NCBI RefSeq assembly: GCF_004005375.1
Contig: NZ_RZUF01000010.1
Location: 1-64,000, forward strand
Reading direction: 5' to 3'
Length of the DNA: 64,000 bases
Origin: Rheinheimera sediminis
GTDB taxonomy: Bacteria; Pseudomonadota; Gammaproteobacteria; Enterobacterales; Alteromonadaceae
Shown here: in pieces, positions 1 through 64,000 of the stretch
Numbering within the stretch: position 1 is the first letter of the stretch
Layout: each line of letters begins with the position of its first letter
Position numbers and translations under genes: made by a program
Notes under the pieces: model-generated
Seen by the model: only the letters and a program-made list of their open reading frames with translations
Told to the model about the DNA's origin: nothing
Database searches by the model: none

Positions 1-544
1 CATTGACCGCATAAGAGTAATTCACCCTGTTACCACCAGGATAGGTCAGGCTGGTGACACGGCCCACAGTGTCGTAACCCCAGGTGGTCACATCATTCCA
101 GCTGCTAACATAGTTGGCTGCCAGAGTGGTTTGAGTTTGGCTGCTTAATAAACCCCATTCATTAAACTGGTAACTGGTGGAGCCACTGTCGTTATTTACT
201 TTATTCAGTTTACCTTTAGCGTAAGCACCTTCGTCATAAGTCCAGAGGGCCAGGCTGCCATTACTTTTGTATTGAATTCGCCCAACAGCATCATAGTCAT
301 AAACTGCCTGTACGCCACGGGCATCTGTGCTGTTGGATACGCAAACCGTCTCGTTGTATCTGTTTACCGCCGCGACTAAATCAGTAACCACCGCATTGCA
401 GGGCGCCGCCAGACAACTCCGCATAAAAAACTCCCGTCTGGTGGTGGTACGCGCTGCACGCAAGGAAACGCCGCCAGCCAGATAACGTGACCATAGCATA
501 TAAGGCTCAACAGCATCGTGCGCTGTTGTTGTAGTCCAATTCAT
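1..544 (-). CDS. RHS/YD-repeat protein, 5' part only (runs off left edge)
   Basis: Reading the minus strand from ATG at 544 gives 181 open codons that leave the window. From about residue 80 the protein has the YD-repeat rhythm (YDYDAVGRIQY, YQFNEWGLLSSQ, WGYDTVGRVTSLTYPGG). Such repeats build the beta-sheet shell of RHS/Tc-toxin-type proteins, which often carry a variable toxic C-terminus. No signal peptide is visible. The first 60 residues do not look like a normal RHS N-terminus, and the usual large N-terminal plug/PAAR region is missing. The gene may therefore be a displaced cassette or a 5'-truncated remnant rather than a full RHS. No Shine-Dalgarno sequence stands out before this ATG, so the true start is uncertain. 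The cargo domain would lie outside the window. Confidence 0.7.
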   Translation of the reverse strand, partial: MNWTTTTAHDAVEPYMLWSRYLAGGVSLRAARTTTRREFFMRSCLAAPCNAVVTDLVAAVNRYNETVCVSNSTDARGVQAVYDYDAVGRIQYKSNGSLALWTYDEGAYAKGKLNKVNNDSGSTSYQFNEWGLLSSQTQTTLAANYVSSWNDVTTWGYDTVGRVTSLTYPGGNRVNYSYAVN

Positions 545-1042
545 TGCTCATTCGTCCTTGTGTTACTCGCATGCACCACCTAAGCACAGAGGGCAAAATT
601 GTGGTGATTGGATACTGTGTTTACCTTTAATTTACTTAGTCATTTCTTGTTAATCAATTATTTTCTTTTGTTTCTTTTTTTGGTTGTAAATCAGGTGAGG
701 AACAGAATTTTCTACTTTTAATGAATCTCGCAATCTCTGTTTTGTAGCATCATGAAATCTCCATTTCAGGGAGCGGGATTGGAGGGGCTGTGTTGTTAGA
801 TAACTTCAGTTGGTTATTTGGATTTTTCAGAAAGCGAGGCGTATGTTTTACGTCGTCTTTTAGATTGGTTTTAGTTTTAAATGATCCGAGGAAAATTATA
901 GACTTAGGGTGTCACCCAAAAAACACTTACAGGTTGTTGGTATTGAAATTCAGGCACTTTATGTCCGATGTGGTGGAGATTACTGTGGCTTTTTGATGAA
1001 CTGCTGCTGTGAAATTGATATGACAACGAAAACGCAAATAAA
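545..1042. other. AT-rich intergenic stretch without a convincing gene
   Basis: About 500 bp between the RHS-type gene and the purH terminator. It is T-rich on the plus strand, especially 600-720, and looks unlike the neighbouring genes. The only open frame is a 68-codon GTG-started one at 790-996 with a GGAGGGG just upstream, but its protein resembles nothing I know and its codon use is not typical. The AT bias next to an RHS gene fits a horizontally acquired or decaying flank. Confidence 0.4.
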
Positions 1043-1068
1043 AAAACGGCAACCGAAGCTGCCGTTTT
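1043..1068 (-). terminator. Rho-independent terminator of purH
   Basis: A 9-bp perfect stem (aaaacggca / tgccgtttt) with an 8-nt loop is followed on the minus strand by a run of T. It begins 24 nt after the purH stop. Confidence 0.85.
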
Positions 1069-1091
1069 CTAATGCCAGATATTAATGAAGT

Positions 1092-2678
1092 TTAGTGACG
1101 GAAATGACGCACGCCAGTGAAGATCATCGTCATGCCATGCTCATCTGCAGCAGCTATCACTTCTGCATCACGCATAGAGCCACCTGGCTGGATCACGGCT
1201 TTGATACCTGCAGCTGCTGCGGCATCAATACCATCGCGGAACGGGAAAAACGCATCTGATGCCATGACTGAACCTTTGACTTCCAGGTTCTCGTCAGCAG
1301 CCTTGATACCGGCGATTTTAGCGCTGTAGACTCGGCTCATCTGGCCTGCACCCACCCCAATAGTCATGCTGTCGTTGGCATACACAATGGCGTTCGATTT
1401 CACGTACTTCGCCACTTTCCAGCAGAACAATAAGTCACGTAATTCTTCTGCTGTAGGCTGGCGTTTGGATACGACTTTTAAGTCATCCAAACCGACCATT
1501 TTCTGGTCACGGTCTTGCACCAACACACCACCGTTAACACGTTTGATATCAAAACCAGTAGTTTTGCTGTCCCACTCGCCACAGACCAATAAACGCACGT
1601 TGGGTTTGCCTGATACCACAGCAGCTGCTTGAGCTGTAGCGCTTGGCGCAATAATCACTTCAACAAACTGACGGCTGACAATAGCTTCGGCAGTTTTGGC
1701 ATCTAATTCGCGGTTAAAAGCGATAATGCCACCAAAAGCAGAGGTTGGGTCTGTTTTGTAAGCGCGCTCATAAGCGGCCAGAATGTCGTCGCCAATAGCT
1801 ACACCACAAGGGTTAGCGTGTTTAACGATCACACAGGCGGGTTCGTCGAATTCTTTCACACACTCTAAAGCGGCATCTGTGTCAGCGATATTGTTGTACG
1901 ACAGCTCTTTGCCCTGCAGCTGAGTGGCGCTGGCAACACTAGCTTCCTGAATGCTGTTTTCTACATAAAATGCCGCGCTTTGGTGGCTATTTTCACCGTA
2001 ACGTAAGTCTTGTTTTTTCACAAACTGAGTATTAAAAGTGCGTGGGAATTTGCTTGGTTTAGCTTCGTCGTCGCCATAGGCCGCTAACATGGTGCCGAAG
2101 TAGTTGGCAATCATACCGTCGTACTGAGCTGTATGCTCAAAAGCGCTGATGGCTAAGCTAAAGCGGGTGGCATGAGTGGTAGAGCCGGCGTTGGCCGCCA
2201 TTTCTGCTAAGACTTTGTCGTAATCAGCTGCGTTGACCACAATAGTCACGTCGTTATGGTTTTTCGCTGCTGCACGCACCATAGTTGGGCCGCCGATGTC
2301 GATGTTTTCAATGGCGTCTTCTAAAGTACAACCCGCTTTGGCCACAGTGTTAGCGAATGGATACAGGTTCACCACTACTAAGTCGATAGGATTGATATTA
2401 TTGGCAGCCATGACAGCTTCATCCATACCACGGCGGGCCAGAATGCCACCATGTACTTTTGGATGCAGCGTTTTCACGCGGCCGTCCATAATCTCCGGGT
2501 GACCTGTGTAGTCAGACACTTCAGTGACAGCTATGCCTTGCTCTGCCAATAACTTGGCTGTGCCACCTGTGGATAACAGTTCCACACCCTGGGCGGCTAA
2601 AGCACGGGCAAATTCAACTATACCGGTTTTATCTGACACGCTTAATAAGGCGCGACGGATTGGACGAGCTGCGTTCAT
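1092..2678 (-). CDS. purH: Bifunctional AICAR formyltransferase / IMP cyclohydrolase
   Basis: PurH catalyses the last two steps of de novo purine synthesis: formylation of AICAR with 10-formyl-THF, then ring closure to IMP. The N-terminal MGS-like cyclohydrolase domain begins [17 protein letters not shown] and contains STGGTAKLL. The C-terminal AICARFT domain contains [18 protein letters not shown] and [12 protein letters not shown]. The open frame extends 30 codons further upstream. I chose the ATG at 2678 because it has a GGAG nine bases upstream and gives 528 residues, essentially the E. coli length (529), while the extension is not conserved-looking. In E. coli purD follows purH, but here a terminator ends the unit. 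The upstream spacer holds an ERIC-like element. Confidence 0.97.
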
Positions 2679-2844
2679 TGGATCATTCTCCGCTGTAATG
2701 GTTAATTCGGACCAGCACTGCTGTGGTTCACAGCTTTTGGATAACACACAAAGCCAGGACATAAGCATAGAGAAAAAAGGCTTTGCTGTATCGCCGGGAT
2801 TAGCTGGTGAAATCCCTTATTTATTCAACGTATTCTTTAAGTCC

Positions 2845-2971
2845 CATCCGCTAAGCTATTGACGTTGCAGCTAGGCGGCAAGGGATAGAGACCCAGGGAG
2901 CATAGTTTACTATGTGACCTGGGCGAAAGCCCGCAGCCAACAACGCTGCAGCGTCAAGAGCGACGCGGAAA
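2845..2971. repeat. ERIC-like palindromic intergenic repeat, copy A
   Basis: Imperfect palindrome. The outer arms are gacgttgcag (2861) and ctgcagcgtc (2946). The inner stem is acccagggagcatag (2891) against ctatgtgacctgggc (2910). Its core matches the full-length copy at 36786-36913, but the ends are degraded. It lies between the fis terminator and purH. It would fold as a long hairpin in any transcript crossing it. Confidence 0.8.
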
Positions 2972-2975
2972 AGAA

Positions 2976-2997
2976 AAAAGCACCCTAAGGTGCTTTT
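2976..2997 (-). terminator. Rho-independent terminator of dusB-fis
   Basis: The stem aaaagcacc / ggtgctttt with loop ctaa is followed on the minus strand by TTCTTTT. It is 28 bp beyond the fis stop. Confidence 0.85.
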
Positions 2998-3024
2998 CAC
3001 TGCGGGACTCCTCCCGCGGGGGCA

Positions 3025-3315
3025 TTAACTCATGCCGTATTGTTTCAGCTTCTTACGCAGAGTACCGCGGTTGATGCCCATCAGGTTGGCTGCGCGGGTC
3101 TGGTTGCCGCGAGTGTATTTCATCACTTCTTCTAATAACGGCTTTTCTAATTCGGACAACACTAATTCGTACAGGTCGTTGACGTCCTGACCGTTCAGTT
3201 GTTGTAAGTAGTTCGCCACCGCTTTTTGTACCGCGTTGCTTAAAGGCTGCGGTTTTTCTTGCGTTTGAACATGGGCGTTGGTGATAAATGGCGAAGTCAC
3301 GTTTTGATTAAACAT
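3025..3315 (-). CDS. fis: DNA-binding nucleoid protein Fis
   Basis: Fis is a small homodimeric nucleoid protein that bends DNA and activates rRNA and other growth-phase promoters. This copy has 96 residues (E. coli 98). The C-terminal half ([20 protein letters not shown], then [16 protein letters not shown]) is the Fis helix-turn-helix and is almost identical to the enterobacterial protein. The N-terminal beta-hairpin arm (about 1-25) is more divergent, as usual. It is the second gene of a dusB-fis operon, 18 bp after dusB, the same arrangement as in E. coli. A terminator follows at 2976-2997. Confidence 0.98.
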
Positions 3316-3333
3316 TGCCTATTCTCTTTTACG

Positions 3334-4320
3334 TTAGGTTGCTGCTAGTAATTGCTCGAAATACACATACAAGGTATCCAGCTGCTGTTGGGCTTGCTCG
3401 ATACCATTAAATTCACTGCGAAACATGCCTTCGCTGTCATGCTCAGCCAGGTACCAACCCACATGTTTGCGGGCAATACGTGAGCCAGGCACCTCACCAT
3501 ATAACTGGTGTAAGCCACGGACATGCTCCAGCAAAATATCCCTGACTTCAGCTGTTGAAGGCTGAGCCAAATGTTCACCTGTCTGCAGATAGTGCACCAC
3601 TTCACGAAAAATCCAGGGTCTGCCCTGAGCGGCCCGGCCAATCATGACCGCGTCTGCTCCGGTATAGTCCAATACAAATCTGGCTTTTTCCGGCGTGGTG
3701 ATATCGCCATTGGCAATCACCGGGATAGACACATTTTGTTTAATAGCGCGGATTGTGTCGTACTCCGCCTCTCCTTTATACATACAAGCTTTGGTGCGGC
3801 CATGAACCGCTAAAGCCACAATGCCGTTGTCCTGCGCTATTTGCGCTATCTGTACGCCATTTTTATGTTCGGTGTCCCAGCCAGTACGGATTTTTAAGGT
3901 CACAGGTACTGATACTGCCTGAACTACGGCCTGAACAATCTGCTGAACTAAATCCGGATACTGTAATAGCGCCGAACCAGCCAGTTTTTTATTCACCTTT
4001 TTTGCCGGACATCCCATATTGATGTCGATGATTTGGGCGCCATGTTCAACGTTAAACACGGCAGCTTCAGCCATCTGATCTGGATCTGAGCCGGCAATTT
4101 GCACCGAGCGAAGACCAGATTCGTCCTGGTGAGTCATACGATTTAGCGATTTTTCACTTTGCCAGACCAAAGGGTTGCTCGACATCATTTCTGATACAGC
4201 TAAACCTGCACCAAAACGACGGCAAAGCTCACGAAAAGTGTAATCCGTCACTCCGGCCATAGGAGCACAAATTACGTTGTTCGTTAATTGATATGGACCT
4301 ATGCGCACCGCTAAAACCAA
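3334..4320 (-). CDS. dusB: tRNA-dihydrouridine synthase B
   Basis: DusB is an FMN enzyme that reduces uridine to dihydrouridine in the tRNA D-loop. The N-terminus (VRIGPYQLTNNVICAPMAGV) is the FMN-binding start of the TIM barrel. NMGCPAKKVNKKLAGSALL carries the catalytic Cys. HGRTKACMYKGEAEY and VIANGDI, then GADAVMIGRAAQGRPWIF, are family signatures. 328 residues is slightly above the E. coli length (321). It is the promoter-proximal gene of the dusB-fis operon. Confidence 0.97.
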   Translation of the reverse strand: MVLAVRIGPYQLTNNVICAPMAGVTDYTFRELCRRFGAGLAVSEMMSSNPLVWQSEKSLNRMTHQDESGLRSVQIAGSDPDQMAEAAVFNVEHGAQIIDINMGCPAKKVNKKLAGSALLQYPDLVQQIVQAVVQAVSVPVTLKIRTGWDTEHKNGVQIAQIAQDNGIVALAVHGRTKACMYKGEAEYDTIRAIKQNVSIPVIANGDITTPEKARFVLDYTGADAVMIGRAAQGRPWIFREVVHYLQTGEHLAQPSTAEVRDILLEHVRGLHQLYGEVPGSRIARKHVGWYLAEHDSEGMFRSEFNGIEQAQQQLDTLYVYFEQLLAAT

Positions 4321-4659
4321 GGCTCTACCCTAAAGGGGCGCTAAGTTTACGGATTTTTGCCAACAATGCAAAGGTTATTATTTAAACAAAAGTATAAATT
4401 TATAGGGGGTTGCTGGGTTGACAATAGCTAAACGTCTGAAAACTAGACTTTCTGAAAAGCAAAACCCAATAAAATCAGGGGTAGGCTTTGCAGATAATTG
4501 TATAGCTGTTGTTTTTGTCACCAACTGCTTCACTTCAGCTTTGAAAAAAGCTGTTACGAAAGAAGTCAACGCTTTTCGTCAGTGAAGTTTGTTGGCTTCC
4601 CCCCTGTTGTGTAAACTAGTGGTGTAAGATAAAGACCTGATCTTAAAAGGAGAAGCAGA
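4321..4659. other. Divergent intergenic region between dusB and the copper chaperone gene
   Basis: About 340 bp upstream of both genes, so it should hold the dusB-fis promoter (minus) and the PCu(A)C promoter (plus). It is AT-rich at 4375-4405. I could not find a -35/-10 pair with good spacing on either strand. Two minus-strand open frames (63 and 67 codons) in this area have no coding signature. Confidence 0.4.
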
Positions 4660-5085
4660 ATGAATAAGTGGATACTTGCAGCATTGTTAAGCCTGAGTAG
4701 TGGTCTGTCGATAGCCGAAATTTTGGTAAAAGACGTCACCATTCGGGAAATGTTACCGGGACGCAGCATGACCGCAGGTTATTTTAGTCTGAGTAATCAA
4801 AACAGTCTGGACACAGAACTTGTTGCAGCCAGCAGCCCACACTTTGGCTCTATCGAACTGCATCAACATACTCACAAAGATGGCATGATGAAAATGGAGC
4901 AGGTTCAGTCTGTAAAAGTTGGCGCAGGCAAGGACGTCGTTTTTCAGCCTGGTGGTTTACATCTGATGTTATTTGATGCCAAAGCCCCTGTCAGCACAGG
5001 GCAGCAGATCCCTTTACGTTTAGAGTTTAAAGACGGCCATATCATCGAAGTTCAGGCGAAGGTCAGCGCAATACCAACCCATTAG
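4660..5085 (+). CDS. Periplasmic copper chaperone of the PCu(A)C family
   Basis: These proteins bind Cu(I) in the periplasm and deliver it, for example, to cytochrome oxidase Cu sites. An N-terminal signal peptide is visible (about 1-19, LAALLSLSSGLSIA). The diagnostic metal motif H-x10-M-x21-H-x-M is exact: His68, Met79, His101 and Met103. 141 residues is the normal size. A strong AAAAGGAG lies before the ATG. It is followed 10 bp later by the DUF2333 gene on the same strand. No SCO-family partner gene is nearby. Confidence 0.92.
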   Translation: MNKWILAALLSLSSGLSIAEILVKDVTIREMLPGRSMTAGYFSLSNQNSLDTELVAASSPHFGSIELHQHTHKDGMMKMEQVQSVKVGAGKDVVFQPGGLHLMLFDAKAPVSTGQQIPLRLEFKDGHIIEVQAKVSAIPTH

Positions 5086-5095
5086 GAGTACTAAA

Positions 5096-6073
5096 GTGAA
5101 CAGATTCAGGATTGTTAGTCTAGCCATGCTGTTCTTTTTTATTCTGGGATACGGCACAGCCTGGTGGGCCAGTAGCGAACCAGAGCAGTTTGATGTGAAA
5201 GACGTATCGGCTGCGCTTAGTCCTGAGCATAAGCAAACTGTGGGTTACACCACCACAAGTTCACTTATTCGGGTGCTGGAAACCTTGTTGAGCAAAAATG
5301 GTGGTTTTATCAGTAATGACGTAACACCGCCATTCTCGCTGCTCGATAATATGCCGGCTTGGGAGCTGGGTGCTTTGGAAATGTCGCGCGACTTAGCTTT
5401 GGCGCTGCGTAAGGATTTAAGTCGTTCTCAATCACAGTCTATTGAAAATCAATACTTAAAACTGGCGCAGCCTATGTTGAATATTGATCACCGTAGCTGG
5501 GCTGTGCCTGCAGCTGAAGCTGAATATGGCAAAGCCATTGAGCAGTTAGCTCTGTACCGTGCAGCTTTATTAGACCCCGCCAAGACTGATAGTCAGTTTT
5601 ACACCAGGGCGGATAATTTACGTGATTTACTGAAAAACGTCGAAAAACGCTTGGGTAGCTACAGCCAGCGCCTCAGTGTCAGTGTAGGCCAAGACAGGCT
5701 CAATACAGATTTAGCTGGCGATAGCAGTGCCAGACAGTCCACTGCAACGGCGGAATCCAGCCGGATTAAAACCAGTTGGTGGAGTATTGACGATGAATTT
5801 TATGAGGCCCGTGGAGCCTGCTGGGCTTTGTTACATTTCCTAAAAGCGATAGAATTGGACTTCGCTGAAGTTCTGACCAATAAAAATGCCATGATTAGTT
5901 TAAGGCAAATTATTCGTGAACTGGAAGCGACCCAAGAGCCGGTTTGGAGTCCGATGATTCTGAATGGCCGCGGCTTTGGATTTATGGCAAATCACAGTCT
6001 GGTGATGGCGAATTACATTTCCAGAGCCAATGCCGCTCTGTTGGATTTAACTGAATTACTAGCGCAAGGATAA
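5096..6073 (+). CDS. DUF2333 family membrane-anchored protein
   Basis: Function unknown. One N-terminal transmembrane segment (about 5-26, VSLAMLFFFILGYGTAWWA) anchors a 300-residue domain that should face the periplasm. The sequence has the hallmarks I associate with DUF2333: GGFISNDVTPPFSLLDNMP, WELGALEMSRDLALALRKD, SRSQSQSIENQYL and AEAEYGKAIEQL. It starts with GTG, preceded by AGGAG at the end of the previous gene. It sits between the copper chaperone (10 bp) and the TIGR04219 gene (3 bp), so the three are probably one transcript. This grouping does not reveal a role. Confidence 0.75.
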   Translation: MNRFRIVSLAMLFFFILGYGTAWWASSEPEQFDVKDVSAALSPEHKQTVGYTTTSSLIRVLETLLSKNGGFISNDVTPPFSLLDNMPAWELGALEMSRDLALALRKDLSRSQSQSIENQYLKLAQPMLNIDHRSWAVPAAEAEYGKAIEQLALYRAALLDPAKTDSQFYTRADNLRDLLKNVEKRLGSYSQRLSVSVGQDRLNTDLAGDSSARQSTATAESSRIKTSWWSIDDEFYEARGACWALLHFLKAIELDFAEVLTNKNAMISLRQIIRELEATQEPVWSPMILNGRGFGFMANHSLVMANYISRANAALLDLTELLAQG

Positions 6074-6076
6074 AGC

Positions 6077-6826
6077 ATGAAAAAGTCTGTAGTGAGTATG
6101 GTATTTGTCGCAGCTTTGGCTGCTCCATTGGCAATGGCAGACACTGTTGCTGGCCTTTACATTGGGGCCGATTTGCATTTCGCGGAAGCAAAAGGTGGTT
6201 TTGGTCAAACTGGTAATCAGCAAGGCTTTAGTTTCGAGGATGAAAAATTAAGCAGCTTTTATGTGAAAGTTGAACACCCTGTGCCTTTTTTGCCAAATAT
6301 TAAGCTGCAGCGTAACGGCCTGAGTTCAAATGGCAACACCAGCTTAAGTCGGACTTTTGAATTTGATGATCAAATCTTTGCTATAGGGACTCAGGTTGAT
6401 CAGGATGTTGATTTGTCCAATCTAGACGCCACTTTTTATTATGAAATTCTGGACAATGACTTAGTGAGTCTGGATTTAGGTATTACAGCTAAATACATAG
6501 ATGGCGATATTAGTGTGGCCACTGCAGGCAGAACTGCAACGCAAGACTTGTCTGCGGTTATCCCTATGGGATACGCCTATGGTAGTTTTGGCTTGTTGGG
6601 TACTGCGACTAAAATTTACACTGAAATAAATTATGTCAGCTACGACGGTAGTACATTATCCGATATGCAAGTGGGTCTTGCCTATAAGTTGGTGGATTCA
6701 CTGGCTGTGGATCTGTCGTTAAAAGCCGGTATCAAACAGACTAAACTTGAGCTGGATGATATTGACAACATCGACGCAGATTTAACCTTCGATGGCGCTT
6801 TTGTTTCCGCAGAATTGCATTTCTAA
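6077..6826 (+). CDS. TIGR04219-type outer membrane beta-barrel protein
   Basis: 249 residues with a clean signal peptide (MKKSVVSMVFVAALAAPLAMA, cleavage about residue 21). The rest alternates short beta-strands and turns and ends in AFVSAELHF. The terminal Phe is the usual Bam-recognition signal of outer-membrane barrels. The pattern (GLYIGADLHF at the start, YGSFGLLGTATKIYTEINY in the middle) fits the TIGR04219 family of unknown function in marine gammaproteobacteria. It is translationally close to the DUF2333 gene (3-bp gap). Confidence 0.8.
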   Translation: MKKSVVSMVFVAALAAPLAMADTVAGLYIGADLHFAEAKGGFGQTGNQQGFSFEDEKLSSFYVKVEHPVPFLPNIKLQRNGLSSNGNTSLSRTFEFDDQIFAIGTQVDQDVDLSNLDATFYYEILDNDLVSLDLGITAKYIDGDISVATAGRTATQDLSAVIPMGYAYGSFGLLGTATKIYTEINYVSYDGSTLSDMQVGLAYKLVDSLAVDLSLKAGIKQTKLELDDIDNIDADLTFDGAFVSAELHF

Positions 6827-6858
6827 GACCTGAAAGCATTATGAGGTAGACCTGACCC

Positions 6859-6885
6859 AAAGCAGAATAACTATTGTTCTGCTTT
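6859..6885 (+). terminator. Hairpin after the copper chaperone operon
   Basis: A 9-bp perfect stem (aaagcagaa / ttctgcttt), extendable through gacc/ggtc. It lacks a T-run, so it may be a processing or stability hairpin rather than a true terminator. Confidence 0.45.
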
Positions 6886-6932
6886 GAGGTCCGGCTTATA
6901 GTGCACTTCAGGGATATCAGGGTTCAATTAAC

Positions 6933-9098
6933 ATGACGTTAAAAGCTAAACTAGGTCTGGTGTTAGGGTCTATTGGCCTTATTGTGGTCTGTCTTTACGC
7001 CTCAGCGCAATTGCAACTACGTCACGAAACTTTAGTCAGAGTGCAGGCTGAGCAGCAGTTGCTGATGAGTTTGTCTTTGATGGTTGAACCTTTTTTAATA
7101 CAAAATAAAGTGGAACAGGTTAAAGGTCACCTGTTGGCGACTAGTTTTTCCAGTACTCTACCTATCAAAGCTATTTTGGTGTATCAGGCCGATGGTAATT
7201 TATTTGCGGCTACTCAATTTCCCCGTGAATTATTGAATTTCAGCCCAATCCGAGATGAAACTGGACAAAAAGCGCTACAGGATGGTTCAGTATTGATGTG
7301 GTCTACTGTAATGGTTACTCCTGTCAGTATGAGCTATTTTGATACAGCCAAAGTGGCTGCAGAAGGCAGTACCTTAGGCTATGTCGCTATTCAAATTTCT
7401 CCACTTCGTCTGTCGCAACTTTGGTGGTGGCAAAGTGGTTTATGGGGTTTTGCTTTATTTATTATTCTTGCGTTAGCTCTGATGTGGCAAAGGCGTATTT
7501 TCAAAACCCAACATCTACGCTGGCAAGGTTTTTTGCGGCAACTCAGGTCATTAACGCCGACTAAGGCTGATGGCAAAAAATTGGCAGACTTTGACTGCGA
7601 TGAGCTGAGCTTATTATTTCGCTCGCTTTGTCTGCAGCAGCAACAACTGCAGCTACAACTAGAGCAACAAGGGCAGGAACAGCAAGAGAAAGGAAAAAGC
7701 CAAATCTCAGCTTGCGAGCAACTTGAAATTAGCTACCAGCAGCAGTTAGCCAGTTTGAACGCAAAGTTGAAGGTCAGTGAGGCACAACTCAGGCAATGGC
7801 AACAGCTTTGTGTGTTGGAGCGGGCAGGGCAATCAAAACAACAATCTCAACTGCTGTACTGGTTGTTAAAGCAGGATTTGTTGGAAAATACTCCTTTGCA
7901 ACTGCAATCTGTATGGTTTCCACAGTGGCTGGCGCAACAAATGCAACTATGGCAACAGGAATTCGAACTGGCGGACGTCTCCTTTGTGCTGATTGAAGAT
8001 GCGGCATTAAGTTTGTTGGACTTGCAGTTTTATGCCGAACATACCTCAGAATTACTGAAGCAAATGCTCTGTTTGATCCTGCAGGATATTAAGCAGCAGG
8101 AGCTGAATTTGTCTATTAACTTGCAGGCTTTCTCCGATAACAAGCTTTTGCTGCAGTTTGATCATGCCGGCCAGAGTAAAACTATACAGCAGGTGCTTAG
8201 TGTATCAGAGGGCACGAGCAGTGACGTATTGCCGAAACTTTGTGCTAACTTGTTGGCTCGGCTGGATGCCAGGTTGTCTATTTCTGCGTTAGAAGATTTG
8301 GGCTGCTCGGTGCGACTCGAATTGCCTTTAACCTCAGTTACAGTTAAAGATATGCCCATGTACCAGACAGCAATTTATCTGGACAGCAACAGCATGCGGG
8401 CGGCAGTGTTAAAGCAAAGTCTTTATTCAGTAGCTGAACAAGTAATTTGTGTGCAACAACCGCAGCAACTCAGAGCTGAGTTGCAGAACCGTTTGATTGA
8501 TTTAGTTTTGATACAACTGCCCCCACCCGAAGTCGCACTTGAAATGACTCAGTACCTGAGTGAGATTTCAGCGCGTAGCCAATTACTGGCATTCTGCGAT
8601 AAAACAGACCAGTCTTATTGGGCTAGTAAGCTCAGCTGTACAGTATTAACTAACCCGATCTTATCTGCAGATATTCGCCAGCATCTTAGTAGCGCTGCCA
8701 AAAATAACTGCCTGCGATTGCTGGTAGTTGATGACAATAAGACCAACCTGACTTTTGTCAAAGCTATGCTAAGTCAGCAGGAATTTGAGGTCGATACGGC
8801 GGAAAGCGGTGCTGAGGCCATCAGGCTTGCAAAAGGCAATAGATATCAGTTGATCCTTATGGATATTCAACTTCCTGATATGTCTGGAATTCTGGCCACC
8901 CATATGATTAGGCAATTACCGCAGCATCAGCACACTATGATCATGGCGTTTACGGCTCACGCCTTACCTGATGAGATCACAGAGTTCCATCAGGCGGGTA
9001 TGAATGATGTAGTGATCAAACCCTTAGATACACAAAAAGTGGCGGATTTGATCAGACGATGTCAGCAGCTTAATCTTCAAAGTCTAACACCTGGTTGA
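6933..9098 (+). CDS. BarA/GacS-like hybrid signalling protein lacking kinase motifs
   Basis: 721 residues. TM1 is about 7-25 and a periplasmic sensor domain spans about 26-163. TM2 is about 164-185. A Gln-rich coiled coil (225-295) follows, then a region resembling the tail of a histidine-kinase ATPase (about 340-466, ending GCSVRLELPL). A degenerate receiver (476-590) and an intact receiver (593-712) complete it. The last has Asp600/601, the phospho-acceptor Asp644 (ILMDIQLPDMSG), Thr674 and Lys696. I find no H-box His followed by E/D-L, no N-box and no DxG G1 box. The architecture is like BarA/GacS, which also has a degenerate first receiver, but it appears catalytically dead as a kinase and has no Hpt domain. 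It could be a phosphate sink or a docking partner. It ends 29 bp inside the convergent next gene. Confidence 0.75.
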   Translation: MTLKAKLGLVLGSIGLIVVCLYASAQLQLRHETLVRVQAEQQLLMSLSLMVEPFLIQNKVEQVKGHLLATSFSSTLPIKAILVYQADGNLFAATQFPRELLNFSPIRDETGQKALQDGSVLMWSTVMVTPVSMSYFDTAKVAAEGSTLGYVAIQISPLRLSQLWWWQSGLWGFALFIILALALMWQRRIFKTQHLRWQGFLRQLRSLTPTKADGKKLADFDCDELSLLFRSLCLQQQQLQLQLEQQGQEQQEKGKSQISACEQLEISYQQQLASLNAKLKVSEAQLRQWQQLCVLERAGQSKQQSQLLYWLLKQDLLENTPLQLQSVWFPQWLAQQMQLWQQEFELADVSFVLIEDAALSLLDLQFYAEHTSELLKQMLCLILQDIKQQELNLSINLQAFSDNKLLLQFDHAGQSKTIQQVLSVSEGTSSDVLPKLCANLLARLDARLSISALEDLGCSVRLELPLTSVTVKDMPMYQTAIYLDSNSMRAAVLKQSLYSVAEQVICVQQPQQLRAELQNRLIDLVLIQLPPPEVALEMTQYLSEISARSQLLAFCDKTDQSYWASKLSCTVLTNPILSADIRQHLSSAAKNNCLRLLVVDDNKTNLTFVKAMLSQQEFEVDTAESGAEAIRLAKGNRYQLILMDIQLPDMSGILATHMIRQLPQHQHTMIMAFTAHALPDEITEFHQAGMNDVVIKPLDTQKVADLIRRCQQLNLQSLTPG

Positions 9099-9984
9099 AC
9101 AGTTGTTTCATAGCCTGCAAATAGGCAGGGTTAGCCTGGCTGTTCAGTAGAGGCAATAACTCAAAGCCGACAGCGGTAAATTTATAGTATTGCAGCACCA
9201 CTCCTGAGTACTTGGCTTTAACGCTGAGTTGATGCTGATGGTACTGCAACTGTAAAGGTTGATCCGGGATCAGTTCGCCGCTTTCTATTTCACTTTGATG
9301 TAAAAGATTTAAATCAATCAAACTCAAAATCTGTGGAAAGGTCAGGCCGAATTGGCTCAGATTCAATAATGCTCTGCTGCGTCCAGTCAGAATCTGCCAA
9401 ATCGACGGTTTACGCACATAACCAAAATAAATTTGTCCACTTTCTTGCATTCGGACTCTGCAGGTCAGGCTGGCAGCTTTTTGCAGAGCCAGCGCTTCTT
9501 TAAAACTCATGCGTTGTAACAAAAATAAGGTTTTCAAGGAAAAACTACCGGGTTGGCCAATTTCTCCTGCCAGTATTTTAGCCCAGAGCTGCTGCATGGT
9601 TTGATTGGATATATTCAGTACCAAATCGCAATACTGCTGAAACCAGTCAGGATCAACTTCTATGTCTGCCACATGCTCGGGGCAATAATCCAACGCCAGC
9701 GCCATTATTTTTTCTAAGTTACTTTGTTGCCGCTCTTTGTGCATACGTTCGCGCCGCTCAGCCCTTTGCTGCAGACTAGGTCCGTTAAAACCAGTCTCAG
9801 CAATGATTGGCACACCAGATCGCTGTGACAGACGTTGATGGCGCTGATTAAATTCGCTACTTTGAACAGTGGCAGTCAGGTCCTGGCTGTCTTGACTGGT
9901 TTTGCTGACAAATTCATGACCGAGCTGGCTACGAGCCAATTGCAGTAAACGCTGGTGTCCCCGGCCTGCTGATACTTTCTGCAT
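9070..9984 (-). CDS. TIGR03899 / DUF2806 family protein
   Basis: 304 residues, cytosolic, no membrane segment. The core (DPDWFQQYCDLVLNISNQT, then MQQLWAKILAGEIGQPGSFS) matches the DUF2806 pattern that I recall from TIGR03899 proteins of Vibrio and Shewanella. The function is unknown. The N-terminal third is charged and Gln/Arg-rich (QQRAERRERMHKERQQSN). The ATG at 9984 is preceded by AGGAGG at 4 bp, which is better than the TTG one codon upstream. The 3' end overlaps the hybrid signalling gene by 29 bp tail to tail. Confidence 0.65.
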   Translation of the reverse strand: MQKVSAGRGHQRLLQLARSQLGHEFVSKTSQDSQDLTATVQSSEFNQRHQRLSQRSGVPIIAETGFNGPSLQQRAERRERMHKERQQSNLEKIMALALDYCPEHVADIEVDPDWFQQYCDLVLNISNQTMQQLWAKILAGEIGQPGSFSLKTLFLLQRMSFKEALALQKAASLTCRVRMQESGQIYFGYVRKPSIWQILTGRSRALLNLSQFGLTFPQILSLIDLNLLHQSEIESGELIPDQPLQLQYHQHQLSVKAKYSGVVLQYYKFTAVGFELLPLLNSQANPAYLQAMKQLFNQVLDFED

Positions 9985-10374
9985 CAATCCTCCTGATGGT
10001 GACAGATCTCATCGCTGGATTCTCACCATAGCGTAAAAAAATGACTACTAGTCTAAAAGAAGTTTGTAAAATTTTTAACATTATGATTTAAAAAGATTTT
10101 AATAAAATTAATTGCTTTTTTTGCGCTAGGGTATAGTGTAGATAAACTGGATTAAAAGCTTACAATGGATAGCGACAGAGGCGGCGCTTATTGCCAAAGC
10201 TGATTCAGGGGACATGCCCAGGTACATTCTCAGGTCATTTGCAGTTTTAGCATGGCGCAGCGAGCATAGCTGCAGCTTCAAGGACTATGGGTATATACTA
10301 GTATTTATGCAATAGTGCCTTGATATGCTGTCAAAAAGTAGTTCCTCTATAGCTGATGTAATAAAGGTCGGAGC
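9985..10374. other. Divergent intergenic region with an ERIC-end fragment
   Basis: 390 bp between the TIGR03899 gene and the GGDEF-EAL regulator gene. 10030-10145 is very AT-rich and probably holds divergent promoters. 10270-10295 is one terminus of the ERIC-like repeat. I see no open frame of note. Confidence 0.5.
10270..10295. repeat. ERIC-like repeat, terminal fragment (copy E)
   Basis: ctgcagcttcaaggactatg followed by ggtata matches the 26-bp terminus of the full copy at 36888-36913. The inner stem and the other terminus are not recognisable, so this is a decayed or partial copy. Confidence 0.55.
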
Positions 10375-12600
10375 ATGGTGTCAAAAGCAGCAGATGATGA
10401 TTTTCTGTTCCTCGCAGAAGACGAAGCAGATTCGGAAGCGGAAACACAATCCAATGGTGAATGGCACCTGCTGATTGTTGATGACGACGAAGAAATTCAC
10501 ACGGTCACAAAACTGGCCTTGTCAGACTTATTGGTTTTAGACCGTAAGCTGATTTTCCACCATGCATTTTCAGGCAAAGAAGCGTTGAAGTTTTTGGTGG
10601 GTAACCCTCACATAGCCGTTATTTTGCTTGATGTTGTGATGGAGTCTGATGATGCAGGTCTAAAAGTAGTTCAGCAGATCCGCGATGAATTAAAAATGGA
10701 TGAAGTGCGTATTGTACTGCGTACAGGTCAACCAGGTTATGCTCCGGAAGAGAGTGTGATCAAAGAATATGATATCAATGACTACAAAACAAAAACCGAA
10801 TTAACCCGCAACAAGCTGGTTACAGCTATTATTTCGTCCATTCGTAGCTATCAACAAATTCGGACTATTAACCAGAATCGTATTGGTTTACAGAAAATTA
10901 TCAATGCCGGCGCTAATTTGCTGGAGCAACATTCTTTACATGAGTTTTCTGAGGGAGTAGTGACTCAGATCTCTTCGCTGATTGGTTTACATGCGGAGGG
11001 AGTATTATGCGCTCAGATTGAAGATGATGGCACTAGCAGTGAGAACATCTATGTTTTAGGCGCCGCAGGGCATTATGCTCCTTATATTAAGTGCAAGTTA
11101 GAGCGGTTAAATAACAACAGAATTATTCAGCAAATTACCACTTGTCTGGCAGAGCGCCGCCACATTTTTACTGAAAAAGATACAGTGCTCTATCTTGGCA
11201 ATACTGATCATGCAGCTGCAGTTTATATAGAAACCAATAGGCCTGTAGAAGATTTTGATCGTCAGTTAATAGAAGTATTTTTAAGCAATATCTCTATTGG
11301 TTATGAAAACGTGACTTTGTTTCAGCAGCTTAAACATGCTGCTTATATTGACCCCCTGACCAAAACTCCAAACCGCAATGAATTTACTTCCTTACTGCAG
11401 GAAACCAGACGTCTCGATCCTGAATTAAATGTGGCCGTGCTGATCGATATCGACCATTTTTCTGACGTGAACGATGGTTTAGGTCAGGAAACCGGTAATG
11501 AGTTGCTGATAGCGGTCACACACAGGCTGGTGGCGCAATTTGGTGAGATAGCGCAGATTGGGCGTATTGGTGCCGATGTTTTTGGGTTGATTGGGCCTGA
11601 ACAGGCGTTAACTCCGGAAGCCCTCTCCAGTATTTTTGAGATGCCTTTCCAGTGTTCTGAACATTCGCTGCAAGTTAATGCGACTTTCGGTTTTTGCCGA
11701 TTACGTGAGAGCGCTTTGTATGGATTAACCATCCTCAAGCACGTTTACATTGCATTAAACAGAGCTAAAAAGCATCTGGCGCAAAATTACGAGTATTACA
11801 GCGCTCAGATGGAAGAACAGATGGTTGATCGGCTGGTGATGCTAAGAAGCTTAAGATCAGACTTCCAGAAAGACAAACTACAGCTGTGGTATCAACCACA
11901 GATTTGTTTAAAAAGCGGCAAAGTGCTGGGAATGGAGGCTTTGTTAAGGTGGCCTCAGTCTGACGGCGGTTTTATTTCGCCTGCTATGTTTATTCCTTTG
12001 GCAGAATACTCAGGTCTGATTATTGAAATTGGTGACTGGGTATTGCAGCAAGCTTGTAAACAGTTACAAATTTTAAAGACAGAAGGTTTGTCGCACCTGC
12101 GGATAGCCGTCAATGTGTCGATGCCACAGTTTCGCAATCATAGATTTGTGCAGTCTGTTATAGACTGTGTAGAACGTTATCAGGTGGATCCTGCCTCGTT
12201 GGAGCTGGAAATTACTGAATCTGTAGTGATGGATGACCCAAAGATAGTGATAGATGCCTTAAACAAGCTTAAGTGTTTTGGCATTAAAGTCGCAATCGAC
12301 GATTTTGGTATAGGTTTTTCATCCCTGAGTTACTTACAGCAGTTACCCTTGGACAGAATTAAAATTGATCGTGCTTTTATTCAGGACTTTGCTCGTCCCA
12401 ACGGCACTTTAATCGCAGAAACTATCGTCAATCTGGGTAAAAAGCTAGGTTTAGCTTCTATAGCTGAGGGTATTGAAACTCAGGCTCAGGAAGATGCTGT
12501 GCGCGCTATGGGTTGCGAGGAGGTTCAAGGGTTTATGTATGCCAAACCTATGACTGGATTAGACTTAGTGGCATTTTTATCTAAACACTCTAAGTTTTAA
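10375..12600 (+). CDS. Response regulator with DUF3369, degenerate GGDEF and EAL domains
   Basis: 741 residues. A receiver domain (about 31-155, phospho-acceptor Asp86 in ILLDVVME) is followed by a DUF3369 sensor-like domain (about 160-325). Next is a GGDEF-fold domain (about 330-470) whose signature is GADVF instead of GGDEF. The C-terminal EAL domain (about 490-735) keeps MEALLRW, NVSMPQF, ELEITES, DDFGIGFSSL, IKIDRAF and AEGIET. The EAL residues expected for metal binding and catalysis are present, so it is probably an active c-di-GMP phosphodiesterase. The altered GGDEF site suggests no cyclase activity. Its cognate kinase is not obvious here. Confidence 0.93.
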   Translation: MVSKAADDDFLFLAEDEADSEAETQSNGEWHLLIVDDDEEIHTVTKLALSDLLVLDRKLIFHHAFSGKEALKFLVGNPHIAVILLDVVMESDDAGLKVVQQIRDELKMDEVRIVLRTGQPGYAPEESVIKEYDINDYKTKTELTRNKLVTAIISSIRSYQQIRTINQNRIGLQKIINAGANLLEQHSLHEFSEGVVTQISSLIGLHAEGVLCAQIEDDGTSSENIYVLGAAGHYAPYIKCKLERLNNNRIIQQITTCLAERRHIFTEKDTVLYLGNTDHAAAVYIETNRPVEDFDRQLIEVFLSNISIGYENVTLFQQLKHAAYIDPLTKTPNRNEFTSLLQETRRLDPELNVAVLIDIDHFSDVNDGLGQETGNELLIAVTHRLVAQFGEIAQIGRIGADVFGLIGPEQALTPEALSSIFEMPFQCSEHSLQVNATFGFCRLRESALYGLTILKHVYIALNRAKKHLAQNYEYYSAQMEEQMVDRLVMLRSLRSDFQKDKLQLWYQPQICLKSGKVLGMEALLRWPQSDGGFISPAMFIPLAEYSGLIIEIGDWVLQQACKQLQILKTEGLSHLRIAVNVSMPQFRNHRFVQSVIDCVERYQVDPASLELEITESVVMDDPKIVIDALNKLKCFGIKVAIDDFGIGFSSLSYLQQLPLDRIKIDRAFIQDFARPNGTLIAETIVNLGKKLGLASIAEGIETQAQEDAVRAMGCEEVQGFMYAKPMTGLDLVAFLSKHSKF

Positions 12601-12611
12601 AGCTGTTATAA

Positions 12612-12863
12612 AAAAGCCGACTATAAGTCCAATGCTGGCAAAGGGCGTTATTGCGGATAAGCCAAATTATTGGCTTATCGAAATCCCGCAGTTACCCTGA
12701 CAGGGGTTGCTGAGTGCTTTGCCTTTCCTTGCTTTGGATGGTCACTTTTTTCAGACTCAGTTCCAAGACAGTGCATGCGTGTTGTTGAGGGTACAGCCTT
12801 CTGCTCCGAAAAAATAATGCCAGTCAGTTTAACTGACTGGCATTAGACTATAAGTCGGCTTTT
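12612..12863. mobile_element. MITE-like element with about 30-bp terminal inverted repeats
   Basis: The left end begins aaaagccgactataagtcca and the right end, read on the minus strand, begins aaaagccgacttatagtcta. Over 30 bp roughly 25 positions agree. The element is 252 bp, has no open frame, and contains two further hairpins: 12653-12680 around ggataagccaa/ttggcttatc, and 12816-12846. Its right end supplies the terminator of the convergent mcp gene. I see no clear target duplication. A coincidental pair of bidirectional terminators is the alternative. Confidence 0.5.
12816..12846 (-). terminator. Rho-independent terminator of the mcp gene
   Basis: The 15-bp perfect arms taatgccagtcagtt / aactgactggcatta are separated by one base. 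On the minus strand they are followed by TTTTTT. It lies 38 bp beyond the mcp stop. Confidence 0.85.
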
Positions 12864-12883
12864 GATTAAGAAATGTGTTGGTC

Positions 12884-14023
12884 TTAGCTTTTTGCAATTA
12901 CAGCCAGTTGTTCGCCTAATTGCAGAAAATCTCTGCTGCTTTGCTGGCTTTGCGCTGTATGAGTAGTGATTTCTCGCATGTAATTCACCATGGCTTTGGT
13001 CAGGTGTTGCTGCTCATCTGTTGCTGTCGCAATTTCCTGATTCATCGCACAAATCTGAGAAATACTGCCAGTGATTTGCTGCAAGGAATGCCCTGCCTGA
13101 TTAGCTGATTGCACACTCAGGTTCGCTTGTTCACTGCTCAACTTCATTTTCTGTACCGCATCACGGGCAGCGCTTTGCAGCTGTTCAATAGTGCGCTGAA
13201 TTTGTTCCGTCGACTTTTGGGTGCGGGATGCCAGAGTTCTTACTTCATCAGCAACTACAGCGAAACCTCTGCCCTGTTCGCCGGCGCGGGCAGCTTCTAT
13301 AGCGGCATTCAGTGCCAGTAGATTGGTTTGTTCAGCTATCCCTTTAATCACTTCAAGCACAGCACCAACCTGATTACTATCTTGTTCCAGCTGAGCTATA
13401 GTGGCGGAGGCTTGCTGTAAATGTATTGCCAGTTGTTCGATATTTTGCACAGTGCTTGTCACAGTATGCTGGCCTTGCTGTGCTATTTGGTTGGAATGAT
13501 TGGCTGCTTCTGCTGCTAAGTTGGCGCTTCGTACTTCGTCCAACACGCTTTGGTTCATCGACTCTACCATTGTCAGCGTTTGGCCGGCTGTATGTTCTAA
13601 CTGAAGCAAATGTTTTTGTTCATTTTTTACAATATGGCGAAGAGAGCTAACCAATTGTCTTATCTCTTCATTATGGTTATACGAATCTTGTTGTTGCTGC
13701 TTTAATGTAGTGAGCCACTGATTAAATTGCTCACGGGCAGGGGCTAAATCTGTGGAGCTTCCCGTACTTAATTGGAGGCTCAAATTTTTCTCCTGCACAG
13801 AACGCTTGAGGAGCAGTTGTTGTTCTGCAACGAAGCTTTGGTAGCCATGTAAAGCAGTTTGACTTAAGACCCATTGCAGCACTAGCGTTGCAGCTACAAT
13901 CAGAGCAGACCAGAGCCAATGTTGCTCTGCTAATACGGTGACAATGAGTAACATACCCAGCAGAGTAGTAATACCAGACAGCACAAATTTGGTTTGTGCA
14001 GACCCAACTTCAAACAAAGCCAT
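12884..14023 (-). CDS. Methyl-accepting chemotaxis protein without periplasmic sensor
   Basis: 379 residues. Two close N-terminal membrane segments (about 13-31 and 36-55) leave almost no periplasmic loop, so any signal must be sensed in the membrane or cytoplasm. The C-terminal signalling domain has the highly conserved hairpin tip [20 protein letters not shown] followed by [20 protein letters not shown], which contacts CheA/CheW. The flanking coiled coil is Gln-rich. There is no HAMP domain that I can recognise. It stands alone, ending at a strong terminator, with no che genes near. It may serve type IV pili or flagella. Confidence 0.92.
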
Positions 14024-14254
14024 AAACCTTACCCCTAATTACTTCAAACAACTGCTTGAAGTGATATTTATTATTGTAATAGTGGAAATGGCTGGAACAA
14101 TCAAACCAAATCTATGGTTGAAAATAACAGATTTTTACGTAAGTTTTTATCAGATTTTATGGTTTTTGAAAAAAAACAGGACTTTTGCGTGAAGCTATCA
14201 GCTGAAGAGTTATGCTGGTGAGTAAGAGTGATAGTGGGCTTGCTGTTTTGCAAA

Positions 14255-14278
14255 AAAACGGCACCTGAGTGCCGTTTT
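14255..14278 (-). terminator. Rho-independent terminator of ppa
   Basis: The 10-bp stem aaaacggcac / gtgccgtttt with a 4-nt loop is followed on the minus strand by a T7 run. It starts 14 bp past the ppa stop. Confidence 0.88.
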
Positions 14279-14291
14279 CACACGCAAAAAA

Positions 14292-14822
14292 TCACTTCTG
14301 CTGAGCACGCTCAAATGAACTGACAATTTCTGCTTTGGCTTCGGCTTTATCGCCCCAACCAACAACTTTTACCCATTTGCCTGGCTCTAATTCTTTGTAA
14401 CGTTCGAAGAAGTGCTGAATTTGGTTTTTCAGCAGTTCAGGCACGTCGTTCAGGTCCTGAATGTTGTCATAAATTTTAGTCAGTTTACTTACAGGTACAG
14501 CTAATACTTTAGCGTCTTCACCTGATTCATCTGCCATTTTTAATACAGCAACAGGGCGGCATTTGATCACAGCGCCAGGCACCAGTGGGTAAGGTGTTGG
14601 CACTAATACATCAACCGGGTCACCGTCCAACGACAGCGTGTGGTTTACGAAGCCATAGTTGCAAGGGTAGAACATAGGGGTAGACATAAAACGGTCAACC
14701 CAGACTGTACCGGTGTCTTTGTCTACTTCGTATTTGATCGGATCGGCATTGGCCGGAATTTCAATGATGACATTAATTTCATCTGGCAGATTTTTACCTG
14801 CGGCAACCTGACTTAAACTCAT
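14292..14822 (-). CDS. ppa: Inorganic pyrophosphatase, family I
   Basis: Hydrolyses pyrophosphate to phosphate and so pulls biosynthetic reactions forward; cytosolic hexamer in relatives. 176 residues, the same size as the E. coli enzyme (175 after Met removal). The metal-binding signature DGDPVDVLV is at 66-74 with Asp66, Asp68 and Asp71. [20 protein letters not shown] and FYPCNYGFV complete the active site. Single-gene unit with its own terminator. Confidence 0.98.
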
Positions 14823-14879
14823 AACGCTTCCTCTGTGCTGAATTTGGCTGCCTATTATAACGGCGGCCTAAAAAATGGC

Positions 14880-14989
14880 TATACCCGTTGTGCTTGAAGC
14901 TGCAGCTTTGTTGCCTTCAACATACTTTTGTCCATTAGGACGGGCAGGGATAAACCCTGCGGCTACAATTTGAATTAAGCTTGATGATA
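14880..14989. repeat. ERIC-like repeat, diverged copy D
   Basis: 14880-14905 (tatacccgttgtgcttgaag, then ctgcag) closely matches an ERIC terminus in inverted orientation. 14963-14989 is a weak match to the opposite terminus. The centre lacks the usual CCCAGG stem and instead has a small gcaggg/ccctgc hairpin. The far end overlaps the fbp stop codon and last few codons. Confidence 0.55.
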
Positions 14990-15946
14990 CTGCAGGCAGC
15001 TTTCCACTTCGTGTTTTGATCCTAAAATCACAGCGACGCGCTGGTGGATATCGACAGGCTGAATATCCATAATACGTTCAGTGCCTGTTATGCTTGCTCC
15101 ACCAGCTTGCTCCACCAGAAAACTCATTGGGTTGGCTTCGTACATCAGCCGAAGTTTGTCTGGTTTGGTTGGGTCTTTTAAATCCCGTGGATAAGCAAAA
15201 ATACCACCACGACACAGAATTCGGTGCACATCACCTACCATGGCGGCGATCCAGCGCATATTAAAGTTTTTACCACGAGGGCCCTCTTTGCCTTTTAACA
15301 AATCCGCTACGTAGTCTTGCATTGGGGGTTGCCAGTAGCGTTGGTTCGACATATTAATGGCAAACTCAGCTGTCACACCAGGAATGCTGACTTCTTCAGT
15401 GGTTAGCAGAAAGCCACCATAGGTTTTGTCCAGCGTATACATTTTAGTGCCTTTGCCTGTGGTCAATGCCATCATAGTGGATGGTCCATACAAGATGTAA
15501 CCTGCGGCTATTTGCGCTGTACCTGGCTGCAGAAAAATGGTTGGGTCGGCCGGATCTGCTCCTTTGGGCGCTGGCAGAATAGAAAAGATAGTGCCTATTA
15601 AGCTGTTGATGTCAGTGTTGGATGAACCATCCAGCGGATCGAAAGTGACAAGGTATTTGCCAGCCGGATTGCCAGCTACAGTGCTGTCTTCCTCTTCTGA
15701 CGAAATAGCCATCACCGAACCCGTTTCCAGGATCAGATCTTTAAGTAGCTCGTTGGAGATCAGATCTAGTTTTTTCTGAGTTTCGCCCTGGACGTTTTCG
15801 TTCAAGGTGGAGCCCAACACATCTGAGAGTTCACCCTGGCCGACCCGAAACGAAATTTCTTTGCAGGCTGCTACGATGCTTTTAATCAGATCTATCAGGT
15901 CTGCTTCTGCACCATCAAGACGCAGAGCTGGAGCCAATCGACGCAT
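14975..15946 (-). CDS. fbp: Fructose-1,6-bisphosphatase class I
   Basis: Gluconeogenic enzyme hydrolysing fructose-1,6-bisphosphate to fructose-6-phosphate. Metal and substrate motifs are visible: [33 protein letters not shown] and GGIFAYPRD. The open frame runs 32 codons upstream of the start I chose. ATG 15946 begins MRRLAPAL like other FBPases, has AAGGA seven bases upstream and gives 323 residues (E. coli 332). It is divergent from mpl, as in E. coli. The last codons fall in an ERIC-like repeat, so the C-terminal YHQA may be derived from it. Confidence 0.96.
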
Positions 15947-16103
15947 AATAAAATCCTTTTGTTGTGTAGGTAGAGGTAGCTTTGGCCGCAGTGTGAATTT
16001 TGATAAGAGGCTGTCGACCACAGCGGCTGCTATTTTAATCAAGTTCAGGTTAAATTGCAGGTTAATGCTGGTTTTATTTCAGCTGTTCTGCAGAGTCCTT
16101 TGC

Positions 16104-16109
16104 TAGAAT
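16104..16109 (+). promoter_or_regulatory. Candidate extended -10 of the mpl promoter
   Basis: TAGAAT preceded by TGC (TTTGCTAGAAT), an extended -10 pattern, 38 bp before the mpl ATG. There is no good -35, which extended -10 promoters tolerate. Confidence 0.4.
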
Positions 16110-16147
16110 GGCCGCAGACCCCGTTTTACAGGCAGTAAGGATGCAGT

Positions 16148-17491
16148 ATGCATATTCATATTTTAGGCATTTGTGGCACTTTTATGGGCGGTATTGCCGC
16201 TATTGCAAAAAGTCTTGGGCATAAAGTGACTGGCTCTGACGCCAATGTGTATCCGCCTATGAGTACTCAACTGGAGCAATTGGGTATAGAGCTGACCCAA
16301 GGTTATGATCCGGTGCAGCTGCAACCCGCCCCTGATCTGGTGATTATTGGTAATGCCATGTCACGTGGCAATCCGGCAGTGGAATACACTCTGGATAAAA
16401 ATATTCCTTACAGTTCAGGACCACAGTGGCTGGCTGAGCAGGTATTACATCAGCGCTGGGTGTTGGCTGTGTCCGGTACTCATGGCAAAACCACCACCAG
16501 CAGTATGCTGGCCTGGGTGCTGGAATACGCAGGCTTGAAACCCGGCTTTTTAATAGGTGGCATTCCACAGAATTTTGATAGCTCAGCCCGTTTAGGTGAC
16601 TCGCCATTTTTTGTCATTGAAGCCGACGAATACGACACGGCTTTTTTTGATAAGCGTTCCAAGTTTGTCCACTACAGACCCCGCACTTTAGTCATTAACA
16701 ACCTGGAATACGATCACGCTGATATATTCCCGGATTTAGCCGCTATTCAGCGCCAGTTCCATCATTTATTGCGAATGGTGCCAGCTAGTGGTCTGGTGTT
16801 AAGCCCAGCTAATGTTGAAGCTGTGGATCAAACCTTGGCTATGGGCTGCTGGAGCGAACAGCAGCGCTATGGCAGAGACTGGACTGTGCAATTAAAACAA
16901 CCGGATGGCAGTGTGTTTGAACTGTTTTATCAGGGACTTTCGCAAGGCAGCTTGCACTGGGATTTATGTGGCAACCATAATGTTGAAAACGCTGTGATGG
17001 CGATAGCTGCGGCTCGTCATGTCGGGGTGCCTGTGGCTGTGTCCATTGAAGCCTTAACGCAGTTTGTGGCGCCAAAACGGCGGATGGAACTCAAAGGCAC
17101 AGTCAAAGGCATAGCTGTCTATGATGATTTTGCTCATCACCCCACAGCTATTGCAACTACTTTAGCTGGTTTAAGGGCTCGTGTAGGTGACGCAAAAATC
17201 TGGGCTGTGCTGGAGCCGAGATCCAATACCATGCGAATGGGCGTACATAAGTCGGCTATCGCTGATTCCCTGCATGATGCCAATGATGTACTGCTGTTTG
17301 AACCTGCTAATTCTGGCTGGTCTTTGGCTGCTGTGGCAGAACAAATGCCAGGCAGAGCTACCGTATTTCAGTCGGTGGAATTAATAGTGGCGGCTTTGGT
17401 TGAAAAAGCGGCCGCAGGGGATCATATAGTGATTATGAGCAACGGCGGTTTTGGTGGCATTCACCAAAAATTACTCGATGCGTTAGCATAA
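16148..17491 (+). CDS. mpl: UDP-MurNAc : L-Ala-gamma-D-Glu-mDAP ligase
   Basis: Recycling enzyme that attaches the recovered tripeptide to UDP-MurNAc, returning cell-wall peptides to peptidoglycan synthesis. It is a Mur-ligase fold: N-terminal Rossmann start HILGICGTFMGGIAAIAKSL, then the ATP loop SGTHGKTTTSSM at about 114, FVIEADEYDTAF, a central DLCGNHNVENA, and DDFAHHPTAI in the C-terminal domain. 447 residues versus 457 in E. coli. The MGG in place of GSG near the N-terminus separates Mpl from MurC. Functionally linked to ampG at the other end of the window. Confidence 0.97.
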   Translation: MHIHILGICGTFMGGIAAIAKSLGHKVTGSDANVYPPMSTQLEQLGIELTQGYDPVQLQPAPDLVIIGNAMSRGNPAVEYTLDKNIPYSSGPQWLAEQVLHQRWVLAVSGTHGKTTTSSMLAWVLEYAGLKPGFLIGGIPQNFDSSARLGDSPFFVIEADEYDTAFFDKRSKFVHYRPRTLVINNLEYDHADIFPDLAAIQRQFHHLLRMVPASGLVLSPANVEAVDQTLAMGCWSEQQRYGRDWTVQLKQPDGSVFELFYQGLSQGSLHWDLCGNHNVENAVMAIAAARHVGVPVAVSIEALTQFVAPKRRMELKGTVKGIAVYDDFAHHPTAIATTLAGLRARVGDAKIWAVLEPRSNTMRMGVHKSAIADSLHDANDVLLFEPANSGWSLAAVAEQMPGRATVFQSVELIVAALVEKAAAGDHIVIMSNGGFGGIHQKLLDALA

Positions 17492-17541
17492 GGTTAAAGC
17501 CGCAGAGCAGTCTGTTGTCACCACTTTAAAAAGAGAACCCC

Positions 17542-18156
17542 ATGACCCAAGAAGTCACCTTAGCTTTTACTGGCGCTTCAGGCGCTGGTTATGGCTGGCG
17601 TTTGCTGGAAAACTTACTGGCGCAACAGGTCAAAGTGCATCTGTTAATTTCCAGCGCAGCCCGTGTGGTATTTGCTACTGAATATGATTTAAAACTGCCA
17701 GGTGGTCCTGAGGCCTGCCGTGATTTTATTCTGGAAAAAACCGGTGCTACCAAAGAGCTGCTGGCTGTGTATGGCAAAGATGATTGGTTTTCGCCTTGTG
17801 CTTCAGGCTCTGCTGCACCGAAGCAGATGGTGATTTGTCCTTGTTCCACCGGCACAGCTGCCGCTATCGCCCATGGTATGAGCGATAATTTGATTGAGCG
17901 TGCTGCTGATGTAGTACTGAAAGAACGCGGTCAGCTCATTATAGTGCCCCGTGAAACTCCACTTAGTACCATACATCTGGAAAATCTGCTGGCCTTATCC
18001 AAGGCGGGTGCTGTGGTAATGCCCGCAGCGCCTGGTTTTTATCATCAGCCACAATCTGTTGAGGACTTAATCGACTTTATGGTGGCACGAATTCTTGACC
18101 ATTTAGGTTTAAAGCAACAGTTAGTCAGCCGTTGGGGCTATGGAGAATCACAGTGA
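17542..18156 (+). CDS. ubiX: Flavin prenyltransferase UbiX
   Basis: Makes prenylated FMN, the cofactor of the UbiD decarboxylase in ubiquinone synthesis, from FMN and dimethylallyl phosphate. 204 residues. Motifs are [15 protein letters not shown] (flavin phosphate loop), [28 protein letters not shown] and [12 protein letters not shown], then [15 protein letters not shown]. It is 50 bp after mpl, and its TGA overlaps the GTG of the ABC gene, so mpl-ubiX-yadGH may be one operon. ubiD is not in the window. Confidence 0.97.
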
Positions 18157-19079
18157 CCTTAGCGTTAGAAATTAAGCAGTTACACAAGGTGTATAAAAGT
18201 GGCACTGTTGCTTTAACTGGTATTGACCTGGAAGTGCAGCAAGGCGACTTTTTTGCTTTGTTAGGCCCAAATGGCGCTGGTAAAAGTACCAGCATTGGCA
18301 TTATCAGCTCACTGGTGAATAAAAGCAGCGGTACAGTCAAAGTCTTTGATTACGATCTGGACACTCACCTTGAAGAGGCCAAAAGCCAGTTGGGGTTAGT
18401 GCCACAGGAGTTTAACTTTAACCAGTTTGAAACTGTGCTGCAAATTGTACTGAATCAGGCTGGCTATTATGGGGTGCCACGTTCTGTTGCTCTGGTCCGG
18501 GCGGAAAAATACTTAGGTCAGCTTGGCTTATGGGAGAAACGCAATGCCCGCTCTCGTGAGCTGTCTGGGGGGATGAAACGCCGTCTGATGATAGCCCGTG
18601 CCTTAATGCATGAACCCAAGTTACTGATTTTAGACGAACCTACAGCAGGTGTTGATATTGAACTGCGCCGCTCTATGTGGGAATTTCTGAAAGAAATTAA
18701 CCAGCAAGGCGTAACTATTATTCTGACCACCCACTATCTGGAAGAGGCTGAGTCTTTGTGCCGTAATATCGCCATTATCGACAAAGGTCAGATAGTCGAA
18801 AATACCAGTATGAAGAACCTGCTGAGTAAACTGAATAAAGAAACCTTTTTACTCGATATAGCGCCGACAGATGCCGTCATTACTCTTGAAGGATATAGCT
18901 TTCGCCAATCGGACAACAACAGTCTGGAAGTGGATGTAGTCAAAGCACAAGGTTTAAATGGCGTATTCAGTGCGTTAACAGCGCAGGGCATTCAGGTGCT
19001 TTCAATGCGCAATAAAGCCAACCGTCTGGAAGAGTTGTTTGTCAGTCTGGTCGAAAACGGACGCGGAGCCAAAGCATGA
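18153..19079 (+). CDS. yadG: ABC transporter ATP-binding protein, YadG type
   Basis: ATPase of a two-gene ABC-2 type exporter. Walker A is GPNGAGKST, the Q-loop is [13 protein letters not shown], the signature is LSGGMKRRL, Walker B is [12 protein letters not shown], and the switch His is in TTHYLEEAE. The open frame starts at TTG 18132, but GTG 18153 has GGAGA upstream and gives exactly 308 residues, the length I recall for E. coli YadG. GTG overlaps the ubiX stop (GTGA), and the 3' end overlaps yadH (ATGA), indicating translational coupling. The substrate is unknown. Confidence 0.9.
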
Positions 19080-19846
19080 GTTCAGGTAATTTAATAGCGC
19101 TGCAAAGCATTCTTTATAAAGAAACCAACAGATTTATGCGCATCTGGGTGCAAACCCTGGTGCCTCCTGCCATTACTATGACTTTGTATTTTGTCATTTT
19201 TGGCGCTTTGGTCGGCTCGCGTATTGGCGATATGGGTGGCTTCAGTTATATGGAGTTTATTGTGCCTGGCCTGATTATGATGTCAGTGATCACCAACTCC
19301 TACTCCAACGTGGCTTCGTCTTTTTTCAGCGCTAAGTTTCAGCGTAATGTCGAAGAGCTTTTAGTCGCTCCTGTGCCTAACTACATCATAGTGCTGGGTT
19401 ATGTCGGCGGTGGTGTGGCACGCGGTATTCTGGTGGGTTTGATAGTGTCTTTGTTATCGCTGTTTTTTGTCGATATAAAAGTGCATCACTTGTTTATTCT
19501 GATGTCGACCGTGGTGCTCACTGCCACTCTGTTTTCGCTGGCTGGTTTAATTAACGCCATTTACGCCAAAACATTTGACGACATCAGCATAATTCCAACA
19601 TTTGTTCTGACACCTTTAACCTATTTAGGGGGAGTGTTTTATTCACTGAGTTTATTGCCACAATTTTGGCAATACGTATCGCAAATCAACCCTATTGTGT
19701 ATATGGTCAACGCCTTCCGCTACGGCTTTTTAGGTGTCAGTGATGTCAATCTGGTGTTTGCATTTAGCGTGATTATTGGCTTTATTCTGGTGTTTTTCAG
19801 TTTTGCTATGTACCTGATTAATAAAGGCACAGGCCTTCGAAGCTAA
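19076..19846 (+). CDS. yadH: ABC-2 type permease, YadH type
   Basis: Membrane partner of the preceding ATPase. 256 residues, as in E. coli YadH, with about six hydrophobic segments starting near LVPPAITMTLYFVIFGALVG. The ABC-2 signature region is FSLAGLINAIYAKTFDDISI and FVLTPLTYLGGVFYSLSLLP. It starts inside the stop of yadG and ends 8 bp from the convergent EAL gene. Exported substrate unknown. Confidence 0.9.
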   Translation: MSSGNLIALQSILYKETNRFMRIWVQTLVPPAITMTLYFVIFGALVGSRIGDMGGFSYMEFIVPGLIMMSVITNSYSNVASSFFSAKFQRNVEELLVAPVPNYIIVLGYVGGGVARGILVGLIVSLLSLFFVDIKVHHLFILMSTVVLTATLFSLAGLINAIYAKTFDDISIIPTFVLTPLTYLGGVFYSLSLLPQFWQYVSQINPIVYMVNAFRYGFLGVSDVNLVFAFSVIIGFILVFFSFAMYLINKGTGLRS

Positions 19847-19854
19847 ACCAATTT

Positions 19855-21733
19855 TTAAACAGAGCCTCTTTCGTAATACCGCAGTGGCACTGGCGCTGCG
19901 GGTCCAAAATAGTAGCCTTGCGCATAACTGATGCCACAACGTTCCAATGCATCAAGGGATTGTTTGCTTTCGACCATCTCAGCAATAATGATTAGCTGAG
20001 TTTGTCTGGCAAAGGAGCTGATATGTTCAATAAATAGCTGGGCGTCCGGGTCTGTGCTTATCATCTCAATGAGGCTGCCGTGAATTTTTAAACCATCCAC
20101 ATGCAACTGCAATAAATCCGCCATCCCAACTCCACTGGCTATACCAAAATCGTCCAAAACTACTTTGGCTCCAGCTTTTTGCAGGGCTGCTATGGCCTCA
20201 CGGCAACGCTCAAATTGGGGTAAAACCCCAGACTCGGCCAGTTCAAAGTATACCCGTTCTGGTTGAGGGTAATGTTTCAGGTAGTCTAGAAAAAACTGCT
20301 GCAATTCATCATCCAATAAATCACGACAAGTGATGTTAATAGACCAGCTCACTTTAGAGGCTGCAAACTGACTGGCACTTTTTATGAACATCATTTTAGT
20401 TAATTCTGCATCCAGATGGCTGCGGTTGATGACGCTTAAAAACTGGTCGGGAGTCAGTATACTGCCGTCACTGCGCAAAACACGGGCCAGACATTCGTAC
20501 TGGAAAATTTCGCCTGTACTGATTTGTACTACTGGTTGGAAATAAGGCACTATTTGTTCATGACCAATAGCTTCCCGTACTTCTTTCGCCATTTTTATAT
20601 TGGTATGCAGATGCTGTTTTAGCGCCAATAAGTTATCCGAATACACTACTAATGATTGTTGTTGCAGACGGGCAGTATTAACGGCCAACATTGCATTTTC
20701 CAGTACAACAGCTGCTGGTGATAAAGCGACACCTAAAGTGACAGTAAAAAGCACATAAGGATCGTTGAGTACTGGCTGAGAAAAATCATAACTGTTGAGT
20801 TTGGCATGCAAATCTTCGTCAGAAATGGCGGCGACACGGCGTATTGCCAATTTTTCAAAAGATAAACGGTACAAGCGGAAGGAAGAGCCCAAGTGCTGTT
20901 GCAATTGCTTGAGGCACTGGTTGAACGCTTGCTCCGCAATAGCAGTGCCATACAAGTTACCAATCTCTTCGAGATTATTCACTTGCAAAATAGCTAATTG
21001 GCTTAAGCTTTTGGTTTCATGGCGCAGATGCGCTTCCAAAGCCAAGCCGTTCCGAGTACCTGAACTGCGGTCTGTGGTCAGATTGTGCCGCAGTACCATG
21101 GCATAACTTAAAGCAAGCAACAAGGCCAGGCCAAAAAATACGGATCCACTTAATACCGACTGTTGCATGCTCGCCATTAACCAATAATCAAGATCGGTAA
21201 TAGCTATATCTGCACCGGCTAAATACACTGTGCCGTCTGAGCTTTGGTAAGGTATTAAGACTGAGCGGAAATGACCAAACTGATCTATAGACTCTTCAAA
21301 TACCGGGGTTGAAGCAGTAAAGGCAGCTTTGTTAGCTGCGGTGGCTTCAGGATAATAATCATAAAAAATAGCTTAACTGACCACGTAATAAATCATCTTC
21401 TGTATAGCTGGACGAGGTGAAATGCACTTTTCCGTCGACCTGAACCATACTGTAGACATACTGCAGTTTTACATCTTTGGCGTAAAGGCTGAGCTTCTTT
21501 GCCAGTTGAAGGTATTCAGCTCTTGAAATATGTTGTGGACCGCTGATGTTATTATGGTAGTCATCACCGAGCAGAAAAGGCATTGCTTTGACTGCATTGA
21601 CCAGCTGTGAGTCAAGCTGGTTCAGTTTAGTCTGATAGGTGTGCTGATATTGATAATACACATAAGTGCCGATAGCGAGCAGGTATACAGCCAGGCTAAT
21701 AAGAATAAAATGTGCTGAACGGATCCGTAGCAT
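19855..21733 (-). pseudogene. Membrane EAL-domain protein interrupted by a 1-base frameshift
   Basis: The first 124 codons (21733 to 21359) hold an N-terminal TM (about 8-28) and the start of a periplasmic sensor. The frame stops right after a T6 run (plus-strand A6 at 21363-21368). Removing one T restores reading through SYFYDYYPEATAANKAAF and on into the frame that ends at 19855, giving 625 residues. The restored protein has a periplasmic sensor, a second TM near LSGSVFFGLALLLALSYAMVL, a degenerate GGDEF-like domain and an EAL domain. The EAL domain keeps ECLAR, NIT, FELAES, DDFG, GLKIHG, AEMVES and AQGYYFG, so a restored protein could be an active c-di-GMP phosphodiesterase. A sequencing error, phase variation or true inactivation are all possible. 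Confidence 0.85.
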
Positions 21734-22077
21734 GCTATGACTCGTAAAAAGGGACCGGAAAACAATACCTTGATAGCTTAGCTGATTTCATTCCGACTGA
21801 CAGCTAATACTTAGATCTGATTTTTGTTGTTGTGTTTACGGCCATCTGATTCAAGCAGAAAACTGCAGTAGGCAAAACACTAAGTGTTTTTTGCCGCTTT
21901 GCCGCTCTTTTGCCGCTCTTTACAGCAGATAGCAGCAAGAAACATTACAGATGAAATTTTTTAAAGACATTTAAAGGGGCTTTTAGTACAGTGACTTCCT
22001 TTTTGACTTACTGATTTTACGGCCCGAAAACACAAAATTATAAGCCGATAATGTGACCCCGGTGAGACAGGATACGA
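21734..22077. other. Divergent intergenic region, EAL gene / panP
   Basis: 344 bp. It contains a hairpin at 21871-21895 (ggcaaaacac / gtgttttttgcc) and, directly after it, three imperfect tandem copies of ttgccgctctt (21891-21921). Promoters for both flanking genes should lie here, but I cannot place them reliably. Confidence 0.5.
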
Positions 22078-23718
22078 ATGACAGAATCAAACAAGCGCCA
22101 AGCTACAGCGTCTGAAGAGGCTTTGTGGCGGATATTTACTGTGCCAGAGGCTCCGGACTCGACCTTAAGTATCATAGAGCAGAATATTTCGCAAAATCTG
22201 GCTGGATTTTTGCGCGAGAGCATTGTTGCTGTGGAAAAACCACTGTGGCAAATCGAGCGTGATTTTCAGGCCCACCAAATTCCGTCTGAACCAAAGTTTG
22301 TCTCAGATTATGCTGAGCAAATGATGGAGAAGCTGGTGGCCCATTCAGTACATACAGCTGCGCCAAGCTTTATCGGCCATATGACGTCGGCTTTGCCATA
22401 TTTTGTCTTGCCGCTATCAAAAATGATGGTAGGTTTAAACCAGAATCTGGTGAAAATCGAAACCTCCAAAGCCTTTACTCCGTTAGAGCGTCAGGTTATC
22501 GGCATGATGCACCACTTGGTGTATGGCGAAGGTGACAGCTTTTATAAAAAATGGATGCACAGCGCCAATCATTCGCTCGGTGCTTTTTGTTCCGGCGGCA
22601 CCATTGCCAATATCACGGCGCTCTGGATTGCCCGTAACCGCTTATTAAAAGCAGATGGTGATTTTAAAGGTGTGGCGAAAGAAGGCCTGTTTCGCGCTAT
22701 GAAATATTATGGCTATGAAGGTTTAGCCATTTTAGTCTCAGAGCGCGGTCATTATTCTTTAGGCAAAGCTGCAGATATTTTGGGTATTGGCCGTGAGTTT
22801 TTAGTGCCGGTAAAAACCGATGCCAATAACAAAGTACAAAGCGATGAAATGCGCCGGGTTAGCCGCGAGCTGAACGACAAAAACATAAAAGTAATGGCCA
22901 TAGTGGGTGTAGCTGGCACGACCGAAACAGGCAACGTCGATCCGTTGCATGATTTAGCCGATTTAGCCGCTGAATTGGGCTGTCATTTCCATGTGGACGC
23001 GGCCTGGGGGGGCGCTACACTGTTGTCGGATAAATACCGTCATTTGCTAAGTGGCATAGAGAGAGCAGATTCAGTCACTATCGATGCGCATAAACAAATG
23101 TATGTGCCTATGGGGGCTGGTATGGTGGTGTTTAAGCACCCATCTTCGGCCCATGCGATAGAACATCATGCCGAATACATTTTGCGTAAAGGCTCCAAAG
23201 ATTTAGGCAGTCAGACGCTGGAAGGTTCACGCCCTGGTATGGCGATGTTGGTGCATGCCTGCTTACAGGTGATTGGCCGTCAGGGATATGAAATTCTGAT
23301 CAATCGCAGTTTGGATAAAGCGCGATATTTTGCCAGTTTAATTAAAGACCATGCAGAGTTTGAGCTAATCACTGAACCTGAGCTTTGTTTATTAACTTAT
23401 CGTTATGTACCAGCACAAGTGCAGCGCGCTATGGCTGTAGCTTCTGCCGAGAAACTGCTGAAGTTTAATGAATTACTGAACGGTTTAACCCGTTTTATCC
23501 AGAAAACGCAAAGGGAAGAGGGCCGCTCTTTTGTTTCCCGTACCCGGATTAAACCAGAGCGATATCAGCGCCAGGATACAGTGGTGTTTCGTGTCGTATT
23601 GGCGAACCCTCTGACAACAGATCAAATTTTATTTGATGTGCTGGAGGAGCAGCAGCAAGTGGCTGCACTGGATAAAGAGTTCCTGCCGAAATTGCTACAA
23701 TTGGCGAAAGAAAGCTGA
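22078..23718 (+). CDS. panP: PLP-dependent aspartate 1-decarboxylase PanP (TIGR03799 type)
   Basis: Group II PLP decarboxylase of 546 residues. FCSGGTIANITALW binds the PLP phosphate, SERGHYS supplies the stacking His (about 225), HVDAAWGG carries the PLP-N Asp307, and TIDAHKQMYVPMGAG carries the Schiff-base Lys339. Its length and N-terminal region fit the glutamate-decarboxylase-like group annotated as TIGR03799 and shown in Vibrio (PanP) to make beta-alanine from aspartate, replacing pyruvoyl PanD. Supporting context: panB and panC are at 35-37 kb without panD. Glutamate or tyrosine decarboxylase activity would be the alternatives. It has its own promoter region and a hairpin follows. Confidence 0.85.
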   Translation: MTESNKRQATASEEALWRIFTVPEAPDSTLSIIEQNISQNLAGFLRESIVAVEKPLWQIERDFQAHQIPSEPKFVSDYAEQMMEKLVAHSVHTAAPSFIGHMTSALPYFVLPLSKMMVGLNQNLVKIETSKAFTPLERQVIGMMHHLVYGEGDSFYKKWMHSANHSLGAFCSGGTIANITALWIARNRLLKADGDFKGVAKEGLFRAMKYYGYEGLAILVSERGHYSLGKAADILGIGREFLVPVKTDANNKVQSDEMRRVSRELNDKNIKVMAIVGVAGTTETGNVDPLHDLADLAAELGCHFHVDAAWGGATLLSDKYRHLLSGIERADSVTIDAHKQMYVPMGAGMVVFKHPSSAHAIEHHAEYILRKGSKDLGSQTLEGSRPGMAMLVHACLQVIGRQGYEILINRSLDKARYFASLIKDHAEFELITEPELCLLTYRYVPAQVQRAMAVASAEKLLKFNELLNGLTRFIQKTQREEGRSFVSRTRIKPERYQRQDTVVFRVVLANPLTTDQILFDVLEEQQQVAALDKEFLPKLLQLAKES

Positions 23719-23735
23719 TTACAGCTTTGAGTAAC

Positions 23736-23763
23736 TCGCCAGCTGCGGTGCTGCAGCTGGCGA
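23736..23763. terminator. Hairpin between convergent panP and lipoprotein genes
   Basis: An 11-bp perfect stem (tcgccagctgc / gcagctggcga) with a 6-nt loop. It has no T-run on either strand. Its location 18 bp past the panP stop suggests a termination or 3'-end stabilising role. Confidence 0.5.
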
Positions 23764-23790
23764 ACTATTAGTACCATTGCATCAGGTTAG

Positions 23791-25251
23791 TTAAATCTGA
23801 CAGCTGACCCAGACCACACCATCAGTGCTGCATTCCTTACTATAAGTGTTATCTGCTTTATAACTCAGTTTTAGCCAGTGGCCGTCCTTCCAACGATCAA
23901 TCTGAATGCGCTGGCCGCTGCTGTCATCTGTTGATCTTTTGTACCAGTCGTAGACATTCAGTGTAACCTCTTCGTCAAAGCGATAACCAGAGACTTCAGC
24001 TCTGTTGATTAGCTGTTGAGGGTCCAGAATACCAGCTTTGGAGCTCAGCTGGCTCCAGCCACTTAAGGCGGAAAATTCACTGTCTGATGGCAAAATAGTG
24101 AAGCGAGTATGGTAATTGATGCCATTTTTTGTGTAGTTGATGGAGTAATACCTGCTGGATGCAGGTTCAAAGTTAGGCTCTGTGCATAAAGCTAGATCAG
24201 ACACCGTCTGAATTTGAGATAAATTGTTGAGTTCATACTGTACTTGCTGAGCAGTGAAGCGAACCGCTTCCTGGGCACTGCAGACATAATCAGTACCGTT
24301 GTAACTGGATCTGTCCCGGCTCAGACTATAAATTCCGCTGCCCCAGCTGCTGTCTTTGGTTTCTCTTACATAGACAGGGCGCAGTACAGTCTGCAGATCA
24401 TCAGACATGATCACTAATTCATAGTTGTAGCTGCTATCAAACCAGAGACTGGTTTCTCTGTACCAGTGGCCTGGCTCGCTACTTTGTTTGTCCTGATAAA
24501 ACAGAGTGCGGATAGAACTTGCCTGAGGGTGCTGAGTTTTCAGTTGCTGGCGGTAACTGAAACTTGCTTTGAGTCCTTTGACTATCACCTGGGCCAGCTG
24601 ATAACTGGCCTGGTCCGCTGTCTGAATAAAATCAGCATAAATTTGCTGTTCAGAAAGGTTGTATCTTTGCACAAAGTTAGTGAATAAAACCTTTAACTCA
24701 TATTTAAAATCCTGAACCAGCTGTCTGTTTGCTTTAAGCTCAGAACAAGTTCTGGGGCTTGAACCCAGAGGAGAAAATTTTTCCAGGATCTGCTCACTCA
24801 ATACAGTGGTCAGCGGGGATATGTTCAGAACGTCCTCTACTGTGGGAGCCGCAAGTAAAGGTGGACGAGACATTTGATAAGCCTGGGTCACCACGCCGCT
24901 GTCCTCGTCTATGGCTCCGACCGGGACATCCACGTAAATAGTCGAATAAGCCACACACTCCCGTTGTGCTTCGGTCAGTTCAAGGATATAGGAACCAGCT
25001 TGCCCTGAGATAGCTGAAGGCTCGTCTGCATTTCGGATCTTATCGGCATTGATATCAAGCCAGACCGTGGCACCACGGACATAACCGTCTATGACTTTGC
25101 CTTTGATAGTTGATTTTGCAACGACAGGGTTACCACCATCCTTGATTGGAGTTTGTGGCGCTGCGCCCTCTGTGCTGCCTCCGCCACATGCTGTCAATAG
25201 TAAAGGCGTGATAAGAGCTGATACCAGCAAAGGTATTGATTTGTGTCCCAT
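23791..25251 (-). CDS. Putative lipoprotein of unknown function
   Basis: From ATG 25251 the protein starts MGHKSIPLLVSALITPLLLT, then ACGGGS: a type II signal peptide with lipobox LTAC and lipidated Cys22. Residues about 45-130 (KGKVIDGYVRGATVWLDINA) resemble the immunoglobulin-like carboxypeptidase-regulatory/SdrD B-like fold seen in many surface lipoproteins of marine bacteria. The rest (about 340 residues) shows no motif I recognise. ATG 25263 and TTG 25281 are possible earlier starts, and no start has a good Shine-Dalgarno. It stands alone, so context gives no role. Confidence 0.7.
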   Translation of the reverse strand: MGHKSIPLLVSALITPLLLTACGGGSTEGAAPQTPIKDGGNPVVAKSTIKGKVIDGYVRGATVWLDINADKIRNADEPSAISGQAGSYILELTEAQRECVAYSTIYVDVPVGAIDEDSGVVTQAYQMSRPPLLAAPTVEDVLNISPLTTVLSEQILEKFSPLGSSPRTCSELKANRQLVQDFKYELKVLFTNFVQRYNLSEQQIYADFIQTADQASYQLAQVIVKGLKASFSYRQQLKTQHPQASSIRTLFYQDKQSSEPGHWYRETSLWFDSSYNYELVIMSDDLQTVLRPVYVRETKDSSWGSGIYSLSRDRSSYNGTDYVCSAQEAVRFTAQQVQYELNNLSQIQTVSDLALCTEPNFEPASSRYYSINYTKNGINYHTRFTILPSDSEFSALSGWSQLSSKAGILDPQQLINRAEVSGYRFDEEVTLNVYDWYKRSTDDSSGQRIQIDRWKDGHWLKLSYKADNTYSKECSTDGVVWVSCQI

Positions 25252-25560
25252 TATAAAGTCCATTTTATTGAAGAAATACAATGCTATAGCTCTGTTTATG
25301 CTATCGCAATATCAGCTGGACTTTATTTTGTAACAAATTTAACATTTTTTCGGCTGCGGCAAGATGATTTACTGCAGCCAAAGAGACCTATTAAGGTTCC
25401 AAAGCCAGGCCAGCCAGAGCCCGACCATCACATCAGGTTATTTAGTATAGTCCTAGAGCTTGAGGGAACTATGCTACACAGTTGCTTACATCTTCAGGCA
25501 TTGCTTAGTCGGCAGTGCGGTAGTAACTTAAGATATTGCTGAATGCAGGAGGGCGTTTTG
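25252..25560. other. Intergenic region before the PspC-domain gene
   Basis: About 300 bp. A weak hairpin (ggctgc / gcagcc) sits near 25352-25378. A 99-codon plus-strand frame here has no start signal or family resemblance. The 3' end carries the GGAGGG that serves the next gene. Confidence 0.4.
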
Positions 25561-25758
25561 ATGTCGACGAAAACCTTAGCTTTATCTAATGACAAGATGA
25601 TTGCAGGAGTTTGTGGTGGTATAGCTGAGTATTTTGGCTGGTCCAAAGGCGGAGTACGTCTGGTTTATGTATTGCTGTCTGTGTTATCAGCAGCTTTTCC
25701 TGGTTTTTTTGTTTACATCATTTTATGGTTGGTGATGCCAAAAAAACACAGCCTCTGA
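25561..25758 (+). CDS. PspC-domain small membrane protein
   Basis: 65 residues from ATG 25561, preceded by GGAGGG at a normal distance. The open frame has six extra codons upstream that overlap the Shine-Dalgarno. ALSNDKMIAGVCGGIAEYFGW is the typical PspC N-terminal motif, followed by one hydrophobic segment (FPGFFVYIILWLVMP). PspC domains occur in the phage-shock envelope-stress system, where full PspC works with PspB and PspA. Here it is a stand-alone domain protein with no pspA or pspB nearby, so the role is uncertain. Confidence 0.85.
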   Translation: MSTKTLALSNDKMIAGVCGGIAEYFGWSKGGVRLVYVLLSVLSAAFPGFFVYIILWLVMPKKHSL

Positions 25759-25787
25759 GCTGATATCAGTTCAGCAAAGGGTAAATT

Positions 25788-26195
25788 ATGTATTCAGGTC
25801 AATGTCTTTGCGGCGCTGTAAAAGTTGAAATTCGTGGCTCTATTACTGACATTATTCATTGTCACTGTTCCTTGTGTCGTAAATCCAGCGGCACAGCCTA
25901 TGCCACTAATGGTTTTGTGTTAAGTGCTGAATTTAGTTTGGTGCAAGGCAAAGAGCTGCTCAATGCGTTTTCGTTACAGCAAGGCAGGCAACGGCATTTT
26001 TGTTCCCGTTGTGGTTCTCCTGTATATAGCTCAAACGCTGCAGATCCGAATCGGATCCGCATTCGTTTGGGCATACTGGATTCTGCTATTACTGAGCGAC
26101 CCATAAGTCATAACTTTGTCTCGTCAAAAGCCTGCTGGGACAATCTGGATGCAGATTTGCCCCGCTATGATAGCCATGAACCCGGCAGACACTGA
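25788..26195 (+). CDS. GFA/CENP-V family zinc-binding protein
   Basis: 135 residues with the Mss4-like zinc-ribbon pattern of glutathione-dependent formaldehyde-activating (GFA) family proteins: CLCGAVKVEI near the N-terminus, CHCSLCRKSSGTAYATNGF, then FCSRCGSPVYSSN. Two zinc sites are expected. Most relatives have no proven activity despite the family name. It is 29 bp after the PspC gene and probably co-transcribed. It ends 1 bp from the convergent glucan synthase gene. Confidence 0.85.
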   Translation: MYSGQCLCGAVKVEIRGSITDIIHCHCSLCRKSSGTAYATNGFVLSAEFSLVQGKELLNAFSLQQGRQRHFCSRCGSPVYSSNAADPNRIRIRLGILDSAITERPISHNFVSSKACWDNLDADLPRYDSHEPGRH

Positions 26196-26196
26196 T

Positions 26197-29100
26197 TCAT
26201 AGCTGCGTAACAGAAGCTATAGACCAGACCAACTGATGGGGTTTGCCATCCAAAGGTAACTGCAAAATACCCACGTTGTAATAGGCTGGGTCTGCAGCTA
26301 TGTCTTTGCCATCTAACCTAACTGAAGCTGCAGACTGATGTTGCTGCAATTCCAGTTGATACAGAGTACCGGCAACTGACAAGCTAATGCTAAAGCCCGG
26401 CCACGCAAATGGAATACAAGGCGCAAACTGCAGCCATTGCCCTTTTCTGCTTAGCCCTAAAATAGCTTCAATACCAGAGCGGTACATCCAGGCTGCAGCT
26501 CCAGTGTACCAACTCCAGCCTCCACGGCCGTTATGAGGCTCAACTGAATAGATATCGGCAGAAACCACATAAGGTTCGGTTTGATAACGAGCCACAGCTT
26601 CTGGTGTCAGCGCATGCTGAATGGGGTTGAGCATACTAAACAGCTCAGTGGCTTTTTCCGCCTGATCCAGCTTCGCAAAGGCAAAAATAGCCCACATGGC
26701 GGCATGACTGTATTGGCCACCGTTTTCGCGTAAACCCGCCGGATAGCCTTTGATATAACCAGGGTTGGGTTCAATATGCTCAAAAGGTGGGCTGAACAAC
26801 AGTGCCAAACCTTGTGCTGTGTTGATTAAATGCTGACTAACGGAAGCCATCGCCACTTTGGCTCTGTCGGGGCGTGCAGCTGCAGATAACACGGCCCAGG
26901 ACTGGGCAATAGAATCAATTTTACATTCAGGTGATGCCTTGCTGCCAAGCCAGCTACCCTGATCAAAAGTCGCTCTTTTATACCATTCGCCGTCCCAAGC
27001 ATGCTGTTCCAGCGCTTGTATTAATCTCTTGGCATAGTGCTGCCAGCGGCTGGTTCTGTCCTGCTCATCCGTGGGAACAAAAGGCAAAAACAGTTTAATG
27101 CTGGCAAGCACTAACCAGCCCAGCCAAACACTTTGGCCTTTGCCCTCTGCACCCACTAAATCCATGCCGTCATTCCAGTCGCCAGAGCCCATTAAGGGCA
27201 AACCAAGTTCCCCTGTCTGAGCAATACAAAGATCTAAGCCGCGGGCGCAGTGTTCAAACAAAGACGCACTATGGTCTGATGGCATAGGCTGATAAAAAGC
27301 ATCGTGCTGATCGGCCGTCAGTGCAGGGCCTTGCAGAAAGGGTAGTTGCTCATCCAGTACCGCCTGATCACCTGAACTTTGGATATAACTGGCACAGGCA
27401 AAGACTAACCAGACTTTATCGTCACAAATCCTGCTGCGTACACCAGCGCCTGAATGGGGCAACCACCAATGCTGCACATCGCCTTCAATAAACTGTCGCC
27501 CTGCGGCTTTTAACAAATGCTGACGTGCAAAAACCGGGTCGGCAAAGCTCAGTGCCATGCTGTCTTGTAATTGATCGCGAAAACCATAAGCGCCGCTGGC
27601 CTGATAAAAGGCGGCTCTGGCATAGAGCCGACAGACTATGGTTTGATACAACAACCAGCCGTTCAGCATAATATTCATCGCCGGATCCGGTGTTTTCACC
27701 TGCACAGAGTTCAGCTTTTGCTGCCAGAAGTCTTTCACTTGTTGTAATGCATTCTGTAAATCCAACTGCTGATATTGCCGTACCAGAGCAGTAGCACTTT
27801 GGCTGTCTGCCGATTGCCCCAGTAAAAATACCAGTTCAGAACTTTCTCCCGGGGCCAGACTGAGTTCGAGTTGCAGTGCGGTGCAAGGGTCTAAGGCTGC
27901 TCCACTGCGTTTGGACAAAGGCTGTGTACAGCTTAAAGCCAGTGGGCTCGCCAAAGAGCCGTTTCTGCCAATAAATTCGGTGCGATCCGCTGTCCAGCCC
28001 GATAGCCGATCCGCAGAGGCTTGAGCAGTGCTGTGATGGCTTAAAGCGGCAAAAGCGATACGACCGGCAAAAGCTGTATTCCATGGATTGGACAGTAACA
28101 TGGTCTGACTGTCCTGATGCATAGAACTTTGTAAAAAGGCACTGCTGGCGCTGCGGTCTCTACCCAGGACCCACTCGGTATAAGCTGTGACTGTTAAATT
28201 TCGTGTTTGAGCTGAGTTATTGGTCAGAGTTAAGCGCGATATTTTCACAGGATCAGCCACTGGTACATATTGCAGTAATTGCATGTCTATACCTGCGGCC
28301 TGATGGCCAAACTGGCTGTAACCAAAACCATGACAGGCCCGATACAAACCGCCGTCATTGATCGGCTGAGCTGTTGGGCTTAACAGTTCAGAACTGCCCT
28401 GGTCCTGTATATAAAAAGCTTCACCACAAGGGTCAGTCACGGGGTCGTTTGACCATGGGGTCAGTTGATTTTCCCTGCTGTTTTCCGACCAACTGTAACC
28501 GCTGCCCAAAGTGGAAACCTGAAAGCCAAAAGCCGGATTAGCAATTACATTGATCCAGGGCATAGGAGGGCGTTGATGCCGCAGCATCTGGGTGTGGTAC
28601 TCGCGACCATCTGCGCTGAAGCCCCCCAAGCCATTAAAAAACTGCAGTTGTGGCTCGGTCTTTTGCTCCTGCTCAGGCAGTCGGGCTGCTTTAGTGGTAT
28701 TGAGCCTCAGAGGTTCAGCTGTAGCAGCGGGGATCCGGCTTAACTGAGTGGCCAGACTACCGCGGTTTGCATAAAGCACAACACGGGCAACGGCTGCTAA
28801 TAGAGCTCTGGATTCGACTGTCATTAAATCTGCGCGCAGGCAAAATACACTGCCTCCTGCTAAACGTAAGCCCAGATTGGGTTTACTCTGACTGCTGCGC
28901 ACCTGGGTTTCAATGGCCGTTTGTAATTCCTGTACATAAGACGCTGCTCTTTCATTGATAACAACTAAATCTACAGCCAGCTGTTTCATGCGCCAGTATT
29001 CGTGGGCCCGCAGCAGTTGCTGTACCACAGACAAATCTTCGATATCATCGATATGCAGCAGCACTATAGGTAAATCGCCGGAAATGGCATGTTGCCACAA

Positions 29101-32100
29101 GCCTGACTGGGCTGCTGCACCTCTTGTAATAGCGGCGCCTGAGGCTCTAAAGCGCCGATCATTGTATAAAAGCGGACCTGTCAGTCTTTGAAAATCAGCA
29201 GCTTCAGCAACGGTGATGGCCAGATGGCGCAATTGCACCTGAGCCTGAGTCCAGGCCAAAGTACAGGCTCTATCATAAGCGCTGCGTTCATTATGTTGAT
29301 CGACCATATCCAGCAATTCCTGCCGCGATGAAGCCACTAAGGTCCAGAATGCCACCCGGCAGACCTGGCCTGGAGCTATACGTACTGACTGGCGCAAGGA
29401 AAAAATTGCATCAAGCACAGTACCACTACTGTTGGTCAGAGGCTTATTTTGCATAGCCGCTGCGTCCATCAACTGATGGCCCTGACCAAAAAATAAGGCT
29501 CTGTTGGTCTCGTACTGCAAGGGCGCACAAATCTCACCTTCTACCACAGCAAAATGAGCGGCAAACACAGCAGTTTCATCAGCTGAACGTAAACGGCGAG
29601 TGGCAACTAAAGCGCCAAACTCGGCGACAAACTCGGTCTGGACAAACAATTTGGCAAAAGCAGGATGGGCATTGTCTGTGCTGACAGGGGCTAACACCAC
29701 TTCTGCATAGGAGGTTAATTCAATATCCCGGCAGAAGGAGCTGTGATTGATCAGTGAAACCCGTCTGACTTCGCCATGATGTTCGGTCGAAAGGACCACT
29801 TCGACAGTGCAGGTCAGATTATGAGACTGACGGCTGAACTCGGCATGATCTTCGCTGAAGATAGCCACAGGAGCTGTGTTCTGACTGAAAGTGGAGTGAT
29901 CGGAACTGGCGAGAGCCGGTAGGTCTGGCGTCAGGGTACTGGACCAGATTTGCTCACTTTGTTTATCCCGCAACAACACAAAAGCGCCCCAGGGATCCCT
30001 GCTGCTGTCTTCGCGCCAACGGGTGATGGCTATATCGCCCCAGCGGCTGTAACCAGCGCCTGCGGCTGTTAACATGACAGCATAACCGCTGCTGGACAGT
30101 ACATGACTACAGGGTGGGCCAGAAGCAGCCGCATGTAGTCTGCGTTCTGTCAGTTGCTGTGCAGCAGCAGAGTTGGCGGCAATACTGACTTCTTCAGCTT
30201 TGGGGTGAGCTATGGCGACATAACGTGGCAGTCGCTCCTGCAATAACAACTCACACGCCTGGATCATAGGTTCACGGTGGAAGCGGCCGCGCATCAGGCC
30301 CTGTTGCAAGGTGTTGGCTATGGCCACTATGGTCATACCCTGGTGGTGCGCCATAAAACTTTGCACCAAAGCGAAAGAGGTGTCGTCCGGTAAGCGGGCA
30401 GGGGTATAGTCTATGGCTTCAAAAAAGCCATAATCGGCCAAAGCGCCTGACTGTTTTAACAACTCGAAATTGGCACAGGCGGCTACAGGATTGACCATAG
30501 TGGCTAATGCAGTAGCGTAGGGCGCTATCACTTTGTTTTCCGCCAAACCACGTTTTAAACCCAGACCAGGCACACCAAAGTTGGAGTACTGATAGGTAAA
30601 CTCCAAATCTCTGGCATTGTAAGCCGATTCGGAAATACCCCAGGGAATACCCAACTGACGGCCATAACTGATTTGCCGTTCAACAATAAGTCTGTTGCTT
30701 TGCTCCAGCAAACTGCCAGCAGCAGCTCTCATCACCAACGAAGGCATCAGGTATTCAAACATAGAACCTGACCAGGATAATAAAGCTGAGCCATAACCCA
30801 GAGGGGTAGCACCGCGGCCTAAACGGAACCAGTGTTTGCTGTCTGCATCGCCTTTGGCTATGGCAAATAAACTGGCAAGCCTGGCCTCAGAGGCCAGCAG
30901 ATCGTAACAACTGGTATCCATGCGGTTTTCTTCCACCGCATAACCTATGGACAATAAATTGCGCTCCGGGTCGATAAAAAAGGCGAAATTCATCGCCATG
31001 GCAAATTGGCGCGACTCTATTGCCAGCTGCTGTAGCTGCACTAGTTGCTGTTGTTGCTCTGCGGCGGTCAAATGCAGTTGTACCAGCTGTTCTGTCAAAG
31101 CCTGTTGCAATGCCTGTAAATAAAAGACCAGGCTGTGCTGTGCTGACTTTTGCTGCTCTGTGTCACGTTGAAAGGTAAGGCTTTGTCGTGCACTGGCAAG
31201 CAGCAAGGCTTGCTGGCAGAGTTCCGTTAATTGCTCTGGCTGGTGCTGCAGGCAATCCGGCTGTTGCAGCACTATATTCAGCTGACTCAGAATAGCCTGT
31301 AGCTGCGAACCACTTTGGCTTTGCAGCATGGCTTCAGGAGCTTGTTGCAGGCTGTGCTGCGCCAGAGCTAAGTTATCGCATAAACCTGTTATGGCGGCCG
31401 TGCTGCAGAGCTGCTGTTGCCATTCATCGCAGGCATTGGCCAGAGCAATCAGGTGGCCAGCCAGATTGCCGCTGTCCACTGAGGAGATATAAACAGGTTC
31501 AAGCGGGCGTAAATCACGGGTATCGTACCAGTTAAACAAGTGACCATGGCAGGTACGAAGTTGCTTCATAGTCGCAAAAGTGGCTTCCAATCTTTGTATC
31601 GCCTGACCTGTGGTAAGCCAGCCAAAATCCCGTGCTGCAGCGACAGACAACAGATACATGCCAATGTTGGTTGGCGAAGTGCGGTGGGCTATTGCAGGTT
31701 GCGGCTGTTGCTGGAAATTGTCCGGTGGCAGCATATGGTCTTCTGCCGTGACAAAACGCTCGAAATAACGCCAGGTACGTCTGGCGATCAGACGCAGTTC
31801 AGTTTCCTGAAGTGCGGACAGCTGTAAGTCGGGTTGGATGCGAAAAGCTTTACTTAACGCCAAAGCCACTACAGGAGCTGCACACCAGAGCAGTAGTAAA
31901 GGTAAAAATAATGGCCAGTTGGCCGGATTCAGCCAGAGCAGAAAACCAAGGCCAGCACAGGCCAGCAGTGCAGCTGTGCCCATCAACATATAATATCTGG
32001 GCAAGGTTAAGCTGGAATCGCGTTGGTTTTGCGCCGCTGTGGTCCATTGCAGCAGATGTTTTTTACTCACCAGCAGACGAAACAAAGTAATGCCAATAGC

Positions 32101-34920
32101 ATGCAGCATGCGCCAGCTATGGTCAGCCAGAAACACCAGACTCAGCAGACCTGTACTCAAGGCCAGTTTGAAATCTGTCAGCAGGTTATTCAGATGGTTC
32201 GGCCATTGAATACCTTTACGGTGCGGTAACAGATTCAGGCTACAGGGCAATAAAGCAGGCAGCATCAACGCAGAAGCAATTATTAGCAAAGCGCAAACCG
32301 CGGCTGAAAATGGCAACAAAGCAGATAACAACAATAAAATAAAGCAGGCCGGTTGCACTAAAGAGCGGCGTAAATTATCCAGCATCTTCCAGCGTCCAAG
32401 CGGCGGCAATTGCTGTGGCGTTGATGATGGATTCTGCTGCCTGGGCGGGCAACCTATTAACCATGGTAATAGTTGCCAGTCACCTCGGGTCCAGCGGTGT
32501 TGGCGTTTGACCGCAACATCGTAACGAGCCGGAAAATCCTCGACCACTTCAATATCAGAGACTAAAGCAGCACGAACATAGATACCCTCAAATAAGTCGT
32601 GACTGAGCATAGTATTGTCAGCCACACGACCGGCCATAGCAGCGCTAAAGGCATCCACATCATAAATACCTTTGCCCGTAAAAGAGCCTTCAGCAAACAG
32701 ATCCTGATACAAATCCGAAACAGCTGCGGCGTAAGGGTCTAAACCTGCAGGGCCTGAATACAGCCGCTGATAAGCCGAACCTTGTTGACCACAAGCCAGA
32801 GCCGGCGTCACCCTTGGCTGCAACAGGCCATAGCCGCTGATCACTCGTTGTTGTTCCGGGCAAAACTGAGCCCGGTTTAACGGATGAGCCAGCTTAGCCA
32901 CCATTCGCACTGCAGCATCTCTGGGTAACTGGGTGTCTGCATCCAGGGTAATGACATAACGGACGCCGGTTGGAACTTTGTTGGATAACAGCGGTAATTC
33001 GACAGACCCATCCATAAAGCTGGTATTGGTCGCCCCACGCAGCAATAGATTAAGCTCTGCCAACTTGCCTCTTTTTCGTTCCCAGCCCATCCAGAGCTGT
33101 TCTTGTTTGTTCCATAGACGACGTCGATGTAACAATAAAAACACTGGACCTGCAGGGCCTGCTGGGTAGCTTTGATTTAACTGCGCTATCAACTGACTGG
33201 CAAGCAATAGCAATGGCTGATCTGTTGCCAACTCCTGCTCTACTGCATCCAGACCGTCTGTTAATAACACAAAGCTTAAATCTCCGCCGCCAGAAGAGAG
33301 GTAATGGACTTCAAGCCGTGACACTAATTCCTGTACATCGGCTGCATGGCTTAGCATGCAAGGCACAACGACCAAAGTGCGTAATGCTGTGGGCACACCA
33401 GCCGTTAAATCCAAAGCAGGTAACAAGCTGGGTATTTTTGAGCGGGTTATAAAACACTGCAGCAGGGTGCTGGCGAGTTCACTGGCTGGTAACAACGCCA
33501 GAGGAATGAGCAGCAACCACCACAAAGTATAATCAGCGTATCCAGACAGCAGCAGCGAGGCCAGAGCTAAAAAAACCAAAGTAAGCAGAGCCAATGTGGA
33601 TAAGTAGCCGGTCAGACCTATAGCGGCCAAAGCTCTGTGCAGTTTTAAGCCTGAAGCTGCCTTAAAGCCAATTCGATGTTCAAATTTCAGACGGCCAGCG
33701 CTAATCAGGTAATAACCAGGATCGGCTTCTCGTGCTTGTTGGACCGGATCTACCCCAGCTTCTGCGGATAAAGCCATTTCTACAGCTGCTCTGGCTACAT
33801 CAAATTCGGACAAGTCAGCACCACGTGCTAATTGCTCTATCGCACTGCGGTATAAATTCCGGCTGGTAAAATCCATTGCTGCATATGCGCTGGGTGCAGA
33901 TGAGTTCTGACAAACAGGGATGGCGCTATGCTGGCACAAATACCTATCGACCAGACTGACATGCTCAAATAACTCAGACCAGTCTATCGCGGAGATACGT
34001 CTCATACTGGTCATAACATTACGCACGCTGACATTAGAAGCGCCCAGCCGTTGCTGTGCATAAAGCACTACCAATTCAATACTGCTGCGTTGGTGCAATA
34101 GCCTTTGTTCCAGCCAATGCAAAGCCGGGGTGCTGTGAGGATCTTGTCCCCGTAAACGTTTAGCCAATTGAGCCGCAAAGGTATGACTTAGTGCTTTGTC
34201 AGCCAAAGTGCTGATATAAGAGTGCAGGGCTTGTTGACTGGTATCGGGTCGCAGCAATTGATCAGCAAGTTGGTCTGCAGTGGCTCTGTCTGTTAAACCC
34301 AGACTGATTTGATCGGTTAAGCGGCGTAAGTTTTCAATCAGTACTATGCGTAAGGTAATAGCAACAGCCCATAATTCGCCAATAGTCAGTACATCCACTT
34401 GCTGATAGGCATTTAAAAAGCGTTGCAAAATAACAGGGTCAAAGTGACTGTCGGTGTGGGCAATAAAAGCCCAGGCTATAGCGAAAACTCTGGGATAGCC
34501 GACAAAAGGGCCTTGTTGAAGTTTGGGCAACTGCCGGTAAAAACCTACAGGAAGATCATCATAAATCTCCCTGATCTGCTGATCCACCAGATGGTAGTTA
34601 TCCAGTAACCATTCAGCGGCAGGAACTATAGCGTGACCTGCTGTAAGTTCTGCGGCACTGGCGCGGTAGGCGGCAAGCAGCACAGTTGCATTGCTGTCCA
34701 ATCGGGTATGTAACGGGCTTTGCCAGTCACGCCAGCCTGAAGCACTTTGTCTTTTATTGAGGATCCGCTGTTCTGTGGCCAGACTTATTGCGTGTTGCTC
34801 AAGCCGCTCCACACTAAATAACTCAGCACGAACCGGGTTTGTATCCTGCCAGATTAAAGCATTTTTTTCCGGCCAAAAGAGTTGGGCATAACCAGAGGCT
34901 GTATGCAGAAATGAATTCAT
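26197..34920 (-). CDS. Cyclic beta-1,2-glucan synthase (NdvB/ChvB type, GT84-GH94)
   Basis: At 2907 residues this is the largest gene here and close to NdvB/ChvB (about 2830-2870). Such inner-membrane proteins polymerise UDP-glucose into beta-1,2-glucan, trim it and cyclise it; the rings act in the periplasm in osmotic adaptation and host interaction. Membrane segments lie near 435-480, 860-900 and 985-1040. The GT84 domain has LDADTQLPRD (about 658) and a QRHRWTRGDW motif (about 807). A DUF3131/glucoamylase-like domain starts near 1050 (RTWRYFERFV). Two GH94-type beta-sandwich regions follow, then the GH94 (alpha/alpha)6 barrel with GSGDWNDGMDLVG (about 2577). A beta-1,2-glucan phosphorylase role is less likely because the GT84 region is complete. 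It is isolated, with no ndvA-like exporter beside it. A perfect palindrome lies 91 bp upstream. Confidence 0.9.
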   Translation of the reverse strand: MNSFLHTASGYAQLFWPEKNALIWQDTNPVRAELFSVERLEQHAISLATEQRILNKRQSASGWRDWQSPLHTRLDSNATVLLAAYRASAAELTAGHAIVPAAEWLLDNYHLVDQQIREIYDDLPVGFYRQLPKLQQGPFVGYPRVFAIAWAFIAHTDSHFDPVILQRFLNAYQQVDVLTIGELWAVAITLRIVLIENLRRLTDQISLGLTDRATADQLADQLLRPDTSQQALHSYISTLADKALSHTFAAQLAKRLRGQDPHSTPALHWLEQRLLHQRSSIELVVLYAQQRLGASNVSVRNVMTSMRRISAIDWSELFEHVSLVDRYLCQHSAIPVCQNSSAPSAYAAMDFTSRNLYRSAIEQLARGADLSEFDVARAAVEMALSAEAGVDPVQQAREADPGYYLISAGRLKFEHRIGFKAASGLKLHRALAAIGLTGYLSTLALLTLVFLALASLLLSGYADYTLWWLLLIPLALLPASELASTLLQCFITRSKIPSLLPALDLTAGVPTALRTLVVVPCMLSHAADVQELVSRLEVHYLSSGGGDLSFVLLTDGLDAVEQELATDQPLLLLASQLIAQLNQSYPAGPAGPVFLLLHRRRLWNKQEQLWMGWERKRGKLAELNLLLRGATNTSFMDGSVELPLLSNKVPTGVRYVITLDADTQLPRDAAVRMVAKLAHPLNRAQFCPEQQRVISGYGLLQPRVTPALACGQQGSAYQRLYSGPAGLDPYAAAVSDLYQDLFAEGSFTGKGIYDVDAFSAAMAGRVADNTMLSHDLFEGIYVRAALVSDIEVVEDFPARYDVAVKRQHRWTRGDWQLLPWLIGCPPRQQNPSSTPQQLPPLGRWKMLDNLRRSLVQPACFILLLLSALLPFSAAVCALLIIASALMLPALLPCSLNLLPHRKGIQWPNHLNNLLTDFKLALSTGLLSLVFLADHSWRMLHAIGITLFRLLVSKKHLLQWTTAAQNQRDSSLTLPRYYMLMGTAALLACAGLGFLLWLNPANWPLFLPLLLLWCAAPVVALALSKAFRIQPDLQLSALQETELRLIARRTWRYFERFVTAEDHMLPPDNFQQQPQPAIAHRTSPTNIGMYLLSVAAARDFGWLTTGQAIQRLEATFATMKQLRTCHGHLFNWYDTRDLRPLEPVYISSVDSGNLAGHLIALANACDEWQQQLCSTAAITGLCDNLALAQHSLQQAPEAMLQSQSGSQLQAILSQLNIVLQQPDCLQHQPEQLTELCQQALLLASARQSLTFQRDTEQQKSAQHSLVFYLQALQQALTEQLVQLHLTAAEQQQQLVQLQQLAIESRQFAMAMNFAFFIDPERNLLSIGYAVEENRMDTSCYDLLASEARLASLFAIAKGDADSKHWFRLGRGATPLGYGSALLSWSGSMFEYLMPSLVMRAAAGSLLEQSNRLIVERQISYGRQLGIPWGISESAYNARDLEFTYQYSNFGVPGLGLKRGLAENKVIAPYATALATMVNPVAACANFELLKQSGALADYGFFEAIDYTPARLPDDTSFALVQSFMAHHQGMTIVAIANTLQQGLMRGRFHREPMIQACELLLQERLPRYVAIAHPKAEEVSIAANSAAAQQLTERRLHAAASGPPCSHVLSSSGYAVMLTAAGAGYSRWGDIAITRWREDSSRDPWGAFVLLRDKQSEQIWSSTLTPDLPALASSDHSTFSQNTAPVAIFSEDHAEFSRQSHNLTCTVEVVLSTEHHGEVRRVSLINHSSFCRDIELTSYAEVVLAPVSTDNAHPAFAKLFVQTEFVAEFGALVATRRLRSADETAVFAAHFAVVEGEICAPLQYETNRALFFGQGHQLMDAAAMQNKPLTNSSGTVLDAIFSLRQSVRIAPGQVCRVAFWTLVASSRQELLDMVDQHNERSAYDRACTLAWTQAQVQLRHLAITVAEAADFQRLTGPLLYNDRRFRASGAAITRGAAAQSGLWQHAISGDLPIVLLHIDDIEDLSVVQQLLRAHEYWRMKQLAVDLVVINERAASYVQELQTAIETQVRSSQSKPNLGLRLAGGSVFCLRADLMTVESRALLAAVARVVLYANRGSLATQLSRIPAATAEPLRLNTTKAARLPEQEQKTEPQLQFFNGLGGFSADGREYHTQMLRHQRPPMPWINVIANPAFGFQVSTLGSGYSWSENSRENQLTPWSNDPVTDPCGEAFYIQDQGSSELLSPTAQPINDGGLYRACHGFGYSQFGHQAAGIDMQLLQYVPVADPVKISRLTLTNNSAQTRNLTVTAYTEWVLGRDRSASSAFLQSSMHQDSQTMLLSNPWNTAFAGRIAFAALSHHSTAQASADRLSGWTADRTEFIGRNGSLASPLALSCTQPLSKRSGAALDPCTALQLELSLAPGESSELVFLLGQSADSQSATALVRQYQQLDLQNALQQVKDFWQQKLNSVQVKTPDPAMNIMLNGWLLYQTIVCRLYARAAFYQASGAYGFRDQLQDSMALSFADPVFARQHLLKAAGRQFIEGDVQHWWLPHSGAGVRSRICDDKVWLVFACASYIQSSGDQAVLDEQLPFLQGPALTADQHDAFYQPMPSDHSASLFEHCARGLDLCIAQTGELGLPLMGSGDWNDGMDLVGAEGKGQSVWLGWLVLASIKLFLPFVPTDEQDRTSRWQHYAKRLIQALEQHAWDGEWYKRATFDQGSWLGSKASPECKIDSIAQSWAVLSAAARPDRAKVAMASVSQHLINTAQGLALLFSPPFEHIEPNPGYIKGYPAGLRENGGQYSHAAMWAIFAFAKLDQAEKATELFSMLNPIQHALTPEAVARYQTEPYVVSADIYSVEPHNGRGGWSWYTGAAAWMYRSGIEAILGLSRKGQWLQFAPCIPFAWPGFSISLSVAGTLYQLELQQHQSAASVRLDGKDIAADPAYYNVGILQLPLDGKPHQLVWSIASVTQL

Positions 34921-35010
34921 AAGGCGAAAGCCTGCTTGAGGAGAAGGCTAACAGGCTAGAACAGCAGAGGTTTTTTCTCAGTTCGTTGTCGTACAGACTA
35001 TAACAACGGA

Positions 35011-35049
35011 GTCAGATCACATTGTTAACAGTTAACAATGTGATCTGAC
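35011..35049. repeat. Perfect 19-bp inverted repeat upstream of the glucan synthase gene
   Basis: The arms gtcagatcacattgttaac and gttaacaatgtgatctgac flank a single A. It begins 7 bp beyond the panC stop and lies 91 bp upstream of the glucan synthase ATG, both genes on the minus strand. There is no T-run, so it could be a non-canonical terminator of panBC or an operator for the synthase. Confidence 0.75.
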
Positions 35050-35055
35050 CACATT

Positions 35056-35898
35056 TTAAACTTCGATATTATCAATCAGGCGGGTATTGCCCAAAGCAGC
35101 AGCCGCCAGTATCACCAATGCAGCAGTGGTATCTGTCGCTGGTACTAAGGTCTGGCGATTGGAGATATTAATGTAATCCGCTTTAAAACCAGCAGCAGCA
35201 AGTTGCTGTTTTGCTTGTTGCTCCAAAGTACGTAAATCGCTGAAGCCTTGATTTAACTGCTGTTTCATCCACTGTAAAGTGCGGTACAAAGCCGGTGCTG
35301 TAGCGCGTTGTTCTGCTGTCAAATAACCATTGCGAGAACTTAATGCCAAACCATCTTCAGCTCTGATTGTGGGAACCCCAATGATTTCAATAGGCATAGA
35401 GAGGTCAATCACCATCTGGCGGATAATAGCCAGTTGCTGATAATCCTTCTGACCGAAACAAGCGATGTCAGGCTGTACCAGATTAAATAGTTTGGTGACT
35501 ATGGTCGATACACCACGGAAATGCCCGGCACGACTGGCGCCGCAGTGATAATCGCCCAAGAGCGGCACTTCGACATAAGTCTGCACATCCAAACCCCTGG
35601 GGTAGATCAGTTGTGGTGTAGGAGTGAACACCGCATCTGCGCCATGTTCAGTTAAACCCTGACAATCCTGTTCTAAAGTGCGGGGGTATTTGTCCAAATC
35701 TTCATTGGCACCAAACTGCATTGGATTGACAAAAATACTGACAATGACTCTGTCGGCATGTTGCCTCGCCGTGTCTACTAACTGCAAATGACCTTTATGC
35801 AAGTTGCCCATGGTGGGCACAAAAGCAATACGTTCGCCAGCTTGACGCCATTGACGTATTAAAGCACGTAGCTGGGCTATATCCTGAATCATTAACAT
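35056..35898 (-). CDS. panC: Pantothenate synthetase
   Basis: Condenses pantoate (from PanB plus ketopantoate reduction) with beta-alanine using ATP to give pantothenate, the coenzyme A precursor. 280 residues. The nucleotidyl-transferase HIGH-type motif is [34 protein letters not shown] binds pantoate, and [10 protein letters not shown] and LSSRNGYL complete the ATP site. It lies 12 bp after panB. The usual third gene panD does not follow; instead panP at 22 kb probably supplies beta-alanine. An alternative ATG is two codons in. Confidence 0.98.
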
Positions 35899-35910
35899 AG
35901 GAAGCTGACC

Positions 35911-36702
35911 TTAAAAGCTATGTTCTGGACCAGGAAACTGGCCTTGTTTTACATCCTGAATGTATTTGCCGATGGCTTGTTTAATTTCGCCGGTTTCCTG
36001 CAGGAAGTTCTTGGAGAATTTTGGAATATAGCCAGAGCTGATGCCTAATAAGTCATGCATCACTAAAATCTGACCATCCGTTTCTTTGCCCGCACCTATG
36101 CCAATCACTGGTATCACCAGAGCTTTGGATATACGTTCAGCTAAAGCCGAAGGAATGCATTCAACCACCAAAAGCTGAGCACCGGCTTCCTGCAAGGCTA
36201 TTGCCTGTTGCACCATTAAATCAGCGGCTTGTTCATCGCGGCCTTGGACTTTAAAACCACCAAATACATGCACAGACTGAGGAGTTAAGCCTAAATGGCC
36301 ACAAACCGGAATACCACGTTCAGTCAGTGCCTTGATGGTAGGCAATAAGAAATCACCACCTTCGAGCTTGACCATATTAGCGCCGGCTTGCATCAGTGGT
36401 GTAGCGTTTTGCATCGCTTGTTCCACTGTGGCATAACTCATAAAAGGCATATCGGCAATGACAAAAGCCAAAGGCGCACCAGCTCGGACGCAGCGGGTGT
36501 GGTACGCAATTTCAGCTGTGGTTACAGGAAGAGTATCGCTATGGCCCTGTAACACCATACCCAAAGAGTCACCAATCAGAATGACTTCAACTCCGGCATC
36601 GGCAAACAATTTAGCGAAACTGGCATCATAGGCCGTTAAGGCGGTAATTTTTTCGCCTTTTTGTTTCAACTTCAGCAATTGAGCAGTGGTAATTTTTGCC
36701 AT
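35911..36702 (-). CDS. panB: Ketopantoate hydroxymethyltransferase
   Basis: Transfers a hydroxymethyl group from 5,10-methylene-THF to alpha-ketoisovalerate, the first committed step to pantothenate. From ATG 36702 it has 264 residues, the E. coli length; the open frame extends 19 codons upstream without conservation. Motifs are [55 protein letters not shown] and [20 protein letters not shown]. First gene of the panBC pair. An ERIC-like element separates it from folK, although the order folK-panB is conserved. Confidence 0.98.
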
Positions 36703-36785
36703 TTTTCTCTCATCCGACCACAAGGGAATAATTCGGGGCGCACCTTGGCATAAAACCAAGTGTTGTGCAAGTTATCCATTTTCTA

Positions 36786-36913
36786 TATAACCAAGTAACT
36801 TGGAGTTGCAGGGCGGCGACAAGCCAGTGAGACCCCAGGAGCATAGTAAACCTATGTGACTGGGGCGAGATGGCTCAGTCAACAAAGCTGCAGCTTCAAG
36901 TACGACGGTTATA
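36786..36913. repeat. ERIC-like palindromic repeat, full-length copy B
   Basis: 128 bp. The termini are inverted copies: tataaccaagtaacttggag at the left, and on the minus strand tataaccgtcgtacttgaag at the right. The central stem is gaccccaggagcatag (36831) against ctatgtgactggggc (36852). The core CCCAGGAGC...GTGACTGGGG is what I recall of the enterobacterial ERIC/IRU consensus, and the length also agrees. Its right end contains the folK stop codon. Confidence 0.9.
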
Positions 36914-37394
36914 GACGACTCAGGCCATTGCGCGGCACAGTGGCCAGTAGTTCTGTCAGCAAAGTGCCATCAGGTAATACCAGGCTCAAGTTTAGTTCTG
37001 CCAGCGGATAAAGCACAAACTCACGCACCTTCATGCCGTAATGCGGCACTGTTAAACGTTCTGTCTGAATGCTGTCATCACCAAACAGCAGAATATCTAA
37101 ATCCAGAGTGCGCGGGCCCCAGCGTTCATCTTTGCGCTGCCGGCCTTGTTCCAGTTCAATCTGTTGTAACTGGGTCAGCAAATCGTCGGCAGATAAGCGG
37201 GTGCTCAGCAAAGCCACGGCATTAACATAATCCGGCTGATCCTGTGGCCCCATAGGTTTGGAGCCATAAAAACCAGATACTTTTACCAGTTCAGTCTCTT
37301 TGATGTTCTGCAAGGCCAATACAGCACGTTCTAATTGCTGGACAGGCTGGTTCAAATTAGCTCCCAGCCCGATATATACAAGTGTATCAGCCAT
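36909..37394 (-). CDS. folK: HPPK, 2-amino-4-hydroxy-6-hydroxymethyldihydropteridine diphosphokinase
   Basis: Transfers pyrophosphate from ATP to hydroxymethyl-dihydropterin in folate synthesis. 161 residues from ATG 37394 (E. coli 159), beginning MADTLVYIGLGANL; the frame extends 21 codons upstream inside pcnB. The HPPK signature is RKDERWGPRTLDLDILLFGD. The start overlaps the end of pcnB by 8 bp (ATGGCTGA), so the two are translationally coupled as in many relatives. The TAA stop lies inside the terminal TATAACC of an ERIC-like element. Confidence 0.96.
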   Translation of the reverse strand: MADTLVYIGLGANLNQPVQQLERAVLALQNIKETELVKVSGFYGSKPMGPQDQPDYVNAVALLSTRLSADDLLTQLQQIELEQGRQRKDERWGPRTLDLDILLFGDDSIQTERLTVPHYGMKVREFVLYPLAELNLSLVLPDGTLLTELLATVPRNGLSRL

Positions 37395-38808
37395 TGGCTG
37401 CAGGGCCTGGTGGGCGGCGTTTAGTCGGCGGGCGACGACGACGTGGCCGGCGTTCAATGCCTTCTTTACCGAGGTTTTGCACTAAAATTTCACGGCCTGC
37501 TTCGTCATCTGATTGGAATCGTTGCCACCAGTTGGCGAGCTCCAGTAATTCGCCACCTTCAGCCTGAGCACGAAGTTGTAAAAAGTCATAGGCGCCACGG
37601 AACTTCACCTGTTCCATCAACTTAAAGGCACGACGGCCAGCACGTTTGCTTAACCGACTTTGCAGGAACCAGATGTCTTTAATCGTCAGGCTAAAACGTT
37701 TTGGAATAGCAATAGAACGTTGCACTTCATCCAGCACTTCCATCATGGCAATGTTCAGCGCATCGACTTCATTTAAGCCACTTTCAACCAGCAATTTTTC
37801 TGCACGTTGTTCTACCGGATACCATAACAATGCAGCAAAGGTGAAAGCCGGAGTCACAGGTTTATCAATGGCGATACGTTGATCCGTATCCTGCATGGCT
37901 TTAGTGATCAGATTAAACACTTTGCCACTACTGTCCTGCTTTAATACTTTAGCCAGTTGTGGCAACAGCTGTTTCAGAATACCCAAATCGTTCAGCATCA
38001 CGAAGTTGTCAAAGGCTTTTCCAGCCATAAATAACTTGAGGAATTCTTCAAACAAACGGGCGGCCGGAATGTTTTTCAAAAGCACAGCCAGCTCTTTAAT
38101 TGGCTCTTTGCTTTCTGCTGCTATGTCCATATTCAGCTTGGTAGCAAAACGCACAGCACGCAGCATCCGCACCGGATCTTCGCGGTAACGGGTTTCAGGA
38201 TCGCCAATAAGCTCAATTTTACGTGCTGCTATGGCTTCAATGCCGTTGGCAAAATCGTAAATGGCAAAGTCAGCGACTGAGTAGTACAAGGCATTGATGC
38301 TAAAGTCGCGACGTTCAGCGTCTTCTTCAATAGTGCCGTAGACGTTGTCACGTAAAATCTGGCCTGCATCACTTTGGCTGGCTTTAGGGCTGGTTTCATC
38401 ATCGCCTGTATGGTGGCCACGAAAGGTAGCGACTTCAATCACTTCACGGCCAAACACCACATGAGCTAAACGGAAACGGCGGCCAATCAGGCGGCTATTT
38501 TTGAACACCTGGCGGACCTGTTCAGGGTGCGCATTGGTCACTACGTCAAAATCTTTTGGTTTTAAGCCAAGCAGAATGTCACGAATACAGCCACCGACCA
38601 GATAGGCTTCATAACCGGCATCTTTTAAGCGATACAATACTTTTAATGCATTGGGGCTGATGTCTTTGCGCGACACAGAATGAGCATCACGGGAGATTTT
38701 TTTCAGCTCTGGCAGAATGGACTGACGGCTTTTTTTGGGTTGAGCAACGCTCTCAACGCTTTTGCTGCCAAGGGTGCGGCGGCAAAAATCCAGGACTCGC
38801 GAAATAAT
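37387..38808 (-). CDS. pcnB: Poly(A) polymerase I, probable AUU start
   Basis: Adds 3' A-tails that promote RNA decay, and controls plasmid copy number through RNAI. It is a class II nucleotidyltransferase: VGGCIRDILLG with KDFDVVTNAHP (catalytic DxD), RRFRLAHVVFG, RRDFSINALYY and REDPVRMLRAVRFATKL. The C-terminal Arg-rich tail RRPRRRRPPTKRRPPG resembles E. coli PcnB. The only upstream ATG (38829) has no Shine-Dalgarno, and an AAGGAG lies downstream of it, inside that frame. The AAGGAG is 7 bp before ATT 38808, which starts (M)ISRVLDFCRR, aligning with the E. coli start MFTRVANFCRK, itself an AUU. This gives 473 residues (E. coli 465). Confidence 0.95.
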   Translation of the reverse strand: MISRVLDFCRRTLGSKSVESVAQPKKSRQSILPELKKISRDAHSVSRKDISPNALKVLYRLKDAGYEAYLVGGCIRDILLGLKPKDFDVVTNAHPEQVRQVFKNSRLIGRRFRLAHVVFGREVIEVATFRGHHTGDDETSPKASQSDAGQILRDNVYGTIEEDAERRDFSINALYYSVADFAIYDFANGIEAIAARKIELIGDPETRYREDPVRMLRAVRFATKLNMDIAAESKEPIKELAVLLKNIPAARLFEEFLKLFMAGKAFDNFVMLNDLGILKQLLPQLAKVLKQDSSGKVFNLITKAMQDTDQRIAIDKPVTPAFTFAALLWYPVEQRAEKLLVESGLNEVDALNIAMMEVLDEVQRSIAIPKRFSLTIKDIWFLQSRLSKRAGRRAFKLMEQVKFRGAYDFLQLRAQAEGGELLELANWWQRFQSDDEAGREILVQNLGKEGIERRPRRRRPPTKRRPPGPAANG

Positions 38809-38821
38809 GGCAGTACTCCTT
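38808..38821 (-). promoter_or_regulatory. Shine-Dalgarno selecting the ATT start of pcnB
   Basis: On the minus strand AAGGAG is followed by TACTGCC and then ATT ATT. The ideal 7-nt spacing points to the first ATT (38808). A second ATT follows directly at 38805. AUU starts are discriminated against by IF3 and keep expression low. Confidence 0.7.
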
Positions 38822-38905
38822 GTGAGCATCTATAAATGAACTCGATGAAAAAAGCGGCTAATGATACCGCAGCAGCTGGAAAAATAGAATGTGCGGCCTG
38901 ATGCT

Positions 38906-39802
38906 TTATAAAAAATCTGCGGCTTTTTGTTCGTTTTGTGTCGGTATTTGTCTGATTTGCCAGTGAGAAGCAGCCCAAGCCAGTAATTCTTTGGCATCAG
39001 CCCCTGCTAATTCCGCTGGCGGCGGATGACCCAAAAAACACAAAACTGCAGTTAAGGTCTGACTGACCGGCCAGAATTCTACTGCTGGTGCGTAGTTTTG
39101 TTTACTAAGTTTAAAGCCAGGTTCAGTCACAGCCAAAGGCAAATGCAGATAATCAGGTGCGGCTGCGCCGAGTAAATGAAACAGTGCTTGTTGTCTGCTG
39201 GTCAGGTCAATTAAATCTGCACCACGCACTACTTCAGTAATGCCCTGATCCATGTCATCGACCACCACCACCAACTGATAAGCAAATAAGCTATCACGGC
39301 GTTTTAAAATATAATCTTCAGTGGCAAGAGTGGCTGGGATTTGTATTTCCCCTGCCAATTTGTCGATAAAACTTGTGTCTGTGGCAGGCGCTTTTAAGCG
39401 CCATGCAAGCGTGCCTTCAGCCAGATTTTTGTCACGGCAAAAGCCATCATAACCTTGCCCCAGACCTTGAATACGGGATCTGTTGCAGTTGCAGGCGTAG
39501 GTGAGTTGTTGCTGTTTTAATAGATCCAGTACCTGCTGGTAGCGTTCTAATCTCTGACTTTGTACCCAGACGTCGCCATCCCAGAACAGCTGATAACGCT
39601 CTAAAGTACGTAAAATGCCGTCGGCTGCACCAGCTTGCATACGGGGTGTATCTATATCTTCCATCCGCACCAGCCATTGGCCTTGTTGGGATTTGGCTTG
39701 CAGATAGCTGCCCACAGCGGCAATGAGGGATCCAAAATGCAAAGGGCCGGATGGCGATGGCGCAAACCGGCCCCTGTAAGCAGGAGGTACAACAGGCATC
39801 AT
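38906..39802 (-). CDS. gluQ: Glutamyl-Q tRNA(Asp) synthetase
   Basis: A truncated GluRS paralogue that charges queuosine in the tRNA(Asp) anticodon with glutamate; it lacks the anticodon-binding half, fitting the 298-residue length. YRGRFAPSPSGPLHFGSL is the HIGH-type motif, WLVRMEDIDTPRM follows, and KLSKQN replaces KMSKS. CNCNRSRI with later FCRDK resembles its zinc-binding Cys cluster. ATG 39802 overlaps the dksA stop by one base (TAATG), so it is coupled to dksA as in E. coli. A second ATG follows one codon later. Confidence 0.97.
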   Translation of the reverse strand: MMPVVPPAYRGRFAPSPSGPLHFGSLIAAVGSYLQAKSQQGQWLVRMEDIDTPRMQAGAADGILRTLERYQLFWDGDVWVQSQRLERYQQVLDLLKQQQLTYACNCNRSRIQGLGQGYDGFCRDKNLAEGTLAWRLKAPATDTSFIDKLAGEIQIPATLATEDYILKRRDSLFAYQLVVVVDDMDQGITEVVRGADLIDLTSRQQALFHLLGAAAPDYLHLPLAVTEPGFKLSKQNYAPAVEFWPVSQTLTAVLCFLGHPPPAELAGADAKELLAWAASHWQIRQIPTQNEQKAADFL

Positions 39803-40251
39803 TAACCGCCCAGTTGTTTTTCCTTGATTTCAGCCAGTGTCTTACAGTCGATACACATATCGGCGGTAGGACGGGCTTCTAAACGTTTGATACCAATTTC
39901 GATACCACAGGTGTCGCAGTAACCAAAGTCTTCGTCTTCGATTTTCTGCAGAGTTTTTTCAATCTTTTTCAGTAATTTACGTTCGCGATCACGAGCGCGT
40001 AATTCCAGACTGAACTCTTCTTCCTGAGCAGCACGATCCACTGGATCCGGGAAGTTTGCTGCTTCATCGGCCATATGGTTTTTGGTGCGATCCACTTCTT
40101 CACGTAACTGTTGACGCCATGCGTCCAGAATGCGGCGGAAATGGTCCAGCTGTTTTGGGTTCATGTATTCTTCGCCTTGCGCGGCCTGATATGGCTCTAC
40201 GCCAGCAAGGGCTAACAGTCCCAAGGTTTTTACGGTTTTGCCTTCTGGCAT
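39802..40251 (-). CDS. dksA: RNA polymerase-binding factor DksA
   Basis: Binds the RNA polymerase secondary channel and works with ppGpp in the stringent response. 149 residues from ATG 40251, which has AGGAG six bases upstream; E. coli has 151. The coiled-coil tip [20 protein letters not shown] with the key acidic residues is intact. The four-Cys zinc finger is CDTCG ... MCIDC. The open frame has ten more codons upstream that are not needed. First gene of dksA-gluQ. Confidence 0.98.
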
Positions 40252-40553
40252 GATCATCTCCTGTAAAACAGTGCCAAGCAAAAAGTTGGCGGCTAGTGAT
40301 AGCAGAAAAATATGACAGCTGCAATCACTATTAAAAAAGCCGCCGAAGTATACAGAGCAGAACAGCCTGCGTCACCTTTTTTCCTGTTGTCTACAAATTT
40401 GGCTGGTTTAAAAAAGAAACACTCTAAACCGCCCAAAGCCAGCTTGGGAAGCATTGTTCTGTACTACCTAAACTAACTTGTTAAAAACAGAAGATTTTTA
40501 CCACTTGTCTTTGTTAAAGTAAGGCTCTTTTTCTGACCAAAAGGCAGGCTGAT
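40252..40553. other. Divergent intergenic region, dksA / TSUP permease
   Basis: About 300 bp that should carry both promoters. It is AT-rich at 40480-40530. I see no repeat, hairpin or open frame of note. Confidence 0.4.
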
Positions 40554-41363
40554 ATGGCCATTGAATGGATTATTGCTTATTTGCTGCTGGGCGCCGCAGT
40601 AGGTTTTTTTGCTGGATTATTAGGGGTTGGCGGTGGCGGTATTATGGTGCCCGTACTAACAGCTTTATTTCTAGCACAGCAATTTCCGGCTGAATTGTCT
40701 GTGCATATGGCGCTGGCGACTTCAATGGCGGCCATTATTGTCACTTCCTTTTCCAGTATGCGCAGTCACCAAAAGCATGGTGCTGTGTTATGGCCAGTGG
40801 TCTGGAAATTAACTCCGGCTATATTAATAGGCACAGTGGCTGCCGCTTATCTGGCGGCTGCTTTATCTTCTTTGGCCTTGGCGATATTTTTCTGCTGTTT
40901 TATGAGCTACGTCGCAGTGCAAATGCTGCTGAATATCAAACCCAAAGCCAGCAGGCAATTGCCGGGAGTAGTTGGCTTTAGTCTGACAGGTTTAGTTATT
41001 GGTGCTGTCTCTGCTTTAGTGGCTATAGGCGGTGGCTCTTTGACTGTGCCTTTTTTAACCTGGTGTAATGTCAAAATTCAGCAGGCCATTGGCACTTCTG
41101 CCGCCGTAGGTTTACCTATAGCTATCAGTGGTACCTTAGGCTATTTCCTCGCCGGTGCTTCGACAGACGCTGTGTTGCCAGACTACAGTCTGGGCTATGT
41201 GTACTTACCCGCTATGCTGCTGATTGCTGCAGTCAGTTATTTTACTGCGCCGCTTGGCGCTTCGCTGGCGCACCGTTTGCCAGTGGCTACTTTAAAGAAA
41301 GTATTTGCTGCCTTGCTTATCGCATTAAGCGCTAAAATGTTACACAGCGTCTTAAGCTCTTAA
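40554..41363 (+). CDS. TauE/SafE (TSUP) family permease
   Basis: 269 residues with about eight hydrophobic segments and the two repeated TSUP motifs: GFFAGLLGVGGGGIMVPVLT in the first half and VSALVAIGGGSLTVPFLTW in the second. Family members move sulfite, sulfoacetate, taurine-derived or other organic sulfur anions across the inner membrane, usually as exporters. No sulfur-metabolism gene is nearby to specify the substrate. Single gene, 80 bp before pepB. Confidence 0.88.
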   Translation: MAIEWIIAYLLLGAAVGFFAGLLGVGGGGIMVPVLTALFLAQQFPAELSVHMALATSMAAIIVTSFSSMRSHQKHGAVLWPVVWKLTPAILIGTVAAAYLAAALSSLALAIFFCCFMSYVAVQMLLNIKPKASRQLPGVVGFSLTGLVIGAVSALVAIGGGSLTVPFLTWCNVKIQQAIGTSAAVGLPIAISGTLGYFLAGASTDAVLPDYSLGYVYLPAMLLIAAVSYFTAPLGASLAHRLPVATLKKVFAALLIALSAKMLHSVLSS

Positions 41364-41442
41364 AGGGCTGTGAAGGCCTGTGATACACTCGGGCTGATAT
41401 GTTATCCGGGCTTTAAATCCAGAAATAAAGAGAATAAAAACT

Positions 41443-42732
41443 ATGTCTGATCTGATCCAAATTCGTTTAAGTCGTGCTGCTGCAGATGCCAAATGGGGCA
41501 AAAATGTGCTGCTGACACCAGACACAACTGGCTATCAATTGCATGTGAAAGCCGCTGATTTACGCGCTGTGCAAAAAGCCGGTCGCCAACTGGACGCTTT
41601 AGGCATTCAACAATTTCAACTGGCAGGTGATGGCTGGACTGTCGATAGCCAGTGGGCTTTGTATCAGGGGTTTTGTAACGCGAAAAAGCTTGGCGCTATT
41701 GGCTGGACAGGCACTGAAGCTGAACAGCAACAGTTGCAGCAATTGCACCAAACCTTTAGTTGGGCTAAATCCATTATTAATCAGACGCCTGAAGATTTAG
41801 CTCCTGTGGCTTTGGCTGAGCAGGCCCTGGCTTTTATCAGCTCCATTGCACCTGCAGGTACAGTATCCAGCGAGATTATTGAGGGCTCAGCTTTGTTAGA
41901 ACAGGGCTGGGTAGGTATTCATGCGGTCGGTCGTGGCAGTGAGCGGCCTCCCGCCATGTTGGTGCTGGATTACAACCCTACAGGAAAAGCTGACGCTGCT
42001 GTGTTTGCCGCTTTAGTAGGTAAAGGCATTACTTTTGATTCGGGCGGTTATTCGATTAAAGCCAGCGAAGGCATGGTCACCATGAAATGTGATATGGGCG
42101 GCGCAGCCACAGTCACAGCAGCTTTAGCTTTGGCGATATTGCAGGGTTTAAACAAAAGAGTGCAGCTGATTTTATGCTGCGCTGAAAACCTGATCTCAGG
42201 TGGCGCTTTTAAATTGGGCGATATTCTGACCTATAAAAACGGCGTCACTGTAGAAATTGTTAATACGGATGCGGAAGGCCGTTTAGTGCTGGCTGATGGT
42301 TTACAAAAAGCGGCAGAAGCGGCACCTGAACTCATTATTGATGCAGCTACGTTAACGGGCGCAGCCATGAATGCTTTAGGTTCTGAATACAATGCAGTGT
42401 TTGCTTTGGATAAAGCTTTAGCACAACGGGTTTTAGGATATGCCGAACAAGTGCAGGAAGGTGCCTGGCAATTGCCGCTGGAGAAATGGCACCAAGGCCA
42501 ATGTCCTTCACCTTATGCTGATACGGCCAACAGCCGACCGGTGAAAGGCGGTGGTACAGGTGGCGCCAGCAATGCCGCAGGTTTTTTAAGCCGTTTTGTA
42601 CCGAACGATGGCAAAGGCTGGGTGCATTTAGATTTAGCTGCTGCTTTTCATAACTCAGCCAATGGTTTTTGGGCCGCTGGCGCTACAGGTATGGGCATCC
42701 GTTTAGTAGCACAAACCCTTACACAGGAATAA
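41443..42732 (+). CDS. pepB: Peptidase B, M17 leucyl aminopeptidase family
   Basis: Cytosolic di-zinc/manganese aminopeptidase that releases N-terminal residues from peptides. 429 residues, nearly the E. coli PepB length (427) and shorter than PepA (503). The metal ligands are in VGKGITFDSGGYSIK, MKCDMGGAA and the M17 signature NTDAEGRLVLADGL. The C-terminal WVHLDLAAAFHNSANGFWAA, in place of PepA-type ends, favours PepB. It ends 70 bp before a clear terminator, so it is a unit of its own. Confidence 0.92.
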   Translation: MSDLIQIRLSRAAADAKWGKNVLLTPDTTGYQLHVKAADLRAVQKAGRQLDALGIQQFQLAGDGWTVDSQWALYQGFCNAKKLGAIGWTGTEAEQQQLQQLHQTFSWAKSIINQTPEDLAPVALAEQALAFISSIAPAGTVSSEIIEGSALLEQGWVGIHAVGRGSERPPAMLVLDYNPTGKADAAVFAALVGKGITFDSGGYSIKASEGMVTMKCDMGGAATVTAALALAILQGLNKRVQLILCCAENLISGGAFKLGDILTYKNGVTVEIVNTDAEGRLVLADGLQKAAEAAPELIIDAATLTGAAMNALGSEYNAVFALDKALAQRVLGYAEQVQEGAWQLPLEKWHQGQCPSPYADTANSRPVKGGGTGGASNAAGFLSRFVPNDGKGWVHLDLAAAFHNSANGFWAAGATGMGIRLVAQTLTQE

Positions 42733-42801
42733 TTGTTGGCTAATTGCTGTTTAAGGCAGCAGTTAGCTGCATAAAGTTTGTTTCTGGCTTCGGTTCAACG
42801 A

Positions 42802-42830
42802 AAAAAGCAGCTAAGATAAGGCTGCTTTTT
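42802..42830 (+). terminator. Rho-independent terminator of pepB
   Basis: The 10-bp stem aaaaagcagc / gctgcttttt with a 9-nt loop is followed by gtttttt. It lies just before hrpB, whose longest open frame starts within it. Confidence 0.82.
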
Positions 42831-42849
42831 GTTTTTTGCGAGACCTGAT

Positions 42850-45288
42850 TTGTTACCTGTTGCAGAGATTTGCCCAAGGCTGGTTCAGAGCCTGAAACAG
42901 CACAACAAAGTGATTTTATCTGCACCGCCTGGTGCTGGTAAATCAACCTACCTACCCCTGTATTTACTTAACGATGCTGATTTTGCAGGCAAAACTATTT
43001 TGCTGTTAGAGCCGAGACGGCTGGCGGCTAAAAGTATTGCCAGTTATCTGGCCAGCCAGTTGAACGAAGCCGTGGGTCAGCAGGTAGGCTATCAAATCCG
43101 CCATGAAAAAAATTTCAGCAAAAATACCCGATTATTGATAGTCACAGAAGGGATATTAATCCGAAAAATTCAGCAGGATCCAGAGCTTACAGCTATAGAC
43201 CTGATTATATTTGATGAATTTCATGAACGCTCCTTGCAAGCCGATTTAGCTTTGGCTTTGGCGCTGGAAGTGCAGCAACTGAATACTGAGTTGCAACTGC
43301 TGATTATGTCTGCGACTTTAGATCAGCAAAAACTTGCAACGGCTTTAGATGCACCTGTGCTTAGCAGTGAAGGTCGCAGTTATCCGGTTGAGATCCTGTA
43401 TCAGCCGCCGAGCTCTGAACCCATCTGGTTACAAAGTGCCAGATTAAGTCTGCAAGCCAGCCAAAAACATCAGGGCAGTATTCTGACCTTTTTACCTGGC
43501 CAGCGTGATATTAATCAGGCAAAGGACTGGTTATTGGAGCAAAGCAGAGACAGCAACTTAGATATTTATGCTTTATCCGGTGCTTTAACTTTAGCTGAGC
43601 AGCAGCAAGCCATAGCACCAAGTCCGGCAGGGCGGCGTAAACTGGTGCTGACCACTAATATTGCTGAAACCAGTCTGACTATTGAAGGTATTCAGGTGGT
43701 AGTGGATTCGGGTTGGTGTCGTCAGGCTGTGTATCATCCGAAACATGGTTTAACCAGGCTCGATACTGTCGCTATCAGCCAGGCTGCTGCTATTCAAAGA
43801 GCGGGTCGGGCGGGGCGTTTATCGGCCGGTATTTGTTATCGCCTTGACAGTGCCGAGTTATGGCAGCGCCGTATTGCGTACACTCCGGCTTCAATACTGC
43901 AATCGGATTTAACTTCGCTGCTGTTAGAAATCTCGGCCTGGGGCTGTTCAGCAGAGCAACTCTTCTGGTTGGATCAACCGCCACAAGCCAACTTGAAATC
44001 TGCAGCCTGGGTGTTGTTGCAACTGAAAGCCATCACGAACAAAGGCCAAATCACCGACTTTGGCAGGCGGTTGTTAGCTACAGGGACTGAACCCAGACTA
44101 GCCGCTTTAGTGCTGCATGGTAAAGAGTTGGAACAACAAGGTGAGCAAGGTGCAGCCTGGTTAGCTGTGGTGCTGGCAACTCTGCTGGAAAACCCAAACC
44201 GCAGCCGGGAGCAGGATATCGACCAGTTACTACAGCAACCCTTGTATGGCGCTTTATTGCAACAGGCAAAACAACTGGCACAGCAGAATCAAATTAAAGT
44301 CAGTGCTTTTTTACCACAGCATTTAACAGCCGCCTTATTAAGCCGGGCTTTTCCCGACAGGATCGCGTTATTAAGGGGGAAAGGTTATCTGCTAACCAAC
44401 AGTGCCGGTGCTTCGTTGTTTCCGGACAGCCCTTTAGCTGGTGCTGAAGTACTGGTGATCTGTGATTTGTATTTTGGTCAAAGTACCCAAATTAGTCTGG
44501 CAGCTCGCTGGAGTATGGCAGGGCTGATAAAGGAGTGGCAGGCTGATTTACAACAACAGCAGTATGTGGGTTTTGATGCTCAACAAGGGCGTTTTATCGC
44601 AGAGCAACGTTTAACACTAGGCAGCTGCGTGCTGGAACGTAAACCACTGAATCTCAAACTAACAGAAGTACAGCAGCAACAGGCCTGGCTGGATTGGTTA
44701 AAACAGCAGGGTTTGCAGTCTTTGGCCTGGACAGATCAAGCCCTGCAGCTGCGCTACAGGCTGCAGCTTATGCAAGTTGATATGCCTGAACATCAGTTGC
44801 CCAAGGTGGATGAAGATAGCTTGTGGGCTGATGCTGACGTTTGGTTAGCACCAGCTTTGGGTAAATTTACAAAGTTGAATGATTTGAATAAGTTAGATCT
44901 TTATACTTTATTGTGGCAACGTTTAACTTACCAGGAACAACAGTTGCTCAATAGCTGTATGCCAGACAGTTGGCGTTCAGCGACAGGCTCTATGATCCCT
45001 GTGAGTTATAGCGAGGAAGGGGAGGCTATTTTGTCGATCCGTATTCAGGAAATGTTTGGCCAACTTCAGACCCCCACTGTTGCAAAGGGGCGAAGAGCCA
45101 TGAAGATTCATTTATTGTCACCGGCGCGTCGACCACTGCAGGTAACGCAGGATTTGGCAAGTTTCTGGGCGAACAGTTATTCCGACGTAAAAAAAGAAAT
45201 GAAAGGTCGTTACCCTAAACACTATTGGCCTGATAATCCAGCAGAGGCCATGCCGACTAATAAAACTAAAAAAGCTATGCAAAAATGA
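42850..45288 (+). CDS. hrpB: ATP-dependent helicase HrpB
   Basis: DEAH/RHA-type helicase of unknown cellular target. Walker A is SAPPGAGKSTYLP, the Walker B box is DEFH (FDEFHERSL), motif III is SATLD, and motif VI is IQRAGRAGRL. The HrpB-specific C-terminal domain follows (PVSYSEEGEAILSIRIQEMF). There is no in-frame ATG before the ATPase core. The open frame begins with TTG at 42829, inside the pepB terminator. TTG 42850 (LPVAEICPRL, matching E. coli LPVAAVLPEL) is the better start and gives 812 residues. The stop overlaps the mrcB ATG (ATGA), reproducing the E. coli hrpB-mrcB pair. Confidence 0.95.
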   Translation: MLPVAEICPRLVQSLKQHNKVILSAPPGAGKSTYLPLYLLNDADFAGKTILLLEPRRLAAKSIASYLASQLNEAVGQQVGYQIRHEKNFSKNTRLLIVTEGILIRKIQQDPELTAIDLIIFDEFHERSLQADLALALALEVQQLNTELQLLIMSATLDQQKLATALDAPVLSSEGRSYPVEILYQPPSSEPIWLQSARLSLQASQKHQGSILTFLPGQRDINQAKDWLLEQSRDSNLDIYALSGALTLAEQQQAIAPSPAGRRKLVLTTNIAETSLTIEGIQVVVDSGWCRQAVYHPKHGLTRLDTVAISQAAAIQRAGRAGRLSAGICYRLDSAELWQRRIAYTPASILQSDLTSLLLEISAWGCSAEQLFWLDQPPQANLKSAAWVLLQLKAITNKGQITDFGRRLLATGTEPRLAALVLHGKELEQQGEQGAAWLAVVLATLLENPNRSREQDIDQLLQQPLYGALLQQAKQLAQQNQIKVSAFLPQHLTAALLSRAFPDRIALLRGKGYLLTNSAGASLFPDSPLAGAEVLVICDLYFGQSTQISLAARWSMAGLIKEWQADLQQQQYVGFDAQQGRFIAEQRLTLGSCVLERKPLNLKLTEVQQQQAWLDWLKQQGLQSLAWTDQALQLRYRLQLMQVDMPEHQLPKVDEDSLWADADVWLAPALGKFTKLNDLNKLDLYTLLWQRLTYQEQQLLNSCMPDSWRSATGSMIPVSYSEEGEAILSIRIQEMFGQLQTPTVAKGRRAMKIHLLSPARRPLQVTQDLASFWANSYSDVKKEMKGRYPKHYWPDNPAEAMPTNKTKKAMQK

Positions 45289-47546
45289 CCCAAACAAAAA
45301 GCCGTGCACCCAGAAAAAAAACTGTTGCCAAACACCCGAGGAGTCCAGGCTTCGCCCGGCAGATGCTTTGGTTTGGACTGAAATTAGGCCTGGTGCTACT
45401 GTTGACCTTGTTTATCTATCTGATTTACTTGGACAGCAAAATTACCACTTTGTTTTCTGGTAATAAATGGCAATTTCCGGCCCAGGTTTATGCCAGAAGT
45501 CTGGAGATCATACCTGGTAAGAATTTGACGAAAAAGCAGTTGGTCAGCGAACTGGACTTGTTGCAATACAGAGCTGTGACTGCAGTAAAAGGGCCAGGGC
45601 AATACAGCCAAAATGGCGAGCAAGTTGTTGTTTTTCGTCGCGCTTTTCAGTTTGCTGATGGTTATGATCAGGAAGAGGTCTTTACTGTATCTTTTGCTGG
45701 TCAACGGGTGCATAGCATTTATGATCACCAGCTAAAGAAGTCGGTACAAAAAGCCAGGATAGAGCCCCAACTGGTGCAGCATCTGGTGTCCTCTGCGCAG
45801 GAAGACAGAGAAATGGTATTTTTGGCGGATATGCCTGAGCATATCAAAGATGCGTTGCTGACTGTAGAGGATCGAGATTTTTATCAACATCATGGCGTCT
45901 CCCTCTGGTCTGTTGTTCGGGCATTCTGGGTCAATCTACAGGCTGGCAGAACAGTACAGGGTGGGTCGACTTTGACCCAGCAGTTGGCGAAAAATATGTA
46001 TCTGACCTCAGACCAAACCTTGATCCGCAAAGTCAATGAAGCACTCATCGCATTGATCCTTGATTATCGTTACAGCAAAGATCAGATTCTTGAAGCTTAT
46101 CTGAATGAAATATTTCTTGGCCAGTTTCATAACAATGCTGTGCATGGTTTTGGTCTGGCTAGTAAGTTCTACTTCGGTAAACCGCTCGATGAACTACTAC
46201 CGGAAGAATATGCGTTGCTCGTGGCTATTGTTAAGGGGCCTTCCTATTACGATCCGCGCCGTTTTGGTGCCAGGGCCAAAGATCGTCGCGATCTGGTTCT
46301 GAAAATGTTACACAACGAGCGTCTGTTGTCGGACATTGAGTATAAGACGGCTATTAGCAAACCTTTAGCTGTGATCCCTATGGGTCAGCATTTAAAAGGT
46401 CGTTCACCTTCCTATTTAGACGCAGTAAAGCGTGAACTTAAAGAGCTTCTTGCCGATCAGAGTGTTATCGAAAAGGGCGTGAAAATTTTTACTTACATGG
46501 ACCCTCAGGCACAGCTGGCCGCTGAAGATGCTGTTAAACAAAGGCTGTCTGCGCTCGATAGCAAACTGGAGGCAGCTATGGTGGTGACTGATTATCAGGC
46601 TGGAGCTTATAAAGCCATAGTGGGTGGTAAAGCAGTGCATTTTGCTGGCTACAACAGAGCTTTAGATGCCCGCCGGCAAATTGGCAGTATAGTCAAACCC
46701 GTATTGTATTTGCAGGCTCTGGAAAAATCCGAGCAGTTTAGTCTGGCGACTATGTTGGACGACAGTCCTATTCACCTCAAAGGGAATCCGAAGAGCTGGA
46801 GTCCACAAAATTTTGATAAAAAGTTTCGTGGTCAGGTCCCTTTGATCCAGGCTTTGTCTGAGTCGTTAAATGTACCCACAGTGCGTTTGGGTTTAAAACT
46901 GGGTTTACCCGCATTAAAAGATGGCTTTCAGCGCCTTGGGCTGGAGCGTGAACTGAAACTTCAGCCTTCAGCTTTTTTAGGTGCAGTAGAGCTAACGCCA
47001 GCTGAAGTGGCACAGTTGTATCAAGTTATTGCCAACAAAGGGCTTTATATAAAATTAGCCAGTATAGAGTCAATTACCAAAACAGACGGTACTATGCTGT
47101 ATGAACGCAGAAACATTCGGCAACAAAGAGTTACAGAAGAAGCGAATTACCTGTTGCAGTATGCAATGCAACAAAGCACCCGCAGTGGTACGGGCAAGGT
47201 ACTGGCGAATCAGTTTCCAGGCATACGTTTTGCGGGAAAAACCGGAACATCCAGCGATCATAAAGACAGTTGGTTTACAGGTTTTGAGCATGAAACCTCT
47301 ATTACTATCTGGTTAGGAAGAGATGATAATAAATCTATAGGTTTGACTGGGGGGTCGGGAGCTTTAACGCTATTTAGTCATTACTTCAGACGTGTGCCTG
47401 CTAATTCTTTGTTCAGGGCTGTACCACCAGATATTGCGCTAGGACGCTTTTCTGCAACTACAGGTCGAGCCGTGGCTGACTACTGTGATGGAACCCTGTT
47501 GTTGCCAAAAGTTGTCAATACGACACTAGCTACAGAATGCGAATAA
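45285..47546 (+). CDS. mrcB: Penicillin-binding protein 1B
   Basis: Bifunctional inner-membrane peptidoglycan synthase. 753 residues: a short basic cytoplasmic tail, one TM (about 29-49), then a UB2H-like region (about 60-150) that in E. coli binds LpoB. The GT51 glycosyltransferase has VEDRDFYQHHGVSLWSV and GGSTLTQQLAKNMYL. The transpeptidase has SIVKP (catalytic Ser), SESLNVPT and KTGTSSDH. It is coupled to hrpB by a 4-bp overlap. An lpoB gene is not in the window. Only 17 bp separate it from the next regulator gene. Confidence 0.97.
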   Translation: MTQTKSRAPRKKTVAKHPRSPGFARQMLWFGLKLGLVLLLTLFIYLIYLDSKITTLFSGNKWQFPAQVYARSLEIIPGKNLTKKQLVSELDLLQYRAVTAVKGPGQYSQNGEQVVVFRRAFQFADGYDQEEVFTVSFAGQRVHSIYDHQLKKSVQKARIEPQLVQHLVSSAQEDREMVFLADMPEHIKDALLTVEDRDFYQHHGVSLWSVVRAFWVNLQAGRTVQGGSTLTQQLAKNMYLTSDQTLIRKVNEALIALILDYRYSKDQILEAYLNEIFLGQFHNNAVHGFGLASKFYFGKPLDELLPEEYALLVAIVKGPSYYDPRRFGARAKDRRDLVLKMLHNERLLSDIEYKTAISKPLAVIPMGQHLKGRSPSYLDAVKRELKELLADQSVIEKGVKIFTYMDPQAQLAAEDAVKQRLSALDSKLEAAMVVTDYQAGAYKAIVGGKAVHFAGYNRALDARRQIGSIVKPVLYLQALEKSEQFSLATMLDDSPIHLKGNPKSWSPQNFDKKFRGQVPLIQALSESLNVPTVRLGLKLGLPALKDGFQRLGLERELKLQPSAFLGAVELTPAEVAQLYQVIANKGLYIKLASIESITKTDGTMLYERRNIRQQRVTEEANYLLQYAMQQSTRSGTGKVLANQFPGIRFAGKTGTSSDHKDSWFTGFEHETSITIWLGRDDNKSIGLTGGSGALTLFSHYFRRVPANSLFRAVPPDIALGRFSATTGRAVADYCDGTLLLPKVVNTTLATECE

Positions 47547-47563
47547 ACGGGAATTAATAACCT

Positions 47564-49714
47564 ATGTCGTTCAAGCCAGATAAACAGTTAAAAGTTGAAG
47601 AGTGGTGGTATTTGCCACAGCTGGATAAGCTGGCAAAGCTCAACAGCAAAATGGAGGTGTGCGAACAGGCTGACCTTGATCATTTGTGTCAAAGTGTACT
47701 GAACTTTTTTTTGCTGAATCCTGGCCGTTTGATTAGTAAAGAAGAGTTGTTAAGAGAAGTGTGGCAAATGACCGCTGTTACGGATGGTCGTGTGGCCAGA
47801 GTGATCAGTATTCTGCGCGATGTGCTGGGTGATAGCGTTAAAGCGCCCCGTTACATCGAAACTATCCCAAAAAGAGGCTACCGTTTTATTGCTAAAGTGA
47901 TAGAGCAGGAGCAACTGATAGCCCAGGGCTCTGCTTCAGATGAAGAGCCAGAAAGCGTAGCTGAGAGAAAACAAAACCAGCTTTGGTGGCTTGGTTTGAC
48001 AGCCGCAACCTTGTTTGTAGCTATTTTTGTCAGTTGGTTTTTCTGGCCTGCTACAGACCTTGCCGATGATCAGGTGCCTTTTGTCAACTGGAGCCCTGTT
48101 TCTTCTAAAGATGGTTTTGAATATTACCCGGCCTTATCCGCCGATTTAAATTTTTTGGTGTACAGTTATAAAAAAGATAAAAACTCACCTAATGTATTGA
48201 TGTTACAAAATTTGAAAAACCATCAAACGCAACAGTTGACCAACAGTGATGCCGATGATTATGGCGCCAGTTTCCGACCTGATGGCAAAGCCATCGCTTA
48301 TCAACGACTAAAATACAGAGAATACTGTGAAATACGCTTACTGAGCTTTGAGGGCGAGCCCGGCCAGTCTGACTGGACTGATGAGTTATTAACTAATTGC
48401 GGTAACAGCAGTGTTTCAAGCCGTATATCTTGGGCTGCCGATGCTCGCTCGTTAATTTATACCAGCGATGAAAATAGCCCTCAGCGTATGGCCATTTTTT
48501 CTTTAGATTTAACTTCAAAAAATAAAACTCAGCTGGTTTTACCTGACAACAGTGGCATGGGCGATTTTACCGCTCGTTATTCACATAGCGGTGATAAAAT
48601 TGCATTTTTACGCGATGTCGCCAGCAACTCAGTGCAAATCTGGTTAAAAGATTTAGTCAGTGGTGAAACTTCCTTAATTCTACATTTAAAAGACAGCTAC
48701 CCAGGTGATATAGCCTGGAGTAAAGACGACCAGTTGATTTATTACCCCGCGAAGAAATGGAACATCGAAGCAGTAGCCGTAAAAAGCGGTATAACTAAAA
48801 CTGTGGCTTTAACTGACAATCAAGCTTATGAGATTTTGCTGGGTAAACATGGTGAGTTCTACGGCACTATTGGTTTATATGGTAACTATCATATTAAAAA
48901 GTCTAATAATCCAATTTTAAATAATATCGCCTCCGATATTGTCGTATTTAAATCTAACCGTAGCGAACGACAAGTTGAAGCAAATCCTCTCAGTGCAGGG
49001 CCTACTGCTATTGCTTCGAAGCGTACGGGATTAGCTCAGATATGGTTGTTCTATCCTGATGGTGAGCAGTTGATGGTGAGTAACTTTACGAATTCTGTCT
49101 TGATTTCTGAGATGAAGTTTTCTCCTGATGGAAGAAAATTACTAGCGTTAATAGATCAGCAGGTTTGGTTATTCGATCTAAAAGGGAACTCTCATCCTAT
49201 TAGCAAACCAGGCGAGGTCGTAAAAAATATGACATGGGGCAAAGCGGCCGATACTGTTTTTTATACTATTCAGCAAAAGGGCCGTTGGCAGTTGATGCAA
49301 TACTCTTTAGTTCAGAAGCAGCATGCTATTCCTTATTTAGACGGTATAGATTTTTATTTACAAAGCCGTAACGGGGAATACCAGCTTAAACGAAGTGCTT
49401 CCGACGGTATCTATGTATTAGTTTCCAAATTAGGAGAAGAAAAACTACCAGCAGAGTTGCAGCGTTTGTTAGTTACTGAGGCAACGATAGTGTTGTGGGA
49501 CAATGGGATTTACTTTTCGAGCGTTAATACTGAACAGCAAAGCCAGATCTATTTTTATTCATACAACACTAAAAAAATTACACCTTTGGGCTTGATGTCA
49601 GATCTTTACTCTTCCAGATTTTCATTAAGCCATGACGGGCAGTTTATTTTTATGGTGGTCGGCGAGACTAAAGATGTGGATATAGCAAAATTAGAGTTAA
49701 AAACCACAAAATAA
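47564..49714 (+). CDS. Membrane-bound ToxR/CadC-type winged-helix regulator with beta-propeller sensor (1)
   Basis: 716 residues. An OmpR/ToxR-type winged helix occupies about 10-112, with SKEELLREVWQ, VARVISILRDVLGD and YIETIPKRGYRFIA. A single TM (about 140-161) puts the remaining 550 residues in the periplasm. That part has TolB/WD40-like blade motifs (GASFRPDGKAIAYQR, SWAADARSLIYTSDE, KFSPDGRKLLALID), pointing to a beta-propeller. Such proteins bind DNA while membrane-anchored and sense periplasmic signals. The target is unknown. It starts 17 bp after mrcB, so it may be co-transcribed and sense wall status, which is only an inference. A paralogue follows at 50088. Confidence 0.9.
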   Translation: MSFKPDKQLKVEEWWYLPQLDKLAKLNSKMEVCEQADLDHLCQSVLNFFLLNPGRLISKEELLREVWQMTAVTDGRVARVISILRDVLGDSVKAPRYIETIPKRGYRFIAKVIEQEQLIAQGSASDEEPESVAERKQNQLWWLGLTAATLFVAIFVSWFFWPATDLADDQVPFVNWSPVSSKDGFEYYPALSADLNFLVYSYKKDKNSPNVLMLQNLKNHQTQQLTNSDADDYGASFRPDGKAIAYQRLKYREYCEIRLLSFEGEPGQSDWTDELLTNCGNSSVSSRISWAADARSLIYTSDENSPQRMAIFSLDLTSKNKTQLVLPDNSGMGDFTARYSHSGDKIAFLRDVASNSVQIWLKDLVSGETSLILHLKDSYPGDIAWSKDDQLIYYPAKKWNIEAVAVKSGITKTVALTDNQAYEILLGKHGEFYGTIGLYGNYHIKKSNNPILNNIASDIVVFKSNRSERQVEANPLSAGPTAIASKRTGLAQIWLFYPDGEQLMVSNFTNSVLISEMKFSPDGRKLLALIDQQVWLFDLKGNSHPISKPGEVVKNMTWGKAADTVFYTIQQKGRWQLMQYSLVQKQHAIPYLDGIDFYLQSRNGEYQLKRSASDGIYVLVSKLGEEKLPAELQRLLVTEATIVLWDNGIYFSSVNTEQQSQIYFYSYNTKKITPLGLMSDLYSSRFSLSHDGQFIFMVVGETKDVDIAKLELKTTK

Positions 49715-49807
49715 TCATAAATTTATAATTTTTTCATCAGTTTATAGAGACTTTTCAACAGGATACTGGTTTGGTCAAATTCAACCAACTAACTGGGAAG
49801 TCACAAA

Positions 49808-50017
49808 ATGAAAGTTACTAAATTCATTCTAGCTGTTACTTTTACGGCGTCAGTATTTTTCGTCACAGAACAAGAACCCGTTATAGAAAAAAATGTAGCT
49901 CAAGATATAGCTGGAGTATGTCCAGCGTGGCCAATTTGTCGAGGAGAAGTTAAAGTAGATGAACTTTCATTGGATTCGATGATGCAGGAATCTTTGATAA
50001 ATAGTTCAGAAGCTTGA
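49808..50017 (+). CDS. Small secreted-type peptide between two membrane regulators
   Basis: 69 residues, not recognised. MKVTKFILAVTFTASVFFV (1-19) is a signal peptide or membrane anchor. The remainder is short and acidic with only two Cys (38 and 44, GVCPAWPICRG), which could form one disulfide loop. A GGGAAG lies upstream of the ATG at acceptable spacing. It lies 93 bp after the first ToxR-type regulator and 70 bp before the second. It may be a periplasmic ligand or target of these regulators, or an unrelated small protein. Codon use looks normal for the region. Confidence 0.6.
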   Translation: MKVTKFILAVTFTASVFFVTEQEPVIEKNVAQDIAGVCPAWPICRGEVKVDELSLDSMMQESLINSSEA

Positions 50018-50056
50018 ATACAACACCTCTCTACTTTTCGTCTGAATTGGTTATAA

Positions 50057-50082
50057 TCCGCCTACTTAGTTATGTAGGCGGA
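50057..50082 (+). promoter_or_regulatory. Hairpin covering the ribosome-binding site of the second regulator
   Basis: The perfect 9-bp stem tccgcctac / gtaggcgga has an 8-nt loop. Its right arm contains GGCGGA, which is the Shine-Dalgarno five bases before ATG 50088. A TATAAT-like -10 (50052-50057) abuts its left arm, so a transcript starting there would lack part of the stem, while read-through RNA would fold it. Confidence 0.5.
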
Positions 50083-50087
50083 CCCTT

Positions 50088-52169
50088 ATGCATTATACGG
50101 CAGACTACCTGACCTTTGGTCAATGGCGGTATCTGCGTTCCATAGGACAATTACAGTCTCTGTCAGCTGCTGCTGATCCGGAGGTATTGACCTTGGAACC
50201 TCGTCTGCATAAGTTGCTTAACTTCTTTCTTGATCACAAAGATCTGGTGCTAAGCCGGGAAGAATTGCTTACTGGAGTCTGGGGCGAAGGCCTGGGATCA
50301 GATGAGTCTTTGAGTCGTGCTGTTGCAGCACTGCGGCGTGTATTGAATGACAGTAGAGTTAAACCTTTTTACATTGCCACTTTGTCTAAAAAAGGCTATT
50401 GCTGGCAAGCTGCTGTAACGCAACTGGAGGTCCCTCCTGAGCCAGTTCAAGAACGAGTTCCTGCAGAGCCTCTGGATTTAATCAGTACTCAAAAAGCTAT
50501 AGAAAAGTGGCAAATTAAAAAGTTATCTAAGCTCAAGCGTATTCGCTATATCTGGTTAAGTACTTTAGTTTTATTACTTTTTAGTTTTGCTTTTGCGTTG
50601 CTACTAAACAAAATGAACGAAAAAGCAGCTCTGCCTCGTTATCTGCAGGTGAGTCCGGTCAGTGCGCTGGATGGTAAAGAACAGACTCCCTTATTATCTG
50701 CAGATCGATCCTTAGTTGTATTCCAACATCAAGCTTCAGACAGTCTGGATTGGTATTGGGTGGTGCAACAACTCGTTTCCATGCAAAGTCTTCAGGATGA
50801 GCAAAGGTATCAGCAGCTCTCTCAGCCTCAATGGGCGAATTCAGAGCAAATCGTATTTCGTGCTCAGCAGCAACAGCACTGCGCTTTCTGGCGAAAAACA
50901 GTGAAACACAGATTCGATGCTGCCATCCCTTTATTTTCCTGCCATCAGTTTATTGCGCAGGGGCAGGCTATGACGTCCGAGGGATTGTATTGGCTCGATT
51001 TAGATCCCGCAACAGGGCAAAGTCAACTCTGGTTATGGCAACAAGATAGCTCTCAGCGCTTATTAATGACTTTTCCCGGCCACTGGCGTGGAGTCAGTCA
51101 TTTAATAGTCAAAGACAAAAAAGCCTATGCTATTGCGCAGTTTGGGTATAGCTACTCGGCGCTTCTGGAGCTTGATCTTTCTGAGTTAGATTGGCGAATT
51201 GTCACAGAGTTTGATTTCTCAGCCAATCAACTTGCTTGGTGGGGGGATAATGATGTTTTGGTGAATAAATCTGTCCGTCAGTTACAGGTATTGTCGTTAC
51301 GTACCGGCAACAGTAGGGTCTTTGGCGAAATGGCTGTTAATTTGGCCGACAGCTCGGTTTGGCAAAACTCTTTATTGGGCACTTATCCTGCACAGGCTGC
51401 GACCGACTTGCGTCAGCTTGACTGGCAAGAACAAAACAACAAACTGGTGGCCTTACCTTTTGTCGACAGTAACAGGTCAGATTATCTTTTAGTCACACAT
51501 CAGGAACAGTATTTTTTTGTATCAGAGCGCTCTGGTTTACCTCAGCTGTGGCGCTCAAAAGGACCAGTGACGGAGCAAATCAGTCAATTTGACACTGAAT
51601 ACCAGATTGAACAGTTGTTATGGTTTGAAGGGAATTTAGTTGTGCGGATTGACCGACAGTTGTTCTATTTTTCAGATGGTCAATTAAAGCCTTTTATGCA
51701 AAAAATGGTCGGAAGTGAGAATTTTGTGGTCTGTGCAGATACCCTATACTGGATATCCAGAAACAAGCAAAGTTGGGCCTTGTATCAGTTGCAACAGGGG
51801 AATGTGAGCGAAGTTGTAAAAGATGTGGTTAATGTGCAGTGTGGACCAGAGAGCAGCTTGTTGTTGCAGCAGCAAAACTCTGCTTATGTAAAACAATGGC
51901 GACAAGGCCAAATTTTTACATTACCGATCCAAATCAGTTGGCGTACTACTGAACCTGCAGCCTGGGCCAGTACTGCAGCGGGCTTATATTGGTTGTCTGA
52001 TAGTGGTAAAACGTTAAATTATTACGATTGGCGTGACAAGTTACAGCAAAAATGGCCTTTGGTAGAACCTGCTCAGGCTTTGGTCTACGGTAATGGTGCT
52101 TTATTTGTGCAGCAATTCAGGGCTCAGGATACAGACATTGTCTGGTTGCATCCTGAGCCTGCTGAATAA
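50088..52169 (+). CDS. Membrane-bound ToxR/CadC-type winged-helix regulator (2)
   Basis: 693 residues, same layout as the regulator at 47564 but strongly diverged. The winged helix spans about 8-112 (LEPRLHKLLNFFLDH, SREELLTGVWGEGL, LSRAVAALRRVLND, YIATLSKKGYCW). A TM follows at about 154-174, then about 520 periplasmic residues rich in Trp and Gln. Blade-like repeats are present but weak. The pair probably arose by duplication. The gene carries its own possible promoter and a hairpin over its ribosome-binding site. Confidence 0.88.
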   Translation: MHYTADYLTFGQWRYLRSIGQLQSLSAAADPEVLTLEPRLHKLLNFFLDHKDLVLSREELLTGVWGEGLGSDESLSRAVAALRRVLNDSRVKPFYIATLSKKGYCWQAAVTQLEVPPEPVQERVPAEPLDLISTQKAIEKWQIKKLSKLKRIRYIWLSTLVLLLFSFAFALLLNKMNEKAALPRYLQVSPVSALDGKEQTPLLSADRSLVVFQHQASDSLDWYWVVQQLVSMQSLQDEQRYQQLSQPQWANSEQIVFRAQQQQHCAFWRKTVKHRFDAAIPLFSCHQFIAQGQAMTSEGLYWLDLDPATGQSQLWLWQQDSSQRLLMTFPGHWRGVSHLIVKDKKAYAIAQFGYSYSALLELDLSELDWRIVTEFDFSANQLAWWGDNDVLVNKSVRQLQVLSLRTGNSRVFGEMAVNLADSSVWQNSLLGTYPAQAATDLRQLDWQEQNNKLVALPFVDSNRSDYLLVTHQEQYFFVSERSGLPQLWRSKGPVTEQISQFDTEYQIEQLLWFEGNLVVRIDRQLFYFSDGQLKPFMQKMVGSENFVVCADTLYWISRNKQSWALYQLQQGNVSEVVKDVVNVQCGPESSLLLQQQNSAYVKQWRQGQIFTLPIQISWRTTEPAAWASTAAGLYWLSDSGKTLNYYDWRDKLQQKWPLVEPAQALVYGNGALFVQQFRAQDTDIVWLHPEPAE

Positions 52170-52257
52170 ATAAAAGATCCTAATTTTTGATATATCACTC
52201 TAGGTTATTCAGTCCCGGCTTAAGGCTGCTTTAAATATTCGATATACCAGCCATCCG

Positions 52258-52470
52258 CTAAGGCTTTAGTAAAAAAATTTTCTCTGTGATACTTCTTTTA
52301 TCTTCCAGATGAATATCGGGATTAAACTCAGCTATTACAGCAGGTTGGTAACTATAAGCCATATAAGCGCCTGCTCCGGCAAAAAAGAAATCCCATTCAG
52401 TAATATACACTGAACATTCAGCGGTGCCGTCCTGATGCAAGGACATATCTTCTTTGTCTATGTCTTCCAA
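52258..52470 (-). CDS. Hypothetical short acidic protein, uncertain
   Basis: 70 codons from a TTG at 52470, or fewer from ATG 52446. It contains CSVYITEWDFFFAGAGAYMAY and ends EKIFLLKP. No family is recognised and no good Shine-Dalgarno is visible. The same frame stays open about 20 codons further upstream to a TAA without an ATG. It could be a remnant of a longer gene. The surrounding 52170-52601 shows nothing else. Confidence 0.3.
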   Translation of the reverse strand: MEDIDKEDMSLHQDGTAECSVYITEWDFFFAGAGAYMAYSYQPAVIAEFNPDIHLEDKRSITEKIFLLKP

Positions 52471-52601
52471 TAACTGGTCTGAACTCGGGATAATGAGTGT
52501 CGCCTTTTTTCGATTTAATGAATTAAATCAACGAAGTAAAATTATTGCGTCAAGCAAACAAAGTCTATTCAGTGGCACGGCTTATCCCAAGTTCAGGTTA
52601 G

Positions 52602-53888
52602 TTAAGCTTTCAACTGAATAAAGGCTTTTTTAGCTGCTGCTATGGTGTAAGCCAAATCTTCATCAGAATGAGCTATAGACAAGAAGCCTGCTTCATAAGC
52701 TGAAGGTGCCAGGTACACACCCTGCTCTAACATCAGATGGAAAAAACGTTTAAAGGCAGCGATATCACACTGAGTGGCTTGCTGATAGTTGGTGATTTGC
52801 GCTTCATTGCTGAAAAACACACCAAACATGCCACCGACCTGAGTGGTCGCCAGCGGTATACCCACTTCTTTGGCAACAGCGGCCAAACCTTCAATCAACT
52901 GAGTGGTTTTGGCTGTTAATAGATCATAGACGCCAGGCTTACGGATTTCGGTCAGCGCAGCTAAACCAGCCGCCATAGCAATAGGATTACCTGACAAAGT
53001 GCCAGCCTGATAGACGCCACCTAAAGGCGCTATATGCTGCATAATGTCGCGACGGCCACCAAAAGCGCCGACTGGCATACCACCACCTATAATTTTGCCT
53101 AAAGTGGTCAGGTCAGGTTTGATGTTGTAATAAGCCTGAGCGCCACCTAAAGCCACCCGGAATCCTGTCATTACTTCATCAAAAATCAGCACAGCACCAT
53201 ACTGGTCACACAGTGCCCGTAAACCTTCTAAAAAGCCGGGCGCTGGTGGAATGCAGTTCATATTGCCTGCAACTGGCTCGACGATAATACAAGCCAGATC
53301 AGCGCCTTGTTCGGCGAAAATCTGTTTCACCTGCTCTAAGTTATTAAACTCTGCTGTTAAGGTGTATTTAGCGAAATCAGCAGGTACGCCAGGTGAATTA
53401 GGCACACCCAAAGTTAAAGCGCCTGAACCTGCTTTGACCAATAAAGAGTCGGCATGACCGTGGTAACAACCTTCGAATTTTAAAATGCTGTTGCGACCGG
53501 TAAAACCTCGGGCTAAGCGAATAGCGCTCATGGTGGCTTCTGTGCCTGAGCTGACCATACGGACCATTTCCATGCTGGGCACTAATTCGCAAATGGTTTC
53601 TGCCATGGTGATTTCTGCAGGGCAAGGCGCACCAAAACTTAAGCCTTTTTCCGCCGCTTTAATCACAGCTTCACGGATAGCAGGGTGGTTATGACCCAGC
53701 AACATGGGGCCCCATGAGCCTATGTAGTCGATGTACTTTTTGCCATCGACATCGTATAAATAAGCGCCATTCGCGCTGTCGATAAATACCGGCGTACCGC
53801 CGACGCTTTTAAAAGCGCGAACCGGAGAATTGACACCACCTGGAATAGTTTTTTGCGCTTGCTGAAATAACTGTTCTGACTTGGACAT
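52602..53888 (-). CDS. hemL: Glutamate-1-semialdehyde 2,1-aminomutase
   Basis: PLP enzyme that converts glutamate-1-semialdehyde into 5-aminolevulinate, the entry to haem synthesis by the C5 route. 428 residues (E. coli 426). The PLP Lys is in [54 protein letters not shown] and [18 protein letters not shown] are family-typical. An AAGGA precedes the ATG. It stands near clc and erpA, as in E. coli. The haem gene hemJ is 1.2 kb upstream on the same strand. Confidence 0.98.
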
Positions 53889-53968
53889 AAAAGATCCTTA
53901 AAACTAAACCTTTAAAAGAACGCCGGGCGCAAAGCCCGACTCAAAATGGATGAGAGTTGGCTTGCGGT

Positions 53969-54973
53969 TTATTTGTTGCTGTACCAGGGCACTTCGCGTT
54001 CGTATTTAGTCACCAACTGCTCCACACCTAAGGTCAACGCAAACAGGGCCATACGCACTAAAACGCCGTTATCTGCCTGACGGAAAATAGCCAGGTGAGG
54101 GTTCAGGTTTAAGTCGTTGTCCAACTCATTGGCTTCACTACGAGAATCCCTTGGCAACGGATGCATAATCACCGTATTGGATTTACAGTGTTTGGTATAA
54201 ATATCCTGATTTAAGCGAAACTTACCGCGGTATTTATTGGCTTCTTCCTGCGATGGAAATCGCTCTTCCTGAATACGGGTCTGATACACAATATCAGCGT
54301 TTAAGTTGCCAGCCAGTTGGTCGGTCACTGTCACTCTGTGGCCGGCGTTTTCAATCAGCGACACTATATCGTCCGGCATCGCCAGTTCATTCGGCGCTAT
54401 CAGAGTAAATTGAATATTTTTATACAATGCCAGTAATTTGGATAGCGAGTGCACTGTACGTCCAAACTTTAAATCACCAATCATGGCAATGTGCATACCA
54501 TCTATAGGTTGCTGCGACGCTGCCAGCTCTTTTTCGATAGTAAATAAATCCAGCAAAGCCTGGGTGGGGTGTTCGTTGGCACCATCACCGCCGTTTAATA
54601 CCGGAACCCGGCTGCCTTCAGCAAACTCAGCCACTGAACCCGCTTGTGGGTGACGCATTGCAATCACATCGCTGTAGCTACTGATCACCCTGGCAGTATC
54701 AAACAAAGATTCTCCTTTGGATAAAGCCGAAGACTGCATACCTGTAGTTTCACGAACCTCGCCACCGAGTAAGTTAAAAGCACAACCAAAGCTGACCCGG
54801 GTTCTGGTGCTGGGCTCAAAAAACAGGTTACCTAAAATGGCACCGTCAAGCACAGTAGTGCGCTTTTGGCGTTTGGCGTAAGGTTCCATGCTACGAGCTA
54901 TATCGAAAACCTGCTGAATTTTGTCACGGTCAAACTGTTTAACGGAGAGGATATGTTCGCCTTTAAAGCTCAT
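53969..54973 (-). CDS. pyrB: Aspartate carbamoyltransferase catalytic chain
   Basis: Forms carbamoyl-aspartate in pyrimidine synthesis. FFEPSTRTRVSF binds carbamoyl phosphate, and GDGANEHPTQALLDLFTI, MIGDLKFGRTVHSL and HPLPRDSRSEAN are the other active-site blocks. At 334 residues it is longer than E. coli PyrB (311). No pyrI regulatory-chain gene is adjacent, so allosteric control like that of E. coli PyrBI is not expected from this locus. It has its own leader with a hairpin upstream. Confidence 0.96.
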   Translation of the reverse strand: MSFKGEHILSVKQFDRDKIQQVFDIARSMEPYAKRQKRTTVLDGAILGNLFFEPSTRTRVSFGCAFNLLGGEVRETTGMQSSALSKGESLFDTARVISSYSDVIAMRHPQAGSVAEFAEGSRVPVLNGGDGANEHPTQALLDLFTIEKELAASQQPIDGMHIAMIGDLKFGRTVHSLSKLLALYKNIQFTLIAPNELAMPDDIVSLIENAGHRVTVTDQLAGNLNADIVYQTRIQEERFPSQEEANKYRGKFRLNQDIYTKHCKSNTVIMHPLPRDSRSEANELDNDLNLNPHLAIFRQADNGVLVRMALFALTLGVEQLVTKYEREVPWYSNK

Positions 54974-55003
54974 ACTGGGTGCTCATCTGCTAGAGGTTGC
55001 GGG

Positions 55004-55030
55004 GCGCCGAAACTGGCTGAAAGTCGGCGC
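55004..55030 (-). promoter_or_regulatory. Leader hairpin upstream of pyrB
   Basis: 7-bp stem gcgccga / tcggcgc, 31 bp before the pyrB ATG. A TATGAT (minus strand, 55039-55034) lies just upstream as a possible -10. No T-run or leader peptide is evident, so classical pyrBI attenuation is not supported. Confidence 0.35.
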
Positions 55031-55062
55031 GTATCATAGCAAACAAGCCGCTTAAAATCAGC

Positions 55063-55494
55063 CTAGAGCGGCTTCAAAATCGCCAGAAAAATAATGGCAA
55101 AAAGTAACAGCACCGGAAACTCGTTAAAAAAACGGTAAAATTTACTGCTTTTACTGTTTTTACCCTGCTTAAAATCATTCAACAGCTTAAAACAGTAACC
55201 ATGATAAGCATAAAGCAAAATCACCAGTAGCAGTTTGTAATGCAACCAGCTACTGGCTGCAAACCAGGCAGCGCCGTATAAATGGATCAGCCAAAGCCCA
55301 AATACCAAAGTCAGCACAGCAAAAGGCGTGACGAAATAGAGTAGTCGCCTTTCCATCACTTTAAATTGAGCATCAACGGCAGGATCTGTGGTTTCTGCAT
55401 GATAGACAAAAAGCCGGGGTAAATAAAAAATTCCGGCAAACCAAGCCACCATAAAACTTACATGCAAGGCTTTAATAATAAGTAATGTATTCAT
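55063..55494 (-). CDS. hemJ: Protoporphyrinogen oxidase HemJ
   Basis: Integral membrane enzyme that oxidises protoporphyrinogen IX to protoporphyrin IX in bacteria without HemG/HemY. 143 residues with four hydrophobic segments. The conserved N-terminal IKALHVSFMVAWFAGIFYLP followed by RLFVYHAE, and later YRFFNEFPVLLL, are the UPF0093/HemJ signature (invariant His in LHV and YH, Lys in the later loop). The ATG overlaps the clc stop (TGATG), giving coupling to clc. Confidence 0.92.
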   Translation of the reverse strand: MNTLLIIKALHVSFMVAWFAGIFYLPRLFVYHAETTDPAVDAQFKVMERRLLYFVTPFAVLTLVFGLWLIHLYGAAWFAASSWLHYKLLLVILLYAYHGYCFKLLNDFKQGKNSKSSKFYRFFNEFPVLLLFAIIFLAILKPL

Positions 55495-57197
55495 CAGATT
55501 AGATTGTTCTGTTTAGTTAATAGGGCGCGGACTTGCTCCCAACGGATCAGGCCAAGCAGTTGTTTCGGTTGTTCTGGGTCAAAAATATACACTACTCCAC
55601 CTTTTTGTTCATCCAGCAGGGTATGTACTTCAGCCATAGTTGCCTGATGGCTCAGTCCTTGGATAGGCTGATGCAGCAAGGTGGACTGTCCAGTCATAGA
55701 GGCGTCGAGATCGTAATCAATGAGCAGGAAAGGTCGCTCTGGATTGTCTGTGGCCTGAATAAGCAACTGATGCGCTGGTTTTTCGGTCAGAATAGCTTCA
55801 ATTTTGTCTTCTTCTGAAGCGGATAGCACCACATATTCTTTATCCAGCATGGCCAGCACACCGACTTTTTGCAGCACATCATCAGCTGGTGCCAGTTTAT
55901 AAGGTAACTGTTGCAGTTCCAGTTGCAGAACGAAGATGGATTTGTTTTTAAACAGCTGTACTGTGGTGACATAAGCGCAGGTAATTACCAGCATGGCAGG
56001 CACTATAATATCCGGGTTATAGGATAACTCCATCACAGCGACTAAAGCGGCCAAAGGCGCATGTAAAGTGGCGGCCATAAAGCCCGCCATTCCTAACGTG
56101 GCATAAGTGCCAGATAAACTGGCATCTCCTGATACAAACACAGGTAAAAAGGCCAATAAAGTACCAGCCAGTATACCTATACCAAAAACCGGACCTATCA
56201 CACCTCCCGGCACCGCCAGGCCTACAGCAACTATGGTTAACAGAAATTTCGCTAATAGAATAGTCAACAATAACCAAAACTCAGTGGATGCGGTAACAGC
56301 ATAAAAGATTGCGCCTGTTTCAGCGCCCATTGCCTGAGGGACCAAGTGACCCACAGCTGCTGTTATAGCTGCAGCCAATAATAGTTTGAGAGCTAAATGC
56401 CACTTCTGAAACCACTTTAAAATACGCCAGATACTCTGGTTAAACACATAAGCGGCAGCGCCTATGGCGATACCGCAAAGCACCAGATAAGGCAGATGCC
56501 AGCCACTAATAGAGACAATTTTCAACGCGGCCAGATCATTGCCCATGCCAAAAACGCCACGGGTCAATAAAGCGCCGACCACAGAGGCCAGCATTACAGG
56601 CACAAACACATGAATACGGTATTCCCGTAACACCACTTCCATCACAAAGATCACAGCAGCAAGGGGGGTATTAAAAGACGCTGAGATAGCAGCTGCGATT
56701 CCACAGCCAGCCAGAATTCGGATACTGTTGTATGGTAAACGAAGATATTGCCCAAGCAAGCCGGCACCAAAAGCGCCCAAATGTACTGAAGGGCCCTCAC
56801 GCCCAACGGAGAAACCACTGGTCAAGGCGATAATGCCACCAAAAAATTGGTTAAAGGTATTCCAGAAAGGCATGACGCCATAGCGCGTTTTGATGCGATG
56901 GATCACATAGGCTATACCTACACGATAATGTGAAAGCCCGACCAGCATCGCCATCACACTGATCAGAAAAGCGGCAACAAAAGGTAAAACCCAGCGATAG
57001 CCCTCAGCTATGCCGGAAAAGTCATCAGTGCGTTCTAAAAAGAAACTTTGGATACCAATAATAGTCAGACGAAACAGCAAAATGATAAAGGCGGCTAAAA
57101 AACCAGCTATTATGGCCAGCAGGCAAAGCTGAACTGACGTAAGTGGGAAAGCTAACCTGAGTCGTAATTTTGCTTGCCAGTCTGCAGGTAGTAACAT
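55494..57197 (-). CDS. ClC-family chloride channel or H+/Cl- antiporter with CBS region
   Basis: 567 residues from ATG 57197. The frame continues 103 codons upstream, but that part crosses an ERIC-like repeat and is not protein-like; ATG 57236 is a second choice. About ten to twelve membrane helices. SGFSVGREGPSVH holds the gating Glu, AVPGGVIGPVFGIG is the filter GGxxxP equivalent, and FNTPLAAVIFVMEVVLREY is typical. The C-terminal 130 residues look like a pair of CBS domains, which E. coli ClcA lacks. It sits at the clcA position between hemL and erpA. Either exchange or channel activity is possible. Confidence 0.9.
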   Translation of the reverse strand: MLLPADWQAKLRLRLAFPLTSVQLCLLAIIAGFLAAFIILLFRLTIIGIQSFFLERTDDFSGIAEGYRWVLPFVAAFLISVMAMLVGLSHYRVGIAYVIHRIKTRYGVMPFWNTFNQFFGGIIALTSGFSVGREGPSVHLGAFGAGLLGQYLRLPYNSIRILAGCGIAAAISASFNTPLAAVIFVMEVVLREYRIHVFVPVMLASVVGALLTRGVFGMGNDLAALKIVSISGWHLPYLVLCGIAIGAAAYVFNQSIWRILKWFQKWHLALKLLLAAAITAAVGHLVPQAMGAETGAIFYAVTASTEFWLLLTILLAKFLLTIVAVGLAVPGGVIGPVFGIGILAGTLLAFLPVFVSGDASLSGTYATLGMAGFMAATLHAPLAALVAVMELSYNPDIIVPAMLVITCAYVTTVQLFKNKSIFVLQLELQQLPYKLAPADDVLQKVGVLAMLDKEYVVLSASEEDKIEAILTEKPAHQLLIQATDNPERPFLLIDYDLDASMTGQSTLLHQPIQGLSHQATMAEVHTLLDEQKGGVVYIFDPEQPKQLLGLIRWEQVRALLTKQNNLI

Positions 57198-57235
57198 GCT
57201 ATAGTGTCTGAATCTGAGATAAGTGAAGTGTAACA

Positions 57236-57363
57236 TATACTTAAAGTAATTGAAGTTGCAGTATGACGACAAATGAAAGAGTCCCTCTAGCATAAAAGTC
57301 CCATGTGATTGAGGGAACAGATTGCTGGCAGAAAGAGTTGCGGCTTTAAATCCGATGGGTGTA
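57236..57363. repeat. ERIC-like palindromic repeat, full-length copy C
   Basis: 128 bp, exactly as long as copy B. The left terminus is tatacttaaagtaattgaag, and the right one on the minus strand is tacacccatcggatttaaag. The inner stem is tccctctagcat (57282) against atgtgattgaggga (57303). Relative to copy B the stem has changed on both sides (CCCC/GGGG to TCCCTC/GAGGGA), so pairing is preserved. It separates divergent clc and the DUF6776 gene. Confidence 0.8.
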
Positions 57364-57380
57364 ATTATTTGAGTAAATTG

Positions 57381-58115
57381 ATGAATCGTATGCAGTTTGT
57401 GCCCTGGCTCAAGGCGCGTTGGAGATTGGTTTTGGTCACAGCTGGCCTGATGGGGCTTGCAGCTCTGGCTGGGCAATTGGTTGGTAATTACTTTTATGTA
57501 AAGCAAGTCAATATGTTGTCGTCCAAACTTGAGGAAAGTCAGAGAAAAAGTAACAGTCTGACAGCTCGTCTGAATGAGCAGTTAAAACAAAATGACTATC
57601 TGACGGCTGAACTGGCGGTGGAGAAAAGTGCCGGGCAGTTGATGCAGCAAGAATTAAAAGCTGAACAACAAAAGCTGTTTGACACCCGCAAAGAGTTGGC
57701 GTTTTACCAGCGTATTATCTCTCCTGAACTGCAGGCAGATAGCCTTATCGTTGATAGCTTTAGTATAAGCCCGGGGGCCTCTGCCACTAAGTACAGGTTT
57801 AATTTGGTGTTGATCCAGCAAGATAAGCAACGTAATTTTGCCAAAGGTACTGTGGATTTGAAGCTACAAGGCTTTGCCGGTGATAAAAGAGCCAGTCTCG
57901 ATTTGTTGCAGCTTGCAGGCTTTAGTAAAAGTGATAAGGCCTTTAGTTTTAAATATTTCCAGATTATCGAAGGTGAGTTTTCGCTGCCGGAGGGATTCAA
58001 GCCAGAAAAAGTAGATGTTGCACTAAAGGTTGCTGCGGCGCGTTCAGTGAAGTCCGCTAAGGTTGATAAGAGCTTTTTCTGGCCAAGTGAACAGTCCGGC
58101 GAAATACTTGAATAA
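57381..58115 (+). CDS. DUF6776-like coiled-coil membrane protein
   Basis: 245 residues from ATG 57381; the frame opens earlier, inside the repeat. A TM (about 15-38, LVLVTAGLMGLAALAGQLVG) is followed by a coiled coil (about 45-110) and a compact C-terminal domain (ELAFYQRIISPELQADSLIV, FRFNLVLIQQ-type strands). The pattern of 'FYQRIISPE' after a coiled coil fits what I remember as DUF6776, often found just upstream of erpA in Alteromonas-like bacteria. Function unknown. 47 bp before erpA, probably co-transcribed. Confidence 0.7.
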   Translation: MNRMQFVPWLKARWRLVLVTAGLMGLAALAGQLVGNYFYVKQVNMLSSKLEESQRKSNSLTARLNEQLKQNDYLTAELAVEKSAGQLMQQELKAEQQKLFDTRKELAFYQRIISPELQADSLIVDSFSISPGASATKYRFNLVLIQQDKQRNFAKGTVDLKLQGFAGDKRASLDLLQLAGFSKSDKAFSFKYFQIIEGEFSLPEGFKPEKVDVALKVAAARSVKSAKVDKSFFWPSEQSGEILE

Positions 58116-58162
58116 ATTAGTCAGGTATTAGATAATCCGCGCCCAGTTATACCGGAGGACAT

Positions 58163-58504
58163 ATGTCAGAGTTACAACTTCCTATTCAGTTTACCGACGC
58201 AGCTGCCAATAAAGTATTGGCTTTAGTCACCGAAGAGGAAAACCCTGAGTTAAAACTTCGGGTTTATATTACAGGTGGTGGTTGTTCCGGCTTCCAATAC
58301 GGTTTTACTTTTGATGAGAAAGTAAATGAAGGTGATTTGGTAGTTGAAAAAAATGGTGTGGTTATGGTGGTAGACCCAATGAGTCTGCAGTACTTGGCAG
58401 GCGGTGTGGTGGATTACACTGACGGTTTGCAAGGTAGCCGTTTTACTGTACAGAACCCAAATGCAACAACTACTTGTGGTTGTGGATCCAGTTTTTCCGT
58501 TTAG
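58163..58504 (+). CDS. erpA: Iron-sulfur cluster insertion protein ErpA
   Basis: A-type carrier that passes Fe-S clusters to target apoproteins such as IspG. 113 residues. Three cluster Cys are present: Cys41 (GGGCSGF), Cys105 and Cys107 (CGCGSSF), matching E. coli 42/106/108. GGAGG lies before the ATG. It is followed by a strong terminator. The erpA-clc-hemL neighbourhood is the E. coli one. Confidence 0.98.
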
Positions 58505-58526
58505 TTCCGTCATTCAGATCTCATTA

Positions 58527-58557
58527 AAAAGGGCTTCCACAGTGTGGAGGCCCTTTT
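58527..58557 (+). terminator. Rho-independent terminator of erpA
   Basis: 14-bp stem aaaagggcttccac / gtggaggccctttt (one G-T pair) with loop agt. T-rich sequence follows. Confidence 0.88.
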
Positions 58558-58870
58558 AGTTTTATGTCACAAAAACAGCACTCAGTCAGCACTTGGATCC
58601 GTAGCGGAAACATAGCTGATAGTCGCTTTCATTTGTATCTGTGGTGTAAGCAAAACTGATCGTTCCTTCTCTATGAACAGAACGATTGATCGACAAAAAT
58701 CAGAGATAAGCTGCTATTTTTTCAGCCTTCTAACTGTACGCTCTGAACAACCTATGGTTTAATGAAACGCTTTTTTTGCTTATTGGGACATTCCCATAGG
58801 CTTTTGGATTTTTTTTGGCAGGAAGTTTAAGTCGTAAACAGAAGGCGCCTGGGCGCCGGGAGAACAACAA
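58558..58870. other. Intergenic region upstream of the HTH gene
   Basis: 310 bp. It includes a short palindrome tgggacattccca near 58786 and a doubled GGCGCC near 58846, close to the HTH gene start and possibly operator-like. Promoter elements could not be placed. No open frame of note. Confidence 0.4.
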
Positions 58871-59116
58871 ATGAAAGGTACTAAAAGCGTTATTTCAGAT
58901 GAGAATAAAAGATTGTGTGTATGGCTGAAACGTCAGCGTCAGGAAAAAGGTCATACTATGCGCAGTTTGTCTGAAATTTTAGGCACTCCGCATTCTTTTA
59001 TCGGCAAGGTAGAAAATCAGGAACGTCGTCTTGATGTAATTGAATACGTTCGTTATTGTCAGGCTCTTTCCATAGATCCTATGGATGGGTTGAAGCAAGT
59101 TCTGATTGAAGCTTAA
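58871..59116 (+). CDS. Small XRE-family helix-turn-helix regulator
   Basis: 81 residues, almost only the HTH domain: GHTMRSLSEILGTPHSFIGKV, then ENQERRLDVIEYVRYCQAL, an XRE/Cro-type fold. GGGAG precedes the ATG. No toxin, phage or restriction gene is adjacent, so it is not clearly an antitoxin or control protein. It may autoregulate through the short palindromes upstream. It ends at a terminator shared with ampG. Confidence 0.88.
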   Translation: MKGTKSVISDENKRLCVWLKRQRQEKGHTMRSLSEILGTPHSFIGKVENQERRLDVIEYVRYCQALSIDPMDGLKQVLIEA

Positions 59117-59131
59117 TCTGCTTGTATCTGA

Positions 59132-59163
59132 AAAAAAACGCCGCATTAATGCGGCGTTTTTTT
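59132..59163. terminator. Bidirectional terminator shared by the HTH gene and ampG
   Basis: Perfect 16-bp-arm palindrome: A7-cgccgcatt then aatgcggcg-T7. It gives a hairpin plus T-run on both strands. The ampG stop codon (TAA at 59148-59146) lies in the centre of it. Confidence 0.92.
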
Positions 59164-60468
59164 GATCAGTAGCATGCAAAGCACTATAGCTGGTATTCCC
59201 ATTAATGCAGTCATCACAAAAAAGGATTGATAGTCCATTACTTCAACCCAGCCACCCGAAAAACCACCAAGAAACTTTGGTAACAATAACATCAGGGAAC
59301 TAAATAAAGCATATTGAGTGGCAGTAAAAGCGAGATTCACCAGAGAAGACAAGTAAGCAATAAAAGCACTGGTCGCAATACCCGCGCTTAAATTATCAGC
59401 AGAGATCACAGCGATTAACAATGGTATGTTGTGGCCCTGAGTGCTTAGGTAACAATAAAGCAAATTGGTACATGCGCTAAGTAATGCGCCAAGCAACAGT
59501 ATCCTCAAGGTACCAAAGCTGTTGATCAGCATACCTCCCAGTGCAGCGCCAAGTAAGGTCATCAAGACACCGAATATCTTGGATACGCTGGCGACTTCCT
59601 CTTTAGTAAAACCCATATCGACATAAAACACATTAGCCATCACCCCCATGACTACATCTGATACCCGGTAACAGGCAATTAAGCTGAGGATCAATAACGC
59701 ATTCAGGCCATGACGAGCAAAAAAATCAACAAATGGACCTACTACTGCGACTTTGAGCCAGTTCAAGAGCTTGTGACTAACTGAGCCATGGCTTGAGCTT
59801 ATGATGGTTTGCTGTTCTACCAAAGGTTCTGGGGAGAGCAAGGTAGTTAATAAACCTAAAGCCATAAAACCCGCCATCACCAGATAGGTAGATTGCCACG
59901 CCGCGAGATCATAGCCTGTTGCAGAACTGCTAAAGAGGGCAGCTATCCATAAAGTACCTGCGGAAGAGAAAATCATCGCCAGCCGATAACCCGCCAGAGA
60001 AGCAGCTGCCAGCACTGCCTGTAAATGCTCTGGAGCAGCTTCGATACGGTAGGCATCTATGGTGATGTCTTGTGTAGCTGATGCTATTGCCAGCATGACG
60101 GCGCAAAATGCCATCCATTTTAGTTCGGTTTGAGGGTCCATGCTGGCCATCAGAAAAACTGCCAGAATAATGAGGCTTTGTGAAAATATCAGCCAGCTTC
60201 GTCTGCGGCCAAGCCACTGTTTTAGGCCAGGCAGGCTTAAATGGTCTATCAGAGGTGACCAGATAAACTTGATGGCATATACCATAATGACCCAGCTGAA
60301 ATAACCAATCTGTTCGCGAGAGACGCCAGCCTCTCTAAGCCAAAATGATAAAACGCCAAACACCAGCATCAAGGGCAAGCCACTGGAAAAGCCCATAATA
60401 AAAATCGTCAGCACCCGGCGCTGACAATATAGTTTTAATGAAGAAAAAAACACAGCAATAGCAGACAA
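59146..60468 (-). CDS. ampG: Muropeptide permease AmpG
   Basis: MFS-type inner-membrane importer of GlcNAc-anhydroMurNAc peptides for cell-wall recycling. 440 residues with 12 or more hydrophobic segments. IMGFSSGLPLMLVFGVLSFW followed by KFIWSPLIDHL, GRRRSWLI and ASATQDITIDAYRIE parallel E. coli AmpG (GFASGLPL, KFLWSPLMD, SASQDIVFDAW). The listed start is a TTG; GTG codons further in are alternatives, and none has a good Shine-Dalgarno. Context supports the call: yajG lies upstream in the same operon, as in E. coli. The last codons sit inside a bidirectional terminator. Confidence 0.92.
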   Translation of the reverse strand: MSAIAVFFSSLKLYCQRRVLTIFIMGFSSGLPLMLVFGVLSFWLREAGVSREQIGYFSWVIMVYAIKFIWSPLIDHLSLPGLKQWLGRRRSWLIFSQSLIILAVFLMASMDPQTELKWMAFCAVMLAIASATQDITIDAYRIEAAPEHLQAVLAAASLAGYRLAMIFSSAGTLWIAALFSSSATGYDLAAWQSTYLVMAGFMALGLLTTLLSPEPLVEQQTIISSSHGSVSHKLLNWLKVAVVGPFVDFFARHGLNALLILSLIACYRVSDVVMGVMANVFYVDMGFTKEEVASVSKIFGVLMTLLGAALGGMLINSFGTLRILLLGALLSACTNLLYCYLSTQGHNIPLLIAVISADNLSAGIATSAFIAYLSSLVNLAFTATQYALFSSLMLLLPKFLGGFSGGWVEVMDYQSFFVMTALMGIPAIVLCMLLIKKTPH

Positions 60469-60523
60469 GACAGCAGTCCGTGCGGAAATAAATGAGATTA
60501 GCTTACAGCTTCAACAAATTAGA

Positions 60524-60844
60524 TCAAGGCCTTACGCCAACACAATAGCTCGGGATTTGGCCGTATCCATGCAAAAAGCGCAAACAGTATCGCAGCTCGC
60601 GTCGTACTTTGAGGTTTTGTTTCAGTTCAGGTTCTGACCAGTATTCAATTTGGTAAAGCAAATGCCAAAATACTTGCTCGCGTAAAGTTTCAGGCCGCCA
60701 GCTTCTGACCCGAAAATGCGACCATTCTTCCAGCGTATCCCAGACGAATAAATGCAATTCTCTGTAAGGCAAACGGCCGCGCAGGAAACGAGAAAGATAA
60801 TAAATCAACTGACGAGATTTTTGTTCAATAAAGGGCTCTAACAT
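60524..60844 (-). CDS. Hypothetical small basic protein in the ampG operon
   Basis: 106 residues from ATG 60844; an earlier ATG (60874) lies in the loop of a hairpin and is unlikely. The protein is rich in Arg, Trp and Tyr (LIYYLSRFLRGRLPYRELHLF, WDTLEEWSHFRVRSWRPETL, QVFWHLLYQIEYW). It has no membrane segment or signal. I do not recognise a family. It is transcribed between the prolyl isomerase gene and ampG. The even aromatic content argues for a real folded protein. Confidence 0.65.
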   Translation of the reverse strand: MLEPFIEQKSRQLIYYLSRFLRGRLPYRELHLFVWDTLEEWSHFRVRSWRPETLREQVFWHLLYQIEYWSEPELKQNLKVRRELRYCLRFLHGYGQIPSYCVGVRP

Positions 60845-60860
60845 AGGTCTGATCCCTGTC

Positions 60861-60883
60861 AGAGCTGGCACCATGCCAGCTCT
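60861..60883 (-). terminator. Hairpin between the isomerase gene and the small protein gene
   Basis: 10-bp perfect stem agagctggca / tgccagctct with a 3-nt loop. No T-run, so it may be an attenuating or mRNA-stabilising structure inside the operon. Confidence 0.45.
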
Positions 60884-60911
60884 GTAAACTCAAACTTAGT
60901 ATAGTCAGGCT

Positions 60912-61517
60912 TTATTGTTCTGGCTGTAAAATCACTTGTTTTAAGACAATGGGCTGTTTAGGCACATTTTGCCAGCCGGTATTCTCGTCGGTATGTGTTT
61001 CCTGCAGCTTGATTTTTTCCAGCACTTCAAAGCCATCCTGGACCTGACCAAAAACGGTGTAGCCCCAGTTCCGGCCTGGATCCAGACTTGAATTATCATT
61101 AAGGTTAAAAAAGAACTGGCTAGTCGCACTATGGGGATCGTTGTTTCTCGCCATTGCGATGCTTCCGAACTGATTTTTCGCACCATTGCCCGATTCATTA
61201 AAGACAGCGGGGAATTCGTCTACAGGGGCCAGATCAGGCTTATAACCGCCGCCCTGAAGCACAAACTCTGGCTCAAGACGATGAAAAACCGTATTGTCAT
61301 AAGCTTTTGTATTGACGTAACTCAGAAAATTATTAACAGCCAAAGGAGCTCTTGTTCTATCGAGCTCAACAGTGATATCGCCTACAGATGTTACTAGTGT
61401 AACTTTGGGAAACAAGTTGTCTTGCTGCACATACTTACCTGTTGGTTTTTTCAAATCCACTGCAGCTAAAGTAGACAGAGAAAAAAGAGTAAATAATGTA
61501 AAAGTAAGAAAACGCAT
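60912..61517 (-). CDS. Periplasmic peptidyl-prolyl cis-trans isomerase (cyclophilin)
   Basis: 201 residues. A signal peptide (MRFLTFTLFTLFSLSTLAA) is followed by the cyclophilin fold: TSVGDITVELDRTRAPLAVN, VFHRLEPEFVLQGGGY, SIAMARNNDPHSATSQFFFN and YTVFGQVQDGFEVL. It is PpiA-like in location and family and may assist periplasmic or envelope protein folding. It starts 3 bp after the yajG-like gene, with its Shine-Dalgarno inside that gene's end, so the two are coupled. Confidence 0.93.
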   Translation of the reverse strand: MRFLTFTLFTLFSLSTLAAVDLKKPTGKYVQQDNLFPKVTLVTSVGDITVELDRTRAPLAVNNFLSYVNTKAYDNTVFHRLEPEFVLQGGGYKPDLAPVDEFPAVFNESGNGAKNQFGSIAMARNNDPHSATSQFFFNLNDNSSLDPGRNWGYTVFGQVQDGFEVLEKIKLQETHTDENTGWQNVPKQPIVLKQVILQPEQ

Positions 61518-61520
61518 AAA

Positions 61521-62087
61521 TTAGCCCTTCACATAAGAATGCCAGCTGTTGTCATTCAACAACTCAGCCAGTACTTGTTCTGTTAAGACACGTAATTTTC
61601 CTTCTGCTACGGCATTATCCAGTTTAAATGGACCTGAGAAGCTGCTTTTTCCAGCATAGACCTTATCAAAAGAACCACTGTGGTTTTGAATAGCGATACG
61701 CAGTTCCACATCGTTTTTCACCACGTGCTCTACTGTACGTTGGTCTGCGTCAGCGGATAGTTTCAGAATTTGAATGGTCATGGTGGTGACGCTGCTGGAC
61801 GTTAATTTAGCGCCTTGGGCCGTCATTGCGTCTGTCAATGTAGACTCGAGCTGTTGAGCCAGGTTATTACTGGTTGGCATGCTGGTGACAGCCGTGCCTT
61901 TGCGTAAAAACAGGGTTTGATCAGATGGGCGTTGATCCACCACTGTTAACACAAATTCGGCGCCAGACAGCGCTTTGCTTTGATTCCAGAACACTTGAGG
62001 CGTGACTAAAAAAGAAGATGAAGTGCTGCTACAGGCGGCAAGAGCCAAACTGAAAGCCACTAAAACCGGACGCATAAAAGAAGCCAT
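61521..62087 (-). CDS. YajG-family lipoprotein
   Basis: 188 residues with a type II signal peptide ending LALAACSSTSSS (lipobox LAAC, Cys about 19). The mature part fits the YajG family (FVLTVVDQRPSD, LAQQLESTLTDAMTAQGAKL, KNDVELRIAIQN, AEGKLRVLTEQVLAELLND). In E. coli yajG precedes ampG, and here the same pair is kept with two genes between. AAGGA lies before the ATG. Function unknown; presumably an outer-membrane lipoprotein. Confidence 0.85.
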   Translation of the reverse strand: MASFMRPVLVAFSLALAACSSTSSSFLVTPQVFWNQSKALSGAEFVLTVVDQRPSDQTLFLRKGTAVTSMPTSNNLAQQLESTLTDAMTAQGAKLTSSSVTTMTIQILKLSADADQRTVEHVVKNDVELRIAIQNHSGSFDKVYAGKSSFSGPFKLDNAVAEGKLRVLTEQVLAELLNDNSWHSYVKG

Positions 62088-62089
62088 GG

Positions 62090-63229
62090 TTATTTCCTTT
62101 TGGTTGATTCGAGGATCACAAATTTATTGTTGCTGGCAATATGGCGACATCCACCCAGCAGTACCGTCATTTTTTCGTAATAAGGCAAGTGTCGGTTGGC
62201 CACAATACGTAATTTACCACCAGCCTTTAAACAACGTTTAGCATCGTTAAACATCTGCCATGCAATATGTTCTGTTACGGCCTGCTGCTGATGGAAAGGT
62301 GGATTACAAATCACATAATCCAGACTCTGATCGGCCTGGCTGGCTAAACAGTCGTCTGTTCTGAACTCGGCCTGAGCTATTAGTTCAGGTACATTCGCTT
62401 CGACTGAGGCTTTTGATGATGCCACGGCCATATAGGAGTCATCGGTAAAAATAACTCTGGCTTCAGGCTGTTGTTTTAATAAAGCTACGCCAAGTACACC
62501 ATTACCGCAGCCTAAATCCGCCACTAAAGCGCCTGCATCCAGCACTGGTAAATGCTCGAGCAGGAATCGTGCACCTATATCCAGTTGTTCTTTCGCAAAT
62601 ACATTAGCGTGATTAACCAGTGTTAGCTGATAATCAGGCAACTCCCATTGAATAGGGTAAGTAAAAGCACGGGCTGTACCGCGAGGCGTACAATGAATAG
62701 TCCGGCATTTTTTCTGTGCCAGCGAAGCTTGTGTTGCTCCTAATTCCTGCTCAAAAATAGCCAGCAAATTCTTATGAATGTCTTTGGCTTTCGCCGCAGC
62801 TATGACCACTGTATCAGGCCGAACCACCTGGCTTAACTGCTGTAACATAAAACGCAGATAACCATGATTATTAGGAACTTTCAGCAGTACCAGATCCACA
62901 TCAGCAGGTAAGGCCGTAACACTGTCGATAAAACTGACGCTGTCTGCAGATAAACCGTTTTGTTGTCTGTTGTGCACAGTGGCTTGCTGGCTTAATACAG
63001 AATCGTTTTGCTGACTATGTGGGTAGTCACCCAAAGCACAAGACAAAGCCCCAAACAAGTCGTGCATCACCAGGACTTTTAAATCGGCGCGTTCAGCAAG
63101 CAAAGGCAAGGCTTGCTGTAGCAGTAATTCATCGGCTGCATCCCAGGCTTGTAAGCTACGATTGCTTTGCCCCAGTGGTAATCTGTCCAGCTGCAGCTGC
63201 TTGTCAGCGACGGTAAAAATAGTATTCAT
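62090..63229 (-). CDS. rlmG: 23S rRNA (guanine-1835-N2)-methyltransferase
   Basis: SAM-dependent rRNA methylase. From ATG 63229 it has 379 residues (E. coli RlmG 378); the open frame extends 63 codons upstream with no sense. It has the duplicated Rossmann layout of this group. The C-terminal catalytic half has VADLGCGNGVLGVALL for SAM and the N2-guanine motif NPPFHQ (YVICNPPFHQQQAV). The first half is a degenerate methylase-like domain (LVMHDLFGALSCAL). It starts 33 bp from the divergent alkB-like gene. yajG follows after 2 bp. Confidence 0.93.
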   Translation of the reverse strand: MNTIFTVADKQLQLDRLPLGQSNRSLQAWDAADELLLQQALPLLAERADLKVLVMHDLFGALSCALGDYPHSQQNDSVLSQQATVHNRQQNGLSADSVSFIDSVTALPADVDLVLLKVPNNHGYLRFMLQQLSQVVRPDTVVIAAAKAKDIHKNLLAIFEQELGATQASLAQKKCRTIHCTPRGTARAFTYPIQWELPDYQLTLVNHANVFAKEQLDIGARFLLEHLPVLDAGALVADLGCGNGVLGVALLKQQPEARVIFTDDSYMAVASSKASVEANVPELIAQAEFRTDDCLASQADQSLDYVICNPPFHQQQAVTEHIAWQMFNDAKRCLKAGGKLRIVANRHLPYYEKMTVLLGGCRHIASNNKFVILESTKRK

Positions 63230-63261
63230 GCCATTCAACTTAAAGAAGAGAAGGTTGTATT

Positions 63262-63885
63262 TTGACACGAGCACACCAGAGCGACAACCATGGATCGTCG
63301 CAACACTTTGTATTACCGCAAGCAGAGTTGTTGTTTTGGCCAAACTGGCTCTCGTCAGAGCAGGCAGAGCGCTGCTATCAGCAGTTAGCGCAGCAATTAA
63401 ACTGGCAGCAGCCAGCAATAAAAATTTTTGGCAAAGCAGTGCTTATTCCAAGGCAGCAGGTATGGATGGGCGACCCGCACTGTAGTTACAAATATTCAGG
63501 TGTGTTGTTTGAACCTGAACCCTGGCATCCTCTGGTAAAGCAATTAACAGACAGGGTGAATCAACTCTGTCAGACTGGTTTTAATTCGGTATTGCTGAAT
63601 TGGTACGCCGATGGTCAGCAGCATATGGGTTGGCATAGTGATGATGAGCCTGAATTGGGCGATAACCCTCAGATCGCCTCATTAAGTTTAGGGCAGCAAC
63701 GCTTTTTTGATTTAAAACACAAAAGCTTAGGAACACAGATTAAACTAGAATTGGGTCATGGTGCTTTACTGCTGATGGCGGGGCAATGCCAGGCATTTTG
63801 GCAGCATAGAGTTCCTAAAATGGCCTCAGCCACAGAGGGGCGTATAAACCTGACTTTCCGTGAAATCAAGAAAAAACTAACTTAA
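63262..63885 (+). CDS. AlkB-like 2-oxoglutarate/Fe(II) dioxygenase
   Basis: 207 residues, of the ABH2/ABH3-like bacterial group that oxidatively demethylates alkylated DNA or RNA bases. The Fe site is His and Asp in MGWHSDDEPELG and His in QHRVPK. The 2-oxoglutarate Arg pair is in RINLTFR, and LLNWYADGQ and IASLSLG are typical. No in-frame ATG exists near the 5' end; TTG 63262 with AAGG nine bases upstream is the likely start. Divergent from rlmG with a very short shared promoter region. No ada gene is close. Confidence 0.9.
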   Translation: MTRAHQSDNHGSSQHFVLPQAELLFWPNWLSSEQAERCYQQLAQQLNWQQPAIKIFGKAVLIPRQQVWMGDPHCSYKYSGVLFEPEPWHPLVKQLTDRVNQLCQTGFNSVLLNWYADGQQHMGWHSDDEPELGDNPQIASLSLGQQRFFDLKHKSLGTQIKLELGHGALLLMAGQCQAFWQHRVPKMASATEGRINLTFREIKKKLT

Positions 63886-63981
63886 TTATATTTTCTCTAT
63901 GGCAGCAGTCGCTTAGTAAGTTTTCCTGCGCTTTTGCAAAAATATGGGCTGACAAGGTGTATCGGCTTAACTAAAGTAGAG

Positions 63982-64000
63982 ATGACGGAGCAACAAAAGG
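63982..64000 (+). CDS. Possible start of a further gene, cut by the window edge
   Basis: ATGACGGAGCAACAAAAGG (MTEQQK...) begins here, and a weak AGAG lies upstream. Only six codons are visible, so this is a guess. 63886-63981 shows no other feature. Confidence 0.2.

Follow-up and report, generated by a model that had tools for sequence, protein, structure and literature searches.

Is a very small secreted peptide, encoded between two large membrane-anchored transcription factors, the signal that such factors read? The question is raised by positions 47564 to 52169 of the 64,000-nucleotide window that we analysed (Rheinheimera sediminis, contig NZ_RZUF01000010.1), which hold, all on the forward strand, a regulator gene (reg1), a 69-codon secreted peptide gene, and a second regulator gene (reg2). 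Signalling by peptides is a familiar feature of Gram-positive bacteria, but to our knowledge few cases have been described from Gram-negative ones, and we know of no signal for most regulators of the ToxR/CadC type.

The two regulators, reg1 (716 aa, 47564-49714) and reg2 (693 aa, 50088-52169), match Trans_reg_C (PF00486) at E 1.4e-13 and 2.6e-13, respectively, and no receiver domain appears among their Pfam matches. According to AlphaFold models (mean pLDDT 85.6 and 86.3), each protein begins with an OmpR-type winged helix, followed by one long hydrophobic helix and then by all-beta domains that include more than 500 residues of beta-propeller. The predicted membrane helix occupies residues 139-159 in reg1 (47978-48040) and lies within residues 133-180 in reg2. 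In reg1 and reg2 we thus find the domain order of membrane-anchored transcription factors of the ToxR/CadC type, with tandem propellers predicted to lie in the periplasm, bearing out a sequence-only reading of the locus that had described a winged helix, one transmembrane segment and more than 500 periplasmic residues in each. The same reading had seen a propeller-like domain in reg1 only; it was right about reg1, but reg2 is modelled with tandem propellers as well. Neither protein belongs to CadC proper, as their scores with the CadC equivalog NF007540 were 55.6 and 58.7 bits against a cut-off of 400 bits.

When the first propeller of reg1 (residues 172-430, 48077-48853) was aligned with TolB bound to a colicin E9 peptide (2ivz), VIA-align returned a Z of 26.8 and an rmsd of 2.5 Å over 239 residues, and a partial match to TIGR02800 (E 1.9e-13) supports the assignment. 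In the model, this domain is a TolB-type beta-propeller, an assignment that concerns the fold and not the function. The second propeller (residues ~431-710, 48854-49693) was delimited from the AlphaFold model and structure comparison. Propellers were compared by per-domain alignment in place of whole-chain Foldseek TM scores, which were low (about 0.2-0.3), probably reflecting a different arrangement of the two propellers in the matched structures. Invariant cysteines are present in both proteins, at C255/C279 in reg1 and at C265/C285/C549/C585, all periplasmic, in reg2.

The peptide gene (49808-50017), recognised by its open reading frame, by alignments and by purifying selection in relatives, encodes 69 residues comprising a signal-type N-terminus, a linker and a C-x2-W-P-x-C loop, in agreement with the signal sequence and C-x5-C loop noted earlier. 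The cysteine pair is C38-x5-C44, and the loop reads CPAWPIC (residues 38-44, 49919-49939), its C, P and C being invariant in 14 sequences; the general pattern C-x2-[W/F/Y]-P-x-C is strongly constrained. Within one species group, dN/dS was 0.23 for the whole peptide and 0.06 for the loop, indicating purifying selection. Neither the window peptide nor eight diverse members matched any Pfam or NCBIfam family. The mature peptide would measure about 45 residues. As the signal sequence of the window peptide has no clean A-x-A cleavage site, this copy could stay membrane-anchored. Nine genomes encode two copies of the loop, which are identical within the genome in every case (9/9, permutation P 0.00025); the duplicated loops differ between species, and the nucleotide differences between copies are nearly all synonymous.

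Peptide and regulator proved inseparable at this locus. A peptide gene directly follows reg1 at all 46 named loci in Rheinheimera, Arsukibacterium and Alkalimonas, the carriers being relatives of Rheinheimera from the sea and from fresh water, with regulators that diverge down to ~33% identity. An ORF filter recovered a secreted two-Cys peptide in this position at 45 of the 46 loci (46 by eye), whereas dinucleotide shuffles gave 1.2 on average. At 44 loci reg2 comes next; the exceptions are one contig end and one R. nanhaiensis, in which the peptide still adjoins reg1 and ~5 kb separates it from reg2. Loss of reg2 from the latter locus (L169) was considered and rejected when the gene was located further on. 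Homologous loci without the peptide, or regulators occurring independently of each other, had been named as observations that would speak against the trio. Our neighbourhood comparison encountered neither: the regulators are kept together in 22/22 genomes of the genus, as across the named loci, and the association with the peptide is universal here.

The surroundings are conserved too. In all three genera an hrpB-like gene, mrcB, reg1, the peptide gene and reg2 follow in this order, with hemL on the opposite strand. The upstream neighbour mrcB (penicillin-binding protein 1B, 45285-47546, forward strand, TIGR02071 E 9.7e-255), syntenic in loci that extend far enough, stops 17 nt before the start of reg1, and the two genes may share a transcript. 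Given the synteny, the proposal that the block had been inserted after mrcB was rejected. A specific link to the cell wall, for which the neighbouring mrcB was the sole basis, found no support. In loci extending far enough, the genes flanking the cassette are the hrpB-like helicase, mrcB and hemL, with no RiPP- or bacteriocin-type maturation, transport or immunity genes among them; nor was an outer-membrane export gene seen in the conserved block.

Immediately after reg1 lies a putative operator of the peptide gene (49715-49745, TCATAAATTTATAATTTTTTCATCAGTTTAT), composed of TCAT/TTTAT half-sites repeated at about 11 bp, conserved in 12 near relatives and recognisable in other genera. In exact form the genome contains a single copy of it, ahead of the peptide gene, and a lone one-mismatch copy sits inside an ORF. 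A regulon search with this pattern yielded no additional target that could be named: nearly all matches with one or two mismatches fall within ORFs and have the look of chance hits. The array could also be the site of another regulator. Further downstream, a GATACT -10-like box (49762-49767) precedes an inverted repeat, TTGGT-N8-ACCAA (49771-49788), whose core GGTC...AACC is conserved in near relatives upstream of the peptide start. The gene for reg2 has its own candidate promoter: at all loci with adjacent reg2, a TATAAT -10 element (50052-50057) is followed directly by a hairpin of 24 nt (50058-50081). The likely ribosome-binding site falls within this hairpin, which shows covariation of 0.243, against 0.136 after shuffling (0/500).

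Unexpectedly, a looser form of the pairing recurs, with other peptides, for paralogous regulators elsewhere in the family (23-54% identity). Secreted two-Cys peptides lie ~100 nt downstream of such regulators in 12 of 21 groups, against 0.5 in shuffles, and control positions yielded 0 upstream in sense and 0 downstream in antisense orientation; about 8-9 of the 21 groups have no such peptide at that place. Within the R. sediminis genome, the CadC-like regulator reg3 has an adjacent peptide, and no convincing one was found beside CadC-like controls, namely three propeller regulators and one NTPase regulator. A further family of the same order yielded one adjacent peptide (locus L287), and there was none that convinced us beside more distant propeller regulators (other orders of the class, Acidobacteria and others). 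Selection on the peptide, its universality and its recurrence together refute the notion that the ORF is spurious, or that the gene hitch-hikes or is adjacent by chance, in favour of which we found nothing.

Distances between loops follow distances between the first propellers of reg1 (r 0.757; partial 0.595 given mrcB, P 0.001) in a partial Mantel test, a method prone to inflation. Against the DNA-binding domain of reg1 the partial correlation was -0.327, and reg2 propeller 1 was hardly tracked (0.073). The signal peptide gave 0.123; inside a 23-species subset, it too tracked propeller 1 (r 0.762). Because of this co-divergence, the TolB-like fold and the recurring paralogue pairs, sensing of the peptide by a membrane regulator, already suggested by the sequence-only reading, is the leading hypothesis; the pairing is observed, the sensing we infer.

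We thus consider it rather probable that the peptide is a dedicated periplasmic ligand of the one-component membrane regulator encoded beside it and feeds back on its own gene, the whole forming a signalling cassette. The peptide would be exported by Sec, and in the periplasm a disulfide would close its loop. There it might bind the first, TolB-like propeller of reg1 in much the way that TolB takes up colicin peptides, and binding would alter the contact of reg1 with the array of 11-bp-spaced repeats ahead of the peptide gene. Feedback could be either negative, as with MgrB on PhoQ, or positive, as with a pheromone. With its own promoter, reg2 would be a second propeller regulator, with either the peptide or the target promoter in common with reg1.

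The single exact array before the peptide gene would also suit a peptide that is output only, induced by regulators that sense something else in the envelope, such as Tol-Pal, peptidoglycan or metal state, and acting on the envelope or on competitors; mrcB is a neighbour, and many antimicrobial and envelope peptides have Cys loops. We judge this unlikely, since loop divergence tracks the propeller and not the DNA-binding domain, the conserved block lacks any immunity, export or maturation gene, and the identity of loop copies within each genome is more in line with a binding partner than with a general effector. It also seems improbable that the small protein carries no signal and, like ToxS or TcpH, stabilises the regulator or shields it from periplasmic proteolysis. 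Co-component systems classically have the partner gene just downstream of a ToxR-type regulator (PMC9214523), but the mature peptide is too small for a ToxS/VtrC type of domain, tandem loop copies and fast change between species are unexpected for a scaffold, and a separate conserved control region precedes the peptide gene. As for the cysteines, invariant in the peptide as in both regulators, they could constitute a relay in which the peptide pair, oxidised or metal-loaded in the periplasm, reports the redox or metal state of the envelope to the regulators. We give this little credence, as both the aromatic-proline motif of the loop and the way in which the loop varies between species point to recognition more than to a generic thiol switch, and the propeller pairs may be plain structural disulfides.

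The pairing of large membrane regulators with tiny loop peptides, as sensed ligands, looks like an undescribed peptide-sensing system; no description of one was found in the literature searched, which included few subscription journals and preprints. If the ligand reading is true, a peptide and a one-protein membrane receptor and transcription factor make up a circuit of this kind that could not be shorter (export, binding, transcription), ToxR/CadC-type regulators gain a ligand and a hint as to why many carry propellers, and a source of distinct sensor-peptide pairs becomes available. The ligand question is directly testable because candidate ligands are encoded next door. Tentatively, the pairs may even represent a new class of gene-encoded disulfide-looped signals of Gram-negative bacteria, which propeller transcription factors anchored in the membrane would read directly, with neither kinase nor import and with several distinct pairs per lineage, in which duplicated identical loops would mark some true pheromone precursors with species-specific recognition. 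Duplicated loops within a precursor and species-specific loops are no more than suggestive of pheromone-type release between cells; as no dedicated outer-membrane export was seen, a cell-to-cell role is unsupported.

Among known systems, ToxR/ToxS, TcpP/TcpH and VtrA/VtrC likewise combine a membrane-anchored winged-helix regulator bearing a periplasmic sensor with a small exported partner encoded directly downstream, and an adjacent downstream partner gene with an export signal was present at 46/46 of our loci. Their partner, however, is a membrane-anchored periplasmic domain, whereas ours is a Cys-loop peptide, its signal often cleavable-looking and its loop sometimes doubled. Partners of 58-97 aa, signal included (46 loci), beside tandem-propeller sensors do not conform to a TM-anchored domain that co-folds with the sensor, and two regulators here surround one peptide. 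CadC of E. coli has the same wHTH-TM-periplasm layout, and NF007540 is the best NCBIfam match, but here propellers replace its periplasmic domain and no lysine/cadBA context is present. MgrB (and SafA) on PhoQ offers an analogy, a small exported protein facing a periplasmic sensor: MgrB is a target of its own system, acts on PhoQ's periplasmic sensor and is linked to DsbA (PMC11825808). PhoQ is nonetheless a kinase and MgrB a membrane protein of different sequence, and the operator-like array before the peptide gene is the one feature here that hints at comparable feedback.

A further parallel is TolB with the TolB-box peptides of colicins: the first propeller of reg1 resembles TolB in fold, and TolB binds a hairpin peptide (PMC2821528). 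In contrast to reg1, TolB is soluble in the periplasm, has a different N-terminal domain and plays no part in transcription. Finally, AgrD/AgrC, ComX/ComP and PapR/PlcR each set a dedicated gene-encoded peptide beside its receptor, with variation between species and possible autoregulation. The receptors of these Gram-positive pheromones are histidine kinases or cytoplasmic regulators, and their maturation genes have no counterpart here, but the cassette resembles them in that the peptide gene adjoins the gene of its putative receptor and in that the loops vary from species to species.

The 69-codon peptide gene lies between the genes for two ToxR/CadC-type regulators, reg1 (716 aa) and reg2 (693 aa), all on the + strand at 47564-52169 of the window. 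The sequence-only reading, two membrane regulators bracketing a 69-residue peptide, was borne out: both proteins match an OmpR-type winged helix, and their AlphaFold models (built from 38 and 37 sequences; mean pLDDT 85.6 for reg1 and 86.3 for reg2) are predicted to run from winged helix through a flexible linker and a single membrane helix to tandem beta-propellers. A propeller had been noted for the first regulator, which held for reg1, but the models place tandem propellers in reg2 as well. Reg1 further matches PD40/DPPIV_N and, in part, the NCBIfam TolB propeller model. In its predicted structure the first propeller (residues 172-430) is TolB-like, aligning with TolB bound to the colicin E9 peptide at Z 26.8 and rmsd 2.5 Å over 239 residues. 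The first propeller of reg2 aligned more poorly (Z 19-20), TolB being one among other propellers matched. Taken whole, the modelled sensors look like receptors with tandem propellers, for example LRP6, a likeness of architecture only.

We looked for homologous loci lacking the peptide and saw none: a secreted two-cysteine peptide lies directly 3' of reg1 in all 46 named loci. Nor did the regulators occur separately, both being present in 22/22 genomes of the genus, with reg2 next after the peptide in 44 of the 46 loci. The exceptions are a contig that stops before the reg2 position (L160) and R. nanhaiensis (L169), where ~5 kb of other genes, several ORFs, separates peptide from reg2; there the reg1-peptide adjacency is kept despite the gap. 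An identical ORF filter applied after reg1 gave 45/46 in sense, 4/46 in antisense and a mean of 1.2 in dinucleotide shuffles. Among 295 family genomes scanned, close reg1 orthologues are limited to three genera (in the named genomes Rheinheimera, Arsukibacterium with further Rheinheimera, and Alkalimonas). On the upstream side mrcB (penicillin-binding protein 1B) and on the downstream side hemL are retained wherever a locus is long enough to show them; for the suggested tie to wall status, nothing was found beyond mrcB as neighbour. Another genus of the family (L127, G041) has a lone reg1-like regulator directly 3' of mrcB; neither a separate reg2 match nor a downstream peptide was found, and the locus may show an ancestral or reduced state.

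The peptides have a signal-type N-terminus, a variable linker and, in most members, a loop C-x2-[W/F/Y]-P-x-C; a few divergent lineages have longer spacing, and in two another residue takes the place of the proline. R/K-D/E-P/V-D/E often follows the loop, and many peptides end in alanine. By inspection, standard A-x-A-type cleavage sites occur in many members, with no clear one in the window's own peptide. In the R. pacifica group dN/dS was 0.23 for the whole peptide and 0.06 for the loop region; pN/pS was 0.33 in Arsukibacterium. In these two groups (e.g. L139, L150) the tail past the loop (KDTTKDKKD...LA) is better conserved than signal and linker, and thus may also have a function.

Nine genomes, five Rheinheimera and four Alkalimonas, encode two tandem loops. 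In all nine, the two 7-residue copies of a genome match each other exactly (9/9; permutation mean 2.0, P 0.00025), yet they vary from species to species; copies of one genome have 1-5 nucleotide differences, nearly all synonymous. Judged from sequence, this is what a multi-copy precursor would look like if its units had one common partner; alternatively, gene conversion followed by synonymous drift would account for the within-genome identity. For a peptide acting as ligand of its adjacent regulator, co-divergence is suggestive, not decisive. Over 41 loci, loop distance correlated best with the reg1 first propeller (r 0.757), more weakly with the reg2 propellers (0.593, 0.633) and mrcB (0.605), and least with the DNA-binding domain of reg1 (0.380). 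With mrcB distance controlled for, the partial correlations were 0.595 (P 0.001) for the reg1 first propeller, 0.073 and 0.250 for the reg2 propellers, and -0.327 for the reg1 DNA-binding domain. As a control, the signal-peptide part of this gene gave 0.123; in a 23-species subset this contrast was gone, so we call the result no more than suggestive.

Other CadC-like regulators of the same genome served as a control. One, reg3 (G000:C46:122925-125072), has a 42-codon secreted peptide 99 nt downstream (C-terminus WCKLTSSCDID), conserved down to 54% regulator identity (ICQVLSTCDIED). Across 345 family genomes, peptides lie roughly 50-170 nt downstream of reg3 relatives, with loops such as CWFICPPDNASE, CVWFVCPPVDP, CGWFLCKPP, CIWFLQNCAPPP, CRVGPFCEWP, CTDSPTRCERKI and CYLLPARCDKD. 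After merging near-copies into 21 groups, the automatic filter found downstream sense peptides in 12 (shuffle mean 0.5, maximum 2). The corresponding counts were 0 for downstream antisense, 0 for upstream sense and 1 for upstream antisense. One more group has a peptide by eye (L268). A member from another family of the order also carries such a peptide (L287, CQSVPTLCEKHL). In a tree of the regulators, the orthologues of reg1, those of reg2 and the relatives of reg3 fall into distinct clades, each with full support. The peptide label is clustered on the tree, yet needs 8 changes, so the association would be either old with losses or gained repeatedly. At the reg3 locus a LuxR-type (GerE) regulator comes after the second secreted peptide (L255:2545-3198, -), and a similar-looking gene follows some other reg3 relatives (L285). 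Elsewhere, one protein of 1091 aa combines a CadC-type winged helix with an nSTAND1 NTPase and TPRs (L252:2009-5284, +).

Tandem OmpR/PhoB-type winged helices are expected to bind tandem half-sites ~11 bp apart. Such a TTTAT/TCATC-type array, with ~11 bp spacing, lies between reg1 stop and peptide start (49715-49745), well conserved in 12 relatives and recognisable in other genera. TTTRT-n4..8-TCRTCRRG occurs in 23/47 loci (0.015 in shuffles), near relatives having the variant TCATCAGT instead. The exact form occurs once in the genome, and one- and two-mismatch matches fall almost all within genes. At every locus with adjacent reg2, reg2 has its own -10 box with a hairpin directly 3' (window 50052-50081) and a likely ribosome-binding site inside it. 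The hairpin is 90.4% paired, with covariation of 0.243 against 0.136 (0/500 shuffles); pairing is preserved while sequence varies, with changes on both sides. Its role may be that of an RNA element at the 5' terminus or of an operator at the start site.

Starting from the observed regulator-peptide pairing, the selection on it and its breadth, we propose that the peptide is exported by Sec, that its loop would then close and bind the neighbouring regulator's TolB-like propeller, and that binding would alter the regulator's DNA binding at the array 5' of the peptide gene. That a propeller of this kind can accommodate a hairpin peptide is shown by TolB (PMC2821528). The literature searched gave no prior description of the pairing, an absence that is weak evidence. 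By analogy, the system would work most like a co-component system, although it lacks their defining partner feature (PMC9214523), or like MgrB-PhoQ, which has a kinase where the regulator-peptide system has none (PMC11825808).
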